Of a stretch of DNA of 50,078 bases, positions 1-50,078 are shown piece after piece. The notes beneath the pieces were generated by a model, which worked only from the letters and a program-made list of their open reading frames with translations, made no database searches and was not told the DNA's origin. The position numbers and the translations under genes are program-made. The number at the start of each line of letters is the position of its first letter. Positions within the stretch are counted from its first letter, which is position 1. This DNA is from Candidatus Nitrosotalea bavarica (GTDB lineage Archaea > Thermoproteota > Nitrososphaeria > Nitrososphaerales > Nitrosopumilaceae). The stretch spans positions 1 through 50,078 of the forward strand of contig NZ_FUYK01000012.1 in assembly GCF_900167955.1 (NCBI RefSeq), in the 5' to 3' direction.

Positions 1-63
1 AATAATTTGAATAATTTGAATAATTTGAATAATTTGAATAATTTGAATAATTTGAATAATTTG
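1..63. repeat. 9-bp tandem repeat, seven copies
   Basis: The unit AATAATTTG is repeated seven times without a mismatch, ending at base 63 where TTGCATTG breaks the phase. The array touches the left edge of the window, so the true copy number may be higher. No gene overlaps it here. Its length and purity suggest a slippage-prone microsatellite. Confidence 0.9.
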
Positions 64-159
64 CATTGTTGTTTCAGAAAATAGATTATCAGTATTACGA
101 CAATTTTCTTATTACATTTGTGGTAGGCATGATAGTCTGGGAATTTGAGATATTTTATA

Positions 160-234
160 AGCCAACGAAGGGATTTGGACCCTCGACCTTCTGATTACAA
201 GTCAGATGCTCTAGCCAGGCTGAGCTACGTTGGC
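160..234 (-). tRNA. tRNA-Thr (anticodon TGT)
   Basis: Read on the minus strand, the sequence folds as a complete tRNA: acceptor GCCAACG/CGTTGGC, D arm with AGCTCAGCCTGG, anticodon stem TCTGA/TCAGA around the loop CTTGTAA (anticodon TGT, reading ACA), and T arm GAGGG/CCCTT. There is no intron and CCA is not encoded. The discriminator is T. A TATA-like TTTTAAACC lies about 30 bases upstream on the minus strand (around 261-269). Confidence 0.95.
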
Positions 235-268
235 ATGTGGTTATGGGTTTTAGAAGGTGGTTTAAAAT

Positions 269-286
269 GTTGTCACACTTGACAAC
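269..286. promoter_or_regulatory. perfect inverted repeat between tRNA-Thr and the zinc-finger gene
   Basis: Arms GTTGTCA and TGACAAC match perfectly around a four-base CACT spacer. The site lies just upstream of the TATA-like element of the minus-strand tRNA and about 70 bases upstream of the plus-strand TTG start at 354, so a dimeric regulator bound here could affect either transcript. No regulator can be named. Confidence 0.45.
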
Positions 287-353
287 GATCAAAAAACGGG
301 TTTCCTAAATTAAGACCACACGAAATTTATATCCTAATCCAAGAATCACCGCG

Positions 354-995
354 TTGGCCGACACAGAAAAAAAATGTGATATCTGTGGTAAGGCGTTTGA
401 AAATTCTGATAAATTAAATAAACACAATCTAGAGTCTCACAAGAACGAGCCGGCAAAGGTTAGGAGAGTAGCATCCCAGTCTTCTCGATACAAGGCAACT
501 GGAATTGCAGCTGCAATTGCAATAGCGCTTGTAGTAGGCGTATATTTTTCTGAGAATCAGTCATCTCCTAGAAATCCAATACAAGGGGTGGAATGTGAAC
601 CAGTGGAGGCTTTGGTATTTCATATACATGCTCATCTCGATGTTATGGTAGATGGCAAATCTGTCACAGTTCCAGCAGGAATTGGGATAAAACCAAACGT
701 ATGTTTCTATTGGTTACATACTCATGACACATCGGGTGTTATACACATAGAGTCTCCACGTGAAATTATATTTACTCTGGCACAATTCATTGAGGTCTGG
801 GACAATACTCCTGGTATATCTCCAAGTTTTGAAGAAGCTACAAATGGTGACACGAATCTCAAGGTCTTTGTAAATGGAACTGAGGTCAAAGACGGGTTTG
901 ATAAAATCCAGCTAGCTGCACATGATGAGATTGTCATAATATCTGGTAACATACCGCCATCAATTCCATCATATTATGAATTTGGCGGATTATAG
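354..995 (+). CDS. membrane-anchored protein with N-terminal C2H2 zinc finger
   Basis: A protein of 213 residues. Residues 8-29 form a C2H2-type zinc finger (CDICGKAF followed by HNLESH). A basic linker leads to one transmembrane helix at about residues 48-65 (GIAAAIAIALVVGVYF). The rest is predicted extracytoplasmic and contains a His-rich stretch (HIHAHLDV, later WLHTHDTSGVIHIESP) plus two cysteines, which may bind metal. The start is TTG at 354; a TATA-like AAATTTATATCC about 27 bases upstream fits a leaderless transcript. The function is unknown. A zinc finger on the cytoplasmic side joined to a His-rich outer domain could sense or bind metal, but that is inference. Confidence 0.75.
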   Translation: MADTEKKCDICGKAFENSDKLNKHNLESHKNEPAKVRRVASQSSRYKATGIAAAIAIALVVGVYFSENQSSPRNPIQGVECEPVEALVFHIHAHLDVMVDGKSVTVPAGIGIKPNVCFYWLHTHDTSGVIHIESPREIIFTLAQFIEVWDNTPGISPSFEEATNGDTNLKVFVNGTEVKDGFDKIQLAAHDEIVIISGNIPPSIPSYYEFGGL

Positions 996-1008
996 ATGGT
1001 AGACAGAA

Positions 1009-1470
1009 ATGGCAAAACTAAATCTCTCAAAATTAAAATCTGACAAAGCCCTTGTCAAAAGCAAAAAAAGATATTTTGTAGGCAATGCGTGGTTAAATGA
1101 CATTTCTGTTAAACTCCAAATCAAAGGAGAAAAAGTCTACCTTGCAAATTTTAACAACGGGGCAAGAACCAAAGTGCATTATCATCAAGGTGGACAGATT
1201 CTTGTGGTGACAAAAGGCAAAGGAATGCTTGTAATTTACAAAAAGACAAGTATCAAAAAAGAGACTGCAAAAATACAGAAACTATCCCAGACAAATCTAC
1301 AAGAGGGCGATGTTGTTTTTATTCCAAAAAATATTCTTCATTGGCATGGCGCTCTAAAAGGCAAAAACTTTGCCCATGTGGCACTCAACATATTTACAGA
1401 TAATGCAAAAGAGGCCCAGACAATCTGGTATGAATCTGACTTTGTATCTTATGCTAAAAAAATCAAATGA
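1009..1470 (+). CDS. cupin-domain protein
   Basis: A single-domain cupin of 153 residues. The first cupin motif is visible as VHYHQGGQILVVTKGKGMLVIYK, here cited by its key residues H57, H59, Q60 and the following glycines; the second is DVVFIPKNILHWHGAL. The histidines imply a bound metal ion. Small stand-alone cupins of this type act as dioxygenases, isomerases or sugar-binding proteins, and the sequence does not choose among them. It lies 13 bases after the zinc-finger gene on the same strand and may be cotranscribed with it. Confidence 0.8.
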   Translation: MAKLNLSKLKSDKALVKSKKRYFVGNAWLNDISVKLQIKGEKVYLANFNNGARTKVHYHQGGQILVVTKGKGMLVIYKKTSIKKETAKIQKLSQTNLQEGDVVFIPKNILHWHGALKGKNFAHVALNIFTDNAKEAQTIWYESDFVSYAKKIK

Positions 1471-1474
1471 TGTT

Positions 1475-2320
1475 TTAATCATTAAACCCTGATGCAATTA
1501 GTATAGTCCAAGGGAATATCAACTTGCCATTTTTCTCATATGTTGAGGCATTATTCTTTGCATCTTGTTTTATTTTATTCATGATTTTTGTACCATGGCT
1601 TTCTAACTTGGCTCTGATTGAATTTGCAGTAGAATGCATATAGTCTTTCCAATATTCTTCAAAGGTTCCTGGCTTGTAGACAAATTCATGTCTTGCAACT
1701 GTGACATTTACAAAGCCTGCCTTTGCCAACTCTGACTCTAAATCTTTGGGGTTGCCAAACCTGTGCACTGTAGGTGTTCCCCCAGGTCTGATATCTGGAA
1801 TATGTTCTAGGATGGGCTTCATTATTGTACTAAAATATGGTACGTCTTCTGCTAGCCCGTGCACTGCAACTACTACCATGCCTTTGTGGTTTAGAATTTT
1901 TTTAATTGATTTTAAGACTTTATGCGAGTCTGGAAAAAACATTACTCCATACTGGCATGTGACTTTATCAAACTTGAAATTAAATCCAATATTTTCTGCA
2001 TCCATTTCTAGAAAATTTGTGTTAGGAAAAGTAATTGTCCCCTTTGCTATTTTCAGTGCGGTTCTAGACAGATCAATTCCAACCAAGAGGCCTTTTGGAC
2101 CTAGCAATTGTGAAATCTCTTTTGAAACAACACCTGTTCCACATGCAACATCTAGTACCTTGTCATCAGGTACGATATCTGCTATTTTTACAAGTTCTGT
2201 AGTAGACTTGAATGGTCCTACTTTTTGGTCTGCCCAGTTGTAATGATAGTCTGGAGCTACTGTATTCCAGTTTGCCTTGGTAGTAATTTTATATTGGATT
2301 GGATCAAAAATTGGTTTCAT
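1475..2320 (-). CDS. class I SAM-dependent methyltransferase (UbiE/Methyltransf_11-like)
   Basis: Motif I of class I methyltransferases is clear (VLDVACGTGVVSKEI), followed by the acidic motif II region (LLVGIDLSRTALKIAK) and the DAENIGF post-motif typical of the UbiE/COQ5-like group. From the ATG at 2320 the protein has 281 residues. An ATG at 2365 is in frame, but using it would put coding sequence across the TATA-like CTTAAATT that serves the divergent purS gene, so 2320 is preferred. The substrate cannot be predicted. It converges with the cupin gene, with only four bases between the stops. Confidence 0.8.
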   Translation of the reverse strand: MKPIFDPIQYKITTKANWNTVAPDYHYNWADQKVGPFKSTTELVKIADIVPDDKVLDVACGTGVVSKEISQLLGPKGLLVGIDLSRTALKIAKGTITFPNTNFLEMDAENIGFNFKFDKVTCQYGVMFFPDSHKVLKSIKKILNHKGMVVVAVHGLAEDVPYFSTIMKPILEHIPDIRPGGTPTVHRFGNPKDLESELAKAGFVNVTVARHEFVYKPGTFEEYWKDYMHSTANSIRAKLESHGTKIMNKIKQDAKNNASTYEKNGKLIFPWTILIASGFND

Positions 2321-2368
2321 CTTCGCAGACTTCTCAAAGCTTAAATTGATTATAGATAAACGCATTTT

Positions 2369-2629
2369 ATGCCTTCCTTTAAAGTCAATATAATAATTGA
2401 AAACAAGCCTGAAATTGTAGACCCGGAGGGTGATACTATCTTTAACGACTTGATTCTAAAGGACAAAAAAACAGCGATCAAAAAGGTCCGTTCTGCCAAG
2501 ATGCTCCGATTTATCATTGATGCAAAAAGCAAGGAATCTGCAGAAAAATCTGTCTTGGATGCATGCAATGAATTTAGAATTTACAATCCCCTTGTAAGCA
2601 AGGTCTCAGTTGAGACTCTAAAAGTCTAA
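2369..2629 (+). CDS. purS: phosphoribosylformylglycinamidine synthase subunit PurS
   Basis: The 86-residue length and the sequence (FKVNIIIENKPEIVDPEGDTI near the start, here residues 4-24, and an ending KVSVETLKV) match the small PurS subunit. PurS bridges PurQ and PurL in the archaeal and Gram-positive FGAM synthase, where PurQ supplies ammonia and PurL amidates FGAR. It is unusual that purS sits about 1.3 kb from purQL with two minus-strand genes between, so it has its own promoter: TATA-like CTTAAATT about 26 bases before the ATG. The complex is expected to be cytoplasmic. Confidence 0.9.
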   Translation: MPSFKVNIIIENKPEIVDPEGDTIFNDLILKDKKTAIKKVRSAKMLRFIIDAKSKESAEKSVLDACNEFRIYNPLVSKVSVETLKV

Positions 2630-3066
2630 CCGGTTTTTACTACTTTTCTGTTAAGAGCAGTGACATCATCTACTGCCCCATCTATTAGCAGCTTACTCCG
2701 CAAGTATTTTGCAAGGTCAGTCTCTGTTATGATTCCTACTAGCTTGTCGTTTTCTAATACTAGTAATCTGCGGACATTCTTGTTTAGCATCTTTTGAACG
2801 GCGTCCTCGATTGGAGTCATTGGTTCTACCCACCTATAGTTGGCTGACATGATCTCTGATAGTGGAACTTCGGCACTTTTTCTGTCTGTTGTTGAGACTT
2901 TGCGGGCAAGGTCTCTTTCAGTTACAAGTCCAATTGGCTTGTCGTCCTTTACTACGACAAGGGAGCTAATTCCCTTTTCTGCAAAAAGCAATGCAACGTC
3001 TTTTGCAGTCTTGTCATGTTCTATAGTTATTACAGAGCGAATCATTATATCGCGAACTAGACCCAT
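2626..3066 (-). CDS. CBS-domain pair protein
   Basis: From the ATG at 3066 the protein has 146 residues and is almost entirely two CBS motifs: residues 1-63 (DIMIRSVITIEHDKTAKDVA, then GLVTERDLARK) and 70-130 (MSANYRWVEPMTPIEDAV, then GIITETDLAKYL). CBS pairs bind adenosyl nucleotides such as AMP, ATP or SAM and report energy state. No effector domain is attached, so it probably regulates a partner. A longer reading frame to 3129 is rejected because the CBS motif begins right after this ATG. Its stop overlaps that of purS by four bases. Confidence 0.85.
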   Translation of the reverse strand: MGLVRDIMIRSVITIEHDKTAKDVALLFAEKGISSLVVVKDDKPIGLVTERDLARKVSTTDRKSAEVPLSEIMSANYRWVEPMTPIEDAVQKMLNKNVRRLLVLENDKLVGIITETDLAKYLRSKLLIDGAVDDVTALNRKVVKTG

Positions 3067-3202
3067 AGCTAGTAGCTCCAAATATTGGCATAAAAACGAT
3101 TCTACTTTTCTAAAATAAAACCTAGTCAAAGTATTTTTTCCAAGCTTTATATTTTTTTAATTTTATTCTACAATTTGACACAAAACTAGAAAATTAAATA
3201 AA

Positions 3203-3844
3203 TCAAATTCTATACAAGTTTCTCTTGCGGCGTTCAAGGTCGATGAGTAGTTTTGTCAGTACAAGTCCTGTGATAAATCCTCCAACATGGGCTGCAAATG
3301 CTATGGTAATTGATGTGACAGAACCGATGAATACGTAGAGCACTTGGATTGCAAGCCAATAGTACCCTCTGATATCTCCCATCGCTGCCGAGATTCCAAG
3401 AACGCCAGAGATTGCCCCTGATGCCCCAATCAGTACAGAGTCTCCGTTTCCAAGTATGTATGACGCAATGATTCCATGAAATAGTGCTCCGCCAAGTCCT
3501 GCCATTATGTAAATTGCGATAAACTTTCGTTTGCCGATTGATCTCTCTCCATATCCTCCCATGTATGCCAGTGCAAACAGATTGAATGCAATATGGGCAA
3601 TACTTGCGTGGATGAACATTGATGTAAACATTCTCAAAATACCATCCAGAAGATAGCCATCCTTGAACAGGCCATTTGGAACAAACCCGTAATTGGAAAT
3701 TATTGCATTCTGGGTGTTACTTAGAATTCCATATGCAAAAATTACAGTGTTTATAACAACTAGGGTTGTGGTAACAGGAGGCGGAGTTCCTAACTTTAAC
3801 ATCTGTTCTTGGGAATTATTGCTGTAATAAAACGATAAGGACAC
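3203..3844 (-). CDS. rhomboid-family intramembrane serine protease
   Basis: A polytopic protein of 213 residues with about six membrane helices. The rhomboid signatures are intact: HIAFN (His84, Asn88), the nucleophile motif GASGAISG with Ser142, and AHVGGF with the catalytic His186. Rhomboids cut substrate helices inside the membrane. The family assignment is strong but the substrate is unknown. ATG 3844 is used; an internal ATG at 3802 would still leave all helices intact. An inverted repeat at 3861-3886 lies just upstream. Confidence 0.9.
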   Translation of the reverse strand: MSLSFYYSNNSQEQMLKLGTPPPVTTTLVVINTVIFAYGILSNTQNAIISNYGFVPNGLFKDGYLLDGILRMFTSMFIHASIAHIAFNLFALAYMGGYGERSIGKRKFIAIYIMAGLGGALFHGIIASYILGNGDSVLIGASGAISGVLGISAAMGDIRGYYWLAIQVLYVFIGSVTSITIAFAAHVGGFITGLVLTKLLIDLERRKRNLYRI

Positions 3845-3860
3845 AAATACGGCAAATATA

Positions 3861-3886
3861 TGATCGCTATACCAAATATGCGATCA
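3861..3886. promoter_or_regulatory. inverted repeat upstream of the rhomboid gene and purQ
   Basis: Arms TGATCGC and GCGATCA are perfect over seven bases each, separated by 12 bases. The element lies in the divergent promoter region, 17-42 bases before the rhomboid start and about 90 bases before the purQ start. This spacing resembles an operator for a dimeric HTH protein. The regulator is unknown. Confidence 0.45.
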
Positions 3887-3975
3887 ACATGTCTGTATAG
3901 TATGGTGTAATCATAAATTAGTTTTAAAAAATTATTGCCGATTCAATTTAATATCTCCAAAAAATAATGTAAGAT

Positions 3976-4656
3976 GTGAAGGTTGCAGTAATCGTCTTCC
4001 CAGGTAGTAATTGCGATCGAGACATGCACCATGTTCTAACTGATGTTTTTCATCTTGACTCACAACTTGTGTGGCATACTGATGAATTGCCAAAGAATAT
4101 TGATGCTATTGTGTTGCCAGGTGGATTCTCATATGGCGACAGACTCAGAGCAGGTGTAATTGCAGCTCATAGCCCTGTCATAAAAGATATTAAAAAGATG
4201 GCAGAGAAAGGCATGCCTGTTCTTGGGGTGTGTAACGGTTTTCAGATACTAGTAGAATCAGGTCTTTTGCCAGGTGCTCTGCTCAAAAACACGTCGCTGA
4301 ATTTTATGTGCAAGTGGACTGAGATAATTGTAAAAAACAACACGACTCCATTTACAAACAAACTCAAACTAAATCAGAGAATCCCCATTGCTATAGCAAA
4401 TGGGGAAGGGAGATACTATGCAGATGATGCTACGCTAAAATCTTTAAAGAAAAATAATCAAATTGTCTTTACTTATGTCGAAGAAGTTAACGGTGCATCT
4501 CTTGGCATAGCTGGAATATGCAACAAGGCAGGAAATGTTGTTGGAATGATGCCCCATCCTGAAAGGTCTGCTGAGCAAATTATAAATCCAAAAAATGCAA
4601 AACCGGCATCATTAATCTTTGAATCACTTCTAAACACCTTGGGCGTAATAGCATGA
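3976..4656 (+). CDS. purQ: phosphoribosylformylglycinamidine synthase subunit PurQ
   Basis: A class I glutamine amidotransferase of 226 residues. Residues 1-20 contain VFPGSNCDRD, the nucleophile elbow is GVCNGFQIL (Cys90), and the catalytic His-x-Glu is MPHPERSAEQ near the C-terminus. It hydrolyses glutamine and channels ammonia to PurL. The start is GTG at 3976, with a TATA-like TTTAATATC about 25 bases upstream, so translation is probably leaderless. The last four bases overlap purL, which indicates one operon. Confidence 0.93.
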   Translation: MKVAVIVFPGSNCDRDMHHVLTDVFHLDSQLVWHTDELPKNIDAIVLPGGFSYGDRLRAGVIAAHSPVIKDIKKMAEKGMPVLGVCNGFQILVESGLLPGALLKNTSLNFMCKWTEIIVKNNTTPFTNKLKLNQRIPIAIANGEGRYYADDATLKSLKKNNQIVFTYVEEVNGASLGIAGICNKAGNVVGMMPHPERSAEQIINPKNAKPASLIFESLLNTLGVIA

Positions 4657-6818
4657 GTCTGACTCCGCAAGAGTCCAAATATCTTGAAAAAAAGATAGGC
4701 CGAAAGCCAAATCCTTTGGAGTTTCAGATTGTAGCAGCTGAATGGTCAGAACACTGTTCCTACAAGTCTTCAAAAAAATATCTCAAGATTTTACCAAAGG
4801 AAGGAAAACGTGTGATATCTGGTCCAGGATATGATTCGGGTGTTCTTGATGTAGGAGATGGATATGTTGTCACTGTACACATTGAAAGTCATAATCATCC
4901 ATCTGCAGTGGAACCATATGGGGGAGCTGCAACGGGTGTTGGTGGAGTAATTCGCGATATATTGTCTGCAGGAACTAGACCTATTGCAATTTTAGATGGA
5001 CTGCGATTTGGAAATATAGAAAAAGATCATCATGCAAGATGGCTATTCAAAAATGCCATAAGGGGGATTGCAGACTATGGTAACTGTCTTGGCATTCCAA
5101 CAGTGGGTGGCGAAATTGAGTTTGACAAGTGTTTTACAAATTATGCGTTAGTAGATGTGGCCGCAATTGGGTTTGGCAAAAAAGAAAATCTCATACGAAA
5201 TAGGGCTCAAAAGGGAGACTATGTTGTTCTAATTGGAGGCTCTACTGGAAGAGATGGGATTGGTGGCTCACAGTTTGCCTCTGACAATCTAGATGCAGAT
5301 AATCGCTCAGCTGTACAGATACCAGATCCGTTTATTGAAAAACTAGTAATTGAAGTGATTCTGGAGGCAAGGAATCAAAAATGCATCAAGGCAATGAAAG
5401 ACCTCGGAGGTGGAGGGTTGTCATGTGCAATATCGGAGACTGCAGATGCACTTGGTATAGGAATTGAACTTGACTTGTCACTTGTTCACAAGAGGGAGCA
5501 AAACATGTCGCCATCTGAACTGATGGTATCTGAATCCCAGGAAAGAATGCTTGTTATTACTGATCTTGCAAAACTTACAACGCTTAAAAAAATATGTGAA
5601 AAATTCAGAGTTCCATATTCTGTTATTGGTAGAGTTCATGAAGATAAAATGATGGAGGTAAAACTAGACAAAAATACGATTGCAAAACTTCCAAGTCAAA
5701 TTGTTGCAAATGCCCCTCTTCTTGATAGGCCATCATCTAAACCCAAATATCTGAGTGCACTTGAACAAGTCAAAAAACCTACAATGCCTACTGATATCTC
5801 AAAAACGTTTTTGAAGATGCTTTCAAATCCTAACATTGCAAGCAAACACTGGGTCTATTCTCAATATGACCATGAGGTAGGTATCAGAACGGTTGTAAAA
5901 CCTGGGGGCGATGGTGCCTCTCTCAGACTAGACAACGGTAAGTTCCTATCTGTAAAAATTGATGGAAATTCAAAGCATTGCTACATAAACCCACGGGAGG
6001 GCGTGATTGGATGCTTTGATGAGGCCTGTAGAAATGTAATTTGCACTGGAGCAAAACCAATTGGAATGGTTGATCATCTCCAGTTTGGAAATCCAGAAGA
6101 TCCAGAAATATTTTGGACGTTCAAGGAATCGGTTCAAGCTATAACTGACTATGCAAAATATTTTGAAATTCCATGTGTTGGAGGCAAAGTTAGTCTTTAC
6201 AATGAGACTGATGAGGGACCAATCAAGCCAACTCCGCTTATTGGAGTCCTTGGTCTAAATGAAGGAAAACCTCTGATTCCAAAGAAAATCGAAAATGGTG
6301 ATCTGTTGATAATTGTAGGTATAACAAAAGATGAACTTGGTGGTTCTGAATACTATGAATACATCCATGGAGTGATTGGAGGAAAGTGTCCAATTGTTGA
6401 TATGAAGTCGTCCAAAAAAATTCAGGACGCTGTCTTGGAACTCATACATCAAGATGTTATAAAAATTGCACATGATTGTTCCAAGGGAGGACTCGGTGTA
6501 GGAATATCAAAGCTATGCATCTCAAATGAAATCGGATGTATGATATTTGTTGAAAAAATTCCATCAGATAAATTGCGATTAGACGAACTATTATTTTCTG
6601 AAACACACTCTAGGTTTTTACTTGTAATATCTCAACAAGACGAAAAGAAAGTAATGTCACTTCTTGAAAAAAAAGGCATAACACATGCAAGTATTGGTGA
6701 TTTTTCTGGTAAAAACATGACATTCAAAGAAAAATCAAAAATTGTTGCTTGTATAAGGATTGATAAAGCACAAGAAAAATGGTTAAACTCGTTGGAGGCG
6801 CTTGTAACACATGGTTAA
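4653..6818 (+). CDS. purL: phosphoribosylformylglycinamidine synthase subunit PurL
   Basis: At 721 residues this is the small, archaeal/Bacillus-type PurL that works with PurS and PurQ. The N-terminal signature EWSEHCSYKSSK, the ATP-binding VESHNHPSAVEP and GGAATGVGG stretches, and the duplicated AIRS-like halves (second copy from about residue 390) are all present. It converts FGAR to FGAM with ATP and ammonia. It overlaps purQ by four bases upstream and purF by eight bases downstream. Confidence 0.95.
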   Translation: MSLTPQESKYLEKKIGRKPNPLEFQIVAAEWSEHCSYKSSKKYLKILPKEGKRVISGPGYDSGVLDVGDGYVVTVHIESHNHPSAVEPYGGAATGVGGVIRDILSAGTRPIAILDGLRFGNIEKDHHARWLFKNAIRGIADYGNCLGIPTVGGEIEFDKCFTNYALVDVAAIGFGKKENLIRNRAQKGDYVVLIGGSTGRDGIGGSQFASDNLDADNRSAVQIPDPFIEKLVIEVILEARNQKCIKAMKDLGGGGLSCAISETADALGIGIELDLSLVHKREQNMSPSELMVSESQERMLVITDLAKLTTLKKICEKFRVPYSVIGRVHEDKMMEVKLDKNTIAKLPSQIVANAPLLDRPSSKPKYLSALEQVKKPTMPTDISKTFLKMLSNPNIASKHWVYSQYDHEVGIRTVVKPGGDGASLRLDNGKFLSVKIDGNSKHCYINPREGVIGCFDEACRNVICTGAKPIGMVDHLQFGNPEDPEIFWTFKESVQAITDYAKYFEIPCVGGKVSLYNETDEGPIKPTPLIGVLGLNEGKPLIPKKIENGDLLIIVGITKDELGGSEYYEYIHGVIGGKCPIVDMKSSKKIQDAVLELIHQDVIKIAHDCSKGGLGVGISKLCISNEIGCMIFVEKIPSDKLRLDELLFSETHSRFLLVISQQDEKKVMSLLEKKGITHASIGDFSGKNMTFKEKSKIVACIRIDKAQEKWLNSLEALVTHG

Positions 6819-8247
6819 AGAAAACTGCGGCGTAGTTGGAATTTTTAGCTTGGACGGTGCAAACGTAATTCCCATGATAATTGATTCCCTGAGGGCACTT
6901 CAGCATAGAGGTCAAGAAGCATGGGGGGTTGCAGTACCAAAGAAACAGCCATACAAACAACTGGGGCTGGTATCTTCCGCCATAACTGAATTTGATAAAC
7001 TTACACGTGATTACATATCTCCTGCAGCAATAGGGCATGTCCGATATTCTACCATGGGTAAAAGTAATCTCGAAAACGCACAGCCTCTCAAAGTCAAGGA
7101 TCTGTGTATAGCTCATAATGGTACAATATCAAATGTAGAGGAGCTGACTGGAATGGTTGGCGGTTGTACATTTACTCCTCAAAATGTAAGTGACACTCTG
7201 ATTGCTGCCCAGAGGCTTGTTGCATTGATGGCAGATAATGGAAAACTTGGAAATGCATTATCTATTTTGAAAAATGAAATGGTTGGCTCGTTTTGCTTTA
7301 CATTTGTATCTGACGATAATGCGATTTATGCAGCGCGTGATCCAAAAGGTTTTCGACCAATGGTACTTGGTTATAGAAAAGACAATAACACTTACATTGT
7401 TGCTTCCGAGTCTGCCGCACTCTCAGCTGTAGGTGCTCAGCTAGTACGCGATGTAAAACCTGGAGAACTAATCAAGATTAGTAATGCTGGAATAGAATCC
7501 GAAATGTTTTCAGAAGTAAAACAGCCAGCTCACTGCTCGTTTGAATTTACTTATTTTGCACACCCCTCAAGTGTGATGGAGGGCTCTAACATTTACTTGG
7601 CAAGAAAAAGAATTGGACAATTTCTTGCCCGCAAGTTTGCAATAAAGGATGCAGACATTGTAATTCCGGTTCCAGATTCTGCAAGACCTGCTGCTTTGGG
7701 ATATGCTCAAGAACTGGGTGTACCATTTGAAGAAGGGCTACTCAAGGATAGATATAGTAGAAAAGGCCCACTGCGCAGCTTCATAGAACCACATCAAGCA
7801 GATAGAGTAGAGATAAATCGCTGGATAATTCCAATCACTCAAGTAATTTCTGGAAAACATGTCGTTGTAGTAGATGATAGTCTTGTTAGAGGTACTAGTT
7901 CCAAGGCAATCATCAAGGCACTAAGAAGATCTGGCGCAAAAAAGATAAGCATGGTAATAACATTTCCACAAATTCAATTCCCATGTTATGCCGGAATAGA
8001 CTTTCCATCACAAGATGAACTTGTTACATACATGGGAGATGGTAAGAAATACACAGAAGATGAGATTACAGAAAAAGTAAGACAGATCATTGGGGCTGAC
8101 TTTCTTGGATATAATGATGCAAAGAACTTGGCAGCTGCTGTTGGAATGGAGCATGACTCGATGTGCTTTACATGTTCAAGCGGTGATTATTCTTCACTGG
8201 GAATAAAGCCTATGTTTAAAACTCGGGCAGAAATCAAAGGGGAATGA
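6811..8247 (+). CDS. purF: amidophosphoribosyltransferase PurF
   Basis: A glutamine PRPP amidotransferase of 478 residues, catalysing the first committed step of purine synthesis. The Ntn-hydrolase domain begins at ENCGVVGIF with Cys6 as nucleophile after removal of a short propeptide; RHRGQEAWG is the glutamine-binding loop region (LQHRGQEAWG here). The phosphoribosyltransferase PRPP loop is VVVVDDSLVRGTSS. C-terminal cysteines (MCFTCSSGD) match positions that hold a 4Fe-4S cluster in Bacillus-type enzymes, so a cluster is plausible. It is cotranscribed with purL. Confidence 0.95.
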   Translation: MVKENCGVVGIFSLDGANVIPMIIDSLRALQHRGQEAWGVAVPKKQPYKQLGLVSSAITEFDKLTRDYISPAAIGHVRYSTMGKSNLENAQPLKVKDLCIAHNGTISNVEELTGMVGGCTFTPQNVSDTLIAAQRLVALMADNGKLGNALSILKNEMVGSFCFTFVSDDNAIYAARDPKGFRPMVLGYRKDNNTYIVASESAALSAVGAQLVRDVKPGELIKISNAGIESEMFSEVKQPAHCSFEFTYFAHPSSVMEGSNIYLARKRIGQFLARKFAIKDADIVIPVPDSARPAALGYAQELGVPFEEGLLKDRYSRKGPLRSFIEPHQADRVEINRWIIPITQVISGKHVVVVDDSLVRGTSSKAIIKALRRSGAKKISMVITFPQIQFPCYAGIDFPSQDELVTYMGDGKKYTEDEITEKVRQIIGADFLGYNDAKNLAAAVGMEHDSMCFTCSSGDYSSLGIKPMFKTRAEIKGE

Positions 8248-8248
8248 T

Positions 8249-8494
8249 ATGGAACTGTCATTTGTCTTGGTAAAAAGCAAAATGGGACATGAGATGGATG
8301 TCATGAACGATATTCTCAAAATTGATGGTGTAAAGGAAGCGACTGGGACATTTGGTCAGTATGATATATTTGTAAAAGTTCAGGCTCCGACAAGAGCAGA
8401 ACTTGATAAAATAGTTACAAAAAAAATCCGTCTAGTGTCAAACGTTCTCTCAACTACTACTCTACCTGCACTTGCTGGCAAGCCCACAAAATGA
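8249..8494 (+). CDS. stand-alone RAM (Lrp/AsnC effector) domain protein
   Basis: This 81-residue protein matches only the ligand-binding half of Lrp/AsnC regulators (MELSFVLVKSKMGHEMDVM, then GQYDIFVKVQAPTRAELD), with no helix-turn-helix. Such stand-alone RAM domains form oligomers that bind amino acids and can modulate full-length Lrp proteins or enzymes. It starts one base after the purF stop, so it is part of the purine operon. That suggests a link to glutamine or another amino acid in purine synthesis, but this is inference. Confidence 0.85.
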   Translation: MELSFVLVKSKMGHEMDVMNDILKIDGVKEATGTFGQYDIFVKVQAPTRAELDKIVTKKIRLVSNVLSTTTLPALAGKPTK

Positions 8495-8550
8495 ATAATT
8501 TTCCTATCCTGACTCTAAACGGTATATCAGTTTAAATCCAAGTCTGCTCA

Positions 8551-9390
8551 ATGACCGCCTGTTTGAAGTTTTTACGCTCAGGCAAGGTAAAAGACATTTA
8601 CGAGCTTCCGGATGGAAATATCTTATTTCATTTCTCCGATAGGGTATCTGCATTTGATGTTAAATTTTTAACTCCAATTCCTAAAAAAGGCGAGGTGCTA
8701 TGCAGGTTTGCCGAATTCTGGTTCAAAAAACTACCAATCAAAAACCACTATGTCAGAACCGAGGGCAAGGACAAGATTGTCGTAAAAAAAATGCAAATGA
8801 TTCCAATTGAATGCGTGGTACGGGGATACTTCTATGGAAGTCTTGTACAAAGATGGAAAGATGGCAAGGTCAAGTTGCCAGATGGTTCAGTTCCACAACT
8901 TGCAGCAAAACTCCAGATGCCAATCTTTGATCCTACAACAAAATCTGAAACCCATGATATACCAATATCAAAACAAGATGCAATTGACAAAAGTCTTGTA
9001 ACCCAAACTGAATTTGAATGGCTTGAAAAGACATCTCTTGAGATTTATCAACAAATGTTCCAGACTGCAGATGCTGCAGGATTTGTACTTGCTGACTTGA
9101 AATTAGAGTTTGGAAAGATAGGAAATGATATAGTGCTTGGTGACTCTATTGGACCTGATGAGTATCGCCTCTGGCCAAAAGAGTCTTACCAGGTTGGAAA
9201 GATTCAGGAAAGCTTTGACAAGCAACTGTTGCGTGACTGGCTTGCGGCAAACGGATATCAAAAAAAGTTTGAAGATGATAGAAACGAAGGAAAAGAACCT
9301 GTTGCACCACAACTGTCAGATACTTTGTGCAACGAATTGTCGTCAAGATACATCATTGCATATGAAAAGATAACTGGAATCAAGTTTTAA
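8551..9390 (+). CDS. purC: phosphoribosylaminoimidazole-succinocarboxamide synthase PurC
   Basis: A SAICAR synthetase of 279 residues. It shows the N-terminal SGKVKDIYELPDGNILFHFSDRVSAFD region with its ATP-binding lysines, the IECVVRGYFYGS signature and the LADLKLEFG motif. It joins CAIR and aspartate using ATP. A TATA-like GTTTAAATCC about 25 bases before the ATG suggests its own promoter in addition to readthrough from purF. Together with PurS/Q/L/F/E/K in this window it covers much of the route to IMP; purD, purM and purB are not here. Confidence 0.95.
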   Translation: MTACLKFLRSGKVKDIYELPDGNILFHFSDRVSAFDVKFLTPIPKKGEVLCRFAEFWFKKLPIKNHYVRTEGKDKIVVKKMQMIPIECVVRGYFYGSLVQRWKDGKVKLPDGSVPQLAAKLQMPIFDPTTKSETHDIPISKQDAIDKSLVTQTEFEWLEKTSLEIYQQMFQTADAAGFVLADLKLEFGKIGNDIVLGDSIGPDEYRLWPKESYQVGKIQESFDKQLLRDWLAANGYQKKFEDDRNEGKEPVAPQLSDTLCNELSSRYIIAYEKITGIKF

Positions 9391-9715
9391 CTCGAATTTC
9401 AAATTCAAACCCTTCTGTATTTTTTCTCACTACTGACCATTTGACCCATCAGGTCGACAGGTTTTTCTAAATTTTTTATTTTTTTAAAATTTTTAGTATT
9501 TTTTGTACCGATACAATAACACTAGTAGTGGTATGATATTGATACAACCGTTGTTAATTTGATACTAGTATTATGATATACATCAGTATGTGTTATTGTA
9601 TGTTACATTGTGACTAGAAGCATTCAGACGGATTGATCAAATATAGAGCATAAAAAAAAATTACGTATTGGACAAAAAAATATGATCTCTTGATCTTTTA
9701 GGATTACTACAAAAG
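9391..9715. other. AT-rich intergenic region with repeated GATAC motifs
   Basis: I see no gene in these 325 bases. The centre (9510-9571) is rich in short repeats: GATACAA at 9510 and 9541, GATACTA at 9561, the inverted repeat CACTA-G-TAGTG at 9520-9530, and the perfect palindrome ATACTAGTAT at 9562-9571. This clustering about 150-200 bases before an HTH regulator gene could be an operator region for that regulator. A T-rich stretch at 9466-9505 could end purC transcripts. Confidence 0.5.
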
Positions 9716-10264
9716 ATGAGTCAGAATATGTCAACACTACTACAAAAAGAACTGAAAATAAACAAGATACTTACAACTAATGCAGACCAAGCAAAAGCCC
9801 TTGATGATACTGCACGAATTAAAATTCTCCAAATTCTATATCATAAGCAACTTCCAACAGAACGGATTGTAGAAGAGTTAAACAAAATGGGATACAAAAA
9901 AGCAACCACTACAATAAGGCATCACATCGATGTTTTAAAAAATGCAGGATTAGTTGAAATTGTAAAAATGGAAGAAGTCCGAGGGGCTGTTTTGAAATAT
10001 TATGGAACATCAGTTAGACTGATGGGCAACAAACTTCCAGCCAACTTTGAAACTGAATTCTCAAAGATGATTGCAGAAACATCTGTAAAATTAGAGAAAG
10101 TAATGAAGAACATCTCTGAAAATGTAGGTTCTAAAATAAAGAAAAAAAATCCAAAAAATGTTTCTCTAGAATCAAATTACGAAGAACATGTTGTGATGGA
10201 AATAGTAAACCGCGCAATGACTAAAGTGTTTGAAAGCAACTCTTCACCACATATTCCGAAATAA
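9716..10264 (+). CDS. winged-helix (ArsR-like) transcriptional regulator
   Basis: A protein of 182 residues whose residues 20-105 form a winged helix of the ArsR/HTH_20 type: ALDDTARIKILQILY (helix 1), ERIVEELNKMGYKKATTTIRHHIDVLKNAGLVEIV (recognition helix), and a wing ending VLKYYGTS. The remaining 75 residues are helical and polar with no metal-binding cysteine pair. It starts at ATG 9716; the third in-frame ATG (residue 5) is an alternative. The repeat-rich upstream region may be its operator. The target is unknown. Confidence 0.8.
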   Translation: MSQNMSTLLQKELKINKILTTNADQAKALDDTARIKILQILYHKQLPTERIVEELNKMGYKKATTTIRHHIDVLKNAGLVEIVKMEEVRGAVLKYYGTSVRLMGNKLPANFETEFSKMIAETSVKLEKVMKNISENVGSKIKKKNPKNVSLESNYEEHVVMEIVNRAMTKVFESNSSPHIPK

Positions 10265-10269
10265 ATTTT

Positions 10270-10686
10270 TTATTTTATTTCTATTCTGAAAATTCCTACA
10301 GTCTCCGGATTTTGTAAAGCATCTACTATTTGTCGTGGAATTGAATCTGATGCAGTATCACATCCAATTGACAAAGTTCTTGGACATGTGAAATTGCTTT
10401 TTCTAATTACAATGTCATGAGGGTTTGTCAAAGCAAGCTTCGCACTGCCTCTGCCTTTTACTTTGAATGAATGGTTTCCAACTAGTATTGTACATGTGAT
10501 CTCTGATTGAGGTTTTTGCAACAATGTTTTCATTTCATCTGGAATTCCAAGACATCCACATGATGCATTTACACCTACTATGCAATCTCCATTTACTGTA
10601 AGATCTGATTCAGTTGTTATCTCAATTGATTTTGGATGAAGTGATCTTACATTTTTGTGACCGCGAAATGAGATCTCAAAACGCAT
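10270..10686 (-). CDS. DUF371-family protein
   Basis: This 138-residue protein matches the archaeal DUF371 family: the opening FRGHKNVRSLHPKSIEIT, then GDCIVGVNASCGC and the conserved NPHDIVIRKSNF. Family members are widespread in archaea and have no established function. Conserved cysteines (CGC, near residue 44) and asparagine/aspartate motifs are visible. It is divergent from psmA with about 50 bases between starts, so the two share a promoter region, and it converges on the HTH regulator with a five-base gap. Confidence 0.8.
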   Translation of the reverse strand: MRFEISFRGHKNVRSLHPKSIEITTESDLTVNGDCIVGVNASCGCLGIPDEMKTLLQKPQSEITCTILVGNHSFKVKGRGSAKLALTNPHDIVIRKSNFTCPRTLSIGCDTASDSIPRQIVDALQNPETVGIFRIEIK

Positions 10687-10737
10687 GTTCTCAAGTTGTA
10701 TAAACTTAAATTAAACCTTCAAAGGAAGAATTTTGAA

Positions 10738-11475
10738 ATGCTTCCAGCAGCTGCAGGTTATGATAGAGCAATTACTGTCTTTTCGCCTGATGGCAGACTT
10801 TACCAAGTTGAATATGCAATAGAGACAGTACGAAGAGGTACTCTTGCAATAGGTGTCAAGAGCAAGGATGGAATCATACTTGCAGTAGAAGAAAAACCAC
10901 GAAAATTACAAAATTCTGATATTACTCAAAAAATATTCCAAGTAGATGATCACATTGGAGTTGCAGCAGCAGGCTACATCCCAGATGCAAGATCACAAGT
11001 AGACAATGCTAGATTCTTTTCACAAAGTAACAGAATGATATACGATGAACCAATAGAGGTAGAAGCAGTTGCAAAACACTTGGCAGATCAAGCCCAGCAA
11101 TATACTCAATATGCAGGTGTAAGACCATTTGGTGTCGCACTCATAATTGCAGGAATTGACAAGAGTGGAAGCACCATATATCTTACTGATCCAAGTGGTA
11201 CATACATCTCATACGATGCAGTTGCAATTGGTGCCGGTGCAGATCAAGTTACTGAATTTCTAGAAAAAAATTACAAGCATGACATGTCAGTTGAGGAAGC
11301 AGCAGCCATGGCAATTGAATCAATCTATCTTGTAAGTGAAGAAAAAGAAGGTGTAAAACACATCAAGATGGCTCAAATTCCTACCGCTACTAAACTGCTG
11401 ACAAGAACATCTGAGAAAGACATTGAACACTTTGCTTCCAAAGCAAAAGAAAATATCGCCAAGAGACCAAAGTAG
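10738..11475 (+). CDS. psmA: proteasome alpha subunit
   Basis: The N-terminus YDRAITVFSPDGRLYQVEYA is the proteasome alpha signature; it lacks the catalytic threonine of beta subunits, as expected for the outer ring that gates substrate entry. From ATG 10738 the protein has 245 residues, the usual length. An upstream in-frame ATG at 10696 would add 14 residues not normally present and overlaps the TATA-like TATAAACTTAAA. An AGGAAG purine stretch lies about ten bases before the ATG. The C-terminus is lysine-rich. Confidence 0.95.
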   Translation: MLPAAAGYDRAITVFSPDGRLYQVEYAIETVRRGTLAIGVKSKDGIILAVEEKPRKLQNSDITQKIFQVDDHIGVAAAGYIPDARSQVDNARFFSQSNRMIYDEPIEVEAVAKHLADQAQQYTQYAGVRPFGVALIIAGIDKSGSTIYLTDPSGTYISYDAVAIGAGADQVTEFLEKNYKHDMSVEEAAAMAIESIYLVSEEKEGVKHIKMAQIPTATKLLTRTSEKDIEHFASKAKENIAKRPK

Positions 11476-11513
11476 CACCTAATATTTTATAACGCAACAA
11501 TCTAGAGCATACA

Positions 11514-12329
11514 TTGAAAATTTCAATAGCAATCCCTGATTCGTCATTATCTGAAGAGCCAACTCCTCTTGACAAGGCAATGAAGATATCTCAGATTGCA
11601 AGGGCTTGTTCGATATTTCATGTAAATGAAATTTACATCTACAAAGAATCTAGCGGCTCTGACAGGGATAGATCATTGCTTCGAACTATTCTTCGTTATC
11701 TTGAAACACCACAATATCTTCGCAGAATGCTTTATCCTATGAGTAGCGACTTGCAATTTGCTGGCAGTCTTAGTCCGCTCAAGATTCCATCACATGTGCA
11801 AACAACTGATCCAAAAAAAGTCAAAGCACGAGATATCAGAGATGGCGTTGTTGTATATTCTAGAGGAGGTAAATTTGTCAACGTTGGTTTTGAAGAATTA
11901 ATTCCTTATTATGGCAAAGATGAAGAAGGAAAGAGAGTCATAGTTCAATTCAAGGAAGGATATCCAAAATTTTCAATAAAACAGATTGGAAAAGAAGAGA
12001 TCTCACAGTATTGGGGATATGATGTTAAAGAGATATCTAATCTTACTAATTTTCTTAGCACTTGGGGCTCACCTGTGATACTTACATCAAGAAAAGGCAA
12101 AACTATACATAAAACTCAAAAATATTTTGATGAAATCTCACACGAAAATGTCTTGATTGTTTTTGGCTCTCCAAAAAAAGGGGTCCATGAAATCGTGGGA
12201 AAAAATATTGGTAATATTCCAAGATCGCAAGTATTGAATTTCTTTCCAGATCAAGCAACAGAGACTGTTAGACTAGAAGAGGCCATTCTTGGAACTCTTG
12301 CTGTGTTGAATACTCTGACTCGTAACTAG
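11514..12329 (+). CDS. SPOUT-superfamily RNA methyltransferase
   Basis: A protein of 271 residues resembling the archaeal/eukaryotic C9orf114 (SPOUT1) group: N-terminal ISIAIPDSSLSE, LDKAMKISQIARACSIFHVNEI, RRMLYPMSSDLQFAGSLSPL, and a C-terminal SAM-binding knot region with VLIVFGSPKKGVHEIV and RLEEAILGTLAVLN. An inserted beta-rich domain (about residues 95-150) is typical. It starts at TTG 11514. Its position just before the ribosomal operon suggests rRNA modification, but the target base is not known from sequence. Confidence 0.85.
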   Translation: MKISIAIPDSSLSEEPTPLDKAMKISQIARACSIFHVNEIYIYKESSGSDRDRSLLRTILRYLETPQYLRRMLYPMSSDLQFAGSLSPLKIPSHVQTTDPKKVKARDIRDGVVVYSRGGKFVNVGFEELIPYYGKDEEGKRVIVQFKEGYPKFSIKQIGKEEISQYWGYDVKEISNLTNFLSTWGSPVILTSRKGKTIHKTQKYFDEISHENVLIVFGSPKKGVHEIVGKNIGNIPRSQVLNFFPDQATETVRLEEAILGTLAVLNTLTRN

Positions 12330-12361
12330 TTTTAATATGGATCTGGATTGGTAAGAAAATA

Positions 12362-12466
12362 TTGGAGAAAAAAAAATTTTTACTTTTTGGAATTATTGCA
12401 GGTGTTGCAGGAATTATAATTGGAAGTATTGTCATGATTTCAAGTATAATGCACTTTTGGCACTAA
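12362..12466 (+). CDS. 34-residue single-pass membrane peptide
   Basis: A very short reading frame starting with TTG encodes MEKKKFLLFGIIAGVAGIII and ends SSIMHFWH. It has a lysine-rich start, a continuous hydrophobic helix with small-residue spacing (GxxAGVAGxxxG), and a short tail ending Trp-His. It lies alone between the SPOUT methyltransferase and uL3; a TATA-like TTTTAATATGG lies about 25-30 bases upstream, which fits a leaderless TTG start. No family is recognised. The clean positive-inside topology argues for a real small membrane protein, yet short AT-rich frames can mimic this. Confidence 0.5.
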   Translation: MEKKKFLLFGIIAGVAGIIIGSIVMISSIMHFWH

Positions 12467-12545
12467 GATCTCAATTTAAAAATCGAATTTTACTCTTTTT
12501 TACTTATAGACTTATAATGGGGTTTTCGACAATTGCAATTTATCT

Positions 12546-13544
12546 ATGGGTCATAGGAAGCATAGTCAACCTAGGAGGGGAAGCCTTGCATATTTGCCAA
12601 GGGGTAGAGCGAAGAGCATGGAAGCCAGAATTAGAACCTGGCCAGATGTGAAAGCAGATCAGCCAAAACTTCTGGGCTATGCCGGTTTCAAAGCAGCATG
12701 TATGCGTATTGCAAGTATTGATGATCGTGAAAAGACTCCTAATTTTGGAAAACAACTTGTCGGACTTGGCACTGTAGTTGTTACACCGCCAATGTCCATA
12801 ATTGGAATAAGAGGTTATTCAAGAGACAGATATGGTGTTGATTCAACTTTTGATGTTTACGCAAAAGATTTACCAAAAGAACTTTCAAGACTTTTCAAAA
12901 CAAAACCAGATGAAAAAGGAATTGAGAGAGCAGAAAAATCACTTAGTCATATTGATGAACTCTTTGCAATTGCAGCTATTCTTCCACGTAAAGCAGGACT
13001 TGAACAAAAGAAGCCATACGTTTTTGAAGTTTCAGTTAAAGGCGGCGACATTCCAAAACAATTTGCATTCATAAAAGATCTTCTGGGAAAAGAAGTCAAA
13101 ATTGATCAAGTGTTCCAAAAGGGAGTGGAAGTTGACGTTGCAGCTATTACAAAAGGAAAAGGTATCGAAGGTCCAATTACAAGATGGGGTGTCAAGAAGA
13201 AACAACACAAATCACGAAAGAGTGTAAGAGCTCTTGGTACGCTAGGTCCAATTAGTCCTTCAACTATCATGTACACAGTTCCAAGAGCTGGTCAACGAGG
13301 TTTCCATCAGAGAACTCAGTATAACAACAGAATCATGATAATCAGTAACACTGCAAATGAAGAATTAAAAATAAACCCAGCTGGCGGTTACAAACACTTT
13401 GGAGTAGTCCAAGGTGATTATGTTGTAATACGTGGCTCAATTCCAGGAACTTATCGAAGGCTTGTAAAACTTCGTGCTCCTGTTAGACCAAAGTTGACAA
13501 AGGTTACACCACCAAAAATATTAGAGGTCATGATTAACAAATGA
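12546..13544 (+). CDS. rpl3: large ribosomal subunit protein uL3
   Basis: The start MGHRKHSQPRRGSLAYLPRG is the usual archaeal/eukaryotic uL3 N-terminus, which fixes the ATG at 12546. The 332-residue length is normal. The conserved GPITRWGVKKKQHKSRKS and PRAGQRGFHQRTQYN stretches, which reach toward the peptidyl transferase centre, are intact. It opens the ribosomal operon, and its stop overlaps the start of uL4 by four bases. Confidence 0.97.
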   Translation: MGHRKHSQPRRGSLAYLPRGRAKSMEARIRTWPDVKADQPKLLGYAGFKAACMRIASIDDREKTPNFGKQLVGLGTVVVTPPMSIIGIRGYSRDRYGVDSTFDVYAKDLPKELSRLFKTKPDEKGIERAEKSLSHIDELFAIAAILPRKAGLEQKKPYVFEVSVKGGDIPKQFAFIKDLLGKEVKIDQVFQKGVEVDVAAITKGKGIEGPITRWGVKKKQHKSRKSVRALGTLGPISPSTIMYTVPRAGQRGFHQRTQYNNRIMIISNTANEELKINPAGGYKHFGVVQGDYVVIRGSIPGTYRRLVKLRAPVRPKLTKVTPPKILEVMINK

Positions 13545-14353
13545 AAGTTCCAGTATTTTCAACAACAGGTTCAAGCGATGGCGACATTGAATTGCCACTA
13601 GTATTTTCAACTCCAATTAGAAATGAACTAATCCACAAAGCATACCTACATTTGGAATCTCATGCATTTCAAAGACAAGGCAGATATCCAAACGCTGGAA
13701 TGGACGTGGTTGCAGAATCAAACAGTCCTCCTACAGGTCATCACCAAGCAAGAGTTGCAAGAATGGCAGGTGGTGGAGGTGGAAGACAAGGCCAAGCCGG
13801 TGGTGTTGCAATGACACGTAAAGGAAGACAAGCTCATCCTCCAACTTCAGAAAAAATAGTACACAAAATGCTAAACAAGAAGGAAAATAGACTTGCACTA
13901 TGTACTGCATTGGCCGCAACAACTTCATCTACTCTCGTAAAGCTTAGAGGTCACAAGGTGGATAAAATAAATTCATTTCCAATAGTTGTATCTGATCAAA
14001 TTGAATCAGTATTCAAATCAAAAGAATTAGCAAAGATTTTTGATGCCTTACATCTGTCGCAAGATATTGATAGGCTAAAAGAGAGAAAAGCTCGCACAGG
14101 AAAACCTCGTCTTAGGGGTAGACAAGCAAAGATAGGAAAAAGTGTATTACTTGTAGTAAAAGATTCTAAGAACCTTACTAAAGCTGCAGGCTCTATTTTG
14201 GGAGTAGATGTAGTAAACGTAAAAAATATCAGCGTACTTGACTTGGCTCCTGGTGCAAGACCAATCCGATTAACCGTATTCACAAAGGGTGCTATTGAAG
14301 AAATTTCCAAAATAAAATCTCCTCATCTTGAAATCATGGTGACTACAAAATGA
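13541..14353 (+). CDS. rpl4: large ribosomal subunit protein uL4
   Basis: The protein has 270 residues. The glycine-rich extended loop (RMAGGGGGRQGQAGG, residues 77-91) that lines the exit tunnel is present, preceded by SNSPPTGHHQARVAR and followed by GRQAHPPTSEKIVHKMLNKKE. The length matches archaeal uL4. It overlaps uL3 and uL23 by four bases each (ATGA junctions), so translation is probably coupled. Confidence 0.96.
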   Translation: MKVPVFSTTGSSDGDIELPLVFSTPIRNELIHKAYLHLESHAFQRQGRYPNAGMDVVAESNSPPTGHHQARVARMAGGGGGRQGQAGGVAMTRKGRQAHPPTSEKIVHKMLNKKENRLALCTALAATTSSTLVKLRGHKVDKINSFPIVVSDQIESVFKSKELAKIFDALHLSQDIDRLKERKARTGKPRLRGRQAKIGKSVLLVVKDSKNLTKAAGSILGVDVVNVKNISVLDLAPGARPIRLTVFTKGAIEEISKIKSPHLEIMVTTK

Positions 14354-14616
14354 ATATTGAAGAAGCAAATCACATCATTTTGAAACCATACATTACAGAA
14401 AAGACATTTGCACTAGTTGAAAATCAAAGCAGAATCTGTTTCTTGGTAAAAGAAGAAGCAACCAAACCAAAAATTGTAGAGGCGATAACTCTTCTTTACA
14501 AAGAGGATCCAGTTGGAGTAAATATCTGCAGAACCATATATGGTAAGAAAGCATTTGTAAAATTCCAGACAGTTGAAAAGGCAAGAGACTTGGCCACAAA
14601 GATAGGAATGCTATAA
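14350..14616 (+). CDS. rpl23: large ribosomal subunit protein uL23
   Basis: An 88-residue protein with the uL23 core IILKPYITEKTFALVENQSRI and the C-terminal IYGKKAFVKFQTVEKARDLATKIGML. uL23 sits at the tunnel exit and docks SRP and the Sec complex. In most archaeal operons uL2 follows uL23; here the next gene is uS19 after 41 bases. This junction holds only a 15-codon frame (14618-14665) that overlaps the uS19 start and is not thought to be a gene. Confidence 0.95.
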   Translation: MNIEEANHIILKPYITEKTFALVENQSRICFLVKEEATKPKIVEAITLLYKEDPVGVNICRTIYGKKAFVKFQTVEKARDLATKIGML

Positions 14617-14657
14617 TATGGTTAGTCTTGAATCAACTAAAGTAATGGTGAGAATAA

Positions 14658-15053
14658 ATGGTTAAAGAGTACAAGTATAGAGGTCTACAGATCGAAGAAT
14701 TAAAGGCCATGTCATTAGAGAATCTCTTTAAACTTTTGCCATCTAGAGCCAGAAGATCACTTACAAGAGGGATTACAGATGGTAAGCGCAAACTTCTCGA
14801 AGAAGTCAAAGCTGCAAATGCTGGAAAGACTAACACACAAATCAAAACCCATCTTAGAGATGTTATAGTTTTGCCATATTTTACAGGTATTACAATTCAT
14901 GTTTATTCAGGAAAAGAATTCAAACCAGTAGTAATCAGACCAGAGATGGTTGGACATTACCTTGGAGAATTTGTATTAACCAACAAGAGAGTTGTTCATG
15001 GAGCACCTGGTGTGGGAGCATCAAGATCTAGCTTGTATGTACCATTAAAGTGA
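14658..15053 (+). CDS. rps19: small ribosomal subunit protein uS19
   Basis: A protein of 131 residues with the archaeal uS19 pattern: KEYKYRGLQIEELKAMSLEN at the start, LPSRARRSLTRG, then RDVIVLPYFTGITIHVYSGKEF and the C-terminal FVLTNKRVVHGAPGVGASRSS. It binds the head of the 30S subunit. It starts at ATG 14658, and its stop overlaps an optional GTG of uL22. Confidence 0.96.
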   Translation: MVKEYKYRGLQIEELKAMSLENLFKLLPSRARRSLTRGITDGKRKLLEEVKAANAGKTNTQIKTHLRDVIVLPYFTGITIHVYSGKEFKPVVIRPEMVGHYLGEFVLTNKRVVHGAPGVGASRSSLYVPLK

Positions 15054-15058
15054 TATCT

Positions 15059-15514
15059 ATGCATTTTGACTACGCTTTCCAAAATTATGATAAGACAAGA
15101 CACGTGCGTTCTGCATTAAGAGAAAAAACTATTTCTCACAAACATGCAAGAGAAATTGCACATCACATAAAAGGCATGTCTATAGAATCTGCAAGAGGTT
15201 TTCTCCAGTCTGTTACAAGATTGGAACGTGCGGTGCCGTTTAAGAGATACAATAACGAAGTTGGTCACAAATCAGATACTGGTGTGATGTCTGGAAGATA
15301 CCCAGAAAAATCAGCAAATGAATTTCTCAAACTACTTGATAATTTAGAATCAAACGCAGAATACCGTGGTATGGATCTTGATAGATTGAAAATAGTTAAT
15401 GCAACTGTCCACAAAGGCAGAAAACTTAAAAGATCTACTCCACGTGCAATGGGACGTTCATCACCTAAAGTAGACATTCTTACTCATGTTGAGCTGGTAG
15501 CTCAGGAATTGTAG
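15059..15514 (+). CDS. rpl22: large ribosomal subunit protein uL22
   Basis: The core motifs YDKTRHVRSALREKTISHKHA, RLERAVPFKRYNNEVGHK and the tunnel-lining loop KGRKLKRSTPRAMGRSSP identify uL22. The ATG at 15059 gives 151 residues starting MHFDYAFQNYDK. A GTG at 15050, which overlaps the uS19 stop, would add three residues, so both starts are possible. uL22 contacts all 23S domains and the exit tunnel. Confidence 0.95.
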   Translation: MHFDYAFQNYDKTRHVRSALREKTISHKHAREIAHHIKGMSIESARGFLQSVTRLERAVPFKRYNNEVGHKSDTGVMSGRYPEKSANEFLKLLDNLESNAEYRGMDLDRLKIVNATVHKGRKLKRSTPRAMGRSSPKVDILTHVELVAQEL

Positions 15515-15516
15515 AA

Positions 15517-16278
15517 ATGTCCTCAGTCAAAAATGTAATCAATGATAGTTACAAATTAATGCTCTTGAAAGATTATCTAAGAGAGGCAATCAAAGAAGCA
15601 GGTTTTTCAGAAGTTGATATTCAAAAAACTCCAACTGGAACCAGAGTTGGATTACACGTTACAAGGCCTGGAATTGTAATTGGAAGAAAAGGAAGTGGAA
15701 TAAGAGATCTTACTGCAGTTTTAGAAAAAGACTTTGGTCTTAAAAATCCGCAGATATCTGTAATTGAAATTGTAAAACCAGAACTTGAACCTAGTGTGAT
15801 GTGTAATAGAATGTCCCAGCACCTTGCAAGAGGTACCGCATTTAGACGAGCTGTGATGTGGACAATGCAGACTATAATGGAAGCAGGTGCAATGGGTGTA
15901 CAAATAACAACTTCGGGTAAATTAAGAGGTGATCGTTCTAGCTTTGAAAAACATAGCAAAGGCATACTTCCACGTGCTGGTCATGCAGCTGAGGTAATAG
16001 TTTCAGAAGATATTGCACATGTTCAGACAAAAATGGGTCTTATTGGAGTTAGAATCAGAATTGCAAGAAAAGAAAGATTCATTCCAGAATTTGAATTAAA
16101 GGCAATCAAGAAAGAAGCAAAACCAATAGTTGAGGAAGTGCCATTAGAGATTGAAATTGTAGAGGAGGCACAAATTGATCCAACAAAGCCACGTACAGAA
16201 AGTGAGGTAATCGAGTTGGAAGAAAAATTGATTGAAAAAGTGGAAACCTTTGAAGAGGTAGAAGAGGAGCTCAAGTAA
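15517..16278 (+). CDS. rps3: small ribosomal subunit protein uS3
   Basis: Residues 15-100 hold the KH domain with the conserved GIVIGRKGSGIRDL loop, followed by the C-terminal uS3 domain (RGTAFRRAVMWTMQTIMEAGAMGVQITTSG and GVRIRIARKERF, cited by key parts). The last 50 residues, from about 203, form an acidic glutamate-rich tail (EEVPLEIEIVEEAQ and later ETFEEVEEELK). uS3 lines the mRNA entry channel. The final base overlaps the uL29 start codon. Confidence 0.96.
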   Translation: MSSVKNVINDSYKLMLLKDYLREAIKEAGFSEVDIQKTPTGTRVGLHVTRPGIVIGRKGSGIRDLTAVLEKDFGLKNPQISVIEIVKPELEPSVMCNRMSQHLARGTAFRRAVMWTMQTIMEAGAMGVQITTSGKLRGDRSSFEKHSKGILPRAGHAAEVIVSEDIAHVQTKMGLIGVRIRIARKERFIPEFELKAIKKEAKPIVEEVPLEIEIVEEAQIDPTKPRTESEVIELEEKLIEKVETFEEVEEELK

Positions 16279-16481
16279 TGGCCAGAATAAAGATGAAGAC
16301 TGTTCGAGAATTTAACGAGACTGATCTTAAGGATAGACTAGGTCAACTACGTTCCGAGTTGACTAAATTAAAAATTGAGGCATCCAAGGGAACATTACGA
16401 AAAGATAGTGGAAAAGTAAAACCACTTCGAAGAGATATCGCAAGAGTATTAACTAGATTAAATGAGATGAAAACCAAATGA
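16278..16481 (+). CDS. rpl29: large ribosomal subunit protein uL29
   Basis: This small helical protein of 67 residues carries the uL29 pattern: LKDRLGQLRSELTKLKIEASKG followed by a basic LRRDIARVLTRLNEMKTK end. It sits near the tunnel exit beside uL23. It overlaps uS3 by one base and the RNase P gene by four bases. Confidence 0.94.
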   Translation: MARIKMKTVREFNETDLKDRLGQLRSELTKLKIEASKGTLRKDSGKVKPLRRDIARVLTRLNEMKTK

Positions 16482-16744
16482 TTACAGCTGAAAATATTAC
16501 ACGTCATGAATTAATTGGACTTGAAACCTCTATTGTGGAATCTAGCAATTCGCAAGTGATAGGATTGCATGGAAAAATACTTGATGAAACTAAATCTATG
16601 TTTACTCTTGAAACTTCAACTGGCATAAAACACATGTCAAAAGTAGATTCAATGTGGAAATTTAATCTAAATGGCGTAACTTCTATTGTAGATGGAAAAT
16701 CAATCGCAAAAAGATCATTTGAAAGAATGGGAGTAAAAGCATGA
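16478..16744 (+). CDS. rnp1: ribonuclease P protein component 1 (p29/Rpp29)
   Basis: An 88-residue Sm-like barrel protein: ITRHELIGLETSIVESSNSQ, then GLHGKILDETKSMFTLET and a C-terminal GKSIAKRSFERM. It is the archaeal homologue of Rpp29/Pop4 and assists the RNA of RNase P in trimming tRNA 5' leaders. Its position between uL29 and uS17 is the standard archaeal one and supports the call. It overlaps both neighbours by four bases. Confidence 0.9.
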   Translation: MITAENITRHELIGLETSIVESSNSQVIGLHGKILDETKSMFTLETSTGIKHMSKVDSMWKFNLNGVTSIVDGKSIAKRSFERMGVKA

Positions 16745-17064
16745 CAAAAAATATAGGCATACAAGTCAAAGCACCCAAATCAGAATGCAATGATGATCTA
16801 TGTCCATTTCATGGAGTCCTAAGTGTTAGGGGTAAACTGGTTCAAGGAAAAGTAGTTAGTGCTAAAGCTCCCAAGACTGTTGTAGTACAGCAAGAATTTC
16901 CAAGATTTGATATCAAGTTAAAGCGATATGCTAGAAGTCAAAGCAAGTTACACGCACACAGACCTCAATGTATTGATGTAAAAGAAGGTGACATTGTTCT
17001 TACAGCTGAATGCAGACCAATTTCAAAAAGTGTATCTTTTGTTGTAGTTGAGGTAGTATCATAA
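16741..17064 (+). CDS. rps17: small ribosomal subunit protein uS17
   Basis: The protein has 107 residues with the archaeal N-terminal extension (CNDDLCPFHGVLSVRGKLVQG) followed by the OB-fold core KTVVVQQEFPRFDIKLKRYAR and KEGDIVLTAECRPISKSVSFVVVEVV. It is an early 16S rRNA binder. The two cysteines of the extension (C15 and C20) are a normal archaeal feature. It overlaps uL14 by one base. Confidence 0.95.
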   Translation: MTKNIGIQVKAPKSECNDDLCPFHGVLSVRGKLVQGKVVSAKAPKTVVVQQEFPRFDIKLKRYARSQSKLHAHRPQCIDVKEGDIVLTAECRPISKSVSFVVVEVVS

Positions 17065-17501
17065 TGGGCGCAACAAAAAGTCGTGCAGTATCCGCAAAAG
17101 GAGTTCAAGAATTCAGACCATATGTTACTAGAGCACTTCCATTAGGAGCTCAAGTAGTCTGTGCTGATAATACTGGTGCAAAGATTTTAGAAATTGTAAT
17201 GGTTCAAAAAACAAAGACCAGAGTTGCTCGTTATCCTGCAGCAGCTGTTGGTGACTTTTGTAACGTTGTAGTTAAGAAAGGTCCTGGTGAACTTAGAGGA
17301 CAAATATTTGGTGCGGTTATTGTCAGACAAAAATACGCAGTAAGAAGATTGAACGGAACACGAGTGACATTTGAAGATAATGCGGCAGTACTTGTAACCC
17401 CAGAGGGTGAAATCAAAGGTACTGAAATCAAGGGACCAGTAGCAGTCGAGGCAGCTGAAAAGTATCCGAGAATTGCAAACTTGGCATCTATGGTGGTATA
17501 A
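17064..17501 (+). CDS. rpl14: large ribosomal subunit protein uL14
   Basis: A protein of 145 residues. The signature ADNTGAKILEIVMVQ and the later GAVIVRQKYAVRRLNGTRVTFEDNAAVLV (read by parts) identify uL14; the C-terminus GPVAVEAAEKYPRIANLASMVV is typical of archaea. uL14 forms part of the intersubunit bridge and factor-binding region. Only one base separates its stop from the uL24 start. Confidence 0.96.
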   Translation: MGATKSRAVSAKGVQEFRPYVTRALPLGAQVVCADNTGAKILEIVMVQKTKTRVARYPAAAVGDFCNVVVKKGPGELRGQIFGAVIVRQKYAVRRLNGTRVTFEDNAAVLVTPEGEIKGTEIKGPVAVEAAEKYPRIANLASMVV

Positions 17502-17502
17502 T

Positions 17503-18030
17503 ATGAAGCCGACAACAATCCGAAAAAGAATGCTTTACACTGCATCAAAACATTTACTTAGCAAACAACTTGGCTCACACCTTGCCAAAGATCTTAAAGA
17601 AAAATATCATTGTACAAGCATACGCGTTACCGAAGGCGATAGTGTTAAAGTATTACGTGGTGAATTCAAAGGAATTGAAGGTAAAGTTACTCGAGTTTCT
17701 ACAGAGAAAAGAGGAATTGCTATAGAGGGAATAAAACGTGAAAAACTCAAAGGTGGAAATGTCGACATTTACATTCACCCATCAAATGTAGTTATTACTT
17801 CATTAAATCTTGAAGACAAATGGAGACAAAATAGACTTGCTGGACAAAAAACAAAGACTCCAAAGCCCGTAATTACACCTGAACCAAAAGTTGTAAAACC
17901 AAAAGAGGCAAAACCACAAGAGGTAAAACCAAAAGAACAAAAAGAGGCTACTAAAGAAAAGACAAAGGATACTAAAATGACTGATAAAAAGGATAAATCA
18001 CAAACCGAAAAACCAAAGGGGAATAAGTAA
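17503..18030 (+). CDS. rpl24: large ribosomal subunit protein uL24 with long basic tail
   Basis: The first 115 residues are a normal uL24 with the KOW motif (GDSVKVLRGEFKGIEGKVTRV). About 60 more residues form a lysine/glutamate/proline tail with degenerate repeats (KPKEAKPQEVKPKEQKE) that is probably disordered. The ATG at 17503 is chosen because an upstream in-frame TTG/ATG at 17473 lies within uL14 and would add unusual residues. The tail is well beyond the usual archaeal length. Confidence 0.94.
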   Translation: MKPTTIRKRMLYTASKHLLSKQLGSHLAKDLKEKYHCTSIRVTEGDSVKVLRGEFKGIEGKVTRVSTEKRGIAIEGIKREKLKGGNVDIYIHPSNVVITSLNLEDKWRQNRLAGQKTKTPKPVITPEPKVVKPKEAKPQEVKPKEQKEATKEKTKDTKMTDKKDKSQTEKPKGNK

Positions 18031-18746
18031 TGGTTAGCATCTCTGGAAGTAAAAAACTAAAAAGACAAATGGCTCCACTTTTCTGGGGCATTACAAGAAA
18101 AGACAAACGATTTGTCGTTACAGTCAAACCTGGTGGTCATAAAAAAGACGTATCAATTCCAACTGCGGTATTTCTCCGTGATACCCTAAAACTTGCTACC
18201 TCATTAAGAGAAGCAAAATCTGTCATATATAGTGGAAAAGTCAAGATAGATGGCGTTGTAAGAAAATCACTTCATCACGGAATTGGTTTGATGGATGTTG
18301 TTGAGTTGGATGGAGTCTCTGACATTTACAGACTTGTTCCAAAAGATTTGACTGTCTTGAAGCCAATCAAGATTAACTCATCTGATAAAACAAAGAAATT
18401 GCTCAAAGTCATTTCAAAGGTAACTATAAGGGGTAAAAAAACTCAATTAGGATTTCATGATGGCCGAACTCTAATTTCTGACGCAAAGGTAAACGTGGGA
18501 GATACATGTGTAGTTGAAACGCCAAAAACCAAGATTCTCGATATTATACCGCTCCAAAAAGGAGTCCAAGTAATGATTACAAGTGGAGTAAATGCAGGAC
18601 GTACAGGCAAACTTACAGATGTAAAACTTGGAACATTTGTCTTACCAAAAAGAGCTGATGTTGATCTTGGTGACAGACAGATTGAAATTCAATCTGATTT
18701 GGTAATGGCGATAGGTACAGATAAACCTGTGATACAAATTCAGTGA
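18030..18746 (+). CDS. rps4e: small ribosomal subunit protein eS4
   Basis: The 238-residue eS4 contains an S4 RNA-binding domain (about residues 40-105, including SVIYSGKVKIDGVVRKS) and a KOW-type region (GVNAGRTGKLTDVKLG). It is found in archaea and eukaryotes, not bacteria, which supports the domain assignment. It shares one base with uL24 and overlaps the optional GTG of uL5. Confidence 0.95.
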   Translation: MVSISGSKKLKRQMAPLFWGITRKDKRFVVTVKPGGHKKDVSIPTAVFLRDTLKLATSLREAKSVIYSGKVKIDGVVRKSLHHGIGLMDVVELDGVSDIYRLVPKDLTVLKPIKINSSDKTKKLLKVISKVTIRGKKTQLGFHDGRTLISDAKVNVGDTCVVETPKTKILDIIPLQKGVQVMITSGVNAGRTGKLTDVKLGTFVLPKRADVDLGDRQIEIQSDLVMAIGTDKPVIQIQ

Positions 18747-18751
18747 TAGAT

Positions 18752-19273
18752 ATGGCACAACAAACAGAACCTCCAATGAAGAAAATTTCAATTGCTAAAG
18801 TAGTTTTGAATATGGGTGTAGGAAAATCTGGTGACCCAATTGAAAAAGCAAAGGTTGCTCTACAGCATATTTCTGGACAAAAACCATCTACAAGATCTGC
18901 TAAAGCCACATATCGTGATTGGGGAGTACGAAAAGGTGAACCAATTGGAGTTGCAGTAACAATACGTGATGAACCCGCAATTGTACTTATCAAGAGATTA
19001 TTTGCAGCAAAGGGTAATCAAATACAAGGCTCATCATTTGATAATTTTGGTAATCTTTCATTTGGTATTAAGGAACACATCGACATTCCAGGAGTAAAAT
19101 ATGATCCACAAGTCGGAATCTTGGGTATGGATATTTCAATTTCACTTACAAGACCAGGTTTTAATATTAGATTTAGAAGCAAACACAAAGCAAGTGTTGG
19201 ACGTACACATATCATCACTGCAGAAGATGCAAAGGCATTTCTAACCCGTGAGTTTGGAATTCAGGTAGTATAA
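18752..19273 (+). CDS. rpl5: large ribosomal subunit protein uL5
   Basis: The motifs ISIAKVVLNMGVGKSGDPIEKA, KATYRDWGVRKGEPIG and FGNLSFGIKEHIDIPGVKYD (each read by parts) are diagnostic of uL5, which binds 5S rRNA. The ATG at 18752 gives 173 residues starting MAQQTEPPMKK. A GTG at 18743 that overlaps the eS4 stop is possible and adds three residues. The stop is followed by uS14 after one base. Confidence 0.95.
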   Translation: MAQQTEPPMKKISIAKVVLNMGVGKSGDPIEKAKVALQHISGQKPSTRSAKATYRDWGVRKGEPIGVAVTIRDEPAIVLIKRLFAAKGNQIQGSSFDNFGNLSFGIKEHIDIPGVKYDPQVGILGMDISISLTRPGFNIRFRSKHKASVGRTHIITAEDAKAFLTREFGIQVV

Positions 19274-19274
19274 C

Positions 19275-19451
19275 ATGAAGAATCGTGATTACAAAGTAAC
19301 CGGCAGAACAGTCCATACATTTGGAAAAGGTTCCAGATGGTGTAAGAGATGCGGTGATTACAATGCTGTAATTCAAAAATACGATCTAGATCTTTGCAGA
19401 CGATGCTTTAGAGAAGTCGCAAACTCTTTAGGGTTTAGGAAATTTAAGTGA
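19275..19451 (+). CDS. rps14: small ribosomal subunit protein uS14 (zinc-binding form)
   Basis: A 58-residue protein starting MKNRDYKVTG and ending SLGFRKFK. It has two CxxC knuckles (RWCKRCGDY with C23/C26, and DLCRRCFRE with C41/C44) that bind one zinc ion. The length and cysteine pattern are typical of archaeal uS14. It sits in the conserved position between uL5 and uS8. Confidence 0.96.
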   Translation: MKNRDYKVTGRTVHTFGKGSRWCKRCGDYNAVIQKYDLDLCRRCFREVANSLGFRKFK

Positions 19452-19457
19452 TAGAAA

Positions 19458-19850
19458 ATGCCAGCAACTAATATTCTAGCAAACATGTTTGTGACCTTGT
19501 ATAATACAGAGGCAAGAAGAAAAGGAGAATGCCTAGTTTTACCTACATCCAAACTTGCAACTGATGTACTAAAGACACTTCAACATCATAACTATATTGG
19601 AGAATTTGAACACGTAGATGATAGAAAAGGTGGCAAGTTTAAGATACAATTGTTGGCAAAAATTACGAAATGCGGTGCAATTACACCAAGATTCAAAGTA
19701 AAGAAGGGTGACTATGCAAAGTGGGAACAACAATATCTACCATCGTACTCACGTGGTATGTTGATTGTAACTACTAATCAGGGAGTAATGTCTCATCATG
19801 ATGCAGCAAAGAGTGGCTTGGGAGGGCTATTGATAGGATTTGTCTACTAA
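19458..19850 (+). CDS. rps8: small ribosomal subunit protein uS8
   Basis: The 130-residue protein shows the archaeal uS8 pattern: ILANMFVTLYNTEARRKGEC, VLKTLQHHNYIGEFEHVDD and the C-terminal SRGMLIVTTNQGVMSHHDAAKSGLGG (read by parts). uS8 binds the central domain of 16S rRNA. The last 11 bases overlap the TTG start of uL6, which suggests coupled translation. Confidence 0.96.
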   Translation: MPATNILANMFVTLYNTEARRKGECLVLPTSKLATDVLKTLQHHNYIGEFEHVDDRKGGKFKIQLLAKITKCGAITPRFKVKKGDYAKWEQQYLPSYSRGMLIVTTNQGVMSHHDAAKSGLGGLLIGFVY

Positions 19851-20400
19851 ACAAGTTGAGGAGATACACGAAGTAACTATTCCAGTTCCAGATGCAGTAA
19901 AAGTATCTTTAAGTCACAAAATATTGCATGTACAGGGACCACTGGGAAAAACAAGAAAAACCTTCAAAAAAATACCAGTTGACTTGACGGTTGACGGGAA
20001 AAATATTGTCCTAAAATCACTAGGTGACAGAAAACGAGATTATGCTATATTCAAAACTGCAGAATCTATTGTAAATACGCTGATCAAAGGAGTTCAGACT
20101 GGATATACTTTTAAAATGAAAATTGTATATGCACACTTTCCAATTACAGTAAAAGTAAAAGATGGTCATATTCACGTAGAAAACTTTCAAGGTGAACGTG
20201 CGGCCCGAGTATCAAGAATATTTGGTGATAGTAAAGTAGTTCCAAAAGGTGATGATGTTATAATCACTGGTCCAGTCCTGACAGATGTCTCTCAGACTGC
20301 TGGAGCATTACAACAAAACACCAAAGTCAAAAATAAAGATCATCGCGTCTTTCTTGACGGACTTTATCTTTTCGAGAAACTCGACAAGATCGAAAAATAG
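19840..20400 (+). CDS. rpl6: large ribosomal subunit protein uL6
   Basis: A protein of 186 residues with the two similar uL6 halves: VKVSLSHKILHVQGPLGKTR near the start and VKVKDGHIHVENFQGERAARV in the second. It starts at TTG 19840 inside the end of uS8. It is the last ribosomal gene here: the usual archaeal continuation (eL32, eL19, uL18, uS5, uL30, uL15, SecY) is absent and tRNA-Asn follows instead. Confidence 0.95.
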   Translation: MSTKQVEEIHEVTIPVPDAVKVSLSHKILHVQGPLGKTRKTFKKIPVDLTVDGKNIVLKSLGDRKRDYAIFKTAESIVNTLIKGVQTGYTFKMKIVYAHFPITVKVKDGHIHVENFQGERAARVSRIFGDSKVVPKGDDVIITGPVLTDVSQTAGALQQNTKVKNKDHRVFLDGLYLFEKLDKIEK

Positions 20401-20445
20401 ATTTCAGCAAAGAATAAATCCGCTTATCCTACGAACAACTCTATT

Positions 20446-20519
20446 GCCGCCCTAGCTCAGCGTGGTAGAGCAGCTGGCTGTTAACCAGCGGGTCACCAGT
20501 TCAAGTCTGGTGGGCGGCG
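20446..20519 (+). tRNA. tRNA-Asn (anticodon GTT)
   Basis: The cloverleaf is complete: acceptor GCCGCCC/GGGCGGC, D arm with AGCTCAGCGTGGTAGAGC, anticodon stem GCTGG/CCAGC around CTGTTAA (anticodon GTT), and T arm ACCAG/CTGGT. Base 20519 is the G discriminator. CCA is not encoded and there is no intron. The first palindromic element begins eight bases after the gene. Confidence 0.96.
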
Positions 20520-20526
20520 CTTAATA

Positions 20527-20552
20527 TTTCTAAATTCGAGTTTTAAAATATT
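20527..20552. repeat. palindromic element, copy A
   Basis: Starts TTTCTAAATTCGAG and ends AAAATATT. It belongs to a five-copy family (20527, 20608, 22250, 23501, 24610) built on TTTC-N14-GAAA with an ATTCGA/TTCGAA core. Copy A is the most degenerate (right arm TAAAA). The following bases TTTTTGATTAC also resemble the flank of copies B and C. Confidence 0.65.
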
Positions 20553-20607
20553 ACTTTTTGATTACTATAGTTCTTGGACTGGAAATTTATGGTTTCATTA
20601 TAGTATA

Positions 20608-20633
20608 TTTCTAAATTCGAGTTGTGAAATATT
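20608..20633. repeat. palindromic element, copy B
   Basis: Starts TTTCTAAATTCGAG and ends GAAATATT, exactly 81 bases after copy A. The flank GCGATCAC matches the TTGATCAT flank of copy C. It lies about 90 bases before the zinc-ribbon gene at 20721. Confidence 0.7.
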
Positions 20634-20708
20634 GTATTGCGATCACATTTTGGTTTATTCTATTAGACTGTATAGATCTAATACAGATCATATCATGATG
20701 GTATATGC

Positions 20709-20715
20709 AGGAGGT
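20709..20715 (+). promoter_or_regulatory. strong Shine-Dalgarno site
   Basis: AGGAGGT lies five bases before the TTG start at 20721. This is a near-perfect match to the anti-SD of 16S rRNA and is much stronger than the sites before most genes in this window, many of which look leaderless. It decides the unusual TTG start. Confidence 0.75.
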
Positions 20716-20720
20716 CCACA

Positions 20721-20984
20721 TTGGCCAGAACAAGACGCGCGAATAGATATTGCGTGGATTGTGGGGGTAGGTTAGTTTACTATCCTCGCCTTTCAAACCC
20801 AAAAGCTCCCAATGAATATAGGGTTCTGGTTTATGCATGTCCCGACTGCACTAAAGATTTTGATAAGCCAAAGATGTTCTCCATTAAACGAAATGTCGTA
20901 GATGAGCCAATTGAAACTGTGGAGATAGAAATTGTACAAGCAAGAGAAAAAATTCCAGAAATGGTAAAAACCACTACCGTCTGA
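20721..20984 (+). CDS. small zinc-ribbon protein
   Basis: An 87-residue protein with an arginine-rich start (ARTRRANRYC) and a four-cysteine zinc ribbon: CVDC at residues 11-14 and CPDC at 40-43. The C-terminal third is acidic and valine-rich. The TTG start is fixed by the Shine-Dalgarno site at 20709. No family is recognised. A basic tip with a zinc ribbon suggests RNA or ribosome binding, which is inference. It follows two palindromic elements. Confidence 0.7.
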   Translation: MARTRRANRYCVDCGGRLVYYPRLSNPKAPNEYRVLVYACPDCTKDFDKPKMFSIKRNVVDEPIETVEIEIVQAREKIPEMVKTTTV

Positions 20985-21485
20985 AAAAATGTCAAAATCA
21001 TCTGATATTTATCATATAAATCTCGAGCGTTTTTTGCCAACTTTTGGTCTAATACCCTCGGGTTTTAGGGTGTGAACTGCCTAGTTTTTGGAATTCTTCA
21101 TGCCTATCTTCAATGTTGATATTTTGTAACATTTCAAAACTTGAAAATTTGCAACAAAAATCTAGGGTTTAGCTTTTCTTCCTACCAACAAAAGAAAATG
21201 AAACTCTTACTGGGTAATGGGGGTGTTTTGATCATTGGCTTGCATATGTACGCACAAGTGTTACACCCCCCCTAAAATTAGACGTTTTTGAAAAAATCAC
21301 AATATGCCTAACTGGTGGAAAATAACAGGGGGTTGAACCCTTGAGCGTAAATTTCAAACTTTCAATATTTTTAGAAATTGTAGTTTTTTCCAATTTTTTG
21401 ATTTGAAAAATTGGTATGATCTTGCAAGTTTAGTGTAAAATAGGGGGGTAGAAATAGACCATTTTAGTATAAAGAATTGAAGTCT
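20985..21485. other. gene-free 500-bp region with G/C runs and inverted repeats
   Basis: I see no protein gene. Several structures stand out in this AT-rich stretch: ACCCT-N8-AGGGT near 21052; the inverted repeat GGGGGTGT (21219-21226) and ACACCCCC (21263-21270); GGGTT-G-AACCC near 21331; and a perfect nine-base stem CCAATTTTT (21390-21398) with AAAAATTGG (21406-21414). A six-G run, TAGGGGGGTAG, lies near 21442. These could mark one or more small non-coding RNAs or terminators. Conserved RNase P RNA or 7S RNA motifs were not found. Confidence 0.5.
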
Positions 21486-21638
21486 ATGGTTCTGTGTTAC
21501 AAATGCTTTGAAGAAAAGCATCATGATTGTATGGGCAAACAAGGACTGTTTGTTTGCGACTGTGAACTTTGTAAGAAAGATTCCAAAGTCATCAATAATG
21601 TCATGCCAGACTCTATGAAATATGTAGAGAAGAATTAG
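21486..21638 (+). CDS. 50-residue cysteine-rich protein
   Basis: The frame begins MVLCYKCFEEKHHDCMGKQG and continues with FVCDCELCKK. Cysteines at 4, 7, 15, 24, 26 and 29 plus HH at 12-13 form a compact zinc-binding pattern (CxxC and CxCxxC). A TATA-like TTTTAGTATAAAG lies about 20 bases upstream. TTG at 21477 is an alternative start. No family is recognised, but the density of metal ligands makes a chance frame unlikely. Confidence 0.6.
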   Translation: MVLCYKCFEEKHHDCMGKQGLFVCDCELCKKDSKVINNVMPDSMKYVEKN

Positions 21639-21684
21639 GTACGCCTATAATTTTTCTAGTTTTAGAAAGTCTGAAAGTAATTTT

Positions 21685-21715
21685 ATCGTGAGAGAATCAC
21701 AAAAACCCTCACGAT
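21685..21715. other. strong hairpin, possible terminator or RNA structure
   Basis: Arms ATCGTGAG (21685-21692) and CTCACGAT (21708-21715) pair perfectly over eight bases with a 15-base loop. It lies 47 bases after the small Cys-rich gene and between two convergent genes. No long T-run follows directly, so an intrinsic terminator is only one option. Confidence 0.5.
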
Positions 21716-21840
21716 TACAGGCTTGGTCAGTTTGTGGGTAGCCTTCTCTAATTACTCACTACAATATCTTAAGTTTCAAGTGGATTTTTATGAATACTTT
21801 GGTAGATTCTTTTCAAACCTTCCGATCTTTTAGATCTCAA

Positions 21841-22137
21841 CTAAACATTCACGGTATGATCATGTCTATAGCCACAGGCCTGACACAGAAATATTTGATG
21901 CAAATCTCCTTTGACGTCTTTTTTTATTTCGGAAACTAGTTTGTCCATGGCAAGTCCCTTTCTTGGACAGTCATCATTGGGGCATGGCATATCATAATCT
22001 AATATGTGCTCCAAACAAAAGTATCCTCGCTTTGAGGAATAATTTCCTTCTTTACCGCACTTTTCTTTGTCGCAATTTCTTTTCTTGTACACAGAATCTT
22101 TTGGAATTCTGTTTGCAGGTATGTCCAATTCATCCAT
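21841..22137 (-). CDS. small zinc-binding protein
   Basis: A 98-residue protein with a run of metal-ligand pairs: CDKEKC (22-27), a CLEH group near 41-44, CPNDDC (52-57) and CQACGYRHDH at 84-93. This implies two zinc sites. The N-terminus MDELDIPANRIPKDSVY is polar. No family is recognised. It is transcribed toward the small Cys-rich gene and away from palindromic copy D. Confidence 0.65.
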   Translation of the reverse strand: MDELDIPANRIPKDSVYKKRNCDKEKCGKEGNYSSKRGYFCLEHILDYDMPCPNDDCPRKGLAMDKLVSEIKKDVKGDLHQIFLCQACGYRHDHTVNV

Positions 22138-22249
22138 GTCATGTGTTGGTAATTCTAGTATTTTTTAATTATTTACTTTCTTGATTGTCTGCTGATAAAT
22201 TTTACGCTGAATGAAGCAATGTTTTTACTCTCGCTAATTAGGAATAATG

Positions 22250-22275
22250 TTTCAAAACTCGAATATGGAAATATG
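22250..22275. repeat. palindromic element, copy D
   Basis: Starts TTTCAAAACTCGAA and ends TGGAAATATG. With copy E it forms a subtype (TTTCAAAA) distinct from A-C. Similarity to E extends upstream to a shared CTAATTAG five bases before the ATG that precedes both elements. It lies about 65 bases before the membrane coiled-coil gene at 22341. Confidence 0.7.
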
Positions 22276-22340
22276 CGGAATAACCTATTGTCAGTCATTA
22301 TTACATGCAAGTGGATATCAAGTTCAATTTTGTCTGATGT

Positions 22341-23090
22341 GTGATGAGATTTGTACTGGTAATTGCTGGTATGTTGCTTACAATCCTGTCAGTTCCGATG
22401 CATTACTATCTACCACCTGTCTTATCTACTGTAATTCACTCGTTTGTTGGTTCAATGTCTCTTGGAAATGTTAATTCTGTATCAATGCTACGGCAGATGG
22501 GGTATCCATCCATGCACCAAGTGCTCTCTGTTCTTCAATACTTGATTATAGGGACGGGGGTTGCAGGAGTGGGTCTTGTGATGTTTGGATTGATAGCAAA
22601 AAAAGCACCCAAAACAATATCCGTAAAACTGGTTACTGATGAATCTCTTAAAGAATTACACATTGGAGGTCAATCACTTGGTTCAAAAACAATGAAGAGT
22701 GTGCCCAATACTGAGCCTTCAAAAGTTATGTTCGAAACTGTAAATGATGTTCTTGGCAAATTGGAAACTGAACTAAAAGATATGAAAACGGGTTACGAAG
22801 ATCATAGGCAGAAGATAGAAACTGAGAAAAAGAAATTGGAGCAAAGACAAAGAGAAAAATTGGCTAAAATTATCGCCACTGGGGAAGTTTTGATTAAGGA
22901 AATTGCACCAGATAACTTTGAAGAAAGAATAAAACATTATGTTGAATTAAAAAATGCAGAGACGGGGCAACCAGTAGATCTTTCGTTACTTGCTGAAAAA
23001 TTTGCCAAGATGAAACAAAAAATGGATTCTGCGGATAAGAATTATACTCCAAGTGAGTTTGAGAGTATGAAGAGATTTTTAGACGAGTAA
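22341..23090 (+). CDS. membrane protein with cytoplasmic coiled coil
   Basis: A 249-residue protein. Two hydrophobic segments lie at about residues 3-25 (VLVIAGMLLTILSVPMHYYL) and 62-86 (VLQYLIIGTGVAGVGLVMFGLI), joined by an outer loop. Residues 130-185 are highly charged and heptad-like (KLETELKDMKTGYEDHRQKI, then KKKLEQRQREKLAK), indicating a coiled coil, followed by a helical tail. The function is unknown. The architecture would suit a membrane scaffold. The upstream palindromic element suggests shared control with its neighbours. Confidence 0.7.
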   Translation: MMRFVLVIAGMLLTILSVPMHYYLPPVLSTVIHSFVGSMSLGNVNSVSMLRQMGYPSMHQVLSVLQYLIIGTGVAGVGLVMFGLIAKKAPKTISVKLVTDESLKELHIGGQSLGSKTMKSVPNTEPSKVMFETVNDVLGKLETELKDMKTGYEDHRQKIETEKKKLEQRQREKLAKIIATGEVLIKEIAPDNFEERIKHYVELKNAETGQPVDLSLLAEKFAKMKQKMDSADKNYTPSEFESMKRFLDE

Positions 23091-23131
23091 AATAACGACA
23101 TTTAGAAACTTTATGTTTTATGTGTACATGA

Positions 23132-23362
23132 TTAATTCTGATTTTGAGATTTACGAAGATTTTCTGCCAGCGCTAGTTTTGCATCCATTATGCCTTTTAG
23201 CGCACTATCTATTCTGGCCAAGTGTTCGTTTACTCCCTCTGCATCGTTTCTTATATTTCTCAATTTGATTGCCTCTACTTCAAGCGAAATATCTGAAAGA
23301 TACTCTGTAAATATCTCTGAGAATGAGGGTAATTTTCCACCAAGTGTGAGACGGTGATCCAT
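23132..23362 (-). CDS. small helical hypothetical protein
   Basis: A 76-residue, probably all-helical protein (residues 27-68: EVEAIKLRNIRNDAEGVNEH, then ARIDSALKGIMDAKLALAEN). No cysteine or membrane segment is present. It is not a recognised family. It stands between two coiled-coil genes and is transcribed opposite to them. The real coding status is likely given its even charge pattern, but modest. Confidence 0.5.
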   Translation of the reverse strand: MDHRLTLGGKLPSFSEIFTEYLSDISLEVEAIKLRNIRNDAEGVNEHLARIDSALKGIMDAKLALAENLRKSQNQN

Positions 23363-23497
23363 TAATTATATACCTAATCCGTAGTATAAAAAAACAGTCT
23401 GCCAAAAATGGAAATACAGATCACATATCAATCGAGTGGGAAAATTTAGTTTGAACCTGGAAGCGATGCTGGTTTACCTCTACACTAATTAGATAGT

Positions 23498-23857
23498 ATG
23501 TTTCAAAATTCGAATATGGAAATATGTGAAATCACTGTACGCGTATCAAAAAAACCCACCGATGCTCAAATTCAAAAAATCCAGGAATGTTTTGCGGAAA
23601 TTCCTGTGGAAGAGATCCTGATGGGACTAAATTTTGCCAAAAACAGATGGACTGCTAAAGATGCAGGAGTTCTCAAAGTGGGAAGAAAGAGTATAATCAA
23701 TAAGGAAATTCATTCTGTAACATCAGAGCAAGCTCAGTGGAGGTTAAAAAACTGGAAGATGATGATTGCAAATTACAGAAAACTAGGATATAGCTATCCA
23801 ACAATATCTAGAATAAAGAAGCATTTTATAGAATTGAGTAAAAAGCGCTCTAAATAG
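23498..23857 (+). CDS. hypothetical protein whose start overlaps palindromic copy E
   Basis: A 119-residue basic protein. From residue 12 the sequence looks genuinely coding (ITVRVSKKPTDAQIQKIQEC, later KDAGVLKVGRKSIINKE and a lysine-rich end). The first 11 residues are encoded by the palindromic element, so the true start may be ATG 23498 or 23516. No family is recognised; a small helical DNA-binding role is possible but not shown. The last eight bases overlap the end of the convergent CdvB-like gene. Confidence 0.6.
   Translation: MFQNSNMEICEITVRVSKKPTDAQIQKIQECFAEIPVEEILMGLNFAKNRWTAKDAGVLKVGRKSIINKEIHSVTSEQAQWRLKNWKMMIANYRKLGYSYPTISRIKKHFIELSKKRSK
23501..23526. repeat. palindromic element, copy E
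   Basis: Starts TTTCAAAATTCGAA and ends TGGAAATATG, differing from copy D at one base within the element. Unlike the other copies, it coincides with the likely start of a coding region (23498). Confidence 0.7.
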
Positions 23858-24506
23858 GCTCTGGCGCTTTAGTAGTTGTAGAACCAAGTGATGGGGGAAG
23901 TTCCGGAAGGGTCTGTCTCACATGTCCTTCTAAGATTGATTGAGCTTCTTCCAATATTTGGTTTGTCTCGGAATTTGTCGTATCCACAGTAAAGTTGTTC
24001 TCTCCGCTTACTGAGGCGCCTGACATTATCTCTCCTAGTATGTTTGACAAGTCCGCCATGGATGAATCGGCTGCTGGCATTAATCCATTTAGGCCTGTTC
24101 CAAGTCCCTTTATTATTGACATACAAGGACTTAGTGTCACTACAACATCTCCAAGTTCTGATATTGTGTTTAGTCTTAGTTGAATTTGTTCCATGGCTAA
24201 TTTTGCATTTGTTACCATGTTGTTCATTTTTCTAATCTCGTGTAATTCTGTAGCATAGGCGTTAGAATATGCCTTATTATGTGATCTTACGGCATCTACA
24301 ACTTTTTTGAAAATAAAATCATCTTTTTCCTTTAATTTTCTTGAAATGGAATCTAATTTTATGACTTGTAACTGTAATTTTTTCTGAGCCTCATCAATTT
24401 TTGGCTTTAATGGTGCATCTGGTTTTACCTTGTCTATTACCCTCTGTGACAGGCTTTCTTTCTGTACGTTCCATTTGTTTGTAAAGTTCATTTTAGACTG
24501 CTCCAT
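23850..24506 (-). CDS. ESCRT-III/CdvB-like protein
   Basis: From ATG 24506 the protein has 218 residues and looks like the archaeal CdvB/Snf7 fold: N-terminal MNFTNKWNVQKESLSQRV, long basic helices (KPKIDEAQKKLQLQVIKLDS, then KKVVDAVRSHNKAYSNAYA), and a second half with SNILGEIMSG. Near the C-terminus (about residues 199-207) TLPELPPSL resembles the MIM2 motif through which ESCRT-III proteins bind the MIT domain of CdvC/Vps4. No C-terminal winged helix is present. CdvB proteins polymerise on membranes in division and vesicle formation. As the cdvA and cdvC genes are not adjacent, this is probably a paralogue rather than the main division CdvB. Confidence 0.8.
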   Translation of the reverse strand: MEQSKMNFTNKWNVQKESLSQRVIDKVKPDAPLKPKIDEAQKKLQLQVIKLDSISRKLKEKDDFIFKKVVDAVRSHNKAYSNAYATELHEIRKMNNMVTNAKLAMEQIQLRLNTISELGDVVVTLSPCMSIIKGLGTGLNGLMPAADSSMADLSNILGEIMSGASVSGENNFTVDTTNSETNQILEEAQSILEGHVRQTLPELPPSLGSTTTKAPEPI

Positions 24507-24548
24507 GATTGAAAATGTTATTTTAAACAACCATGTTCTTAGTTGATG

Positions 24549-24580
24549 TGTAACCACGGTGACATGGATCTATGGTTACA
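24549..24580. promoter_or_regulatory. inverted repeat upstream of the CdvB-like gene
   Basis: Perfect eight-base arms TGTAACCA and TGGTTACA are separated by 16 bases. The site spans 43-74 bases before the chosen start at 24506. The length and layout are close to the BirA-like site before bioB (29574-29605), but the arms lack one A of the BirA half-site. It is probably an operator; the binding protein is unknown. Confidence 0.55.
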
Positions 24581-24609
24581 TGAAAGTCTTACAATAATGA
24601 TTTGATATG

Positions 24610-24631
24610 TTTCTAAATTCGAATTTAGAAA
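24610..24631. repeat. palindromic element, copy C (perfect 22-bp palindrome)
   Basis: Arms TTTCTAAATTC and GAATTTAGAAA form a perfect dyad. The flank ATATTATATCTTGATCAT matches copy B. It lies about 100 bases before the CdvB-like gene and just after the end of the thioredoxin-like gene. It is the most symmetrical of the five copies and so the best guide to the ancestral site. Confidence 0.8.
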
Positions 24632-24644
24632 TATTATATCTTGA

Positions 24645-25784
24645 TCATCCAAAGGTAAATGTGTATATTTGAAATCCTGGGTGAGCAATGATTGTAACTG
24701 TATGAGAGCCTTGCTGTTTTGACGATATTATGTTATATAGTCTATGATCAGAGATGCTAGCCGTTCCATTTTTGAGATCCTGACCTGCGTCATCACTTGT
24801 AACAACATTACCATCTAGTAGTACCTGTATGTTATCTCCAGTTCCAGATGCAACAATGTGGACATCTTTTGCAGAATATGGAAGGACTATCTTTCCATTA
24901 TCTGATACTAGTTTCATACTATCATTGAGATTTTGCCATTGTCCATCCAAGTAGAAATGATCATTTTGTAAACCAGATGGGATAGTATAACTTACTATTT
25001 TTTCTGGTTGAAGTCCTTCTGAATTTCCAAGAAAGTTTCTATCTTGCATAAAGTCATAACCAAAATAAAGTTCTGGAGTCTGTATGGCAGAAAATTGATG
25101 TTCTTGCAAATTGACAAGAGTTTGATCTGCTGTCATGTTTAATCCTAGTCTGGTTGCTCTTTGGTCAAGTAATTGTTGAATGACTTTTTCTGTGGTATCA
25201 TACTCTCCTTCACCAAAATGCGTGTGTCGTATATGCCCTAAATCGTCTGTTATGTATTCTGCAGGCCAGTATCTATTTGAAAATGCATCCCATGTCATAT
25301 GATCACTGTCTAATACTATTGGATATGTCAAGCCATATTTTTGAGCGGCCATTTTTACATTGTTAGGATCTTTTTCAAACTCAAATTCTGGCGAATGTAC
25401 TCCAATTATTAATAATCCTTTGTCAGCATATTTGTCATTCCATGCTTTAAGATATGGAAGTGTTCTGATACAATTTATGCAACTATAAGTCCAAAAATCA
25501 TACAAGACCACCTTGTCTTTCATTTCTGATTTTAATTCTTGTGGTGTTGTGTTGATGTAGTCTGCAATTCCCACCAAGTCGGGTGCTACTGGAAAATTAT
25601 TTTCGTCAGGATATGAAATTAACTTGCCAGTTGTATTGTTTGTCGGTCCTTGTTTTTCTAAAAGTATTTGATTACTTGCACTCTGAGCAGTTTTATCAAG
25701 TGATGTAAAGAAAGCACTAATTCCACCAATTGCGGCGATTATGATTATCGCACCAATTACTGCGGTTTTAATCTCTTTTCTCAA
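24645..25784 (-). CDS. membrane-anchored thioredoxin-like (TlpA/DipZ C-terminal-like) protein
   Basis: A 379-residue protein: an N-terminal membrane anchor (about 7-27), a thioredoxin-fold domain (about 60-215) with the active site CINC (C102, C105) and TlpA/AhpC-like KVVLYDFWTYSC, then a beta-rich C-terminal domain (about 235-379) like that of DipZ proteins. The thiol domain faces outside the membrane and probably reduces or isomerises disulphides. It overlaps CcdA by four bases, so the pair is a split version of the fused DipZ arrangement. Confidence 0.88.
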   Translation of the reverse strand: MRKEIKTAVIGAIIIIAAIGGISAFFTSLDKTAQSASNQILLEKQGPTNNTTGKLISYPDENNFPVAPDLVGIADYINTTPQELKSEMKDKVVLYDFWTYSCINCIRTLPYLKAWNDKYADKGLLIIGVHSPEFEFEKDPNNVKMAAQKYGLTYPIVLDSDHMTWDAFSNRYWPAEYITDDLGHIRHTHFGEGEYDTTEKVIQQLLDQRATRLGLNMTADQTLVNLQEHQFSAIQTPELYFGYDFMQDRNFLGNSEGLQPEKIVSYTIPSGLQNDHFYLDGQWQNLNDSMKLVSDNGKIVLPYSAKDVHIVASGTGDNIQVLLDGNVVTSDDAGQDLKNGTASISDHRLYNIISSKQQGSHTVTIIAHPGFQIYTFTFG

Positions 25785-26521
25785 GATGTTCCTCCTAATA
25801 GTATGTTATTTAGCAGCGGAAAACTTGCAATGGCAGCTAGTTGATTTGTATATACTAAAACTCCCAAGATGATGATAAGCGAACCCATGATTATTGAATA
25901 ATATTTCAAATGTTTGCTCATTGATTTGATAATTCCTGTAAATCTTGAAAAGAATACTCCCATCAAAATAAATGGAATTCCAAGACCAAGTGAATAGCTA
26001 AGTAGTAGAATAAATGCATGACTTGGAGTGGTAGCAGCAAGTGTCAGAATACTTCCAAGGATTGGTCCTATGCATGGAGTCCAACCTGTTGCAAATGCTA
26101 GACCAAATACAAATGAAAGTGGATAGCTTGACTTTGTCCTGTTTGGTAAAATCTTTTTCTCAAAATTAAGTTTTGAAATCTTGGATGATAATAACATGAA
26201 TGCACCAAATGCAATTATTATTATTCCTCCAACATGATTAAATCCTGCAAGTAGTGATGTGGCAGATGCCGCAAGTACGCTATTTAGAATTACTCCGAGA
26301 ACCGAAAAAACAATAGTAAATCCTGCAACAAAAAATAATGTATTTAGTATGATGTTTATTCTGCTTGTAACAACATTGATTGTTCCATTATTTCTCTGAA
26401 TCTCTGTAAGTGTAGTGCCTGAAATATATGCCAGAAATGCAGGAATCATTGGTAGTATACACGGTGCAAGAAATGACCCAAGTCCTGCTATGGCTGCAAT
26501 TCCTACAGTTAGTTCTACCAT
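25781..26521 (-). CDS. ccdA: CcdA-type thiol-disulphide membrane transporter
   Basis: A 246-residue protein with six predicted helices. The conserved cysteine motifs are LAPCILPMIPAFLAYISG near the N-terminus (C21) and GWTPCIGPIL in the fourth helix. CcdA carries electrons from cytoplasmic thioredoxin to proteins outside the membrane. It is translated together with the thioredoxin-like protein, which is its likely partner. Cytochrome c genes are not nearby, so general surface redox is as likely as haem ligation. Confidence 0.9.
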   Translation of the reverse strand: MVELTVGIAAIAGLGSFLAPCILPMIPAFLAYISGTTLTEIQRNNGTINVVTSRINIILNTLFFVAGFTIVFSVLGVILNSVLAASATSLLAGFNHVGGIIIIAFGAFMLLSSKISKLNFEKKILPNRTKSSYPLSFVFGLAFATGWTPCIGPILGSILTLAATTPSHAFILLLSYSLGLGIPFILMGVFFSRFTGIIKSMSKHLKYYSIIMGSLIIILGVLVYTNQLAAIASFPLLNNILLGGTS

Positions 26522-26685
26522 GCCTAATTTGTGCTGTTTTTTTATTAATACCTTGTTCCAAATCTATTCCAAATTGGAACTGCCTGGACCTTTCTCTCAA
26601 AATTGGACAGGTGACAAACATTTGAGTCTCTAGGGAAAAAAGTTAGATTTTACCGGTTAACACTGAACACAAAAAGTACTGAGAG

Positions 26686-27432
26686 TTGAAAGAAATTCAA
26701 ATAGTGTCAATCTCAGTTGCAATTCTAGTCTTTGTTGTGGGTTTTTCCAGCATTCAGGAATCATATTCTACACTTACTTACAACATGCTTGTCAATGTAC
26801 ATCCAGAAACTAATCCTATAACTCAAGGAGACTTTCCAGTCCTTTTGGGAAATGTTACAGACCAGGCCTATAGACCAGTTACTAATGCTAACGTTTTCAT
26901 TCTATTTGGCTCTGAGGCAGTAACTACAACTACTGATAATCTTGGTAACTTTAGATATCAATCTGCAATACCATCAACTCCTGGAACTTATGAGATTGAT
27001 GTTACTGTCACAAAGCAAGGCTATATCAAACAACTTGCTAGTTCAACATACACTGTAAATCCTTATTCTACTACAACCACAATCGGAAATGTTACTACAT
27101 CTGTATCAAAAACAGTAACCGGATTACCGGTAACTTCTGGAAACTATACTGTTTATCTTGGAAAAGTTGCTCAATGGAATCTTGAGACTACCTGTATGGT
27201 AGACTTTTCTAACAAGTACATGCGATTCTTAAAAACATGCGACTTGTATAATCTAGAACCTCAAGATTATCAACAAGATCAACCAGTCATACCAGTGGTC
27301 ACAGTTATACAATACAATAATGAATACAGACTATTCCCTGATAACATTTACACAGAATCATTCTATATGGATAATGGGACGCTCAATAGCTTTGTTAAAT
27401 CTACATGGCAGAGCTATGTTGCACCAAATTAA
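26686..27432 (+). CDS. secreted protein with carboxypeptidase-regulatory-like domain
   Basis: A 248-residue protein starting at TTG 26686 with a signal peptide or anchor (VSISVAILVFVVGFSSI, about residues 6-22). Residues 50-125 look like an immunoglobulin-like CarboxypepD_reg repeat (PVTNANVFILFGSEAVTTTT, then GNFRYQSAIPSTPGTYEIDV). The rest is Thr- and Tyr-rich with several N-x-S/T sites. It is probably a surface or envelope protein of unknown role. It is convergent with bioF, two bases apart. Confidence 0.7.
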   Translation: MKEIQIVSISVAILVFVVGFSSIQESYSTLTYNMLVNVHPETNPITQGDFPVLLGNVTDQAYRPVTNANVFILFGSEAVTTTTDNLGNFRYQSAIPSTPGTYEIDVTVTKQGYIKQLASSTYTVNPYSTTTTIGNVTTSVSKTVTGLPVTSGNYTVYLGKVAQWNLETTCMVDFSNKYMRFLKTCDLYNLEPQDYQQDQPVIPVVTVIQYNNEYRLFPDNIYTESFYMDNGTLNSFVKSTWQSYVAPN

Positions 27433-27434
27433 CA

Positions 27435-28562
27435 CTAGGTAATACCAAATTTTTTACCTGCTTTTTCAAAAACATTTAATGATTCTAATATTATTTTCTC
27501 CGAAAGCCAGTCTGTAACAGATATTCTTATTCTGGCAGAACCAAGATTTACTGTAGGATAGCGTATTGGCTGGGCAAATATCTTGTTACTCTTCAAATAT
27601 TTTGCAAATTCAAGCGTCTTCTTCTCATCTCCTATCATGATTGGCATGATCTGACTTTGGGATTCGATTGTATATCCAATTGATTTTAATCCTTTACTGA
27701 ATTGTTCTATTTTTTTCCATAAACTGAGTCTTTTTTTTTCCCTGTTTGTCAAGAATCTCTTTAATGCAAAATCTGCTAAAAATCCTGGCAATGCCGATGT
27801 GTAAATAAAAGGTCTTGAGGTGTTCACTGCGAGTTCAATAATTTCCTTGCTAGCAGTCATGTATCCACCAAATGCCCCCAGGGCCTTACTTAGACTACTG
27901 ATGTAGATGTCTATGTTTTTTTCAACTCTGAAATGATCTGCAGAGCCTTTTCCGTCACGACCTGCTACAAAATCTCCATGAGCGTCATCAAGTATGAGAA
28001 ACGCATTATTTTCTTGACATACTTTTGAAATTTCCTTTAATCTTGCAAAATCTCCATTCATTGAAAATATTCCTTCTGTTATGACAAACTTGCGGTGTGC
28101 CTTTTGCCGTATTTTCTTTTCCAAGTCTGAGATATCATTATGTTTGTAAACTAGTTTTTTTGCATAAGATAATCTGCATGCATCTATGATACTTGCGTGG
28201 TTTAATTCATCACTTAATATCAAATCATTTTTTTGTGTTAAAATAGAGATTGCCCCAAGATTTGCCATATATCCTGTAGGGAAAACAAGTGCTGCATTTT
28301 TTGATTTATGTCTTGCAAGGTTATTTTCAAGTTCTTTAAATGAAAAATCATTTCCAGCAATTAATCTAGAACTTGATTGTATCTGTGATACTTTGTATGT
28401 AGAAGAAATTCCAAGATAATCATTTGATGATAGATTGAACAGTTTTTTTCCATTAATTGTTATGTAGGGACCTGAGATTTTATTATACACAAGTGTTCGA
28501 TACAGGTTTGCCTTCTTGATTTGATCTAATTTTTCTAAAATGAATTTATCTCTAGGCTTCAA
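27435..28562 (-). CDS. bioF: 8-amino-7-oxononanoate synthase BioF
   Basis: A 375-residue PLP enzyme of the alpha-oxoamine synthase family. It shows the substrate motif FNLSSNDYLGISS, the PLP-facing LILDDAHGDF and the Schiff-base lysine in SSLSKALGAFGGY. It condenses pimeloyl thioester with alanine. Related KBL or SPT enzymes share this fold, but the overlap of 11 bases with bioB makes BioF the clear choice. Confidence 0.93.
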   Translation of the reverse strand: MKPRDKFILEKLDQIKKANLYRTLVYNKISGPYITINGKKLFNLSSNDYLGISSTYKVSQIQSSSRLIAGNDFSFKELENNLARHKSKNAALVFPTGYMANLGAISILTQKNDLILSDELNHASIIDACRLSYAKKLVYKHNDISDLEKKIRQKAHRKFVITEGIFSMNGDFARLKEISKVCQENNAFLILDDAHGDFVAGRDGKGSADHFRVEKNIDIYISSLSKALGAFGGYMTASKEIIELAVNTSRPFIYTSALPGFLADFALKRFLTNREKKRLSLWKKIEQFSKGLKSIGYTIESQSQIMPIMIGDEKKTLEFAKYLKSNKIFAQPIRYPTVNLGSARIRISVTDWLSEKIILESLNVFEKAGKKFGIT

Positions 28563-29532
28563 GGCCTATTTTTGATATCATTTGAAAATCCTCTGAAGGG
28601 GAATTGCCACCTATTGTCAGGTATCCTCCTGTGATGATTCCGTTTGCCCCTCCTAGAAGCACCTTTTCTTGGTCGTTTGCAAGGTATACTTCTCTGCCTC
28701 CAGCAATCTTGAGTATGGTCCTTGGCATCAAAAATCTGAATACTGCTATTGTTCGTAGTATTTCTGATATTGAGAGCTTTGTCTGAATCTCAAGCGGTGT
28801 TCCTTTTTGTGGTACTAGAATATTGATTGGACACTCTTCTGGATTAAGCCCTGCAAGATCAAGACCTAGTTCTAATCGTTGCATTCTTGTTTCCCCCATT
28901 CCTATTATTCCGCCACAACACAATTCCAGTCCTGCATTTTTAACAATTAGATTTGTCTGCATCCTGTCATCATAACTATGAGTCGTACATATTTTTGAAA
29001 AGAAGCTTCTTGATGATTCAAGATTATGATTATAACGTTTTACTCCTAGTTTTTTTAATTCTATTGCCATGTCTTGATTGATAAAACCAAGAGAACAATT
29101 GACTTCAATTCCCACTTCATCGTTGATCTTTTTTATAATTGTGGAAATTTGCTCAAAGTCTTTTTCTGTAGGCCCACGCCATGCGCACACAAGACAAAAG
29201 CTCTTGACACCATCTTCTTTTGCAAGCAATGCATTTTGTACTATTGTCTCTGGTGGCAATAGTTTGTATGTGTCTATTTCAGTTTTGTAAAATGCGGATT
29301 GGGAACAAAACGAGCAGTCTTCTTGACATTTTCCTTTTTTAGCATTTATCAAAGATTCTACATCTACAACATCACCACATAATTTTCGTGTAATTTCATT
29401 TGCTGCATCAGATAAAATCTGAAGTGAATCATCTGACACACTAATTAATTTTTGAGCCTCTTCTTCTGAAATTCTATGTCCTGCTAGCACCTTGTCACGA
29501 CAAGATATTATTAAATCAGTTTCGCTAGTCAA
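28552..29532 (-). CDS. bioB: biotin synthase BioB
   Basis: A 326-residue radical SAM enzyme. The cluster motif GKCQEDCSFCSQS gives C69, C73 and C76, and later conserved stretches (YNHNLESS, CCGGIIGMGETR) match BioB. It inserts sulphur into dethiobiotin. The start is TTG 29532; a TATA-like TTAAAATAATC lies about 30 bases upstream. A BirA-like operator (29574-29605) is just before that. Confidence 0.95.
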   Translation of the reverse strand: MTSETDLIISCRDKVLAGHRISEEEAQKLISVSDDSLQILSDAANEITRKLCGDVVDVESLINAKKGKCQEDCSFCSQSAFYKTEIDTYKLLPPETIVQNALLAKEDGVKSFCLVCAWRGPTEKDFEQISTIIKKINDEVGIEVNCSLGFINQDMAIELKKLGVKRYNHNLESSRSFFSKICTTHSYDDRMQTNLIVKNAGLELCCGGIIGMGETRMQRLELGLDLAGLNPEECPINILVPQKGTPLEIQTKLSISEILRTIAVFRFLMPRTILKIAGGREVYLANDQEKVLLGGANGIITGGYLTIGGNSPSEDFQMISKIGLEA

Positions 29533-29573
29533 TGTCTATCCTCTTGTAAATCCATTAATTAAGATTATTTTAA

Positions 29574-29605
29574 TTGTAAACCTAGAATTTGACTATGGTT
29601 TACCA
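29574..29605. promoter_or_regulatory. BirA-like biotin operator before bioB
   Basis: TTGTAAACC (29574-29582), a 14-base spacer, then GGTTTACCA (29597-29605). The half-sites match the known BirA operator (TTGTAAACC and GGTTTACAA) at 17 of 18 positions. It lies 42-73 bases before the bioB start, next to the promoter. Biotin-dependent repression by a BirA with an HTH domain is the natural explanation; that gene is not in this window. Confidence 0.75.
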
Positions 29606-29617
29606 TGGCTTTGTGGG

Positions 29618-29773
29618 TTAGATTCTAGTGGGGCAAATGTGCGGTCTGGTCTTTAGATGTCTTTCACCGCATTTTTCACATGTGATGTATTCTGAGAGGG
29701 GGTTTGAACACTTGTGCATCTCATCTGGCTGTAAAACCTTGTTACATGTAGGGCAAACTCGAATCTGTGGCAT
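29618..29773 (-). CDS. 51-residue zinc-ribbon protein between bioA and bioB
   Basis: The frame starts MPQIRVCPTCNKVLQPDEMH and ends RPHICPTRI. CPTC (7-10), HKC near 20-22, CEKC (32-35) and a final C47 suggest two zinc sites. It is on the same strand as the bio genes, 61 bases after the bioA start-distal end and upstream of the bioB operator, so it may be the last gene of the bioA transcript. Function is unknown. Confidence 0.6.
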   Translation of the reverse strand: MPQIRVCPTCNKVLQPDEMHKCSNPLSEYITCEKCGERHLKTRPHICPTRI

Positions 29774-29834
29774 ATTTTAGTCATAATCTGTACTTCAAAG
29801 ATGATTATAGCACTTTATCTGGGAACTAGTCTAC

Positions 29835-31160
29835 TCAGATCTGGGCTGAAACATTCTTGATTGTCTTTATGGTTCCATCTAGTAGAAAATCCAATTCTTT
29901 TTCAGAGATTGCAAGTGGGGGAATTACCATCACGATATTTCCAAGTGTTCTTTGATAAATTCCATGTTTTTTAGCCTCTATGAAAATTTTCTGGGGTAAG
30001 CGTTTCTGTAGTGATACAGAACTCTTTGTTTTCTTGTTAGATACAAGTTCTATTCCCATTAGCAATCCCTTATGTCTTACATCCCCCACTAGATCCAAAT
30101 TGGAAATCTCTTCAATGCGTGACTGGATTTGTATTGCACGCTTCTTGATTTTTGATATTAAATTATATTTTTTGTATAACGCAATATTTGTAAGCGCAGT
30201 GGCACATGCTATTGGATTTCCAGTAAAAGTATGTCCATGGAAAAAATGTTTCATGTCTTTATAATCTCCGAGAAATGAATCGTAGATCTTTTTACTTGCT
30301 AACGTGGCAGCAAGAGGAAGATATCCGCCAGATAACATTTTTCCAAATGATGCTATATCTGGAATGCTTTCTTGAGTTTGATATTCTATCATTGATCCCA
30401 GTCTTCCAAAACCCGTTGCAATCTCATCTAGTATGAACAAAACATTATATTTTTTGCACATCTTGCTAATTTTTTTCTGAAAACCTTTTGGATAAATCGC
30501 CACTCCTCCTGCTATCTGGGCTCCGCTTTCCATGACAAATGCCGCAATGTTGTCATTTTTAGCAAGTGTTTTATCTATTTTATCAAGACAGAATTCTTGA
30601 TAATCATCAAAAGAATATCCTTTGGGAATTCTATATCTGTTAGGTGATGGAGTTCTTAAAACTTGGAACAACATGGGTTTGAATTTTGAAAAGAACAGTG
30701 GTACATACCCTAATGACATGGCGCCTACAGTATCGCCATGATACCCATTCTCAAGTGAGACAAATTTTGTCTTTTTCTTCTCACCTGTGTTTTGCCAGTA
30801 TTGTAATGCCATCTTGGCAGAGATTTCCATTGCCGTGGAGCCGTCATCTGAATAGAATACTCTGTGCATCCCCCGGGCAAGTTTTACCAATTTTTCTGCA
30901 AGTTCTTCTGCTCTGTTGTTTGTTAAATTAAATAATGAAGAATGTTGTAACTTTCTTGTCTGTTTTATCATCGAATCTGTTAATTCTTTGTTAGAGTGCC
31001 CCCATACATTGCACCACATGCTTGCCACTCCGTCCATCATGGCGTTTCCATGTGTATCGTAGAGCCACATTCCTTTACCTTTTGAAATTACATCAAATTT
31101 TGGCCAGTCTTTCATCTGTGTGTATGGATGCCAGACAAAACTACCCATGGAGTTTTTCAA
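29835..31160 (-). CDS. bioA: adenosylmethionine-8-amino-7-oxononanoate aminotransferase BioA
   Basis: A 441-residue class III aminotransferase. The N-terminal FVWHPYTQMKDWP is the BioA signature, the DGVASMWCNVWGH loop binds substrate, and the PLP lysine lies in SFGKMLSGGYLPLA. It converts KAPA to DAPA using SAM as amino donor. The gene is separated from bioB by the small zinc-ribbon gene and probably has its own promoter. Confidence 0.95.
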   Translation of the reverse strand: MKNSMGSFVWHPYTQMKDWPKFDVISKGKGMWLYDTHGNAMMDGVASMWCNVWGHSNKELTDSMIKQTRKLQHSSLFNLTNNRAEELAEKLVKLARGMHRVFYSDDGSTAMEISAKMALQYWQNTGEKKKTKFVSLENGYHGDTVGAMSLGYVPLFFSKFKPMLFQVLRTPSPNRYRIPKGYSFDDYQEFCLDKIDKTLAKNDNIAAFVMESGAQIAGGVAIYPKGFQKKISKMCKKYNVLFILDEIATGFGRLGSMIEYQTQESIPDIASFGKMLSGGYLPLAATLASKKIYDSFLGDYKDMKHFFHGHTFTGNPIACATALTNIALYKKYNLISKIKKRAIQIQSRIEEISNLDLVGDVRHKGLLMGIELVSNKKTKSSVSLQKRLPQKIFIEAKKHGIYQRTLGNIVMVIPPLAISEKELDFLLDGTIKTIKNVSAQI

Positions 31161-31285
31161 CTGTTCTGATTAATAACGATATAAGCAAAATCACCGTCTC
31201 TTGATTATCTATTTTTTTGATTTATTTTTTACATCAGGATGAACAATAGCAATTGCTAAACATTAGTTTGCCCTACTTATAATGG

Positions 31286-31420
31286 ATGAAAAAGACTAAA
31301 CGTAAACCTGAAAATCTGATGAAAAAAGAATACTTGGAATCATATGACGAATTAAAAAAATCAGTTATAGCGCATCAGGAACGAGAACAAAAGAAATTAA
31401 AATCTACATCTGAAAAATAG
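31286..31420 (+). CDS. 44-residue charged peptide
   Basis: The frame starts MKKTKRKPENLMKKEYLESY and ends REQKKLKSTSEK. It is highly charged and probably helical. A TATA-like CTTATAATGG precedes it by few bases, so an mRNA with a short leader is possible. It is convergent with the gene at 31427. No family is recognised; such lysine-rich frames can arise by chance. Confidence 0.4.
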   Translation: MKKTKRKPENLMKKEYLESYDELKKSVIAHQEREQKKLKSTSEK

Positions 31421-31426
31421 TCTCTT

Positions 31427-31822
31427 TTATAATTTAACGCCTTTTGATAAATCATCTTTCTTTTCAGGTGTATTATCAACTACTTTCATTGAAGTGTCAT
31501 GTATTTTTTGGGAATCATTGTTATTCGTTCCGGCATCAAAAATAATTCTGATCTCTGTTATTCTTTTTACCATGTTTCCAAAATCTCCAATCTTGGCAAA
31601 TGCGTGATAGCTGCCCTCTCCGAATCCAGTCTTTGATACTATGCCATGTTTAAAATCTGTATACAATGACAATTTTGCTATTTTTTCTTTTTCACGTAGT
31701 TCTTCAAATTCCCTATGTGTTAGTACATTTGCAGGATCCGCGATAATTATTTTGCCAGTATCCACCCCTATGACGCCTATGTCTTTCCATTCATAAGTTG
31801 GCACATCTTTGTTTTCTGACAT
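31427..31822 (-). CDS. hypothetical protein resembling GDGxY-type (DUF4241-like) proteins
   Basis: A 131-residue protein. The stretch GVIGVDTGKIIIADPANVLT and later VSKTGFGEGSYHAFAKI resemble small bacterial and phage proteins with a VDxG...DP...GxGxY pattern. I infer a shared beta-rich fold; function is unknown. The last 25 residues are polar and likely disordered. The next gene (31826) lies three bases upstream on the same strand, which suggests a two-gene operon. Confidence 0.55.
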   Translation of the reverse strand: MSENKDVPTYEWKDIGVIGVDTGKIIIADPANVLTHREFEELREKEKIAKLSLYTDFKHGIVSKTGFGEGSYHAFAKIGDFGNMVKRITEIRIIFDAGTNNNDSQKIHDTSMKVVDNTPEKKDDLSKGVKL

Positions 31823-31825
31823 TTC

Positions 31826-32002
31826 TTAACTTCCAGATTCTCCTGCTATGGAACCTTCTTCGGCTTTTTTGATTTCATCCGATGCCTTTAGGTCTTCATA
31901 AATTATACGAATGCCTTGAACACTTAATCCATCTACTCTGACATGTTTTTCTATCATTTTCTTCATTTCTTCCAATGTTGCCTCGTTATTGTTTTCTGTC
32001 AT
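31826..32002 (-). CDS. 58-residue helical peptide
   Basis: The frame starts MTENNNEATLEEMKKMIEKH and continues VRVDGLSVQGIRIIYEDLKA. It is acidic at both ends with a compact central beta-alpha-like core. It directly precedes the 31427 gene on the minus strand (three bases), so the two are probably cotranslated. No family recognised. Confidence 0.5.
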   Translation of the reverse strand: MTENNNEATLEEMKKMIEKHVRVDGLSVQGIRIIYEDLKASDEIKKAEEGSIAGESGS

Positions 32003-32292
32003 TTTGTCATCCTAACAAAAATAATTTTGTATCTCTTAACCACATTCTTCAATTCTAATTCATACTTCCATTTTTAATTTTGTGATTAGGGCATATTTTT
32101 AGATTCATTAACGATACTGATTGTTGTCTTACATACTTAAGTTATGTACATTTATCATTCTGTTGAAAATTTCATCTGTAATTCATTTTTACAATGGATG
32201 AGACTGTAAAACAGAATAGTATTTTCATATGTGAAAACTCCTAAAATCATCATTATCGATGAGTTTAGATGGTGCGCCGAGAATAAAATGTG

Positions 32293-32439
32293 ATGAATAG
32301 ACAAGATCTTACCGCACTATTACATGAATTAATTTCAGAACAAAACAAATGTGATAGTGAGTTGTACTTTGAAAAGAAAACCAATTTCGACAAAAGAGAT
32401 GATGTGATGAAAAAGATATTAGATTTAAATGATGCCTGA
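32293..32439 (+). CDS. 48-residue acidic-basic helical peptide
   Basis: The frame starts MNRQDLTALLHELISEQNKC and ends KKILDLNDA. It looks like a helical hairpin. GTG at 32290 is an alternative start. The gene at 32458 follows after 18 bases on the same strand. A minus-strand frame here (32265-32501) is rejected as a shadow. Function unknown. Confidence 0.45.
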   Translation: MNRQDLTALLHELISEQNKCDSELYFEKKTNFDKRDDVMKKILDLNDA

Positions 32440-32457
32440 TTAGGGGAAAAATGAAAT

Positions 32458-32691
32458 ATGACCATGAAGCGAGCTATTGAAATGTTGGAAAGGTTGGCCA
32501 ATCACCCAAAAAAGAAAATATCTAATGAACTTCTTTTAAAATATGAGCAGGATTTCAAGGAAGGAAAGCCAGATACCTTTAACAATCTTATAAAATTACT
32601 TAGGGAGAATATAGAATCAGATCATGGGTACATCCAAGACATACTTGAGGAATTACAACCAAAGAAATATTCTCCACAAAAGAAAAAGTAG
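32458..32691 (+). CDS. small helical hypothetical protein
   Basis: A 77-residue protein that is predicted helical and basic at the end (KRAIEMLERLANHPKKKIS, later PKKYSPQKKK). It has no cysteine or membrane segment and resembles no family I know. It is probably cotranscribed with the 48-residue gene just upstream. Confidence 0.5.
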   Translation: MTMKRAIEMLERLANHPKKKISNELLLKYEQDFKEGKPDTFNNLIKLLRENIESDHGYIQDILEELQPKKYSPQKKK

Positions 32692-32700
32692 AATGGTACG

Positions 32701-32910
32701 TTAAATCTTCTTACGTCTATACCTATTCTTGATGAATCTTTCATAATATTCACCATGTGACAATGCTTTCATCAAATTATCATAGATTTTTTTTGATACT
32801 CCAAAATATTGATAAGTTCCACCCTGTTGAAACTCGATTTCCAGTATTTGTGTGGGTTCGTCGTAACCAATAGATCTTAGATTGCTGGACTTGACTCGTA
32901 TTCTTTCCAT
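32701..32910 (-). CDS. KTSC-domain protein
   Basis: A 69-residue protein consisting only of a KTSC domain: VKSSNLRSIGYDEPTQILEI, then GGTYQYFGVSKKIYDNLMKA and the SHGEYYERFIKNRY end. The domain was first noticed at the C-terminus of some lysyl-tRNA synthetases and in stand-alone proteins; it is thought to bind nucleic acid, but no function is settled. It starts three bases after the 39-residue gene. Confidence 0.8.
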   Translation of the reverse strand: MERIRVKSSNLRSIGYDEPTQILEIEFQQGGTYQYFGVSKKIYDNLMKALSHGEYYERFIKNRYRRKKI

Positions 32911-32912
32911 GT

Positions 32913-33032
32913 CTAGTCTTTATGTTGGTGTTTTCCAAGTCTACAAATTGAACAGATGTATTTTCCATCCTTGTCTGCTGTAAAAAGCTGAGAAGTACAA
33001 TGACATTCGGTGCATTGGCATTTTTCAGTCAT
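32913..33032 (-). CDS. 39-residue cysteine-rich peptide
   Basis: The frame starts MTEKCQCTECHCTSQLFTAD and ends CSICRLGKHQHKD. Cysteines at 5, 7, 10, 12, 27 and 30 with His 11, 35 and 37 form a metal-binding pattern in a very short protein. It sits directly before the KTSC gene on the same strand (two bases), so the two are likely one operon. No family recognised. Confidence 0.55.
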   Translation of the reverse strand: MTEKCQCTECHCTSQLFTADKDGKYICSICRLGKHQHKD

Positions 33033-33094
33033 TACATATGTGATATATTGACTAGTACAAAATAGTTGTTCGAAAATGTCGGAATTTCCCTAAA

Positions 33095-33150
33095 AATAAC
33101 ATGTTATTAAATAAGCAGCGTAATGTTAAGGTGGATTATTAAATAACATT
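33095..33150. promoter_or_regulatory. palindromes in the bioD promoter
   Basis: A perfect 14-base palindrome AATAACATGTTATT covers 33095-33108. A second inverted repeat has arms AATGTTA (33122-33128) and TAACATT (33144-33150), overlapping the TATA-like TTATTAAATAA before the GTG at 33165. The half-sites TGTTA/TAACA partly resemble BirA half-sites, but the spacing (15 bases) is shorter than in BirA operators, so the relation is weak. Confidence 0.4.
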
Positions 33151-33164
33151 GATGACTATCTTTT

Positions 33165-33857
33165 GTGAAATCATATTTCATAACTGGCACTGATACGGGA
33201 GTTGGTAAAACATCAATTACTGCTGCGTTGGCTGCATGCATTAAGAAACTTGGAGTAGATGTAGGCGTTATGAAACCCATAGCAACAGGAATTCCACAAA
33301 AAAGTGGTTTCAAGTCATCTGATGCATCTGTTTTATCGCAAGCTTGTGGAGTGGATGACTCTGAAGATCTTGTAAATCCAGTCTTTATGCCACTGCCTGC
33401 TTCTCCATACGATGTTAGCAAAATACTTGATCTTAAATTTGACAAAGAAATAATTTTTGAAAAATTTGAGAAATTGAAAAACAAACATGAAATGTTGCTT
33501 GTAGAAGGAATTGGGGGAATTATGACTCCGATTTCACGAGATTATTTTGTAGCAGATTTGATAAAAGCCATGGGCCTTGAAACAATTATTGTTACTAGGT
33601 CTACATTGGGTACACTAAATCATACTATGATGACCGTCAAGACTTGTCATGATTATAAAATTCCAATCAAAGGAATAATTGTTAATAATTATGACGAAAA
33701 GGGAGGAACCGCAGAAAAAAATTCTCCGTCAACAATATACGAAATCACAAATGTTCCCATTTTAGGAATATTACCGTTTGTAAGAGATTATCAGAATCTT
33801 GAGATGATGATTTCTCACGTTGAAAAAAATATTGATTTGAAATCTCTTATATCTTGA
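33165..33857 (+). CDS. bioD: dethiobiotin synthetase BioD
   Basis: A 230-residue P-loop enzyme. It starts with FITGTDTGVGKTS (Walker A, residues 8-16), and GVMKPIATGIP plus the later VEGIGGIMTPIS match BioD. It closes the ureido ring of dethiobiotin with CO2 and ATP. The start is GTG 33165. It lies on the opposite strand from bioA/B/F and completes the pathway from pimeloyl thioester on. Confidence 0.94.
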   Translation: MKSYFITGTDTGVGKTSITAALAACIKKLGVDVGVMKPIATGIPQKSGFKSSDASVLSQACGVDDSEDLVNPVFMPLPASPYDVSKILDLKFDKEIIFEKFEKLKNKHEMLLVEGIGGIMTPISRDYFVADLIKAMGLETIIVTRSTLGTLNHTMMTVKTCHDYKIPIKGIIVNNYDEKGGTAEKNSPSTIYEITNVPILGILPFVRDYQNLEMMISHVEKNIDLKSLIS

Positions 33858-34410
33858 AAATTTTTAATTTGGACTGTTTCTTGGTAGATAAAAAACTAAT
33901 CAAGTCATTTACTATGTTTGCAAATGTTATGGTATCTTTCAGAGTATAGACTCTGGTCTCCACTGGTATGTCTTTTTCAAGAACTACCCAAATATTATTT
34001 GAATTTGGTTGTATTTTTTTGATTTTTTCAATTTGAGATTTTATGCTCTCAACATTATCTGTTTTTGGAAAAGACACTATGATAACATCTTGTGGTGAGG
34101 CAGTTAATGTCCTAGTGTCTGGAACTGCAATATCTATCTCAACAGACTGGAACAAAGTCTTTCGCTGACTTGGAATCATGGATACTGTTAGTAGATAATG
34201 TAACAATCCTTCTGCAACTGCACCACAAGTATCAGATTCCACCGTCTCATTTTTTTCAAGGTTTAATATGCAATGCTCAAAAATGACTTTGATGACATCT
34301 GGACTTTCACCTTGAACGATATCTGAAAGTATTCGTTGCTCTCCATAATCTGATATTGCAGAATATATGATTTCACTTAATTCCAAGACATTTTCCATAT
34401 GGAATGTCAT
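33847..34410 (-). CDS. hypothetical protein downstream of purE
   Basis: A 187-residue soluble protein, mostly helical in the first 85 residues with a beta-alpha second half (VEIDIAVPDTRTLT, then NIWVVLEKDIPVETRVYTL). Its second half resembles a nuclease-like or Rossmann-like fold only vaguely. The start at 34410 or the fifth residue (34398) are both possible. It lies 14 bases after purE and shares its strand, so it is likely in the same operon. It converges on bioD with an 11-base overlap. Confidence 0.6.
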   Translation of the reverse strand: MTFHMENVLELSEIIYSAISDYGEQRILSDIVQGESPDVIKVIFEHCILNLEKNETVESDTCGAVAEGLLHYLLTVSMIPSQRKTLFQSVEIDIAVPDTRTLTASPQDVIIVSFPKTDNVESIKSQIEKIKKIQPNSNNIWVVLEKDIPVETRVYTLKDTITFANIVNDLISFLSTKKQSKLKIFKI

Positions 34411-34424
34411 AAATTAATGTTAAG

Positions 34425-35009
34425 TTATTTTTTGAATTTCTTACTTGCAAATCTTGCCAGACCAAGTTTTTTCATTTCATCTGATTCTTTTAAAACTAAT
34501 TTGTGTTGAACTTCTGTGTGTTTTTTTAGCTTGTTTTTCAATTCTAGAAATTCATTTGCCAAGATCTTTACTGCATATAATCCTGCATTTGCAGCCTTGT
34601 TAACACCCACTGCTACAACTGGGGAGCCTGTTGGCATCTCAGATATTGATAGTAGGGCATCTAGTCCACCAAATGCGGAAAACTTGAACTTGTCAGAATT
34701 TTCTTTGTCGTTGTAAACCATTATTGGGACTCCTATTACGGGAATTGTAGTGTGAGATGCAATCATACCTGGTAGATGGGCAGAACCTCCTGCTCCTGCA
34801 ATTATTACCTTGAATCCTTCTCTTTCTGCATGTTTTGCATAATCTGATAATCTGGTTGGCGTCCTATGTGCAGAAACAATCTGGTCCTCATGTTTTATTC
34901 CAAACTCATCTAATACTGTAGCGGCAGAATGCATTATTTTACTGTCTGAACTAGATCCCATTATAATTCCAACAAGAGGTTTTTTTGACCAAGTCATAGA
35001 ATAAGACAA
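34425..35009 (-). CDS. purE: N5-carboxyaminoimidazole ribonucleotide mutase PurE
   Basis: A 194-residue class I PurE. The motif GIIMGSSSDSKIM near the start and IVSAHRTPTRL are diagnostic, followed by IIAGAGGSAHLPGM. It moves the carboxyl group of N5-CAIR to give CAIR. An extra 35-residue C-terminal helical extension (KKLGLARFASKKFKK end) is longer than in the bacterial enzyme. purK lies 0.7 kb away, separated by an opposite-strand membrane gene. Confidence 0.94.
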   Translation of the reverse strand: MSYSMTWSKKPLVGIIMGSSSDSKIMHSAATVLDEFGIKHEDQIVSAHRTPTRLSDYAKHAEREGFKVIIAGAGGSAHLPGMIASHTTIPVIGVPIMVYNDKENSDKFKFSAFGGLDALLSISEMPTGSPVVAVGVNKAANAGLYAVKILANEFLELKNKLKKHTEVQHKLVLKESDEMKKLGLARFASKKFKK

Positions 35010-35112
35010 GACTGAATTAAATAATTAAACTCAGCGTTTTGTATCTGTTATTTTTTTAACTAATCTAATTCATACTCTTAAATTATATCTGAGATAAATC
35101 TAAACTCTAGAT

Positions 35113-35673
35113 ATGCAAAAGTCTCCTTTGGAAACAAGGCGGGCATTTGGAGTCTTATTTATAGGCGTGGCAATAGCAGTTGGCTCTGCATCAATCCTAA
35201 GTGAAATTGCATTTGAGCACAAGACTCCTATTTTCTACTATGCTATAATCTGGTTTGGAAGTTTTGCGATAACATTTGGAATTGTTATTGTGAAATTCAG
35301 AACGATGCTTTCTTCTATCAAGGGAAGAATGAAAAATAGTGTAAAATGGCCTAGGATGGTAAAAGCTGTAAACGGCCTGTGCTGGGCTGCACCATTTGCG
35401 GCTATAGGAATAGCTCCTCATTTTTACCAATACTTGATTCTATTTGGTATTGGTCTTGGTAATACCTCGACATTTCTATTTATGAGAAAATATAGTGGCC
35501 TTGTAAATACAGAACAAATTATTGTGGGTACGATATCTCTAGCAGCAATACCTCTTGCTATCCTACTTGATACTTCACTAATCTCTAATCAGACAACTGC
35601 TGTAATAACATCAAGAATCATGATTGCAGTTGCATATGGTGCAGGCGGAATTTTTGCTCTGATTAAAAAATAA
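35113..35673 (+). CDS. polytopic membrane protein of unknown function
   Basis: The protein has 186 residues and about five hydrophobic segments (for example GVLFIGVAIAVGSASIL at about 14-30 and the end IMIAVAYGAGGIFALI). No transporter motif is recognised. It lies between purE and purK on the other strand, divergent from purE and convergent with purK, with three bases to the purK end. Confidence 0.65.
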   Translation: MQKSPLETRRAFGVLFIGVAIAVGSASILSEIAFEHKTPIFYYAIIWFGSFAITFGIVIVKFRTMLSSIKGRMKNSVKWPRMVKAVNGLCWAAPFAAIGIAPHFYQYLILFGIGLGNTSTFLFMRKYSGLVNTEQIIVGTISLAAIPLAILLDTSLISNQTTAVITSRIMIAVAYGAGGIFALIKK

Positions 35674-35676
35674 GTA

Positions 35677-36831
35677 TCAATTTTGAGGCATGAATTTAAT
35701 CATACTTCTTATTTCTTGAGCCCTTTTTATTAAAAGTTCAATATTTTTTGTATCTTTTTCATCTACGATATTAAAGTGACCTAGCTTTCTCTGAGGTTTG
35801 GATTCATCTTTGTGATACATCTTCAGATATACTCCATCTTTTTGTTCAAGTGTGATTGGTCTGTATCTTCCAACAAAATCTCTTGGCCCTAAAATATTAC
35901 ACATTACTGTGTTGTGTTTTAATCTGGTATTTCCAAGGGGTAATCCAAGTATTGCTCGTAAATGCTGTTCAAATTGTGATGTTTCAGTTGATTGTAGCGT
36001 ATGGTGACCAGAATTGTGTACTCGTGGTGCAATTTCATTAACCAATACTTTGTCATCTTTAGTTACAAACATCTCAATTCCAAATACGCCAGCACCGTGT
36101 AACACTTGCATTGTTTTTTTTGCGATATTGTCTGCCTCTGATGCAATCTTGTCACTTACTCGTGCAGGCACAATTGTAAATTCAAGTATGTTGTCTTTGT
36201 GAATGTTTTCTACAAGGGGATAAGTGGCAATTTCGCCATGAATGTTTCTCGCTGCTATTACTGATACTTCCATCTTAAAATCTACAAATTTTTCTATCAT
36301 GGTCTGTCGTCCAAGAAAACGTTTGTATCCAATTTCTATCTGTGATTGATCTTCGATTCTAAAGTTTCCCCTTCCATCATATGCATCACGTCTTGCCTTT
36401 AGTAGTACAGGATATTGAAATTGACTGATTTTTTTCTCAAGATCCTCCTGCGATTCTACTGCCTCAAACTCTGCAACAGGAATGTTGTTTTGACTCAAGA
36501 ATTGTTTTTGAAGATACTTGTCTTGAATTGTTCTAAGAGTTGTAGGAGATGGATTGATTGAGACTTCACCATGTAGTGATTCTAACACTTTGCTGTCTCC
36601 TGATTCTATTTCATAAGTTATGATATCTGATTGGAGCGATAGTTCAACTATGGCATTCTTGTCTTTGAAATCTGCTACAATTTGTTTAGCTCCTACTCTT
36701 ACTGCAGGACATTCTGGTGTTGGGTCAAGCACTATTACATCTGAGATGTATTCTGGCATCTTTTTTGCGGCTTCTGTAAGCATCATTCCAAGCTGTCCTC
36801 CGCCAATTATGCCAAGAATTTTGGTCACCAT
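35677..36831 (-). CDS. purK: N5-carboxyaminoimidazole ribonucleotide synthase PurK
   Basis: An ATP-grasp enzyme of 384 residues from ATG 36831. It begins ILGIIGGGQLGMML, and the ATP-grasp core KARRDAYDGRGNFR is intact, with VNEIAPRVHNSGHHT near the catalytic site. It makes N5-CAIR from AIR, bicarbonate and ATP. A longer in-frame start at 36843 adds four residues and is less like other family members. Confidence 0.94.
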   Translation of the reverse strand: MVTKILGIIGGGQLGMMLTEAAKKMPEYISDVIVLDPTPECPAVRVGAKQIVADFKDKNAIVELSLQSDIITYEIESGDSKVLESLHGEVSINPSPTTLRTIQDKYLQKQFLSQNNIPVAEFEAVESQEDLEKKISQFQYPVLLKARRDAYDGRGNFRIEDQSQIEIGYKRFLGRQTMIEKFVDFKMEVSVIAARNIHGEIATYPLVENIHKDNILEFTIVPARVSDKIASEADNIAKKTMQVLHGAGVFGIEMFVTKDDKVLVNEIAPRVHNSGHHTLQSTETSQFEQHLRAILGLPLGNTRLKHNTVMCNILGPRDFVGRYRPITLEQKDGVYLKMYHKDESKPQRKLGHFNIVDEKDTKNIELLIKRAQEIRSMIKFMPQN

Positions 36832-36963
36832 GCTATTGCACAATCTGTTTTAAAAATAGTTATCGAGTATAGCATGGCGTTCATATCTGGTTATTTTTCC
36901 ATGTTACATTCTGTTATTTGTTAAATCTCCCTCCTCTTTAAATACAATTTTCCAGATTTTTAC

Positions 36964-37701
36964 ATGATGGATGAAGTAATTACGGTTAGGACTGGAATTC
37001 CTGGATTTGACACTATATTATCAGGAGGATTTAGACAAGGAAAGTCAATAACACTATCTGGACCTCCTGGCAGTGGAAAGACTACATTTGGAATGCAATT
37101 TCTATATTCTGGCGCAAAAGATTTTGACGAGCCTGGGATATTTGTAACACTCTCACAAAGTCCAACCGAAATAAAAAATGATTTCAAGTCACTTGGGTGG
37201 GATATTCAAAAATTGATAGATGAAGGGCAAATGATAATTATTGACGCAAGACCCTTCAAGAAAAAAGAGGGCTTTATTGCATTAGATGAATCTCTTTACC
37301 AAGGAGAACCACTTCCATTCATGCACTTGACCCAGCTTATACTTAGTAGCATCAAAAGAATAGGTGCAAAACGTATTGTTATCGACTCACTCACAGTTCT
37401 TGCTATGCAATATGTGAATAATTTCTATATCAGACAGGGTCTTCAAGGACTAGTTTATGCATTAGAAGATCAACATTGTATGTCCATACTTATTTCAGAA
37501 ATAGACTCGTCTGAAAAATCTCCTGTTGAATGGTATGTATCATCAGGCGTTATATTGTTGTGCCATGTACGCAAAGAATACTCTATGGAAAGAACAATCC
37601 AGGTTCTCAAGATGAGGGGCGCAAAACATAGTGAACAGATTTTCCCAATAAAATTAAACGAAATGGGTATTCAGATTATGTATCCCCAAATGATAAAGTA
37701 G
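36964..37701 (+). CDS. single-domain KaiC-like ATPase
   Basis: A 245-residue RecA-fold ATPase: the entry TGIPGFDTILSGGF, Walker A GPPGSGKTT (residues 33-41) and Walker B RIVIDSLTVL. It has one KaiC domain rather than the two of cyanobacterial KaiC. Such archaeal proteins are often linked to signalling or to surface-structure regulation (ArlH is a relative). Its position before the pilus locus is suggestive but it is not a clear ArlH. Confidence 0.88.
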   Translation: MMDEVITVRTGIPGFDTILSGGFRQGKSITLSGPPGSGKTTFGMQFLYSGAKDFDEPGIFVTLSQSPTEIKNDFKSLGWDIQKLIDEGQMIIIDARPFKKKEGFIALDESLYQGEPLPFMHLTQLILSSIKRIGAKRIVIDSLTVLAMQYVNNFYIRQGLQGLVYALEDQHCMSILISEIDSSEKSPVEWYVSSGVILLCHVRKEYSMERTIQVLKMRGAKHSEQIFPIKLNEMGIQIMYPQMIK

Positions 37702-37703
37702 AT

Positions 37704-38576
37704 TTACAGATGTATGTTTTTAGATATGGACCAAAATGAATCAAAAAGCATCTTCATTGAATAAACCAGTGTTTCTGAATCTGTCCACATGGCATTCATT
37801 TGTTGCGATGTCTGATTTGAGTTTTTAATAAAATGTATTATTTCCTTACTATCTTTTATGAGAAAACAAAGATTATCATGTACGCCTGATGGAATCTTCT
37901 TGACTTTTGTTCTATCCATGTCATCAAAAATGTATAATGCATTATCAGATATAGACGATAATAATTTAAAATTAATCTTTGAATTTTGAACATTTTCAAG
38001 ATGATTTGCATGGTAGAACTTTAAAAAGTCTTTTTCTGCCCCTAATATGAGAAATTCACTGTTTGCACTTTTGATCATTTCTTTTATTTTGCTGTTTATT
38101 TGGTTGACTCCTTCGAGCATTTGAAATTTATCCTCTCTAGTTTCTTGAATCGATTTACCATCTGGAATGGAATCCCATAATTTCTTAATCTCACCTTCTT
38201 GACTTTCTAAAGTGTTTACTCGCTCTTTTTCTGCATTAACAAGAACCCAAATTGCTTTATTCAATGGCTCTGCTGAGAATCTAGTAGGATGCTGAAATGT
38301 TGCTGATACAAGCCCTTTATTTTGTAAAGTAGTTAAAAGGTGATATGTTTCAGTTCTTGGCATCTTTAATGCCTTGCATACTTCAGGTGCAGTCTTTGAG
38401 CCATATTTACCTAGATAGATGTAGACCTTACTTTGATTGGAAGTGAGTCCAAATTTTGCAAGTTCGATTTTTAGTTTATCACATGTTATCTTTTGTTCGT
38501 ATATGACAGAACTAGAATCTGCGTCAAAGATGGATGATGAAGATTCATCATTTTTCATTTCTAAATGAGGATCCAT
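37704..38576 (-). CDS. TrmB-family transcriptional regulator
   Basis: A 290-residue protein. After an acidic tail, residues 37-105 form a TrmB winged helix (LAKFGLTSNQSKVYIYLGKY, then PRTETYHLLTTLQNKGLVSA). The rest (about 130-290) is a putative effector-binding region. TrmB proteins usually sense sugars. The gene converges on the KaiC-like gene with two bases between and may regulate genes nearby; the target is unknown. Confidence 0.82.
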   Translation of the reverse strand: MDPHLEMKNDESSSSIFDADSSSVIYEQKITCDKLKIELAKFGLTSNQSKVYIYLGKYGSKTAPEVCKALKMPRTETYHLLTTLQNKGLVSATFQHPTRFSAEPLNKAIWVLVNAEKERVNTLESQEGEIKKLWDSIPDGKSIQETREDKFQMLEGVNQINSKIKEMIKSANSEFLILGAEKDFLKFYHANHLENVQNSKINFKLLSSISDNALYIFDDMDRTKVKKIPSGVHDNLCFLIKDSKEIIHFIKNSNQTSQQMNAMWTDSETLVYSMKMLFDSFWSISKNIHL

Positions 38577-38829
38577 TGTATTCCCTCCTTTGGTATGAAA
38601 ATTTTTGATTTCAATAACTATGTCTCATTTTTTATTCCTTTAAGTGATGTGAGGCATATTACGTCACACTGCGTCACATTTTGTGTTTCATATCTTTCAA
38701 GATTTTGAGAATACATGCTACTGGTACATTGGTCTAATGGTTAGAACTATTTTGGCTCAAATCGCATTTTGTGAAACTTTCACTATTTAGACCATTATTA
38801 AATATTTTTCAATGATGTTGGAAATAATA

Positions 38830-39366
38830 TTAAATTTTGACTTCGTGAATAATTTCACTGGGTATGGTAAAAATTGATTTGTATGAAAATTTGGTCTTTG
38901 GCTGTCCGGTCTTTATAAAACAGACCTGAAGTGTCAAGTCCTGATTTAGGAATGCAGTACAACCAAGTTCTCTTTTAACTCCCTTGGAAATCAGGTTATC
39001 TATTGCATCTTTGATCTTCTCTATTTTTTCTATTTTTGATTTCGCCTTCTCCAGTGCCTTGAAATAAATTTCAAGCTCGCCCTTTGTCCCTATCCCGTCA
39101 TAGACTGAAATTGGACCCAACTCATGCCAGTTTGTCTTTTGATCTCTTTTCTTTACTGTTTTTTTCTTTTTTGGATCTAGGGGACCTTCAAGTTTTTCTT
39201 TTAGTTCTGCAATTTCTGTAGAATCATTTGTGGTATTTTCAAACCTAATCTTCTCTCCTATTGCCTCAGAATATTCCTCAGATTTTTTCTTTAGTATCTT
39301 TAAATGATTTCCAAGGTATGATTGAAGCTCTTCAATTGAATGAAAATGCATTATTTCATCTTTCAA
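38830..39366 (-). CDS. hypothetical charged protein
   Basis: A 178-residue soluble protein with a coiled-coil-like first third (IEELQSYLGNHLKILKKKSE), a lysine-rich linker (PKKKKTVKKRDQK) and a C-terminal beta-strand region. No family recognised. Its start is three bases from the end of the next gene upstream (39370), so the two form an operon. Their location before the pilin genes hints at a role in filament assembly. Confidence 0.6.
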   Translation of the reverse strand: MKDEIMHFHSIEELQSYLGNHLKILKKKSEEYSEAIGEKIRFENTTNDSTEIAELKEKLEGPLDPKKKKTVKKRDQKTNWHELGPISVYDGIGTKGELEIYFKALEKAKSKIEKIEKIKDAIDNLISKGVKRELGCTAFLNQDLTLQVCFIKTGQPKTKFSYKSIFTIPSEIIHEVKI

Positions 39367-39369
39367 CTA

Positions 39370-39894
39370 TTATACTCCTTCCACATGTAATGACGGGTCA
39401 TTAACAATCATGTCTTCGGTACTAGAACCTGGCAGTCGTTTTAGTCTCTTTGTAGCTTCGCGCACAAATACAATTTTCTGATTCTTTAAAATCCTATCTG
39501 ATCTTGCCATGTTTATCATATTTGGAATGACCAATTTCAAAATATTTAATATTTCATCTAAACTAAGCTGGTCCAATCTTTTCTGCTCTGATTTAAAATT
39601 AGATTTTATGATAAGTAAATCGAGAGATGGCATTAGAATTATTCTTGTATCTTGCGGTAAGTTCATTAATCTAGGATCAACATCCATAGAAAATCCTAGA
39701 TAGTTAGTTATTGTTCTTAAAGAATTGTATAATTCATCTGTTAAATTTGTTTTCTCATTATCTAGTTCATAAATCTGGATGGCTTCATCAACAAGATCAT
39801 CCATTGATTTTATGGCTGATGCTAACTCGTCTAGATTTGTATTGTCTGGTACAGACATATGAAAAAAATTCGGTCTTTTGTATGAAAAAGACAT
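39370..39894 (-). CDS. hypothetical protein, operon partner of the 38830 gene
   Basis: A 174-residue soluble protein, helical at its N-terminal half (DELASAIKSMDDLVDEAIQI) and mixed after. It has no membrane segment or cysteine pair. It is divergent from the first pilin, with about 145 bases of promoter DNA between. Function unknown. Confidence 0.6.
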   Translation of the reverse strand: MSFSYKRPNFFHMSVPDNTNLDELASAIKSMDDLVDEAIQIYELDNEKTNLTDELYNSLRTITNYLGFSMDVDPRLMNLPQDTRIILMPSLDLLIIKSNFKSEQKRLDQLSLDEILNILKLVIPNMINMARSDRILKNQKIVFVREATKRLKRLPGSSTEDMIVNDPSLHVEGV

Positions 39895-40038
39895 GTGTGT
39901 ATTTGTAGATTACACTACCAACATAGTTTGAAACATACGTGTATTGAATTTTAAAAATGTTTTATTGTGTGATGGTTTCTCGAGTAGAAGAAGATAGTCA
40001 GTTTTAGACCTGACACATCCATCAATATTAGTAACCAA

Positions 40039-40503
40039 ATGACCAAAAATTCAAGAATGAGGCATTTTTCTAATCATAGGGCACTAAGTTCGATAGTTAC
40101 TGGAATGATACTTCTTGTAACAACTGTTATTCTTGGCTCAGCAGTAGTCATGTGGTCTAGCGGTATCTTTTCAATATCAAAGTCAATTACAACTACACTT
40201 TATGCAACTAATGTAAATGAGTTTTCTGAAAAACTGGTGATAGAAAATGCGTGGTTTGGCAACACTCCATCGAAATTCATTAATGTTACGCTGTATAACG
40301 TTGGCTCAACAGGCATAACTATTACAGATATTAAAATTGAGAATTCTACACATGTGTCAGATATTTCTATTACAAATGGAAACATCCCTGCCCAGAAAAC
40401 AAATTCGACAAAAATACCTTACGGCTGGACAAGTAAAATTCCTCTGAGCATAATAGTAACTACCGCACGAGGTTCAGTCATTACTGATGATGTGTCTCCA
40501 TGA
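40039..40503 (+). CDS. small pilin-like protein with class III signal peptide
   Basis: A 154-residue protein. The N-terminus NHRALSSIVTGMILLVTTVI fits an archaeal class III signal (cleavage near the A-L/S site) followed by the hydrophobic pilin helix. The rest is a beta-rich Thr-rich domain with several N-x-S/T sites (NVT, NST). An ATG at 40057 is an alternative start. It is first of four such proteins in the locus. Confidence 0.8.
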   Translation: MTKNSRMRHFSNHRALSSIVTGMILLVTTVILGSAVVMWSSGIFSISKSITTTLYATNVNEFSEKLVIENAWFGNTPSKFINVTLYNVGSTGITITDIKIENSTHVSDISITNGNIPAQKTNSTKIPYGWTSKIPLSIIVTTARGSVITDDVSP

Positions 40504-40623
40504 TGAGAAATTTGCAAAATGAAAAAACGTTTGTAATGTCTGAGGATAAAATAAAAATATGTCACATTTCAATACGGACACTTGTTAATTATCATCCTTT
40601 GAGATAATTACGTATGGCGCCAT

Positions 40624-42069
40624 ATGAGAAAGAGGGATAGAAATGAACCATTTAGATATTTCAATCGCTACAAAAAAGGAGTATCTACAGTAATTAGTGG
40701 AGTGATTTTACTTGTGGGCATTTCATTAATCGGCATTATTGGTGTTTCATGGGCCAAAGACAATCTCAATAACAATGAACAGATCATAGATGATACTTAT
40801 TCTACAAACATCAATAAAATTAAAGAATCCATCACTCCGCAACATGAATGGTACAATTCTGCACAAAAGCAACTTAATGTCACTTTTATTAACACGGGAA
40901 TTGATGGTCTCAATGTTACAGAAATAGAAATTAAAGGAATAAATCCATTGGATTTGCGAATGCCATCAACAGCGGTTCCACCTGGTGCAACCTTTTCTAA
41001 ATTAGTAAATTATAACTGGGCAGGAGATCCACTTGATATTTCCCTAATTACTAACCGTGGCTCAATTTTTACACATCACCTTGGCACACCTGCCGATGGT
41101 CAGTTGATAATCAATAAGATAGCAAGGCAGGCTGATGGCAACTTTACTTATTATGGTGATCTAGGTAATTTTGATATCTCGACTTCTGGTAGCCATAATA
41201 CTGTAACTCTTGATCAAAATGGCAATATGATCCTAACCGGTACGATTCACGATTTTAATGGTTCGGCATGGCCAGAAGGCGGCGATCCTGATTTTGAAAA
41301 AGTGTGTGGCTACTGCCCGTTTGGAGTAATTCCTGGCATTGTTATGCCAAATCTTGGTTCTGACGGAACCCCGGTATACAACAATCAAACCACATCTGCA
41401 TTTAACAATGGATTTGTGAGATATAACCAGTGGTATCATGATACCCCCGGTGTTAATGTGGAAAAACAATTGAATATTACATTGATTGAACAAGGAACCA
41501 ATCCTCAAACATGGAAGTATAGCAACATGTCATTCTTTCCCATAGATAATCAATTGTTTGGCAATAGTGGACAGGATGCAAATGGTAACTGGCATAATTT
41601 TGGATTTACATATGAGATCCACAGTTCGTTTACCTATCAAGGCGGTGAGACTTTTAATTTCTGGGGAGATGACGACTTGTGGGTTTTTGTCAACAAAAAA
41701 CTTGCTCTAGATTTAGGAGGAGTACATGCAGGAGCTGCAGGTACAATAAATTTGGATGCTCAAGCTAGTCAACTTGGGATCACACGAGGAAATGTGTATC
41801 CTTTTGACTTTTTTTATGCAGAACGTCATACAACAAGTTCTGAAATTCAGGTTTCAACATCCATAAAACTTGGAACCCCGGGAACAGGAAACTCGGGAGT
41901 ACTCTTTGTAGATCCTGGAAAATACACCATAGGTGAAGCTCCTACGCCTGGATGGACACTCCAGAGTGTTACATGTGATAACACCTATGCTCAGCCTAAT
42001 GCAACCGAAGTCACGGTAACGGTTCCTAAAGGAGTAACTACGTGCACATTTACAAATTTCCACAATTAA
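40624..42069 (+). CDS. modular pilin-like protein with fibro-slime (PA14-like) domain
   Basis: A 481-residue protein. Residues 17-43 hold a class III signal and pilin helix (KKG followed by VSTVISGVILLVGISLIGI). Residues 160-200 (QLIINKIARQADGNFTYYGD) start like a prealbumin/SpaA-like fold. Residues 205-415 match a fibro-slime domain: GTIHDFNG, FNNGFVRYNQWYHDTPGVN, SFFPIDN, FWGDDDLWVFVNKKLALDLG and FFYAERHT. Residues 425-481 (YTIGEAPTPGWTLQSVTCDN, then CTFTNFHN) resume the prealbumin-like fold. It is probably exported and assembled as a minor, adhesive subunit. Confidence 0.88.
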   Translation: MRKRDRNEPFRYFNRYKKGVSTVISGVILLVGISLIGIIGVSWAKDNLNNNEQIIDDTYSTNINKIKESITPQHEWYNSAQKQLNVTFINTGIDGLNVTEIEIKGINPLDLRMPSTAVPPGATFSKLVNYNWAGDPLDISLITNRGSIFTHHLGTPADGQLIINKIARQADGNFTYYGDLGNFDISTSGSHNTVTLDQNGNMILTGTIHDFNGSAWPEGGDPDFEKVCGYCPFGVIPGIVMPNLGSDGTPVYNNQTTSAFNNGFVRYNQWYHDTPGVNVEKQLNITLIEQGTNPQTWKYSNMSFFPIDNQLFGNSGQDANGNWHNFGFTYEIHSSFTYQGGETFNFWGDDDLWVFVNKKLALDLGGVHAGAAGTINLDAQASQLGITRGNVYPFDFFYAERHTTSSEIQVSTSIKLGTPGTGNSGVLFVDPGKYTIGEAPTPGWTLQSVTCDNTYAQPNATEVTVTVPKGVTTCTFTNFHN

Positions 42070-42234
42070 TCCATTTTTCATCTTTTTGGGTAAGTGGTTA
42101 ACATGAACAATACTGAAAATATAACACAAAATTATCGTATATTTAATAATTTAAAATCATAAAGTTATCAACCGTGTAATTATTTTATATGACATCCAGA
42201 ATCCTTTATCGAAGATTAAAACTATTTTTGCCAT

Positions 42235-42324
42235 ATGAAGTTGGATGAAATGTCTTTAGATGACCATGTTAATTTCTATGAATTAGATTGCATCACATGT
42301 ACGGATGAATGGCATGAACAATAG
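42235..42324 (+). CDS. possible 29-residue CxxC peptide
   Basis: The frame starts MKLDEMSLDDHVNFYELDCI and ends TCTDEWHEQ, with CITC at 19-22. It overlaps the first codons of the next pilin gene in another frame. It is acidic, unlike random AT-rich sequence, but coding is not shown. Confidence 0.25.
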   Translation: MKLDEMSLDDHVNFYELDCITCTDEWHEQ

Positions 42325-43999
42325 AAGGGGTATAAGCACTGTAGTTGGAGCTGTTTTTTTCGTCATTATTTTCACAACTGCAGTAACTTTTGTTACTTAT
42401 GATATGAATTTACTAAATAATTTTACTAGTGCATTTGTAACAAAAAGTCAATCCGATGCCGATGCAAACCATGAAGAATTTTCAATAACCAAAGTAACAC
42501 TTGCTAACAACAAATTCAATATTACGGTTCAAAATTCTGGAAATATTCCAATAACTATTAACAGACTGTGGATTCAGAACAAAACTGATATCACTTGGGG
42601 TACTTCAAAATATGATATTAACCAAATTGTATACCCTGGAAATTCCCTTTCTGAGATAGGACAAAGCCTTCCACTTTATGCCAAACCAACTCAAGGATAT
42701 GACATTAAACTAGTTACAATGCGTGGAAATGTCAAGGAGTTTTTTGTAAACTCTGCAAGTCAAGCACCGGTATATTTGCAATTATTTGCATTGCCATCTA
42801 CTATCTCAAATAATTTTATCACCACTCTACTTCTTGGAGTAACAAATAACATGACAAATGGTGGCGCCCTCACCAATATTGTGCCAAATATGGCAGTTAG
42901 TAATGTGACAGGTTTTGGTAAAGCTACCCTGATTTCAGGTCCAACTCCATCTTCCTATCCACTTTTGAATGGCGGGGCTGAAACATTTTTTGAGTGGAAT
43001 TATAACATTAATGGTACTAATGGCTACACAGTTAATTTCAAAGCATCACTTCAAAATGGATATCTCTATAACAATGCTTCACAAAATGTCGTACTAAATA
43101 CAGCTACCATGGGAAATGTAGAAGCATATAGCACATATTCTACTAGCCATACTTTGTTATATACGGAAGATACTGTTAATTTCAATACTACCTCTGCAAC
43201 TACGGCTGCAACTTTGCCAACCTCGGTTGGACATACTGGTAAAACTTTCACTATAAGAGATGGTTCTGTTTCTGCTGGGAACCTTGTGAAAATCCTTACT
43301 ACATCTTCACAAACAATTGATGGATATTATTCTCCTTCTGGCTCTATGAATCTTACACATCAAGATCAAATCGTCAAGGTCATCAGTGACGGTTCCAACT
43401 GGAAAACAGTCGGATTCAATCCATCAGAACCAGTAGATTATTTCATGAGAGGGTCAACAACAGCATGGTATGGTAATGCAATACTCCCTACTAATTCAAG
43501 TATAATAATTTCAACACCGTCCACATTGAGAGCAACTCCTTGGGTCGTTCCGCATACAATAACAATTAATGAGATCCAGACAGAAATTTCTAGCCAAGCA
43601 AATCCTACAACTACAACATGTCATATAGGAATTTATCGAGATAATGGTAATGTATATCCTCAAACATTAGTTTCAGGAAGCGATGTTAACACATTTACAA
43701 CTACCACATCAGTTAAAACTTTGACATTTGGAACTCCAATCACACTTACTAAAGGACTCTATTGGCAAGCTTGGACTTGTGGTACGGCAGCAACAACTCA
43801 GCCGACTTTTAGAGCAAATACTGTAGACGTAATCCCGCCAGTGCTAGGTTATGTCAGCACAATGGGTGCAAAAGGATTTGGAACTGCATATACAGTGAAC
43901 TTTACTTATGGTTCATTACCGACTACGTATCCATCTGGTGCTACTATACTAACAGCTACACCCACACCTATGATTTTAGTAGAGATACAAAAAGGATAA
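42305..43999 (+). CDS. large pilin-like protein with phage tail-fibre-like modules
   Basis: A 564-residue protein. Residues 5-30 carry a class III signal with pilin helix (NRRGISTVVGAVFFVIIFTT). Residues 55-270 are Thr/Asn-rich beta domains. Residues 285-372 resemble phage and virus fibre modules (TLPTSVGHTGKTFTIRDGSV, then SSQTIDGYYSPSGSMNL and VISDGSNWKTVG). A second module, about 376-530, reads like tail-protein receptor domains (HIGIYRDNGNVYPQTLVSG, then LTKGLYWQAWTC). Many N-x-S/T sites suggest glycosylation. Probably a surface adhesin of the pilus. Confidence 0.82.
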   Translation: MNGMNNRRGISTVVGAVFFVIIFTTAVTFVTYDMNLLNNFTSAFVTKSQSDADANHEEFSITKVTLANNKFNITVQNSGNIPITINRLWIQNKTDITWGTSKYDINQIVYPGNSLSEIGQSLPLYAKPTQGYDIKLVTMRGNVKEFFVNSASQAPVYLQLFALPSTISNNFITTLLLGVTNNMTNGGALTNIVPNMAVSNVTGFGKATLISGPTPSSYPLLNGGAETFFEWNYNINGTNGYTVNFKASLQNGYLYNNASQNVVLNTATMGNVEAYSTYSTSHTLLYTEDTVNFNTTSATTAATLPTSVGHTGKTFTIRDGSVSAGNLVKILTTSSQTIDGYYSPSGSMNLTHQDQIVKVISDGSNWKTVGFNPSEPVDYFMRGSTTAWYGNAILPTNSSIIISTPSTLRATPWVVPHTITINEIQTEISSQANPTTTTCHIGIYRDNGNVYPQTLVSGSDVNTFTTTTSVKTLTFGTPITLTKGLYWQAWTCGTAATTQPTFRANTVDVIPPVLGYVSTMGAKGFGTAYTVNFTYGSLPTTYPSGATILTATPTPMILVEIQKG

Positions 44000-44123
44000 A
44001 ACTCATTTTAATAATTTTCATCAATTTACAAAAGAGGGTTTTCAAATTACATGATATTTGGTATTACACATACTGTTTTTATCTAAAAATTCTATTATCG
44101 AGGCATATGTGTATTTCGTATAC

Positions 44124-44633
44124 TTACATTTGCTGTTCTATGATCTGACCCTGATCTATGGGTGACATTATCTCGATTTGTTCATGCAACAATTCGTTTT
44201 GACTAGAAAAACCAACTGCGTTCATGTCATTTGATTCATGTACTGATTCAGAAACAATCTTTTCTGTCTGTGACGCATATGACATTTGTGAGAGTCTATA
44301 TGCTGGACATGGTATCTGCATGCTCTTTGACATGATAAAAAATAGTGGAAAGATTTCTTGATATATTAAATTTAAAATTACTGGAATATTTTTTTCGTCT
44401 GGACTTAGTTGCTTTGATATTTCAACCTGGTCTCCATAAAGTGTGGCCAACCCATCTACTGTAATTTTGGCATTTGTAGGATTGGACAAGAGAACAAGCT
44501 TGTATTTTAGTACAACTTCTGAATCTCTGTTTTCTACTTCATCAAGTGACGCCTCTATGTTATATTTTACAAAACCATGTTCATTTTTTAATTTTGAAAA
44601 TGATACTGAATTAATCTCTATTTTTAGATTCAT
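44124..44633 (-). CDS. hypothetical protein, possibly SecB-like
   Basis: A 169-residue soluble protein. Its pattern of alternating beta strands (VSFSKLKNEHGFVKYNIEA, then EVVLKYKLVLLSNPTNAKIT) followed by a helix (NLIYQEIFPLFFIMSKSMQ) recalls SecB-type chaperones. The last 60 residues are Ser/Gln-rich. The likeness is by eye only and other beta-barrel-like folds are possible. It lies alone on the minus strand within the pilus locus. Confidence 0.5.
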   Translation of the reverse strand: MNLKIEINSVSFSKLKNEHGFVKYNIEASLDEVENRDSEVVLKYKLVLLSNPTNAKITVDGLATLYGDQVEISKQLSPDEKNIPVILNLIYQEIFPLFFIMSKSMQIPCPAYRLSQMSYASQTEKIVSESVHESNDMNAVGFSSQNELLHEQIEIMSPIDQGQIIEQQM

Positions 44634-44725
44634 GAATATATGAAAATATTATAAAACTTAACCACCTGTGTGTAGTTTGATGATACACGTCATGCGTTTT
44701 AGTGTGCTTTATCTAATGCATACAT

Positions 44726-45736
44726 GTGAATATCAAAAACCTGCCTGACCAAAGGATGAAAGAAGTCACAAATTCAAAAATCCATGATGAGAATTTCACT
44801 CTGAATATTCATGTCTCTACGTTAAAAAAAAGCACACATGCCCTGTCTAAAAATTATGACATAAAAAAATACCTCGATCCAGAAAAATTCTCATTCTCGC
44901 CTGAAATATCTGAACTTATACCACGGGATACTCCTCCGTACCTTGATAATGGTGAAAAATACGTCGAACGAATTGCAAGAGCTTTATCATTTTTTAAACA
45001 ATGTGCGCTTATTGGACCCAGCGGTACTGGGAAAACCCATATTGTATATCTAGTAGCAGAGCTTGCTGGTCTTCCAATATGGGAGATCAACTGTGGTTTA
45101 CAAACATCAGTTTTTGATCTTTTTGGAAGATATGTTGGGCTGGGAAAAGAAAATTGGATTGATGGATTGATAACATCTTGGAGCCGATATGGGGGAATAT
45201 TGTATCTTGATGAAGCAAATATGATGAAGCAAGATATTGCTACAAGACTTAATCCTATTTTGGATCAACGAGGTCACATGGTTTTAACAGAAAAAGATAA
45301 TGAAATAATTCAACGTCATAAAGATGCTTTTTTAATAATCAGTATGAATCCAGTATCTTCTGAATTTGCAGGCACTAAACCAATAAACGCTGCAATGAGA
45401 AGGAGAATGAGTGTCTGGCTAAACTTTGACTATATGAGCGTGGGTTCAAAGATTGACGAAAAAGAGATAGATCTTTTAATTAGAAAAACCAATGGCTTGA
45501 GCAGACAAGATGCCGAAATAATAGTCAGAGTTGGTGCCGATCTACGAAAGCAATACAAATCAGGTGATCTTCCATATGGTCCCTCTGTAGGCGATCTATT
45601 GAACTGGGCATTACTAATTTCTGATGGTGCTTCACTAAAAGACGCTGCAGAAGAAACAATAATTTCACTCACTAGTGATGATATCGAAGTCCAAGGGATG
45701 GTAAGAAAGATAATTTGTAAAATAGCTGGAATCTGA
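44726..45736 (+). CDS. MoxR-family AAA+ ATPase
   Basis: A 336-residue ATPase with Walker A GPSGTGKT (97-104), Walker B ILYLDEANM (about 158-166), the MoxR-type INCGLQTSVFDLFGRYVG and sensor region IISMNPVSSEFAG, and arginine-rich RRRMSVWLNF. It fits the MoxR/NorQ/CbbQ group that work with VWA proteins to activate or remodel targets. GTG 44726 is used; ATG 44756 is an alternative. The stop overlaps the VWA start by one base. Confidence 0.88.
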   Translation: MNIKNLPDQRMKEVTNSKIHDENFTLNIHVSTLKKSTHALSKNYDIKKYLDPEKFSFSPEISELIPRDTPPYLDNGEKYVERIARALSFFKQCALIGPSGTGKTHIVYLVAELAGLPIWEINCGLQTSVFDLFGRYVGLGKENWIDGLITSWSRYGGILYLDEANMMKQDIATRLNPILDQRGHMVLTEKDNEIIQRHKDAFLIISMNPVSSEFAGTKPINAAMRRRMSVWLNFDYMSVGSKIDEKEIDLLIRKTNGLSRQDAEIIVRVGADLRKQYKSGDLPYGPSVGDLLNWALLISDGASLKDAAEETIISLTSDDIEVQGMVRKIICKIAGI

Positions 45737-47286
45737 TGAAAGACAAAAGACCCAGTTTTTTAGAATTATCTGAAGATATTTTTTACAATTTTTCTCAGAT
45801 AAAACCCGGTAGTCTAAATCTTGTTTTCTCAAAAAGGGCATTGTTTCCAGTTATGAAATATGGCTCTGAACCAGAAATTATTATTCCATTGCCAAGAAAG
45901 CGGGACAACAAATATCTGTTTGAAGGCATGTTATTTGATAGCGATTCAAATGGGAGAAGAAATCTTTGGTGCTTGTTTTTGGCAACAATCTATCACCTTG
46001 CAGCTCATGCCTGCGTTTCAAGATATTCGATATACGAGTCTTGGAAGAAATCCAAGACAGAAGATGTCTGTTTACGTGTAATAGACCATATCGAGGACAT
46101 TTCTGTTGAAAGATACATTTCTCATACTGATTCTGAGATTTGGGAAAATATGAAAAATATTGATCTTAAATTTATGTCTGAGACTCGAAAAAATTATTGT
46201 AATTCTTGGGATGAAGATTTGAAATTTTTTGGATTATCTAATAAAGAAAAAATTACCAAGATACGAACGAGTATGATAAATAAACAAGATGATGTCATAT
46301 TATTTGCAAATTTGCTTTATAAAAATAGGGGACTGTTACTCACAGAAATTCCTCCCTACTATGAAAGACACGATGTGAAACAAATACTGAAAACTGAACA
46401 ACAAAGTCCAGATTTTGAGCCACGTGGGTCATTCCAAGAAAATACGGTACAACTTGATGAACTGTGGTTAGCAGATGAACAATTCAAATCAAAATTGCTT
46501 AGAAGATACAAAAAGAATTTGAAAGATCTTAATTTTGGCACAATTACTATTCCACAAGGAAATTTCCATAATTTTTTGCAAATCAAAGAAAAAGTAGCCC
46601 CATTATTGAGGAGAGTTCGTCAACAGATACTAATGGTAGCAAACCATTTTGATGAACCAAAAATTGATGCGATGGGTTATCTGAACATGCAAATGGCAAT
46701 ACAATCTATTGCATCAGAAGGACAATGTGTTGATGTTTTTGAACGAGATGAAATAAGACGAGTTGAACAAGCATGGGTGATTTTGATAGATAATAGTGCA
46801 AGTATGAATTTGCGGTTTGAACAAATAAAAGAATTTACCGTTTGTATCGCTGAAGCAGCAAATGATCTTACAGAAAAATCTGATGCATGGGCATTATTTA
46901 GTTTTAGTAATGATTTACAAATCTTAAAAGATTTTGAAGAAAAATATGATCATGAAGTGCAAGCACGAATTGGTTCGTTAGAAAATAATGGATTGTCGTT
47001 ATTACCGGATGCGATAGAATTGGCTCGTAGGATGTTATTAGATGACTTACGAGAACGAAAGTATATTTTTATTATTACTGATGGGCATCCGTCAGGTTAT
47101 GAGAGAATAAATCAACATCTTGCTAAAATTGCCAAAAAACTTGATGCGTCGGGAGTGTCTTTAATTGCCATAGGTGTATCCAAACATACCTCAAAGCGTT
47201 TTAGAAATAGTATGCGTGGCTCCTCCAATCTTGGACAACTTGTAGCCAAGTTCATTACTGCCTACAAGACTGTCTCATCAGACTAG
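45736..47286 (+). CDS. VWA-domain protein, MoxR partner (NorD/CbbO-like)
   Basis: A 516-residue protein. A long helical N-terminal part (1-340) leads to a C-terminal VWA domain with an intact MIDAS (LIDNSASMNL, D352, S354 and S356) plus the FIITDGHPSG motif. This order matches NorD/CbbO-type partners of MoxR ATPases. The HLAAHACVSRY stretch (about 87-97) could hold a metal. It shares one base with the MoxR gene, so the two are a translated unit. Confidence 0.86.
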   Translation: MKDKRPSFLELSEDIFYNFSQIKPGSLNLVFSKRALFPVMKYGSEPEIIIPLPRKRDNKYLFEGMLFDSDSNGRRNLWCLFLATIYHLAAHACVSRYSIYESWKKSKTEDVCLRVIDHIEDISVERYISHTDSEIWENMKNIDLKFMSETRKNYCNSWDEDLKFFGLSNKEKITKIRTSMINKQDDVILFANLLYKNRGLLLTEIPPYYERHDVKQILKTEQQSPDFEPRGSFQENTVQLDELWLADEQFKSKLLRRYKKNLKDLNFGTITIPQGNFHNFLQIKEKVAPLLRRVRQQILMVANHFDEPKIDAMGYLNMQMAIQSIASEGQCVDVFERDEIRRVEQAWVILIDNSASMNLRFEQIKEFTVCIAEAANDLTEKSDAWALFSFSNDLQILKDFEEKYDHEVQARIGSLENNGLSLLPDAIELARRMLLDDLRERKYIFIITDGHPSGYERINQHLAKIAKKLDASGVSLIAIGVSKHTSKRFRNSMRGSSNLGQLVAKFITAYKTVSSD

Positions 47287-47343
47287 GTGTAAGTCAAAAT
47301 TACATGCTAGGTGAGATATTCTCCATTGACACACTTGCTAATA

Positions 47344-48039
47344 ATGAATATGTTCCTTAGAACAAAGAACAGAAAAGCAATCAGTGCTGTGCTTACTACA
47401 CTGATCATCTTAGTTGCGTCAGTCGTTCTTGGAACAGGTGTAGTACTATATGGTACAAGCCTATTCCAGACAGGTGCTCAATCATCCGGCGTCACAGCTC
47501 AAGGTGCTCATGTGTGGGTAAATGCCACTTCAGGTATCTCACCAACCTATGTGTGGGGCGCTGCAGAGGTTCGAAATAGTGGAGAAAAGATATTGTCTGT
47601 AGACCAGATTAGTGTACGTGGTAGTCAAATACCATTTGCAAACTGGTATTATGACAGTAATCCTACTAGAGTCACTACTGCAAACTTCCAGTCTCAGCTG
47701 AACTTTACTGGAACTGCAACAACTGCATACATTGCTGCCCATCCTGGTGTTACAAGTGGTATGATGCAAAGTTATGCTGCTGCTGCACCAAATGGATGTG
47801 CTATTAGTTCAACTCAATTTTACATCAATGAGTTTGGTCTATTAAGTACAAATCCAGCTATGTGCTTCACACAAGCATCCGGTCCAATTTCGTTGAAGCC
47901 AGGTGATAGAGTAGTGGTATACTTCCAAGTTCCAACCGGAATTTTTACTACGGTTGATGCTGGCTCACAAAGCAGTGTAGCAATCTACGCTGGCAGTGTA
48001 GGCGCACCACAATCAATCACTGTGGAAAGCAAATCCTAG
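47344..48039 (+). CDS. major pilin/archaellin-like protein
   Basis: From ATG 47344 the protein has 231 residues. The N-terminus NRKAISAVLTTLIILVASVV fits a class III signal peptide cut before or at the A-I/S site, with the hydrophobic assembly helix after it. The body is Ser/Thr/Ala-rich and low in charge, with regular G/A patterns like filament subunits, and it holds a pair of cysteines (CAISST and MCFTQ). The start upstream at 47311 (GTG) would add an odd leader. It directly precedes the assembly ATPase. Confidence 0.85.
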   Translation: MNMFLRTKNRKAISAVLTTLIILVASVVLGTGVVLYGTSLFQTGAQSSGVTAQGAHVWVNATSGISPTYVWGAAEVRNSGEKILSVDQISVRGSQIPFANWYYDSNPTRVTTANFQSQLNFTGTATTAYIAAHPGVTSGMMQSYAAAAPNGCAISSTQFYINEFGLLSTNPAMCFTQASGPISLKPGDRVVVYFQVPTGIFTTVDAGSQSSVAIYAGSVGAPQSITVESKS

Positions 48040-48091
48040 AGGCTAAAAAATGCCCACCCCTTTTTCCTTTTTTATTTTTGGTGATTAGCAA

Positions 48092-49642
48092 ATGAAAGAC
48101 AAATCAAAAAAATCCCAAGAAATTGAAACTTTTTTGGCAAGTCAAATCATGGATGAAGGACAAAGTCAAATTCCCTCGGGTTATGAAATTGTAAAAAAGT
48201 ATCCGTTACTGCCACCCTTTAGCTATGCAAATATCTTGTATAATACAGAAAAGTCTACCTATCTCTATTTTGTGGATGAACTACGCCTAAACAGAGAAGA
48301 TACAATGATCTTTCAAACGCTTTACAAACTCATTGAAGAAAGTCTAGAATCTCCATCCGAATCTGGGGGCAATCAAAATTTTGAAGGCCATCTCAATGCT
48401 ATTCTTAAGGAAAATGAGAAGATGTTTCTGAATCACTCTAGTATGAGTAGTATGGAGAAGGTAAAATATTATTTGAAACGTGACATCGTAGGGTTTGGTC
48501 TAATTGATCCACTGATGCATGACGTAAACATCGAGGACGTAAGCTGTAGTGGAACTGATAAACCAATTTTCATATGGCATAGAAATTATGATAGCATCCC
48601 AACAAATATTCAATATGCATCAAATGAACAATTGAATTCATTTGTTTCTCGAATTGTATTTCGAGCTGGAAAACACATCAGTACTGCATTCCCAATATCT
48701 GATTTGGCGTTACAGGGAAATCATAGAATCTCAGTTTTATATCAGAAGGAAGTTACACCAAAAGGAACAAGCTTTACAATAAGAAAATTCAGGGAAGATC
48801 CTTATACTGTAATTGACTTGATAAAATTTGGAACCATAAGCATATCAATTGCAGCGTATCTATGGATGCTAGTAGAAGCAAAACAGTCTTTTATAATAAT
48901 AGGCTCAACTGGTAGCGGAAAGACTACAATACTTAATGCAATTACAGGTCTTGTTCACCCTGATTACAAAATTTTCTCAGTAGAAGATGTTGCTGAAATT
49001 AATATCAATCATGAAAACTGGTTCACACTAGTTTCAAGAAGTGGGTTTGGCTTGAGTGGTGAAGGTGAAATTGGAATGTATGATTTGATTAAGGCAGGAG
49101 TACGACATAGGCCTGATTATATTGTAGTGGGTGAAATTAGAGGCTCTGAAGCATATGTGATGTTTCAGGCCATGGCTACAGGCCACGGTGGTTTGTGTAC
49201 AATGCATGCAGACGGGCTCGAATCTGCAATAAAAAGACTACAACAAAAGCCAATGGATATACCTCCTGCATATATCTCGCTAATGAACTGTGCAGTAGTC
49301 ATAAAAAGGGTAAAGGAAAATTCTACAGGGCAGAGCAGTAGAAGAGCTATTGCTGTATCGGAAATAATATCTTCCAACTCTTCATATCCAGCTTTTTCGT
49401 GGAACCCAAAAACAGATAATTTTGATGACAATCTAAAAGATAGTAATCTATTTAAAAAAATGGCAGATGCATCAGGTCGTGATCTCAATGAACTACTTGA
49501 AGAACATGAAAAAAGAATCATGATTCTCAAATGGATGCTTGAAAATGATATTCGAAATTATAAAAAAGTGGCCGAAGTAGTTGGGAAATATTATAGAGAC
49601 CCAGAATCATTATTACAAAAAATAGAATTAGGGAATGTCTAA
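48092..49642 (+). CDS. archaeal type IV pilus/archaellum assembly ATPase (GspE/TadA/ArlI-like)
   Basis: A 516-residue secretion ATPase. The N-terminal YPLLPPFSYANILYNT is typical of archaeal members; the C-terminal half has Walker A GSTGSGKT (271-278), the Asp box VEDVAEI, Walker B YIVVGEIRGSEA and the His box GHGGLCTMHADG. It powers filament growth at the cytoplasmic face. The start lies 52 bases after the pilin; the platform gene starts on the base after the stop. Confidence 0.93.
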   Translation: MKDKSKKSQEIETFLASQIMDEGQSQIPSGYEIVKKYPLLPPFSYANILYNTEKSTYLYFVDELRLNREDTMIFQTLYKLIEESLESPSESGGNQNFEGHLNAILKENEKMFLNHSSMSSMEKVKYYLKRDIVGFGLIDPLMHDVNIEDVSCSGTDKPIFIWHRNYDSIPTNIQYASNEQLNSFVSRIVFRAGKHISTAFPISDLALQGNHRISVLYQKEVTPKGTSFTIRKFREDPYTVIDLIKFGTISISIAAYLWMLVEAKQSFIIIGSTGSGKTTILNAITGLVHPDYKIFSVEDVAEININHENWFTLVSRSGFGLSGEGEIGMYDLIKAGVRHRPDYIVVGEIRGSEAYVMFQAMATGHGGLCTMHADGLESAIKRLQQKPMDIPPAYISLMNCAVVIKRVKENSTGQSSRRAIAVSEIISSNSSYPAFSWNPKTDNFDDNLKDSNLFKKMADASGRDLNELLEEHEKRIMILKWMLENDIRNYKKVAEVVGKYYRDPESLLQKIELGNV

Positions 49643-50078
49643 ATGATTTCGCTAAAAAAACTTGATCAGGCAGATTACGAAAAAAAACAAAACAAAAAAA
49701 TCGATAGAGAATTGCCATATTTTATTACTATAATGTCATTACTTGCGTCCAGCGGACTTGGTCCTTATACTATGCTGCAGAAGATAAAAGAGATCAATCT
49801 TTTACCTATTATTCAAGGGGAAATAATTAAGATTATCAAAAGAATTGATTTACTTGGAATAGACCCACTTACTGCATTAGATCAAGCAAAAGACAGACCA
49901 TCTTCAAAAGCATTAGGTGAATTTTTGAGTGGATATGTTTCTGCCATTCAAAGTGGTGGCAATGTGGTTAATTATCTGAAAAGCAAAATGACTGGTTCAT
50001 ACGATAGGCTTGAAAATGCCGAAAAACAATCAGTTGAGAAACTCAGTGGTGTAGTTCACGGGTGGCTTACGATGCAAA
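49643..50078 (+). CDS. type IV pilus platform protein (TadC/ArlJ/GspF-like), partial
   Basis: The frame starts MISLKKLDQADYEKKQNKKI at 49643 and runs off the right edge without a stop (145 codons visible). RELPYFITIMSLLASSGLGP and the RLENAEKQSVEKLSGVV part match the cytoplasmic N-terminal region of GspF/TadC family proteins; the membrane helices lie beyond the window. It works with the ATPase as the membrane platform. Confidence 0.85.
   Translation, partial: MISLKKLDQADYEKKQNKKIDRELPYFITIMSLLASSGLGPYTMLQKIKEINLLPIIQGEIIKIIKRIDLLGIDPLTALDQAKDRPSSKALGEFLSGYVSAIQSGGNVVNYLKSKMTGSYDRLENAEKQSVEKLSGVVHGWLTMQ

Follow-up and report, generated by a model that had tools for sequence, protein, structure and literature searches.

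The open reading frame at the center of this analysis encodes an archaeal type IV pilin that carries a fibro-slime domain, and the segments on either side of that domain match the two parts of a single SpaA_4 (prealbumin-like) domain. We consider it rather probable that the protein is a modular minor pilin of an adhesive type IV pilus, in which an isopeptide-clamped stalk holds out a Ca2+-dependent lectin, likely at the tip. The window, that is, the whole stretch of 50,078 nucleotides that was analyzed, makes up all of contig C6 of the soil ammonia oxidizer Candidatus Nitrosotalea bavarica (genome of 1.55 Mb in 19 contigs, 97% complete), and its relevant features are collected in Table 1. The domain content, the split SpaA_4 domain, its invariant triad, the gene context, and the selection described below are read directly from the sequence.

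Table 1. Features of the pilus locus and of the fibro-slime pilin (nucleotide positions in the window; residue numbers are those of the encoded protein)
Feature	Position	Strand	Basis
Short pilin, class III signal HRA↓LSS, first of the three-pilin cassette	40039..40503	+	UpsA-like match, synteny
Fibro-slime pilin	40624..42069	+	ORF of 481 aa; TIGR02148, PA14, and SpaA_4 matches; ten orthologues aligned
Class III (archaeal type IV prepilin) signal, residues 1-19, predicted cleavage KKG↓VST	40624..40680	+	sequence
Pilin module, residues 20-156, hydrophobic helix and beta domain	40681..41091	+	identity to stand-alone pilins
N-terminal half of split SpaA_4/prealbumin-like domain, residues 158-190	41095..41193	+	excision, hhalign, and sliding-block tests
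Lys165, in the N-terminal SpaA_4 half	41116-41118	+
Fibro-slime/PA14 domain, residues about 200-416 (TIGR02148 core 324-416)	41221..41871	+	profiles, relatives
GDDD motif, residues 348-351, candidate PA14 Ca2+-binding Asp-Asp site	41665..41676	+	invariance
C-terminal half of split SpaA_4, residues 423-481	41890..42066	+	Pfam, hhalign, invariance
Glu438, Asn478, Cys451, and Cys474, in the C-terminal SpaA_4 half	41935-41937 (Glu438), 42055-42057 (Asn478)	+
Second modular pilin, RRG↓IST, conserved first ~256 aa and species-variable C-terminal head	42305..43999	+	alignment, family survey
Variable head of second modular pilin	43073..43996	+	alignment
AAA_5 ATPase (CbbQ/NorQ/GvpN-like), conserved in the pilus locus	44726..45736	+	Pfam, synteny
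VWA-domain protein, partner of the AAA ATPase	45736..47286	+	Pfam, synteny
Fourth pilin-like protein, RKA↓ISA, possible major pilin	47311..48039	+	motif, synteny
Type IV pilus assembly ATPase (T2SSE, PilB3-like C terminus)	48092..49642	+	profiles, co-occurrence
TadC/T2SSF membrane platform protein, start (contig ends)	49643..50078	+	identity to a relative

The N terminus is that of an archaeal prepilin. Residues 1-19 close with KKG and are followed by VSTVISGVILLVGISLIGIIGVSW, which together form a class III prepilin signal and a hydrophobic helix. The glycine of the signal (G19) is invariant in the ten-orthologue alignment, and the single-sequence AlphaFold2 model has an N-terminal helix from residue 8, with fair confidence at about residues 11-40. 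NCBIfam profiles give weak ArlF/UpsA pilin matches at the N terminus, and residues ~10-156 show 30-36% identity to stand-alone short pilins of 150-170 aa. Most of these stand-alone pilins match up to their own last residue, which corresponds to residue 156, so the sequence beyond this point is a graft on a complete pilin module. An insertion inside the pilin module was also considered, and it was ruled out because the pilin homology is unbroken to residue 156. An N-terminal pilin module followed by an extra module (here with the junction at 156) is what characterizes modular type IV pilins as described by Raynaud et al. (2021), and the class III signal and helix, the pilin homology, and the presence of T2SSE and T2SSF genes in the locus place the protein among the archaeal type IV pilins.

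Within the graft, the fibro-slime model TIGR02148 matches residues 324-416 (model positions 2-90 of 90) at 118.1 bits, against a cut-off of 45, and the Pfam PA14 profile (PF07691) scores 34.3 bits against a cut-off of 24, over profile positions 42-133 of 147. Homology in relatives extends beyond the TIGR model to about residues 200-416, in line with the preliminary description, which had placed a fibro-slime domain at residues 205-415. All of the motifs quoted there are present in the open reading frame, and its reading of a class III signal and pilin helix joined to a fibro-slime domain between prealbumin-like halves stands. However, its view that such domains are known from Fibrobacter and slime molds was too narrow, with further occurrences in Eisenbacteria, in cyanobacteria, and, within other Nitrosopumilaceae, in secreted proteins that are not pilins. 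The same fusion does exist in other archaea: counting the sequence studied here there are ten orthologues (nine besides), restricted to ten sampled genomes, eight of Nitrosotalea and two of one sister genus. The nearest named relative among the loci fetched is a ‘Candidatus Nitrosotalea’ MAG, with 83% identity over the fibro-slime pilin. The whole-gene dN/dS of 0.12-0.19 indicates purifying selection; of four comparisons, three show a somewhat higher rate of evolution for the head than for the pilin module.

Other members of the family have fibro-slime domains in secreted, mostly large proteins that lack a pilin module. Such large secreted proteins were seen in other Nitrosopumilaceae genera (L075, L077, L078, and L080), several of them with RTX-like GGNGDD repeats and one with two fibro-slime copies. 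The idea that the domain is a general archaeal trait was rejected, given that it was found in 11 of 398 genomes of the phylum, all from a single family. Scans of viral contigs for fibro-slime relatives returned one usable locus, which recurred (L109-L111), and nothing else.

The gene belongs to a cassette of three pilins, in which it lies between the two others in all loci read. The short pilin at 40039 shares about 30% identity with the pilin module of the protein at 40624, and the pilins at 40039, 40624, and 42305 were found together in six of six other loci examined. The cassette looks like a transferable unit; it is inverted near the machinery in one genome (G005) and sits at an unrelated locus, away from the machinery, in another (G073). 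In the Ca. Nitrosotalea MAG (L032:6590-8289), the second modular pilin is present as two ORFs, possibly owing to a frameshift or an assembly error.

Further downstream, the AAA_5/VWA pair (44726-47286) is kept inside the pilus locus, and the fourth pilin-like protein (47311-48039) matched no family above that family's own cut-off. Apart from the ATPase at 48092-49642, the genome has no clear non-archaellar type IV pilus ATPase. The other clear secretion ATPase is on contig C14, in an apparent archaellum locus with a putative prepilin peptidase nearby, and a third, weak match is on contig C15. The start of TadC that precedes the contig end is 98% identical over 145 aa to L083:14400-15866, itself PF00482-positive, and a full-length TadC is present downstream in a single-contig genome (G008).

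The partner pilin was followed more widely. Of 200 genomes surveyed in the family, 81 encode its N-terminal 256 aa, in open frames that range from about 290 to 1100 aa, and the short pilin is directly upstream in all 14 of the further loci read. A scan of the variable head in the window against Pfam and PHROG gave no match; a LamG (concanavalin A-like) domain is present in five of the eight second modular pilins scanned from relatives. When only strong matches are counted across the 200 genomes, 44 have both the second modular pilin and the ATPase, 9 and 3 have one of the two, and 144 have neither. Thus, both occur in 44 of the 56 genomes having either (Fisher p 1.5e-31, relatedness ignored). 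The survey as a whole points to a family of such cassettes in AOA genomes, with heads swapped between species. The window (42305-43999) and loci L112-L128 illustrate how widespread the modular pilin family with exchanged heads is in Nitrosopumilaceae. Also, two archaeal modular pilins (L125:593-2521, 643 aa, and L126:1-2724, at least 908 aa) carry DUF2341, in the second case besides a weak LamG match; DUF2341 was associated with PilY-type tip adhesins by Makarova et al. (PMC4858521).

Based on the precedents among modular pilins and on this gene context, the fibro-slime pilin may reasonably be read as a dedicated adhesive tip subunit, and the pilins at 40039, 40624, and 42305 could form a minor-pilin complex at the pilus tip like that of S. 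sanguinis PilA/PilB/PilC. The same pilin and lectin might instead act as a decorating subunit of the filament body or of the cell envelope, so that adhesion would be achieved by many side-mounted lectins. The sequence would fit such a body position, or a role other than that of a lectin, as well. Raynaud et al. did not exclude a body location for modular pilins with flexible linkers, but their steric argument weighs against packing a bulky graft of 325 residues in the filament body, and the gene sits in a minor-pilin-like cassette, next to another large-headed pilin. Overall, we regard the body or envelope placement as unlikely.

The preliminary description had also taken the sequences before and after the fibro-slime domain as two halves of one prealbumin/SpaA-like domain. 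In the unedited protein, SpaA_4 (PF24514) matches at 33.4 bits (Pfam cut-off 27.3), over residues 387-478, a range that overlaps into the fibro-slime domain. By itself, the C-terminal half covers profile positions 46-105 at 34.7 bits, and the N-terminal segment (158-190) has no Pfam match. Once the insert is excised and residues 158-189 are fused to 421-481, the match becomes essentially full length (profile 2-105 of 107, 42.2 bits); placing a shuffled N-terminal half before the C-terminal half gives 35.2 bits, which is almost no gain. Excision in two divergent orthologues raised the scores from 30.9 to 45.1 bits and from 27.8 to 41.6 bits.

With a local SpaA HMM built from seven sequences, the gain on excision was weak, and 112 of 3000 random controls did equally well. 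Because this HMM is too weak for the scoring of single sequences, profile-profile alignment and a test of all possible blocks were used. In hhalign, the ten-orthologue profile was compared, unedited, with one built from seven uninterrupted SpaA_4 domains of archaea: residues 417-480 fall on columns 31-103, and a separate suboptimal alignment places residues 161-179 on columns 3-21, that is, on the absent start of SpaA_4. In the sliding-block test, every 32-column block of the protein (388 in all) was set before the C-terminal half. The top seven blocks begin at residues 158-164 and score 79-85, compared with a background of 69.5 ± 1.5 and 74.9 for the best clearly unrelated block.

K165, E438, N478, C451, and C474 are invariant in the ten orthologues, and the first three align with the Lys/Glu/Asn of uninterrupted SpaA_4 domains. 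Of the two invariant lysines in the protein, Lys165 alone lies outside the pilin module (and after residue 67). A 2025 survey predicted a Lys/Glu/Asn isopeptide triad for SpaA_4, placed the family in the CnaB-like group, and noted that disulfides are frequent in it and that such folds tolerate inserted adhesion domains (PMC12617251). At the level of profiles and alignments, then, a split SpaA_4 domain with an invariant triad is apparent, and we infer that the fibro-slime domain is nested in it.

Structure prediction added little to this. The single-sequence AlphaFold2 model has a mean pLDDT of 34, and modeling of residues 150-481 with five sequences gave a pTM of 0.55, in which the fibro-slime core alone is fair. 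The SpaA halves were poorly modeled with one or five sequences (pLDDT mostly below 40). Of the proposal of nested halves, the part that concerns sequence is borne out (the SpaA model matches above its cut-off, and the triad is invariant), but structure prediction gave the nesting no support, as AlphaFold2 left the SpaA halves unmodeled. A Foldseek search of the model against the PDB returned no significant match (best E 2.5e-3); the matches at probability 1.0, with E not significant, are to a yeast beta-glucosidase, a protein that has a PA14 domain. In sequence searches, neither the whole protein nor the excised SpaA domain nor the fibro-slime profile had a meaningful relative in the PDB.

An alternative to nesting is a tandem order of pilin, linker, fibro-slime domain, and truncated C-terminal SpaA-like module, in which residues 158-190 would be only a linker that resembles a SpaA strand. 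A fibro-slime domain followed by an apparently complete SpaA-like domain does occur in a non-pilin secreted protein of another Nitrosopumilaceae genome (G018), and the failure of Pfam to detect 158-190 alone and the weak gain with the local HMM are in keeping with such an order. However, the initial strands and the Lys typical of the SpaA_4 family are missing from the C-terminal half, the block scan picks out 158-164 among 388 positions, and K165 is both invariant and aligned to the family Lys. We consider the tandem order quite improbable.

The three aspartates of the GDDD motif are invariant in the ten orthologues and in the other fibro-slime domains compared. A D-cis-D pair mediates the binding of Ca2+ and sugar in the PA14 lectins of yeasts and of an RTX adhesin (PMC6650083, PMC6218569), and fibro-slime proteins of Fibrobacter have been implicated in cellulose adhesion, with antibodies that blocked 62% of adhesion according to work cited in PMC4668043. 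Given these two precedents, glycan binding by the fibro-slime head can fairly be inferred. A Sulfolobus bindosome-like system for substrate capture or of the envelope, in which sugar-binding proteins with class III signals serve uptake rather than adhesion, seems very improbable, despite a weak BasA match of the second modular pilin and literature reports of AOA pili related to Ups and Bas, because the cassette and its conserved flanks contain no recognizable sugar-uptake gene and the PA14/fibro-slime domains studied in Fibrobacter, yeasts, and RTX proteins are adhesins.

Returning to the nested tip adhesin, the following mechanism can be proposed. A prepilin peptidase would cut the pilin module, and the machine formed by the adjacent ATPase and TadC would assemble the subunit. 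The SpaA_4 (CnaB-type) stalk would be grafted to the end of the pilin module, with the PA14-type fibro-slime lectin inside one loop of the stalk. An isopeptide between Lys165 and Asn478, with Glu438 as catalyst, would join the stalk halves covalently across the inserted head, and Cys451 and Cys474 probably form a disulfide in the stalk, so that a pull on the bound head would not unravel it. Ca2+ at GDDD would let the head bind the glycans of cells or of polysaccharide surfaces. The isopeptide bond, Ca2+ and sugar binding, tip position, and adhesion are thus predicted properties of this pilin. We regard as evenly balanced the fuller reading of a PA14 lectin nested in a self-cross-linking CnaB-type stalk, which would act as a tip subunit with an isopeptide that spans the insert, convergent with RrgA/GBS104/Mfa5 and part of AOA cassettes with swappable heads.

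Of 18 papers that mention fibro-slime in the literature searched, none dealt with archaea by title or abstract, and a search that combined Thaumarchaeota, adhesion, and the PA14 domain found no papers. Nested tip adhesins are already known in bacteria (PMC7835359), and PA14 grafts on bacterial pilins were already listed in the modular pilin survey of Raynaud et al., which is based on the bacterial motif IPR012902 (PMC8179133). The combination of an archaeal pilin, a fibro-slime head, and a split isopeptide stalk appears to be new. For archaeal type IV pili, gene neighborhoods have so far been the main ground for proposing tip adhesins; here, domain content, an invariant triad, and a conserved cassette together provide a specific and testable candidate. 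If it is correct, two bacterial principles, modular pilins and a head nested in an isopeptide-clamped stalk, would extend to archaea, with a hint of how acid-soil ammonia oxidizers may attach to surfaces or other cells.

Among the closest known systems is S. sanguinis PilA/PilB/PilC, where a ConA-like lectin is found on PilC and a vWA module on PilB, and for which a minor-pilin complex at the tip has been argued (PMC8179133, PMC9934059). In both cases an adhesive module is grafted at the end of a pilin, there are one simple and two modular minor pilins, and a LamG/ConA-like lectin module occurs (here in heads of relatives of the partner pilin). The differences are that the S. sanguinis proteins have the bacterial N-methyl pilin motif, rather than the archaeal class III signal, and that no nested stalk or isopeptide domain is described for PilB and PilC.

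The predicted nesting resembles that of RrgA (S. pneumoniae), GBS104 (S. agalactiae), and Mfa5 (P. gingivalis), where an adhesive domain lies within a two-segment stalk domain and an isopeptide joins both stalk segments (PMC7835359), as is predicted here. Those proteins have a vWA head in a CnaA-like domain and belong to sortase or type V pili, whereas the present one is an archaeal type IV pilin whose fibro-slime/PA14 head would sit in a CnaB-like SpaA_4 domain, and as wholes they are not homologous. A head of the RrgA type (VWA with MIDAS) was looked for and no Pfam VWA match was found; as the head is fibro-slime/PA14, without VWA, the protein may work like this group but is not a member of it.

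Compared with other SpaA_4 (PF24514) isopeptide domains, the stalk has a full-profile match once the insert is removed, the Lys/Glu/Asn triad, and cysteines placed as for a disulfide, and it differs in that a domain of about 230 residues breaks it up. In the 2025 survey, the isopeptide domains of archaea were mainly DUF11, and recognized partner domains were rare among them (PMC12617251). Fibro-slime proteins of Fibrobacter succinogenes share TIGR02148, and cellulose adhesion has been proposed for them alongside type IV pili (PMC3079729, PMC4668043), but there the fibro-slime domain and the type IV pilin are separate proteins, whereas here they form a single polypeptide. Finally, the PA14 lectins of yeast flocculins and the Marinobacter RTX adhesin (PMC6218569, PMC6650083) resemble the head in the PA14 match and, as a candidate, in the Asp-Asp motif; the similarity is remote, and the Ca2+ and sugar binding shown for those lectins is predicted for the archaeal one.

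What the first reader, a model, noticed from the sequence alone, without database searches (positions are those of the whole stretch)
42305..43999. Pilin-like protein built with phage tail-fibre-like modules
Residues 285-372 (TLPTSVGHTGKTFTIRDGSV, DGSNWKTVG) and 376-530 (GIYRDNGNVYPQTL, GLYWQAWTC) look like modules common in virus and phage receptor-binding proteins, here attached to a pilin helix. It may be exaptation of a viral adhesin for host or surface attachment, or a decoy.
Basis: partly seen in the sequence, partly recalled or inferred. Interest (0 to 1): 0.7.

Follow-up and report, generated by a model that had tools for sequence, protein, structure and literature searches.

The report
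Archaeal pilin with swappable virus-like tips
A soil archaeon makes a surface-hair (pilus) protein whose outer end is built from two domains best known from the tail fibres of viruses, and its close relatives carry quite different outer ends on the same base, which suggests that these cells may borrow and exchange virus-type gripping tips.

Summary
ORF 42305-43999 (564 aa; Ca. Nitrosotalea) is a pilin-like chassis (residues 1-~268) in a type IV pilus locus, followed by two modules. M1 (275-374) folds like the XD1 domain of phage T4 gp9/gp10 and CBA120 TSP4; M2 (376-564) folds like phage fibre and capsid-fibre jelly-rolls: all four solved structures at Foldseek E<=0.001 are phage proteins. A viral-contig scan gave 211 confirmed M1 relatives and 7 of M2; the M2 scan of genomes gave 3, all thaumarchaeal. 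Heads do swap: nine positional orthologues carry four unrelated heads (window type 2, head A 5, C 1, D 1). Head A also ends viral fibre-like proteins. Between two genomes head synonymous divergence is half that of the chassis (0.29 v 0.59), between two others four times it (1.66 v 0.38), so heads move by recombination. The window head and head A also sit on Sec-exported fibre proteins of the same genus. M1 and M2 are under purifying selection. Best reading: a pilus-displayed adhesin with interchangeable, virus-shared binding heads. Ligand, position in the pilus and direction of transfer are inferred or open; a decoy role was not testable.

The parts
42305..43999 (+). whole ORF, 564 aa: pilin chassis plus two fibre-type modules
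   Evidence: purifying selection against the G002 orthologue, dN/dS 0.10-0.21 in every part
42305..42418 (+). N-terminal segment: basic start then hydrophobic stretch (NRRG-ISTVVGAVFFVIIFTTAVTFV), read as a class III prepilin signal (motif recalled, not run through a predictor)
   Evidence: sequence; weak hits that start here: ArlF E 7e-4, BasA E 0.002, PDB 8fk7 archaeal filament E 0.0045
42419..43108 (+). pilin chassis, residues 39-268, shared with relatives that carry other heads; no cysteine
43127..43426 (+). module M1 (residues 275-374), XD1 / T4 gp9-gp10 type domain
   Evidence: (Z 13.4, rmsd 1.8 over 91 residues to a tailspike; T4 gp9 Z 10.3)
43430..43996 (+). module M2 (residues 376-564), fibre-type jelly-roll; two cysteines, residues 439 and 492
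40039..40503 (+). small pilin-like protein, 154 aa (UpsA-like, below the family cut-off)
   Evidence: NF046073 E 5.4e-7, 29.8 bits against a cut-off of 130
40624..42069 (+). second large pilin-like protein: pilin start, then fibro-slime (PA14-type) and SpaA-like domain
   Evidence: TIGR02148 E 1.8e-34; PF07691, PF24514; upstream neighbour in 9 of 9 orthologous places
44124..44633 (-). conserved neighbour of unknown family, 169 aa
44726..45736 (+). AAA+ ATPase of MoxR/GvpN type
   Evidence: PF07728 E 1e-18; GvpN E 4e-9, below cut-off
45736..47286 (+). vWA-domain protein
   Evidence: PF00092 E 1.1e-15
47311..48039 (+). pilin-like protein, 242 aa
   Evidence: UpsA E 3.2e-6, below cut-off
48092..49642 (+). 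type IV pilus / archaellum type assembly ATPase
   Evidence: T2SSE E 2.3e-35; NF058587 E 1.6e-108, below cut-off
49643..50077 (+). start of the membrane platform protein (T2SSF / TadC type), cut by the contig end
   Evidence: PF00482 E 2.3e-6

Best explanation
The protein is a modular pilin of one of the type IV pili of ammonia-oxidising archaea. Its N-terminal segment and pilin chassis let the pilus machinery next door build it into the filament (inferred from sequence and synteny). The C-terminal 290 residues face outwards: M1, an XD1-type spacer as in phage baseplates and tailspikes, carries M2, a fibre-type jelly-roll that probably binds a glycan or another surface structure. The head is an exchangeable unit. 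At the same chromosomal slot relatives carry other heads, one of which (head A) also ends viral fibre-like proteins. Heads are replaced by recombination that leaves the chassis and neighbours in place, and the same heads are displayed on separate Sec-exported fibre proteins. So the archaeon taps a pool of binding heads shared with tailed viruses and changes what the pilus sticks to. SHOWN by computation: gene, locus, folds of M1 and M2, relatives in viral tail proteins, four head types in one slot, discordant divergence, purifying selection. INFERRED: assembly into the pilus, tip or side position, ligand binding, advantage of switching, virus-to-cell direction.
For: Locus: pilins, ATPase, platform protein, MoxR/GvpN ATPase, vWA and KaiC, a gene set that PMC4858521 (passages seen) associates with archaeal pili. 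Folds: M2 model pLDDT 75.1, pTM 0.77; all 4 PDB matches at E<=0.001 are phage (cyanophage A4 capsid protein E 3.6e-7, Bxb1 tail tip, Douge central fibre twice), Z 18.7, 15.1, 14.8, 14.8; 73 viral models at E<=0.001. M1: tailspike Solidus gp83 Z 13.4, CBA120 TSP4 12.0, T4 gp9 10.3, T4 gp10 9.7. Sequence: 211 of 450 viral stretches confirmed for M1, 7 of 46 for M2 against 3 of 28 in genomes; M1 lies within 30 aa of the C-terminus in 62 of 80 viral ORFs kept. Swapping: 9 orthologues with four heads; dS inversions; identity falls or rises over the head. Shared pool: the window head on Sec-exported fibre proteins of three genomes of the genus, head A on another. Exposure: heads of the nine orthologues have exactly 2 Cys in 9 of 9, chassis none; the M2 pair is in 6 of 6 archaeal and 0 of 9 viral M2.
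Against: No experiment and no bound ligand. The pilin half was not modelled with confidence (pLDDT about 30 over most of it), so its fold rests on weak family hits. Curated pilin family cut-offs are not reached. XD1 folds and M2-like jelly-rolls also occur in cellular proteins: CpaA Z 8.3 and StcE Z 6.3 for M1; Cwp84 lectin-like domain Z 12.0 and xylan esterase modules about 10.6 for M2. Heads C and D have no viral relative found, and most heads of the wider family are not virus-like (LamG type 11, other sandwich 16 of 39). The tree test is weak: the head alignment rejects the chassis tree (p-AU 0.039) but the chassis alignment does not reject the head tree (p-AU 0.10). XD1 domains are trimers in phages, which does not sit easily with one pilin subunit.
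Confidence: 0.7

Rival explanations
1. Decoy or receptor-escape. The pilus is a docking site for viruses; the head varies because viruses select for change, or a virus-type head occupies the receptor that a virus needs and so blocks superinfection or competitors.
For: Pili are virus receptors in archaea and bacteria (PMC7217056 and PMC7911016, abstract starts in a search listing); head divergence among relatives is extreme.
Against: The same heads ride on non-pilus exported proteins, and most heads in the wider family look like ordinary lectin or sandwich domains. Window M1 and M2 are under purifying, not diversifying, selection against G002 (dN/dS 0.12 and 0.20).
Confidence: 0.12
2. The heads are old cellular surface domains and the viruses borrowed them; the likeness to tail fibres reflects cell-to-virus transfer, so this is no exaptation from a virus.
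For: Archaeal M2s share a cysteine pair that the viral ones lack (6 of 6 against 0 of 9) and are found in several genera; similar folds occur in cellular proteins.
Against: Many more confirmed viral than cellular places: M1 211 in viral contigs against 14 of 400 genomes of the order, at least one of them inside a virus-like region; M2 7 against 3. The collections differ in size and the patterns slightly, so this is not a rate.
Confidence: 0.13
3. The gene belongs to a provirus, or is an assembly chimera, rather than to the pilus locus.
For: The window is one contig of an incomplete assembly; virus-like regions with M1 exist in other genomes of the order.
Against: The same architecture is in a second assembly at 81% identity with the same neighbours; seven Nitrosotalea genomes share the slot, one on a single 1.8 Mb contig (G035); no viral gene flanks the window ORF.
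Confidence: 0.02

Closest known systems
XD1 domain of phage T4 gp9 and gp10 and of CBA120 TSP4 (tailspike branching protein)
   Same: fold of M1 (Z 12.0, 10.3, 9.7); place between an anchor part and a binding part, where PMC8825819 (abstract and passages) describes XD1 as a spacer
   Different: here on a pilin, followed by a fibre-type jelly-roll; trimer state unknown; sequence identity to the solved forms only 15-19%
Phage fibre jelly-rolls: cyanophage A4 capsid protein 9jwb_Z, Bxb1 tail tip, Douge gp20; PHROG 25864 and 21562
   Same: fold of M2; sequence families reached through relatives: L025 at E 1.3e-9, viral L165 at 1.4e-12 and 5.1e-15
   Different: window M2 itself does not hit these PHROGs; archaeal forms carry a cysteine pair that the viral ones lack
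Archaeal type IV pilins (UpsA/B, BasA, ArlF)
   Same: N-terminal segment, locus with ATPase and platform protein
   Different: all curated cut-offs missed; about 290 extra residues
Tip adhesins of type IV pili (PilY1/DUF2341 type in PMC4858521; LamG-bearing relatives found here)
   Same: large outward binding part in a pilus locus
   Different: phage-type modules; heads interchangeable on one chassis
Receptor-binding domains of contractile injection systems (PMC12923769, passages seen)
   Same: binding domains gained horizontally and swapped at the end of a conserved anchor
   Different: those anchors are phage tails already; here the anchor is a pilin

Membership tests
archaeal type IV pilin | class III prepilin signal with basic residues before a hydrophobic helix | tested here: inconclusive
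   present by eye; no signal predictor was run
archaeal type IV pilin | locus with assembly ATPase, platform protein and other pilins | tested here: met
   conserved in relatives
archaeal pilin families UpsB, BasA, ArlF | curated family cut-off | tested here: not met
   13.5 of 70, 18.2 of 230, 19.7 of 110 bits; so it is filed as pilin-like, not as a member of these families
archaeal type IV pilin | incorporation into a filament | not testable with these tools
   needs proteomics or imaging
XD1 / T4 gp9-gp10 domain | fold | tested here: met
   Z 9.7-13.4, rmsd 1.8-2.5 over 91-98 residues for the Solidus, TSP4, gp9 and gp10 rows; model block pLDDT about 69-96
XD1 / T4 gp9-gp10 domain | trimeric assembly | not testable with these tools
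   no multimer prediction on hand
phage fibre jelly-roll (PHROG 25864 type) | profile hit of the window module itself | tested here: not met
   0 families for residues 373-564; relatives do hit
phage fibre jelly-roll (by fold) | fold | tested here: met
PilY1/DUF2341 tip adhesin | DUF2341 domain | tested here: not met
   no Pfam family for the window protein at E<=1

The most novel reading that the evidence does not exclude
Ammonia-oxidising archaea and tailed viruses share one circulating pool of receptor-binding heads. Viral heads are docked, by homologous recombination in a conserved chassis, onto pili (pilin signal), Sec-exported fibres and Tat-exported proteins, so that the archaeon reads the same cell-surface glycans that viruses evolved to recognise, for instance to find partner microbes, and switches target by exchanging the head.
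Probability: 0.35. Interest if true: 0.88.

Novelty: new variant of a known kind. Interest (0 to 1): 0.72.

Why it matters
The precise functions of the pili of ammonia-oxidising archaea are described as still to be elucidated (PMC7554672, passages seen). A pilin slot with interchangeable, virus-shared heads gives a direct handle: the heads can be made alone and used to ask what these archaea hold on to. It also suggests that cells take up and trade viral recognition domains the way viruses trade them among themselves. Nothing of the kind on pilins came up in the listings, which cover only open-licence PubMed Central papers.

Tried and rejected
Provirus or assembly artefact: rejected on synteny and on independent assemblies. 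Chance compositional likeness: rejected with 2,000 shuffles and the other ORFs of the pilus locus as controls. Single-protein scan of viral contigs: 13 stretches, none a relative; only alignments of modules worked. Heads C and D as viral heads: no phage or viral-contig match; head C relatives lie on a protein with collagen-like repeats and on a second membrane- or exported-looking protein in other genomes. PHROG scans of heads A, C and D themselves gave nothing or only E 0.079. Whole-protein model: the pilin half failed. In alignment A7 MAFFT placed viral M2 rows on M1; it was not used for folding, only its M1 rows were reused. Tree test of recombination: only one direction significant; dS comparison used as well. 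Search for a paper on the cyanophage A4 structure: none. Other folds may match that Foldseek ranked lower; absence from the lists means nothing.

Rows left out: the head census used 41 loci chosen from the longer match lists, not every place; it printed 43 rows, of which two are one gene (L008 and L032), one is the G002 N-terminal fragment and two are headless (267 aa), leaving 39 heads. The PHROG scan of viral M1 ORFs used 57 of the 80 loci kept (23 near-duplicates or very long ones dropped), and those 80 are the best of 211. The viral profile used 42 of the 80.

Full report
WHAT IS THERE. The ORF at 42305-43999 is 564 aa, intact. The window is one whole contig, G000:C6. Its genus is Ca. Nitrosotalea by inference: G035, G002 and G010, which genome search lists as the same genus, match in contig length the records LN890280.1 (Ca. 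Nitrosotalea devanaterra), JARLFW010000021.1 (Ca. Nitrosotalea sp.) and JAJPGU010000014.1 (Thaumarchaeota archaeon). Nearby lie pilin-like proteins, a MoxR/GvpN-type ATPase, a vWA protein, the assembly ATPase and the start of the platform protein, with KaiC and TrmB-type genes upstream. PMC4858521 (abstract and passages) names KaiC, vWA and MoxR/GvpN proteins as partners of archaeal pili.

PILIN HALF. Residues 1-~268 begin with NRRG and a hydrophobic stretch. Family hits are weak: ArlF E 7e-4, BasA 0.002, UpsB 0.055, all far below cut-offs; an archaeal filament protein in the PDB at E 0.0045. The model of this half failed. The claim that it is a pilin thus rests on locus, start segment and those weak hits together.

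MODULE M1. Residues 275-374 are modelled at block pLDDT about 69-96 over 271-370. Closest solved structures: Acinetobacter phage Solidus tailspike, Z 13.4, rmsd 1.8 over 91 residues; CBA120 TSP4 residues 81-180, Z 12.0; Klebsiella phage KP1 baseplate, 11.6; T4 gp9, 10.3; Pa223 capsid spike, 10.1; T4 gp10, 9.7. The cellular proteins in entries 6o38 (CpaA complex, Z 8.3) and 4dny (StcE, 6.3) follow. PMC8825819 (abstract and passages) calls this domain XD1, lists T4 gp9, gp10, CpaA and StcE as its relatives, and says it appears to serve as a spacer between interacting modules. Viral contigs: 450 stretches matched, 211 confirmed, 80 kept; the domain ends within 30 aa of the C-terminus in 62 of those 80 ORFs and starts within 60 aa of the N-terminus in 15. 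Among PHROG hits of 57 of these ORFs (107 families, first 25 shown), those with a name are tail fibre, tail spike, tail, collagen-like minor tail and virion structural proteins; the most frequent one (13 of 57) has no name. With a close relative as query, 37 phage records match, among them minor tail proteins of Microbacterium and Arthrobacter phages, a tail fibre, and a baseplate protein of Haloarcula tailed virus 3; many of these E-values lie between 1e-3 and 1.

MODULE M2. Residues 376-564: pLDDT 75.1, pTM 0.77 with 11 sequences. Foldseek in the PDB: 4 chains at E<=0.001, all phage: cyanophage A4 capsid protein (3.6e-7, TM 0.68), Bxb1 tail tip, Douge central fibre twice. On the DALI-like scale 18.7, 15.1, 14.8, 14.8; then phi812 baseplate about 12-13, the Cwp84 lectin-like domain 12.0, esterases about 10-11. 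Viral models: 73 at E<=0.001. By sequence: Zucker gp26, annotated glycoside hydrolase, E 2e-7; Phrank15 gp31 E 10, a weak match. Viral contigs 7 of 46 stretches, in short proteins and at the ends of longer spike- or fibre-like proteins (the words spike and fibre are my reading apart from a pectate-lyase hit in L169, and a tail-protein PHROG hit for L165); one of these appears to carry an M1-like stretch before M2, as in the window (L168, by eye). Genomes: 3 of 28, all thaumarchaeal (the patterns there were slightly longer). In 400 genomes of the order, 7, the window's own included, have the window head or part of it.

HEADS SWAP. Of 101 genomes (own included) 40 have the protein or part of it. 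Nine orthologues lie downstream of a fibro-slime pilin: the window and G002 share the head, with G002 split into two ORFs by a frameshift; G035, G001, G011, G025 and G004 carry head A; G041 head C; G022 head D. Chassis identity to the window is 54-89%. By BLAST these four head types do not match one another at E<=1e-3. Among the five with head A, G035 and G011 agree 84.7% in the chassis but 97.8% in the head; G004 and G025 95.8% and 50.4%. Synonymous divergence shows that this is not selection alone: 0.59 in the chassis against 0.29 in the head, and 0.38 against 1.66 (near saturation at the high end). DNA identity changes over the head and is back to chassis-like levels in the gene downstream. 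Tree tests agree in one direction only: the head data reject the chassis tree, p-AU 0.039; the reverse is 0.10. In the wider family 39 heads fall in seven groups that do not match one another: a sandwich type 16, LamG type 11, A 5, another 4, and one each of C, D and the window's (the sandwich label is my reading, LamG is from Pfam on two members). Two members have no head.

HEADS ARE SHARED. Head A relatives were found in 8 viral contigs (of 19 stretches), in all 8 within 30 aa of the C-terminus, and in a 642 kb phage record at 36.8%, E 8e-15. In the same genus another chassis, with a Sec-type start (read by eye) and the words AGIPKKAIS or AGIPKRAIS, carries M1-M2 in G035, G014 and G010 and head A in a second protein of G014. 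Head A also ends larger proteins in G015 and G106 (Pfam gave nothing). M1 was found in 14 of 400 genomes of the order; in G091 it ends four proteins with a Tat-like RRGFLKK or RRDFIKK start, beside a TatA-family gene. G154 has M1 in a region with a major-head-protein hit at E 7e-11, so a virus-like region.

EXPOSURE AND SELECTION. The nine orthologous heads each have two cysteines and the chassis none (for G002 counted on its separate ORFs). The M2 pair is in 6 of 6 archaeal M2 and in 0 of 9 viral or phage M2; L166 has one of the two. Head A heads on pilins also have two each, but in one of five at other positions. Against G002 dN/dS is 0.10 and 0.21 in the chassis parts, 0.12 in M1 and 0.20 in M2, so the heads are kept for a function.

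MECHANISM. Pilin chassis into the filament; M1 as spacer; M2 as binding head. The jelly-roll resembles carbohydrate-binding and fibre domains, so a glycan is the likeliest ligand (inference). Whether the protein sits at the tip or along the pilus is open. Exchange by recombination in conserved flanks changes the ligand. A decoy or virus-escape role cannot be excluded.

NOVELTY. Searches of open papers listed no pilin with tail-fibre modules; I read passages of PMC4858521, PMC12923769, PMC6563490, PMC7554672 and PMC8825819 only. PMC12923769 reports horizontal gain of receptor-binding domains in contractile injection systems, the nearest parallel. I rate it a new variant of a known kind, pilus adhesins.

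Noticed in passing
window 40624-42069: Upstream pilin-like protein with a fibro-slime (PA14-type) and a SpaA-like domain, itself a likely adhesin; DNA identity between some relatives is low over part of the stretch upstream of the finding that covers it.
   Followed up: partly
L248 (G091:C103): Four M1-ending ORFs of 509-666 aa with a Tat-like RRGFLKK or RRDFIKK start on one 12 kb stretch, beside a TatA-family gene; G099 and G112 show 12 and 10 M1 matches.
   Followed up: partly
L074 11613-13235, L075 6653-8539, L251 1617-3182: Sec-type fibre proteins with the words AGIPKKAIS or AGLVKRAIS, near a racemase-like and a CdvB-like gene (both named by eye) in three genomes, with different heads.
   Followed up: partly
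L252 and L073 (G154:C6): Virus-like region in an archaeal assembly: major-head-protein hit and an M1-bearing ORF; host assignment not tested.
   Followed up: no
L223 1-1209 (G011:C46): Exported-looking protein with a head C relative and a collagen-like repeat.
   Followed up: no
L027 1567-3266 and G020:C4: Pilins of this family split into two ORFs by a frameshift; assembly error or real not tested.
   Followed up: no
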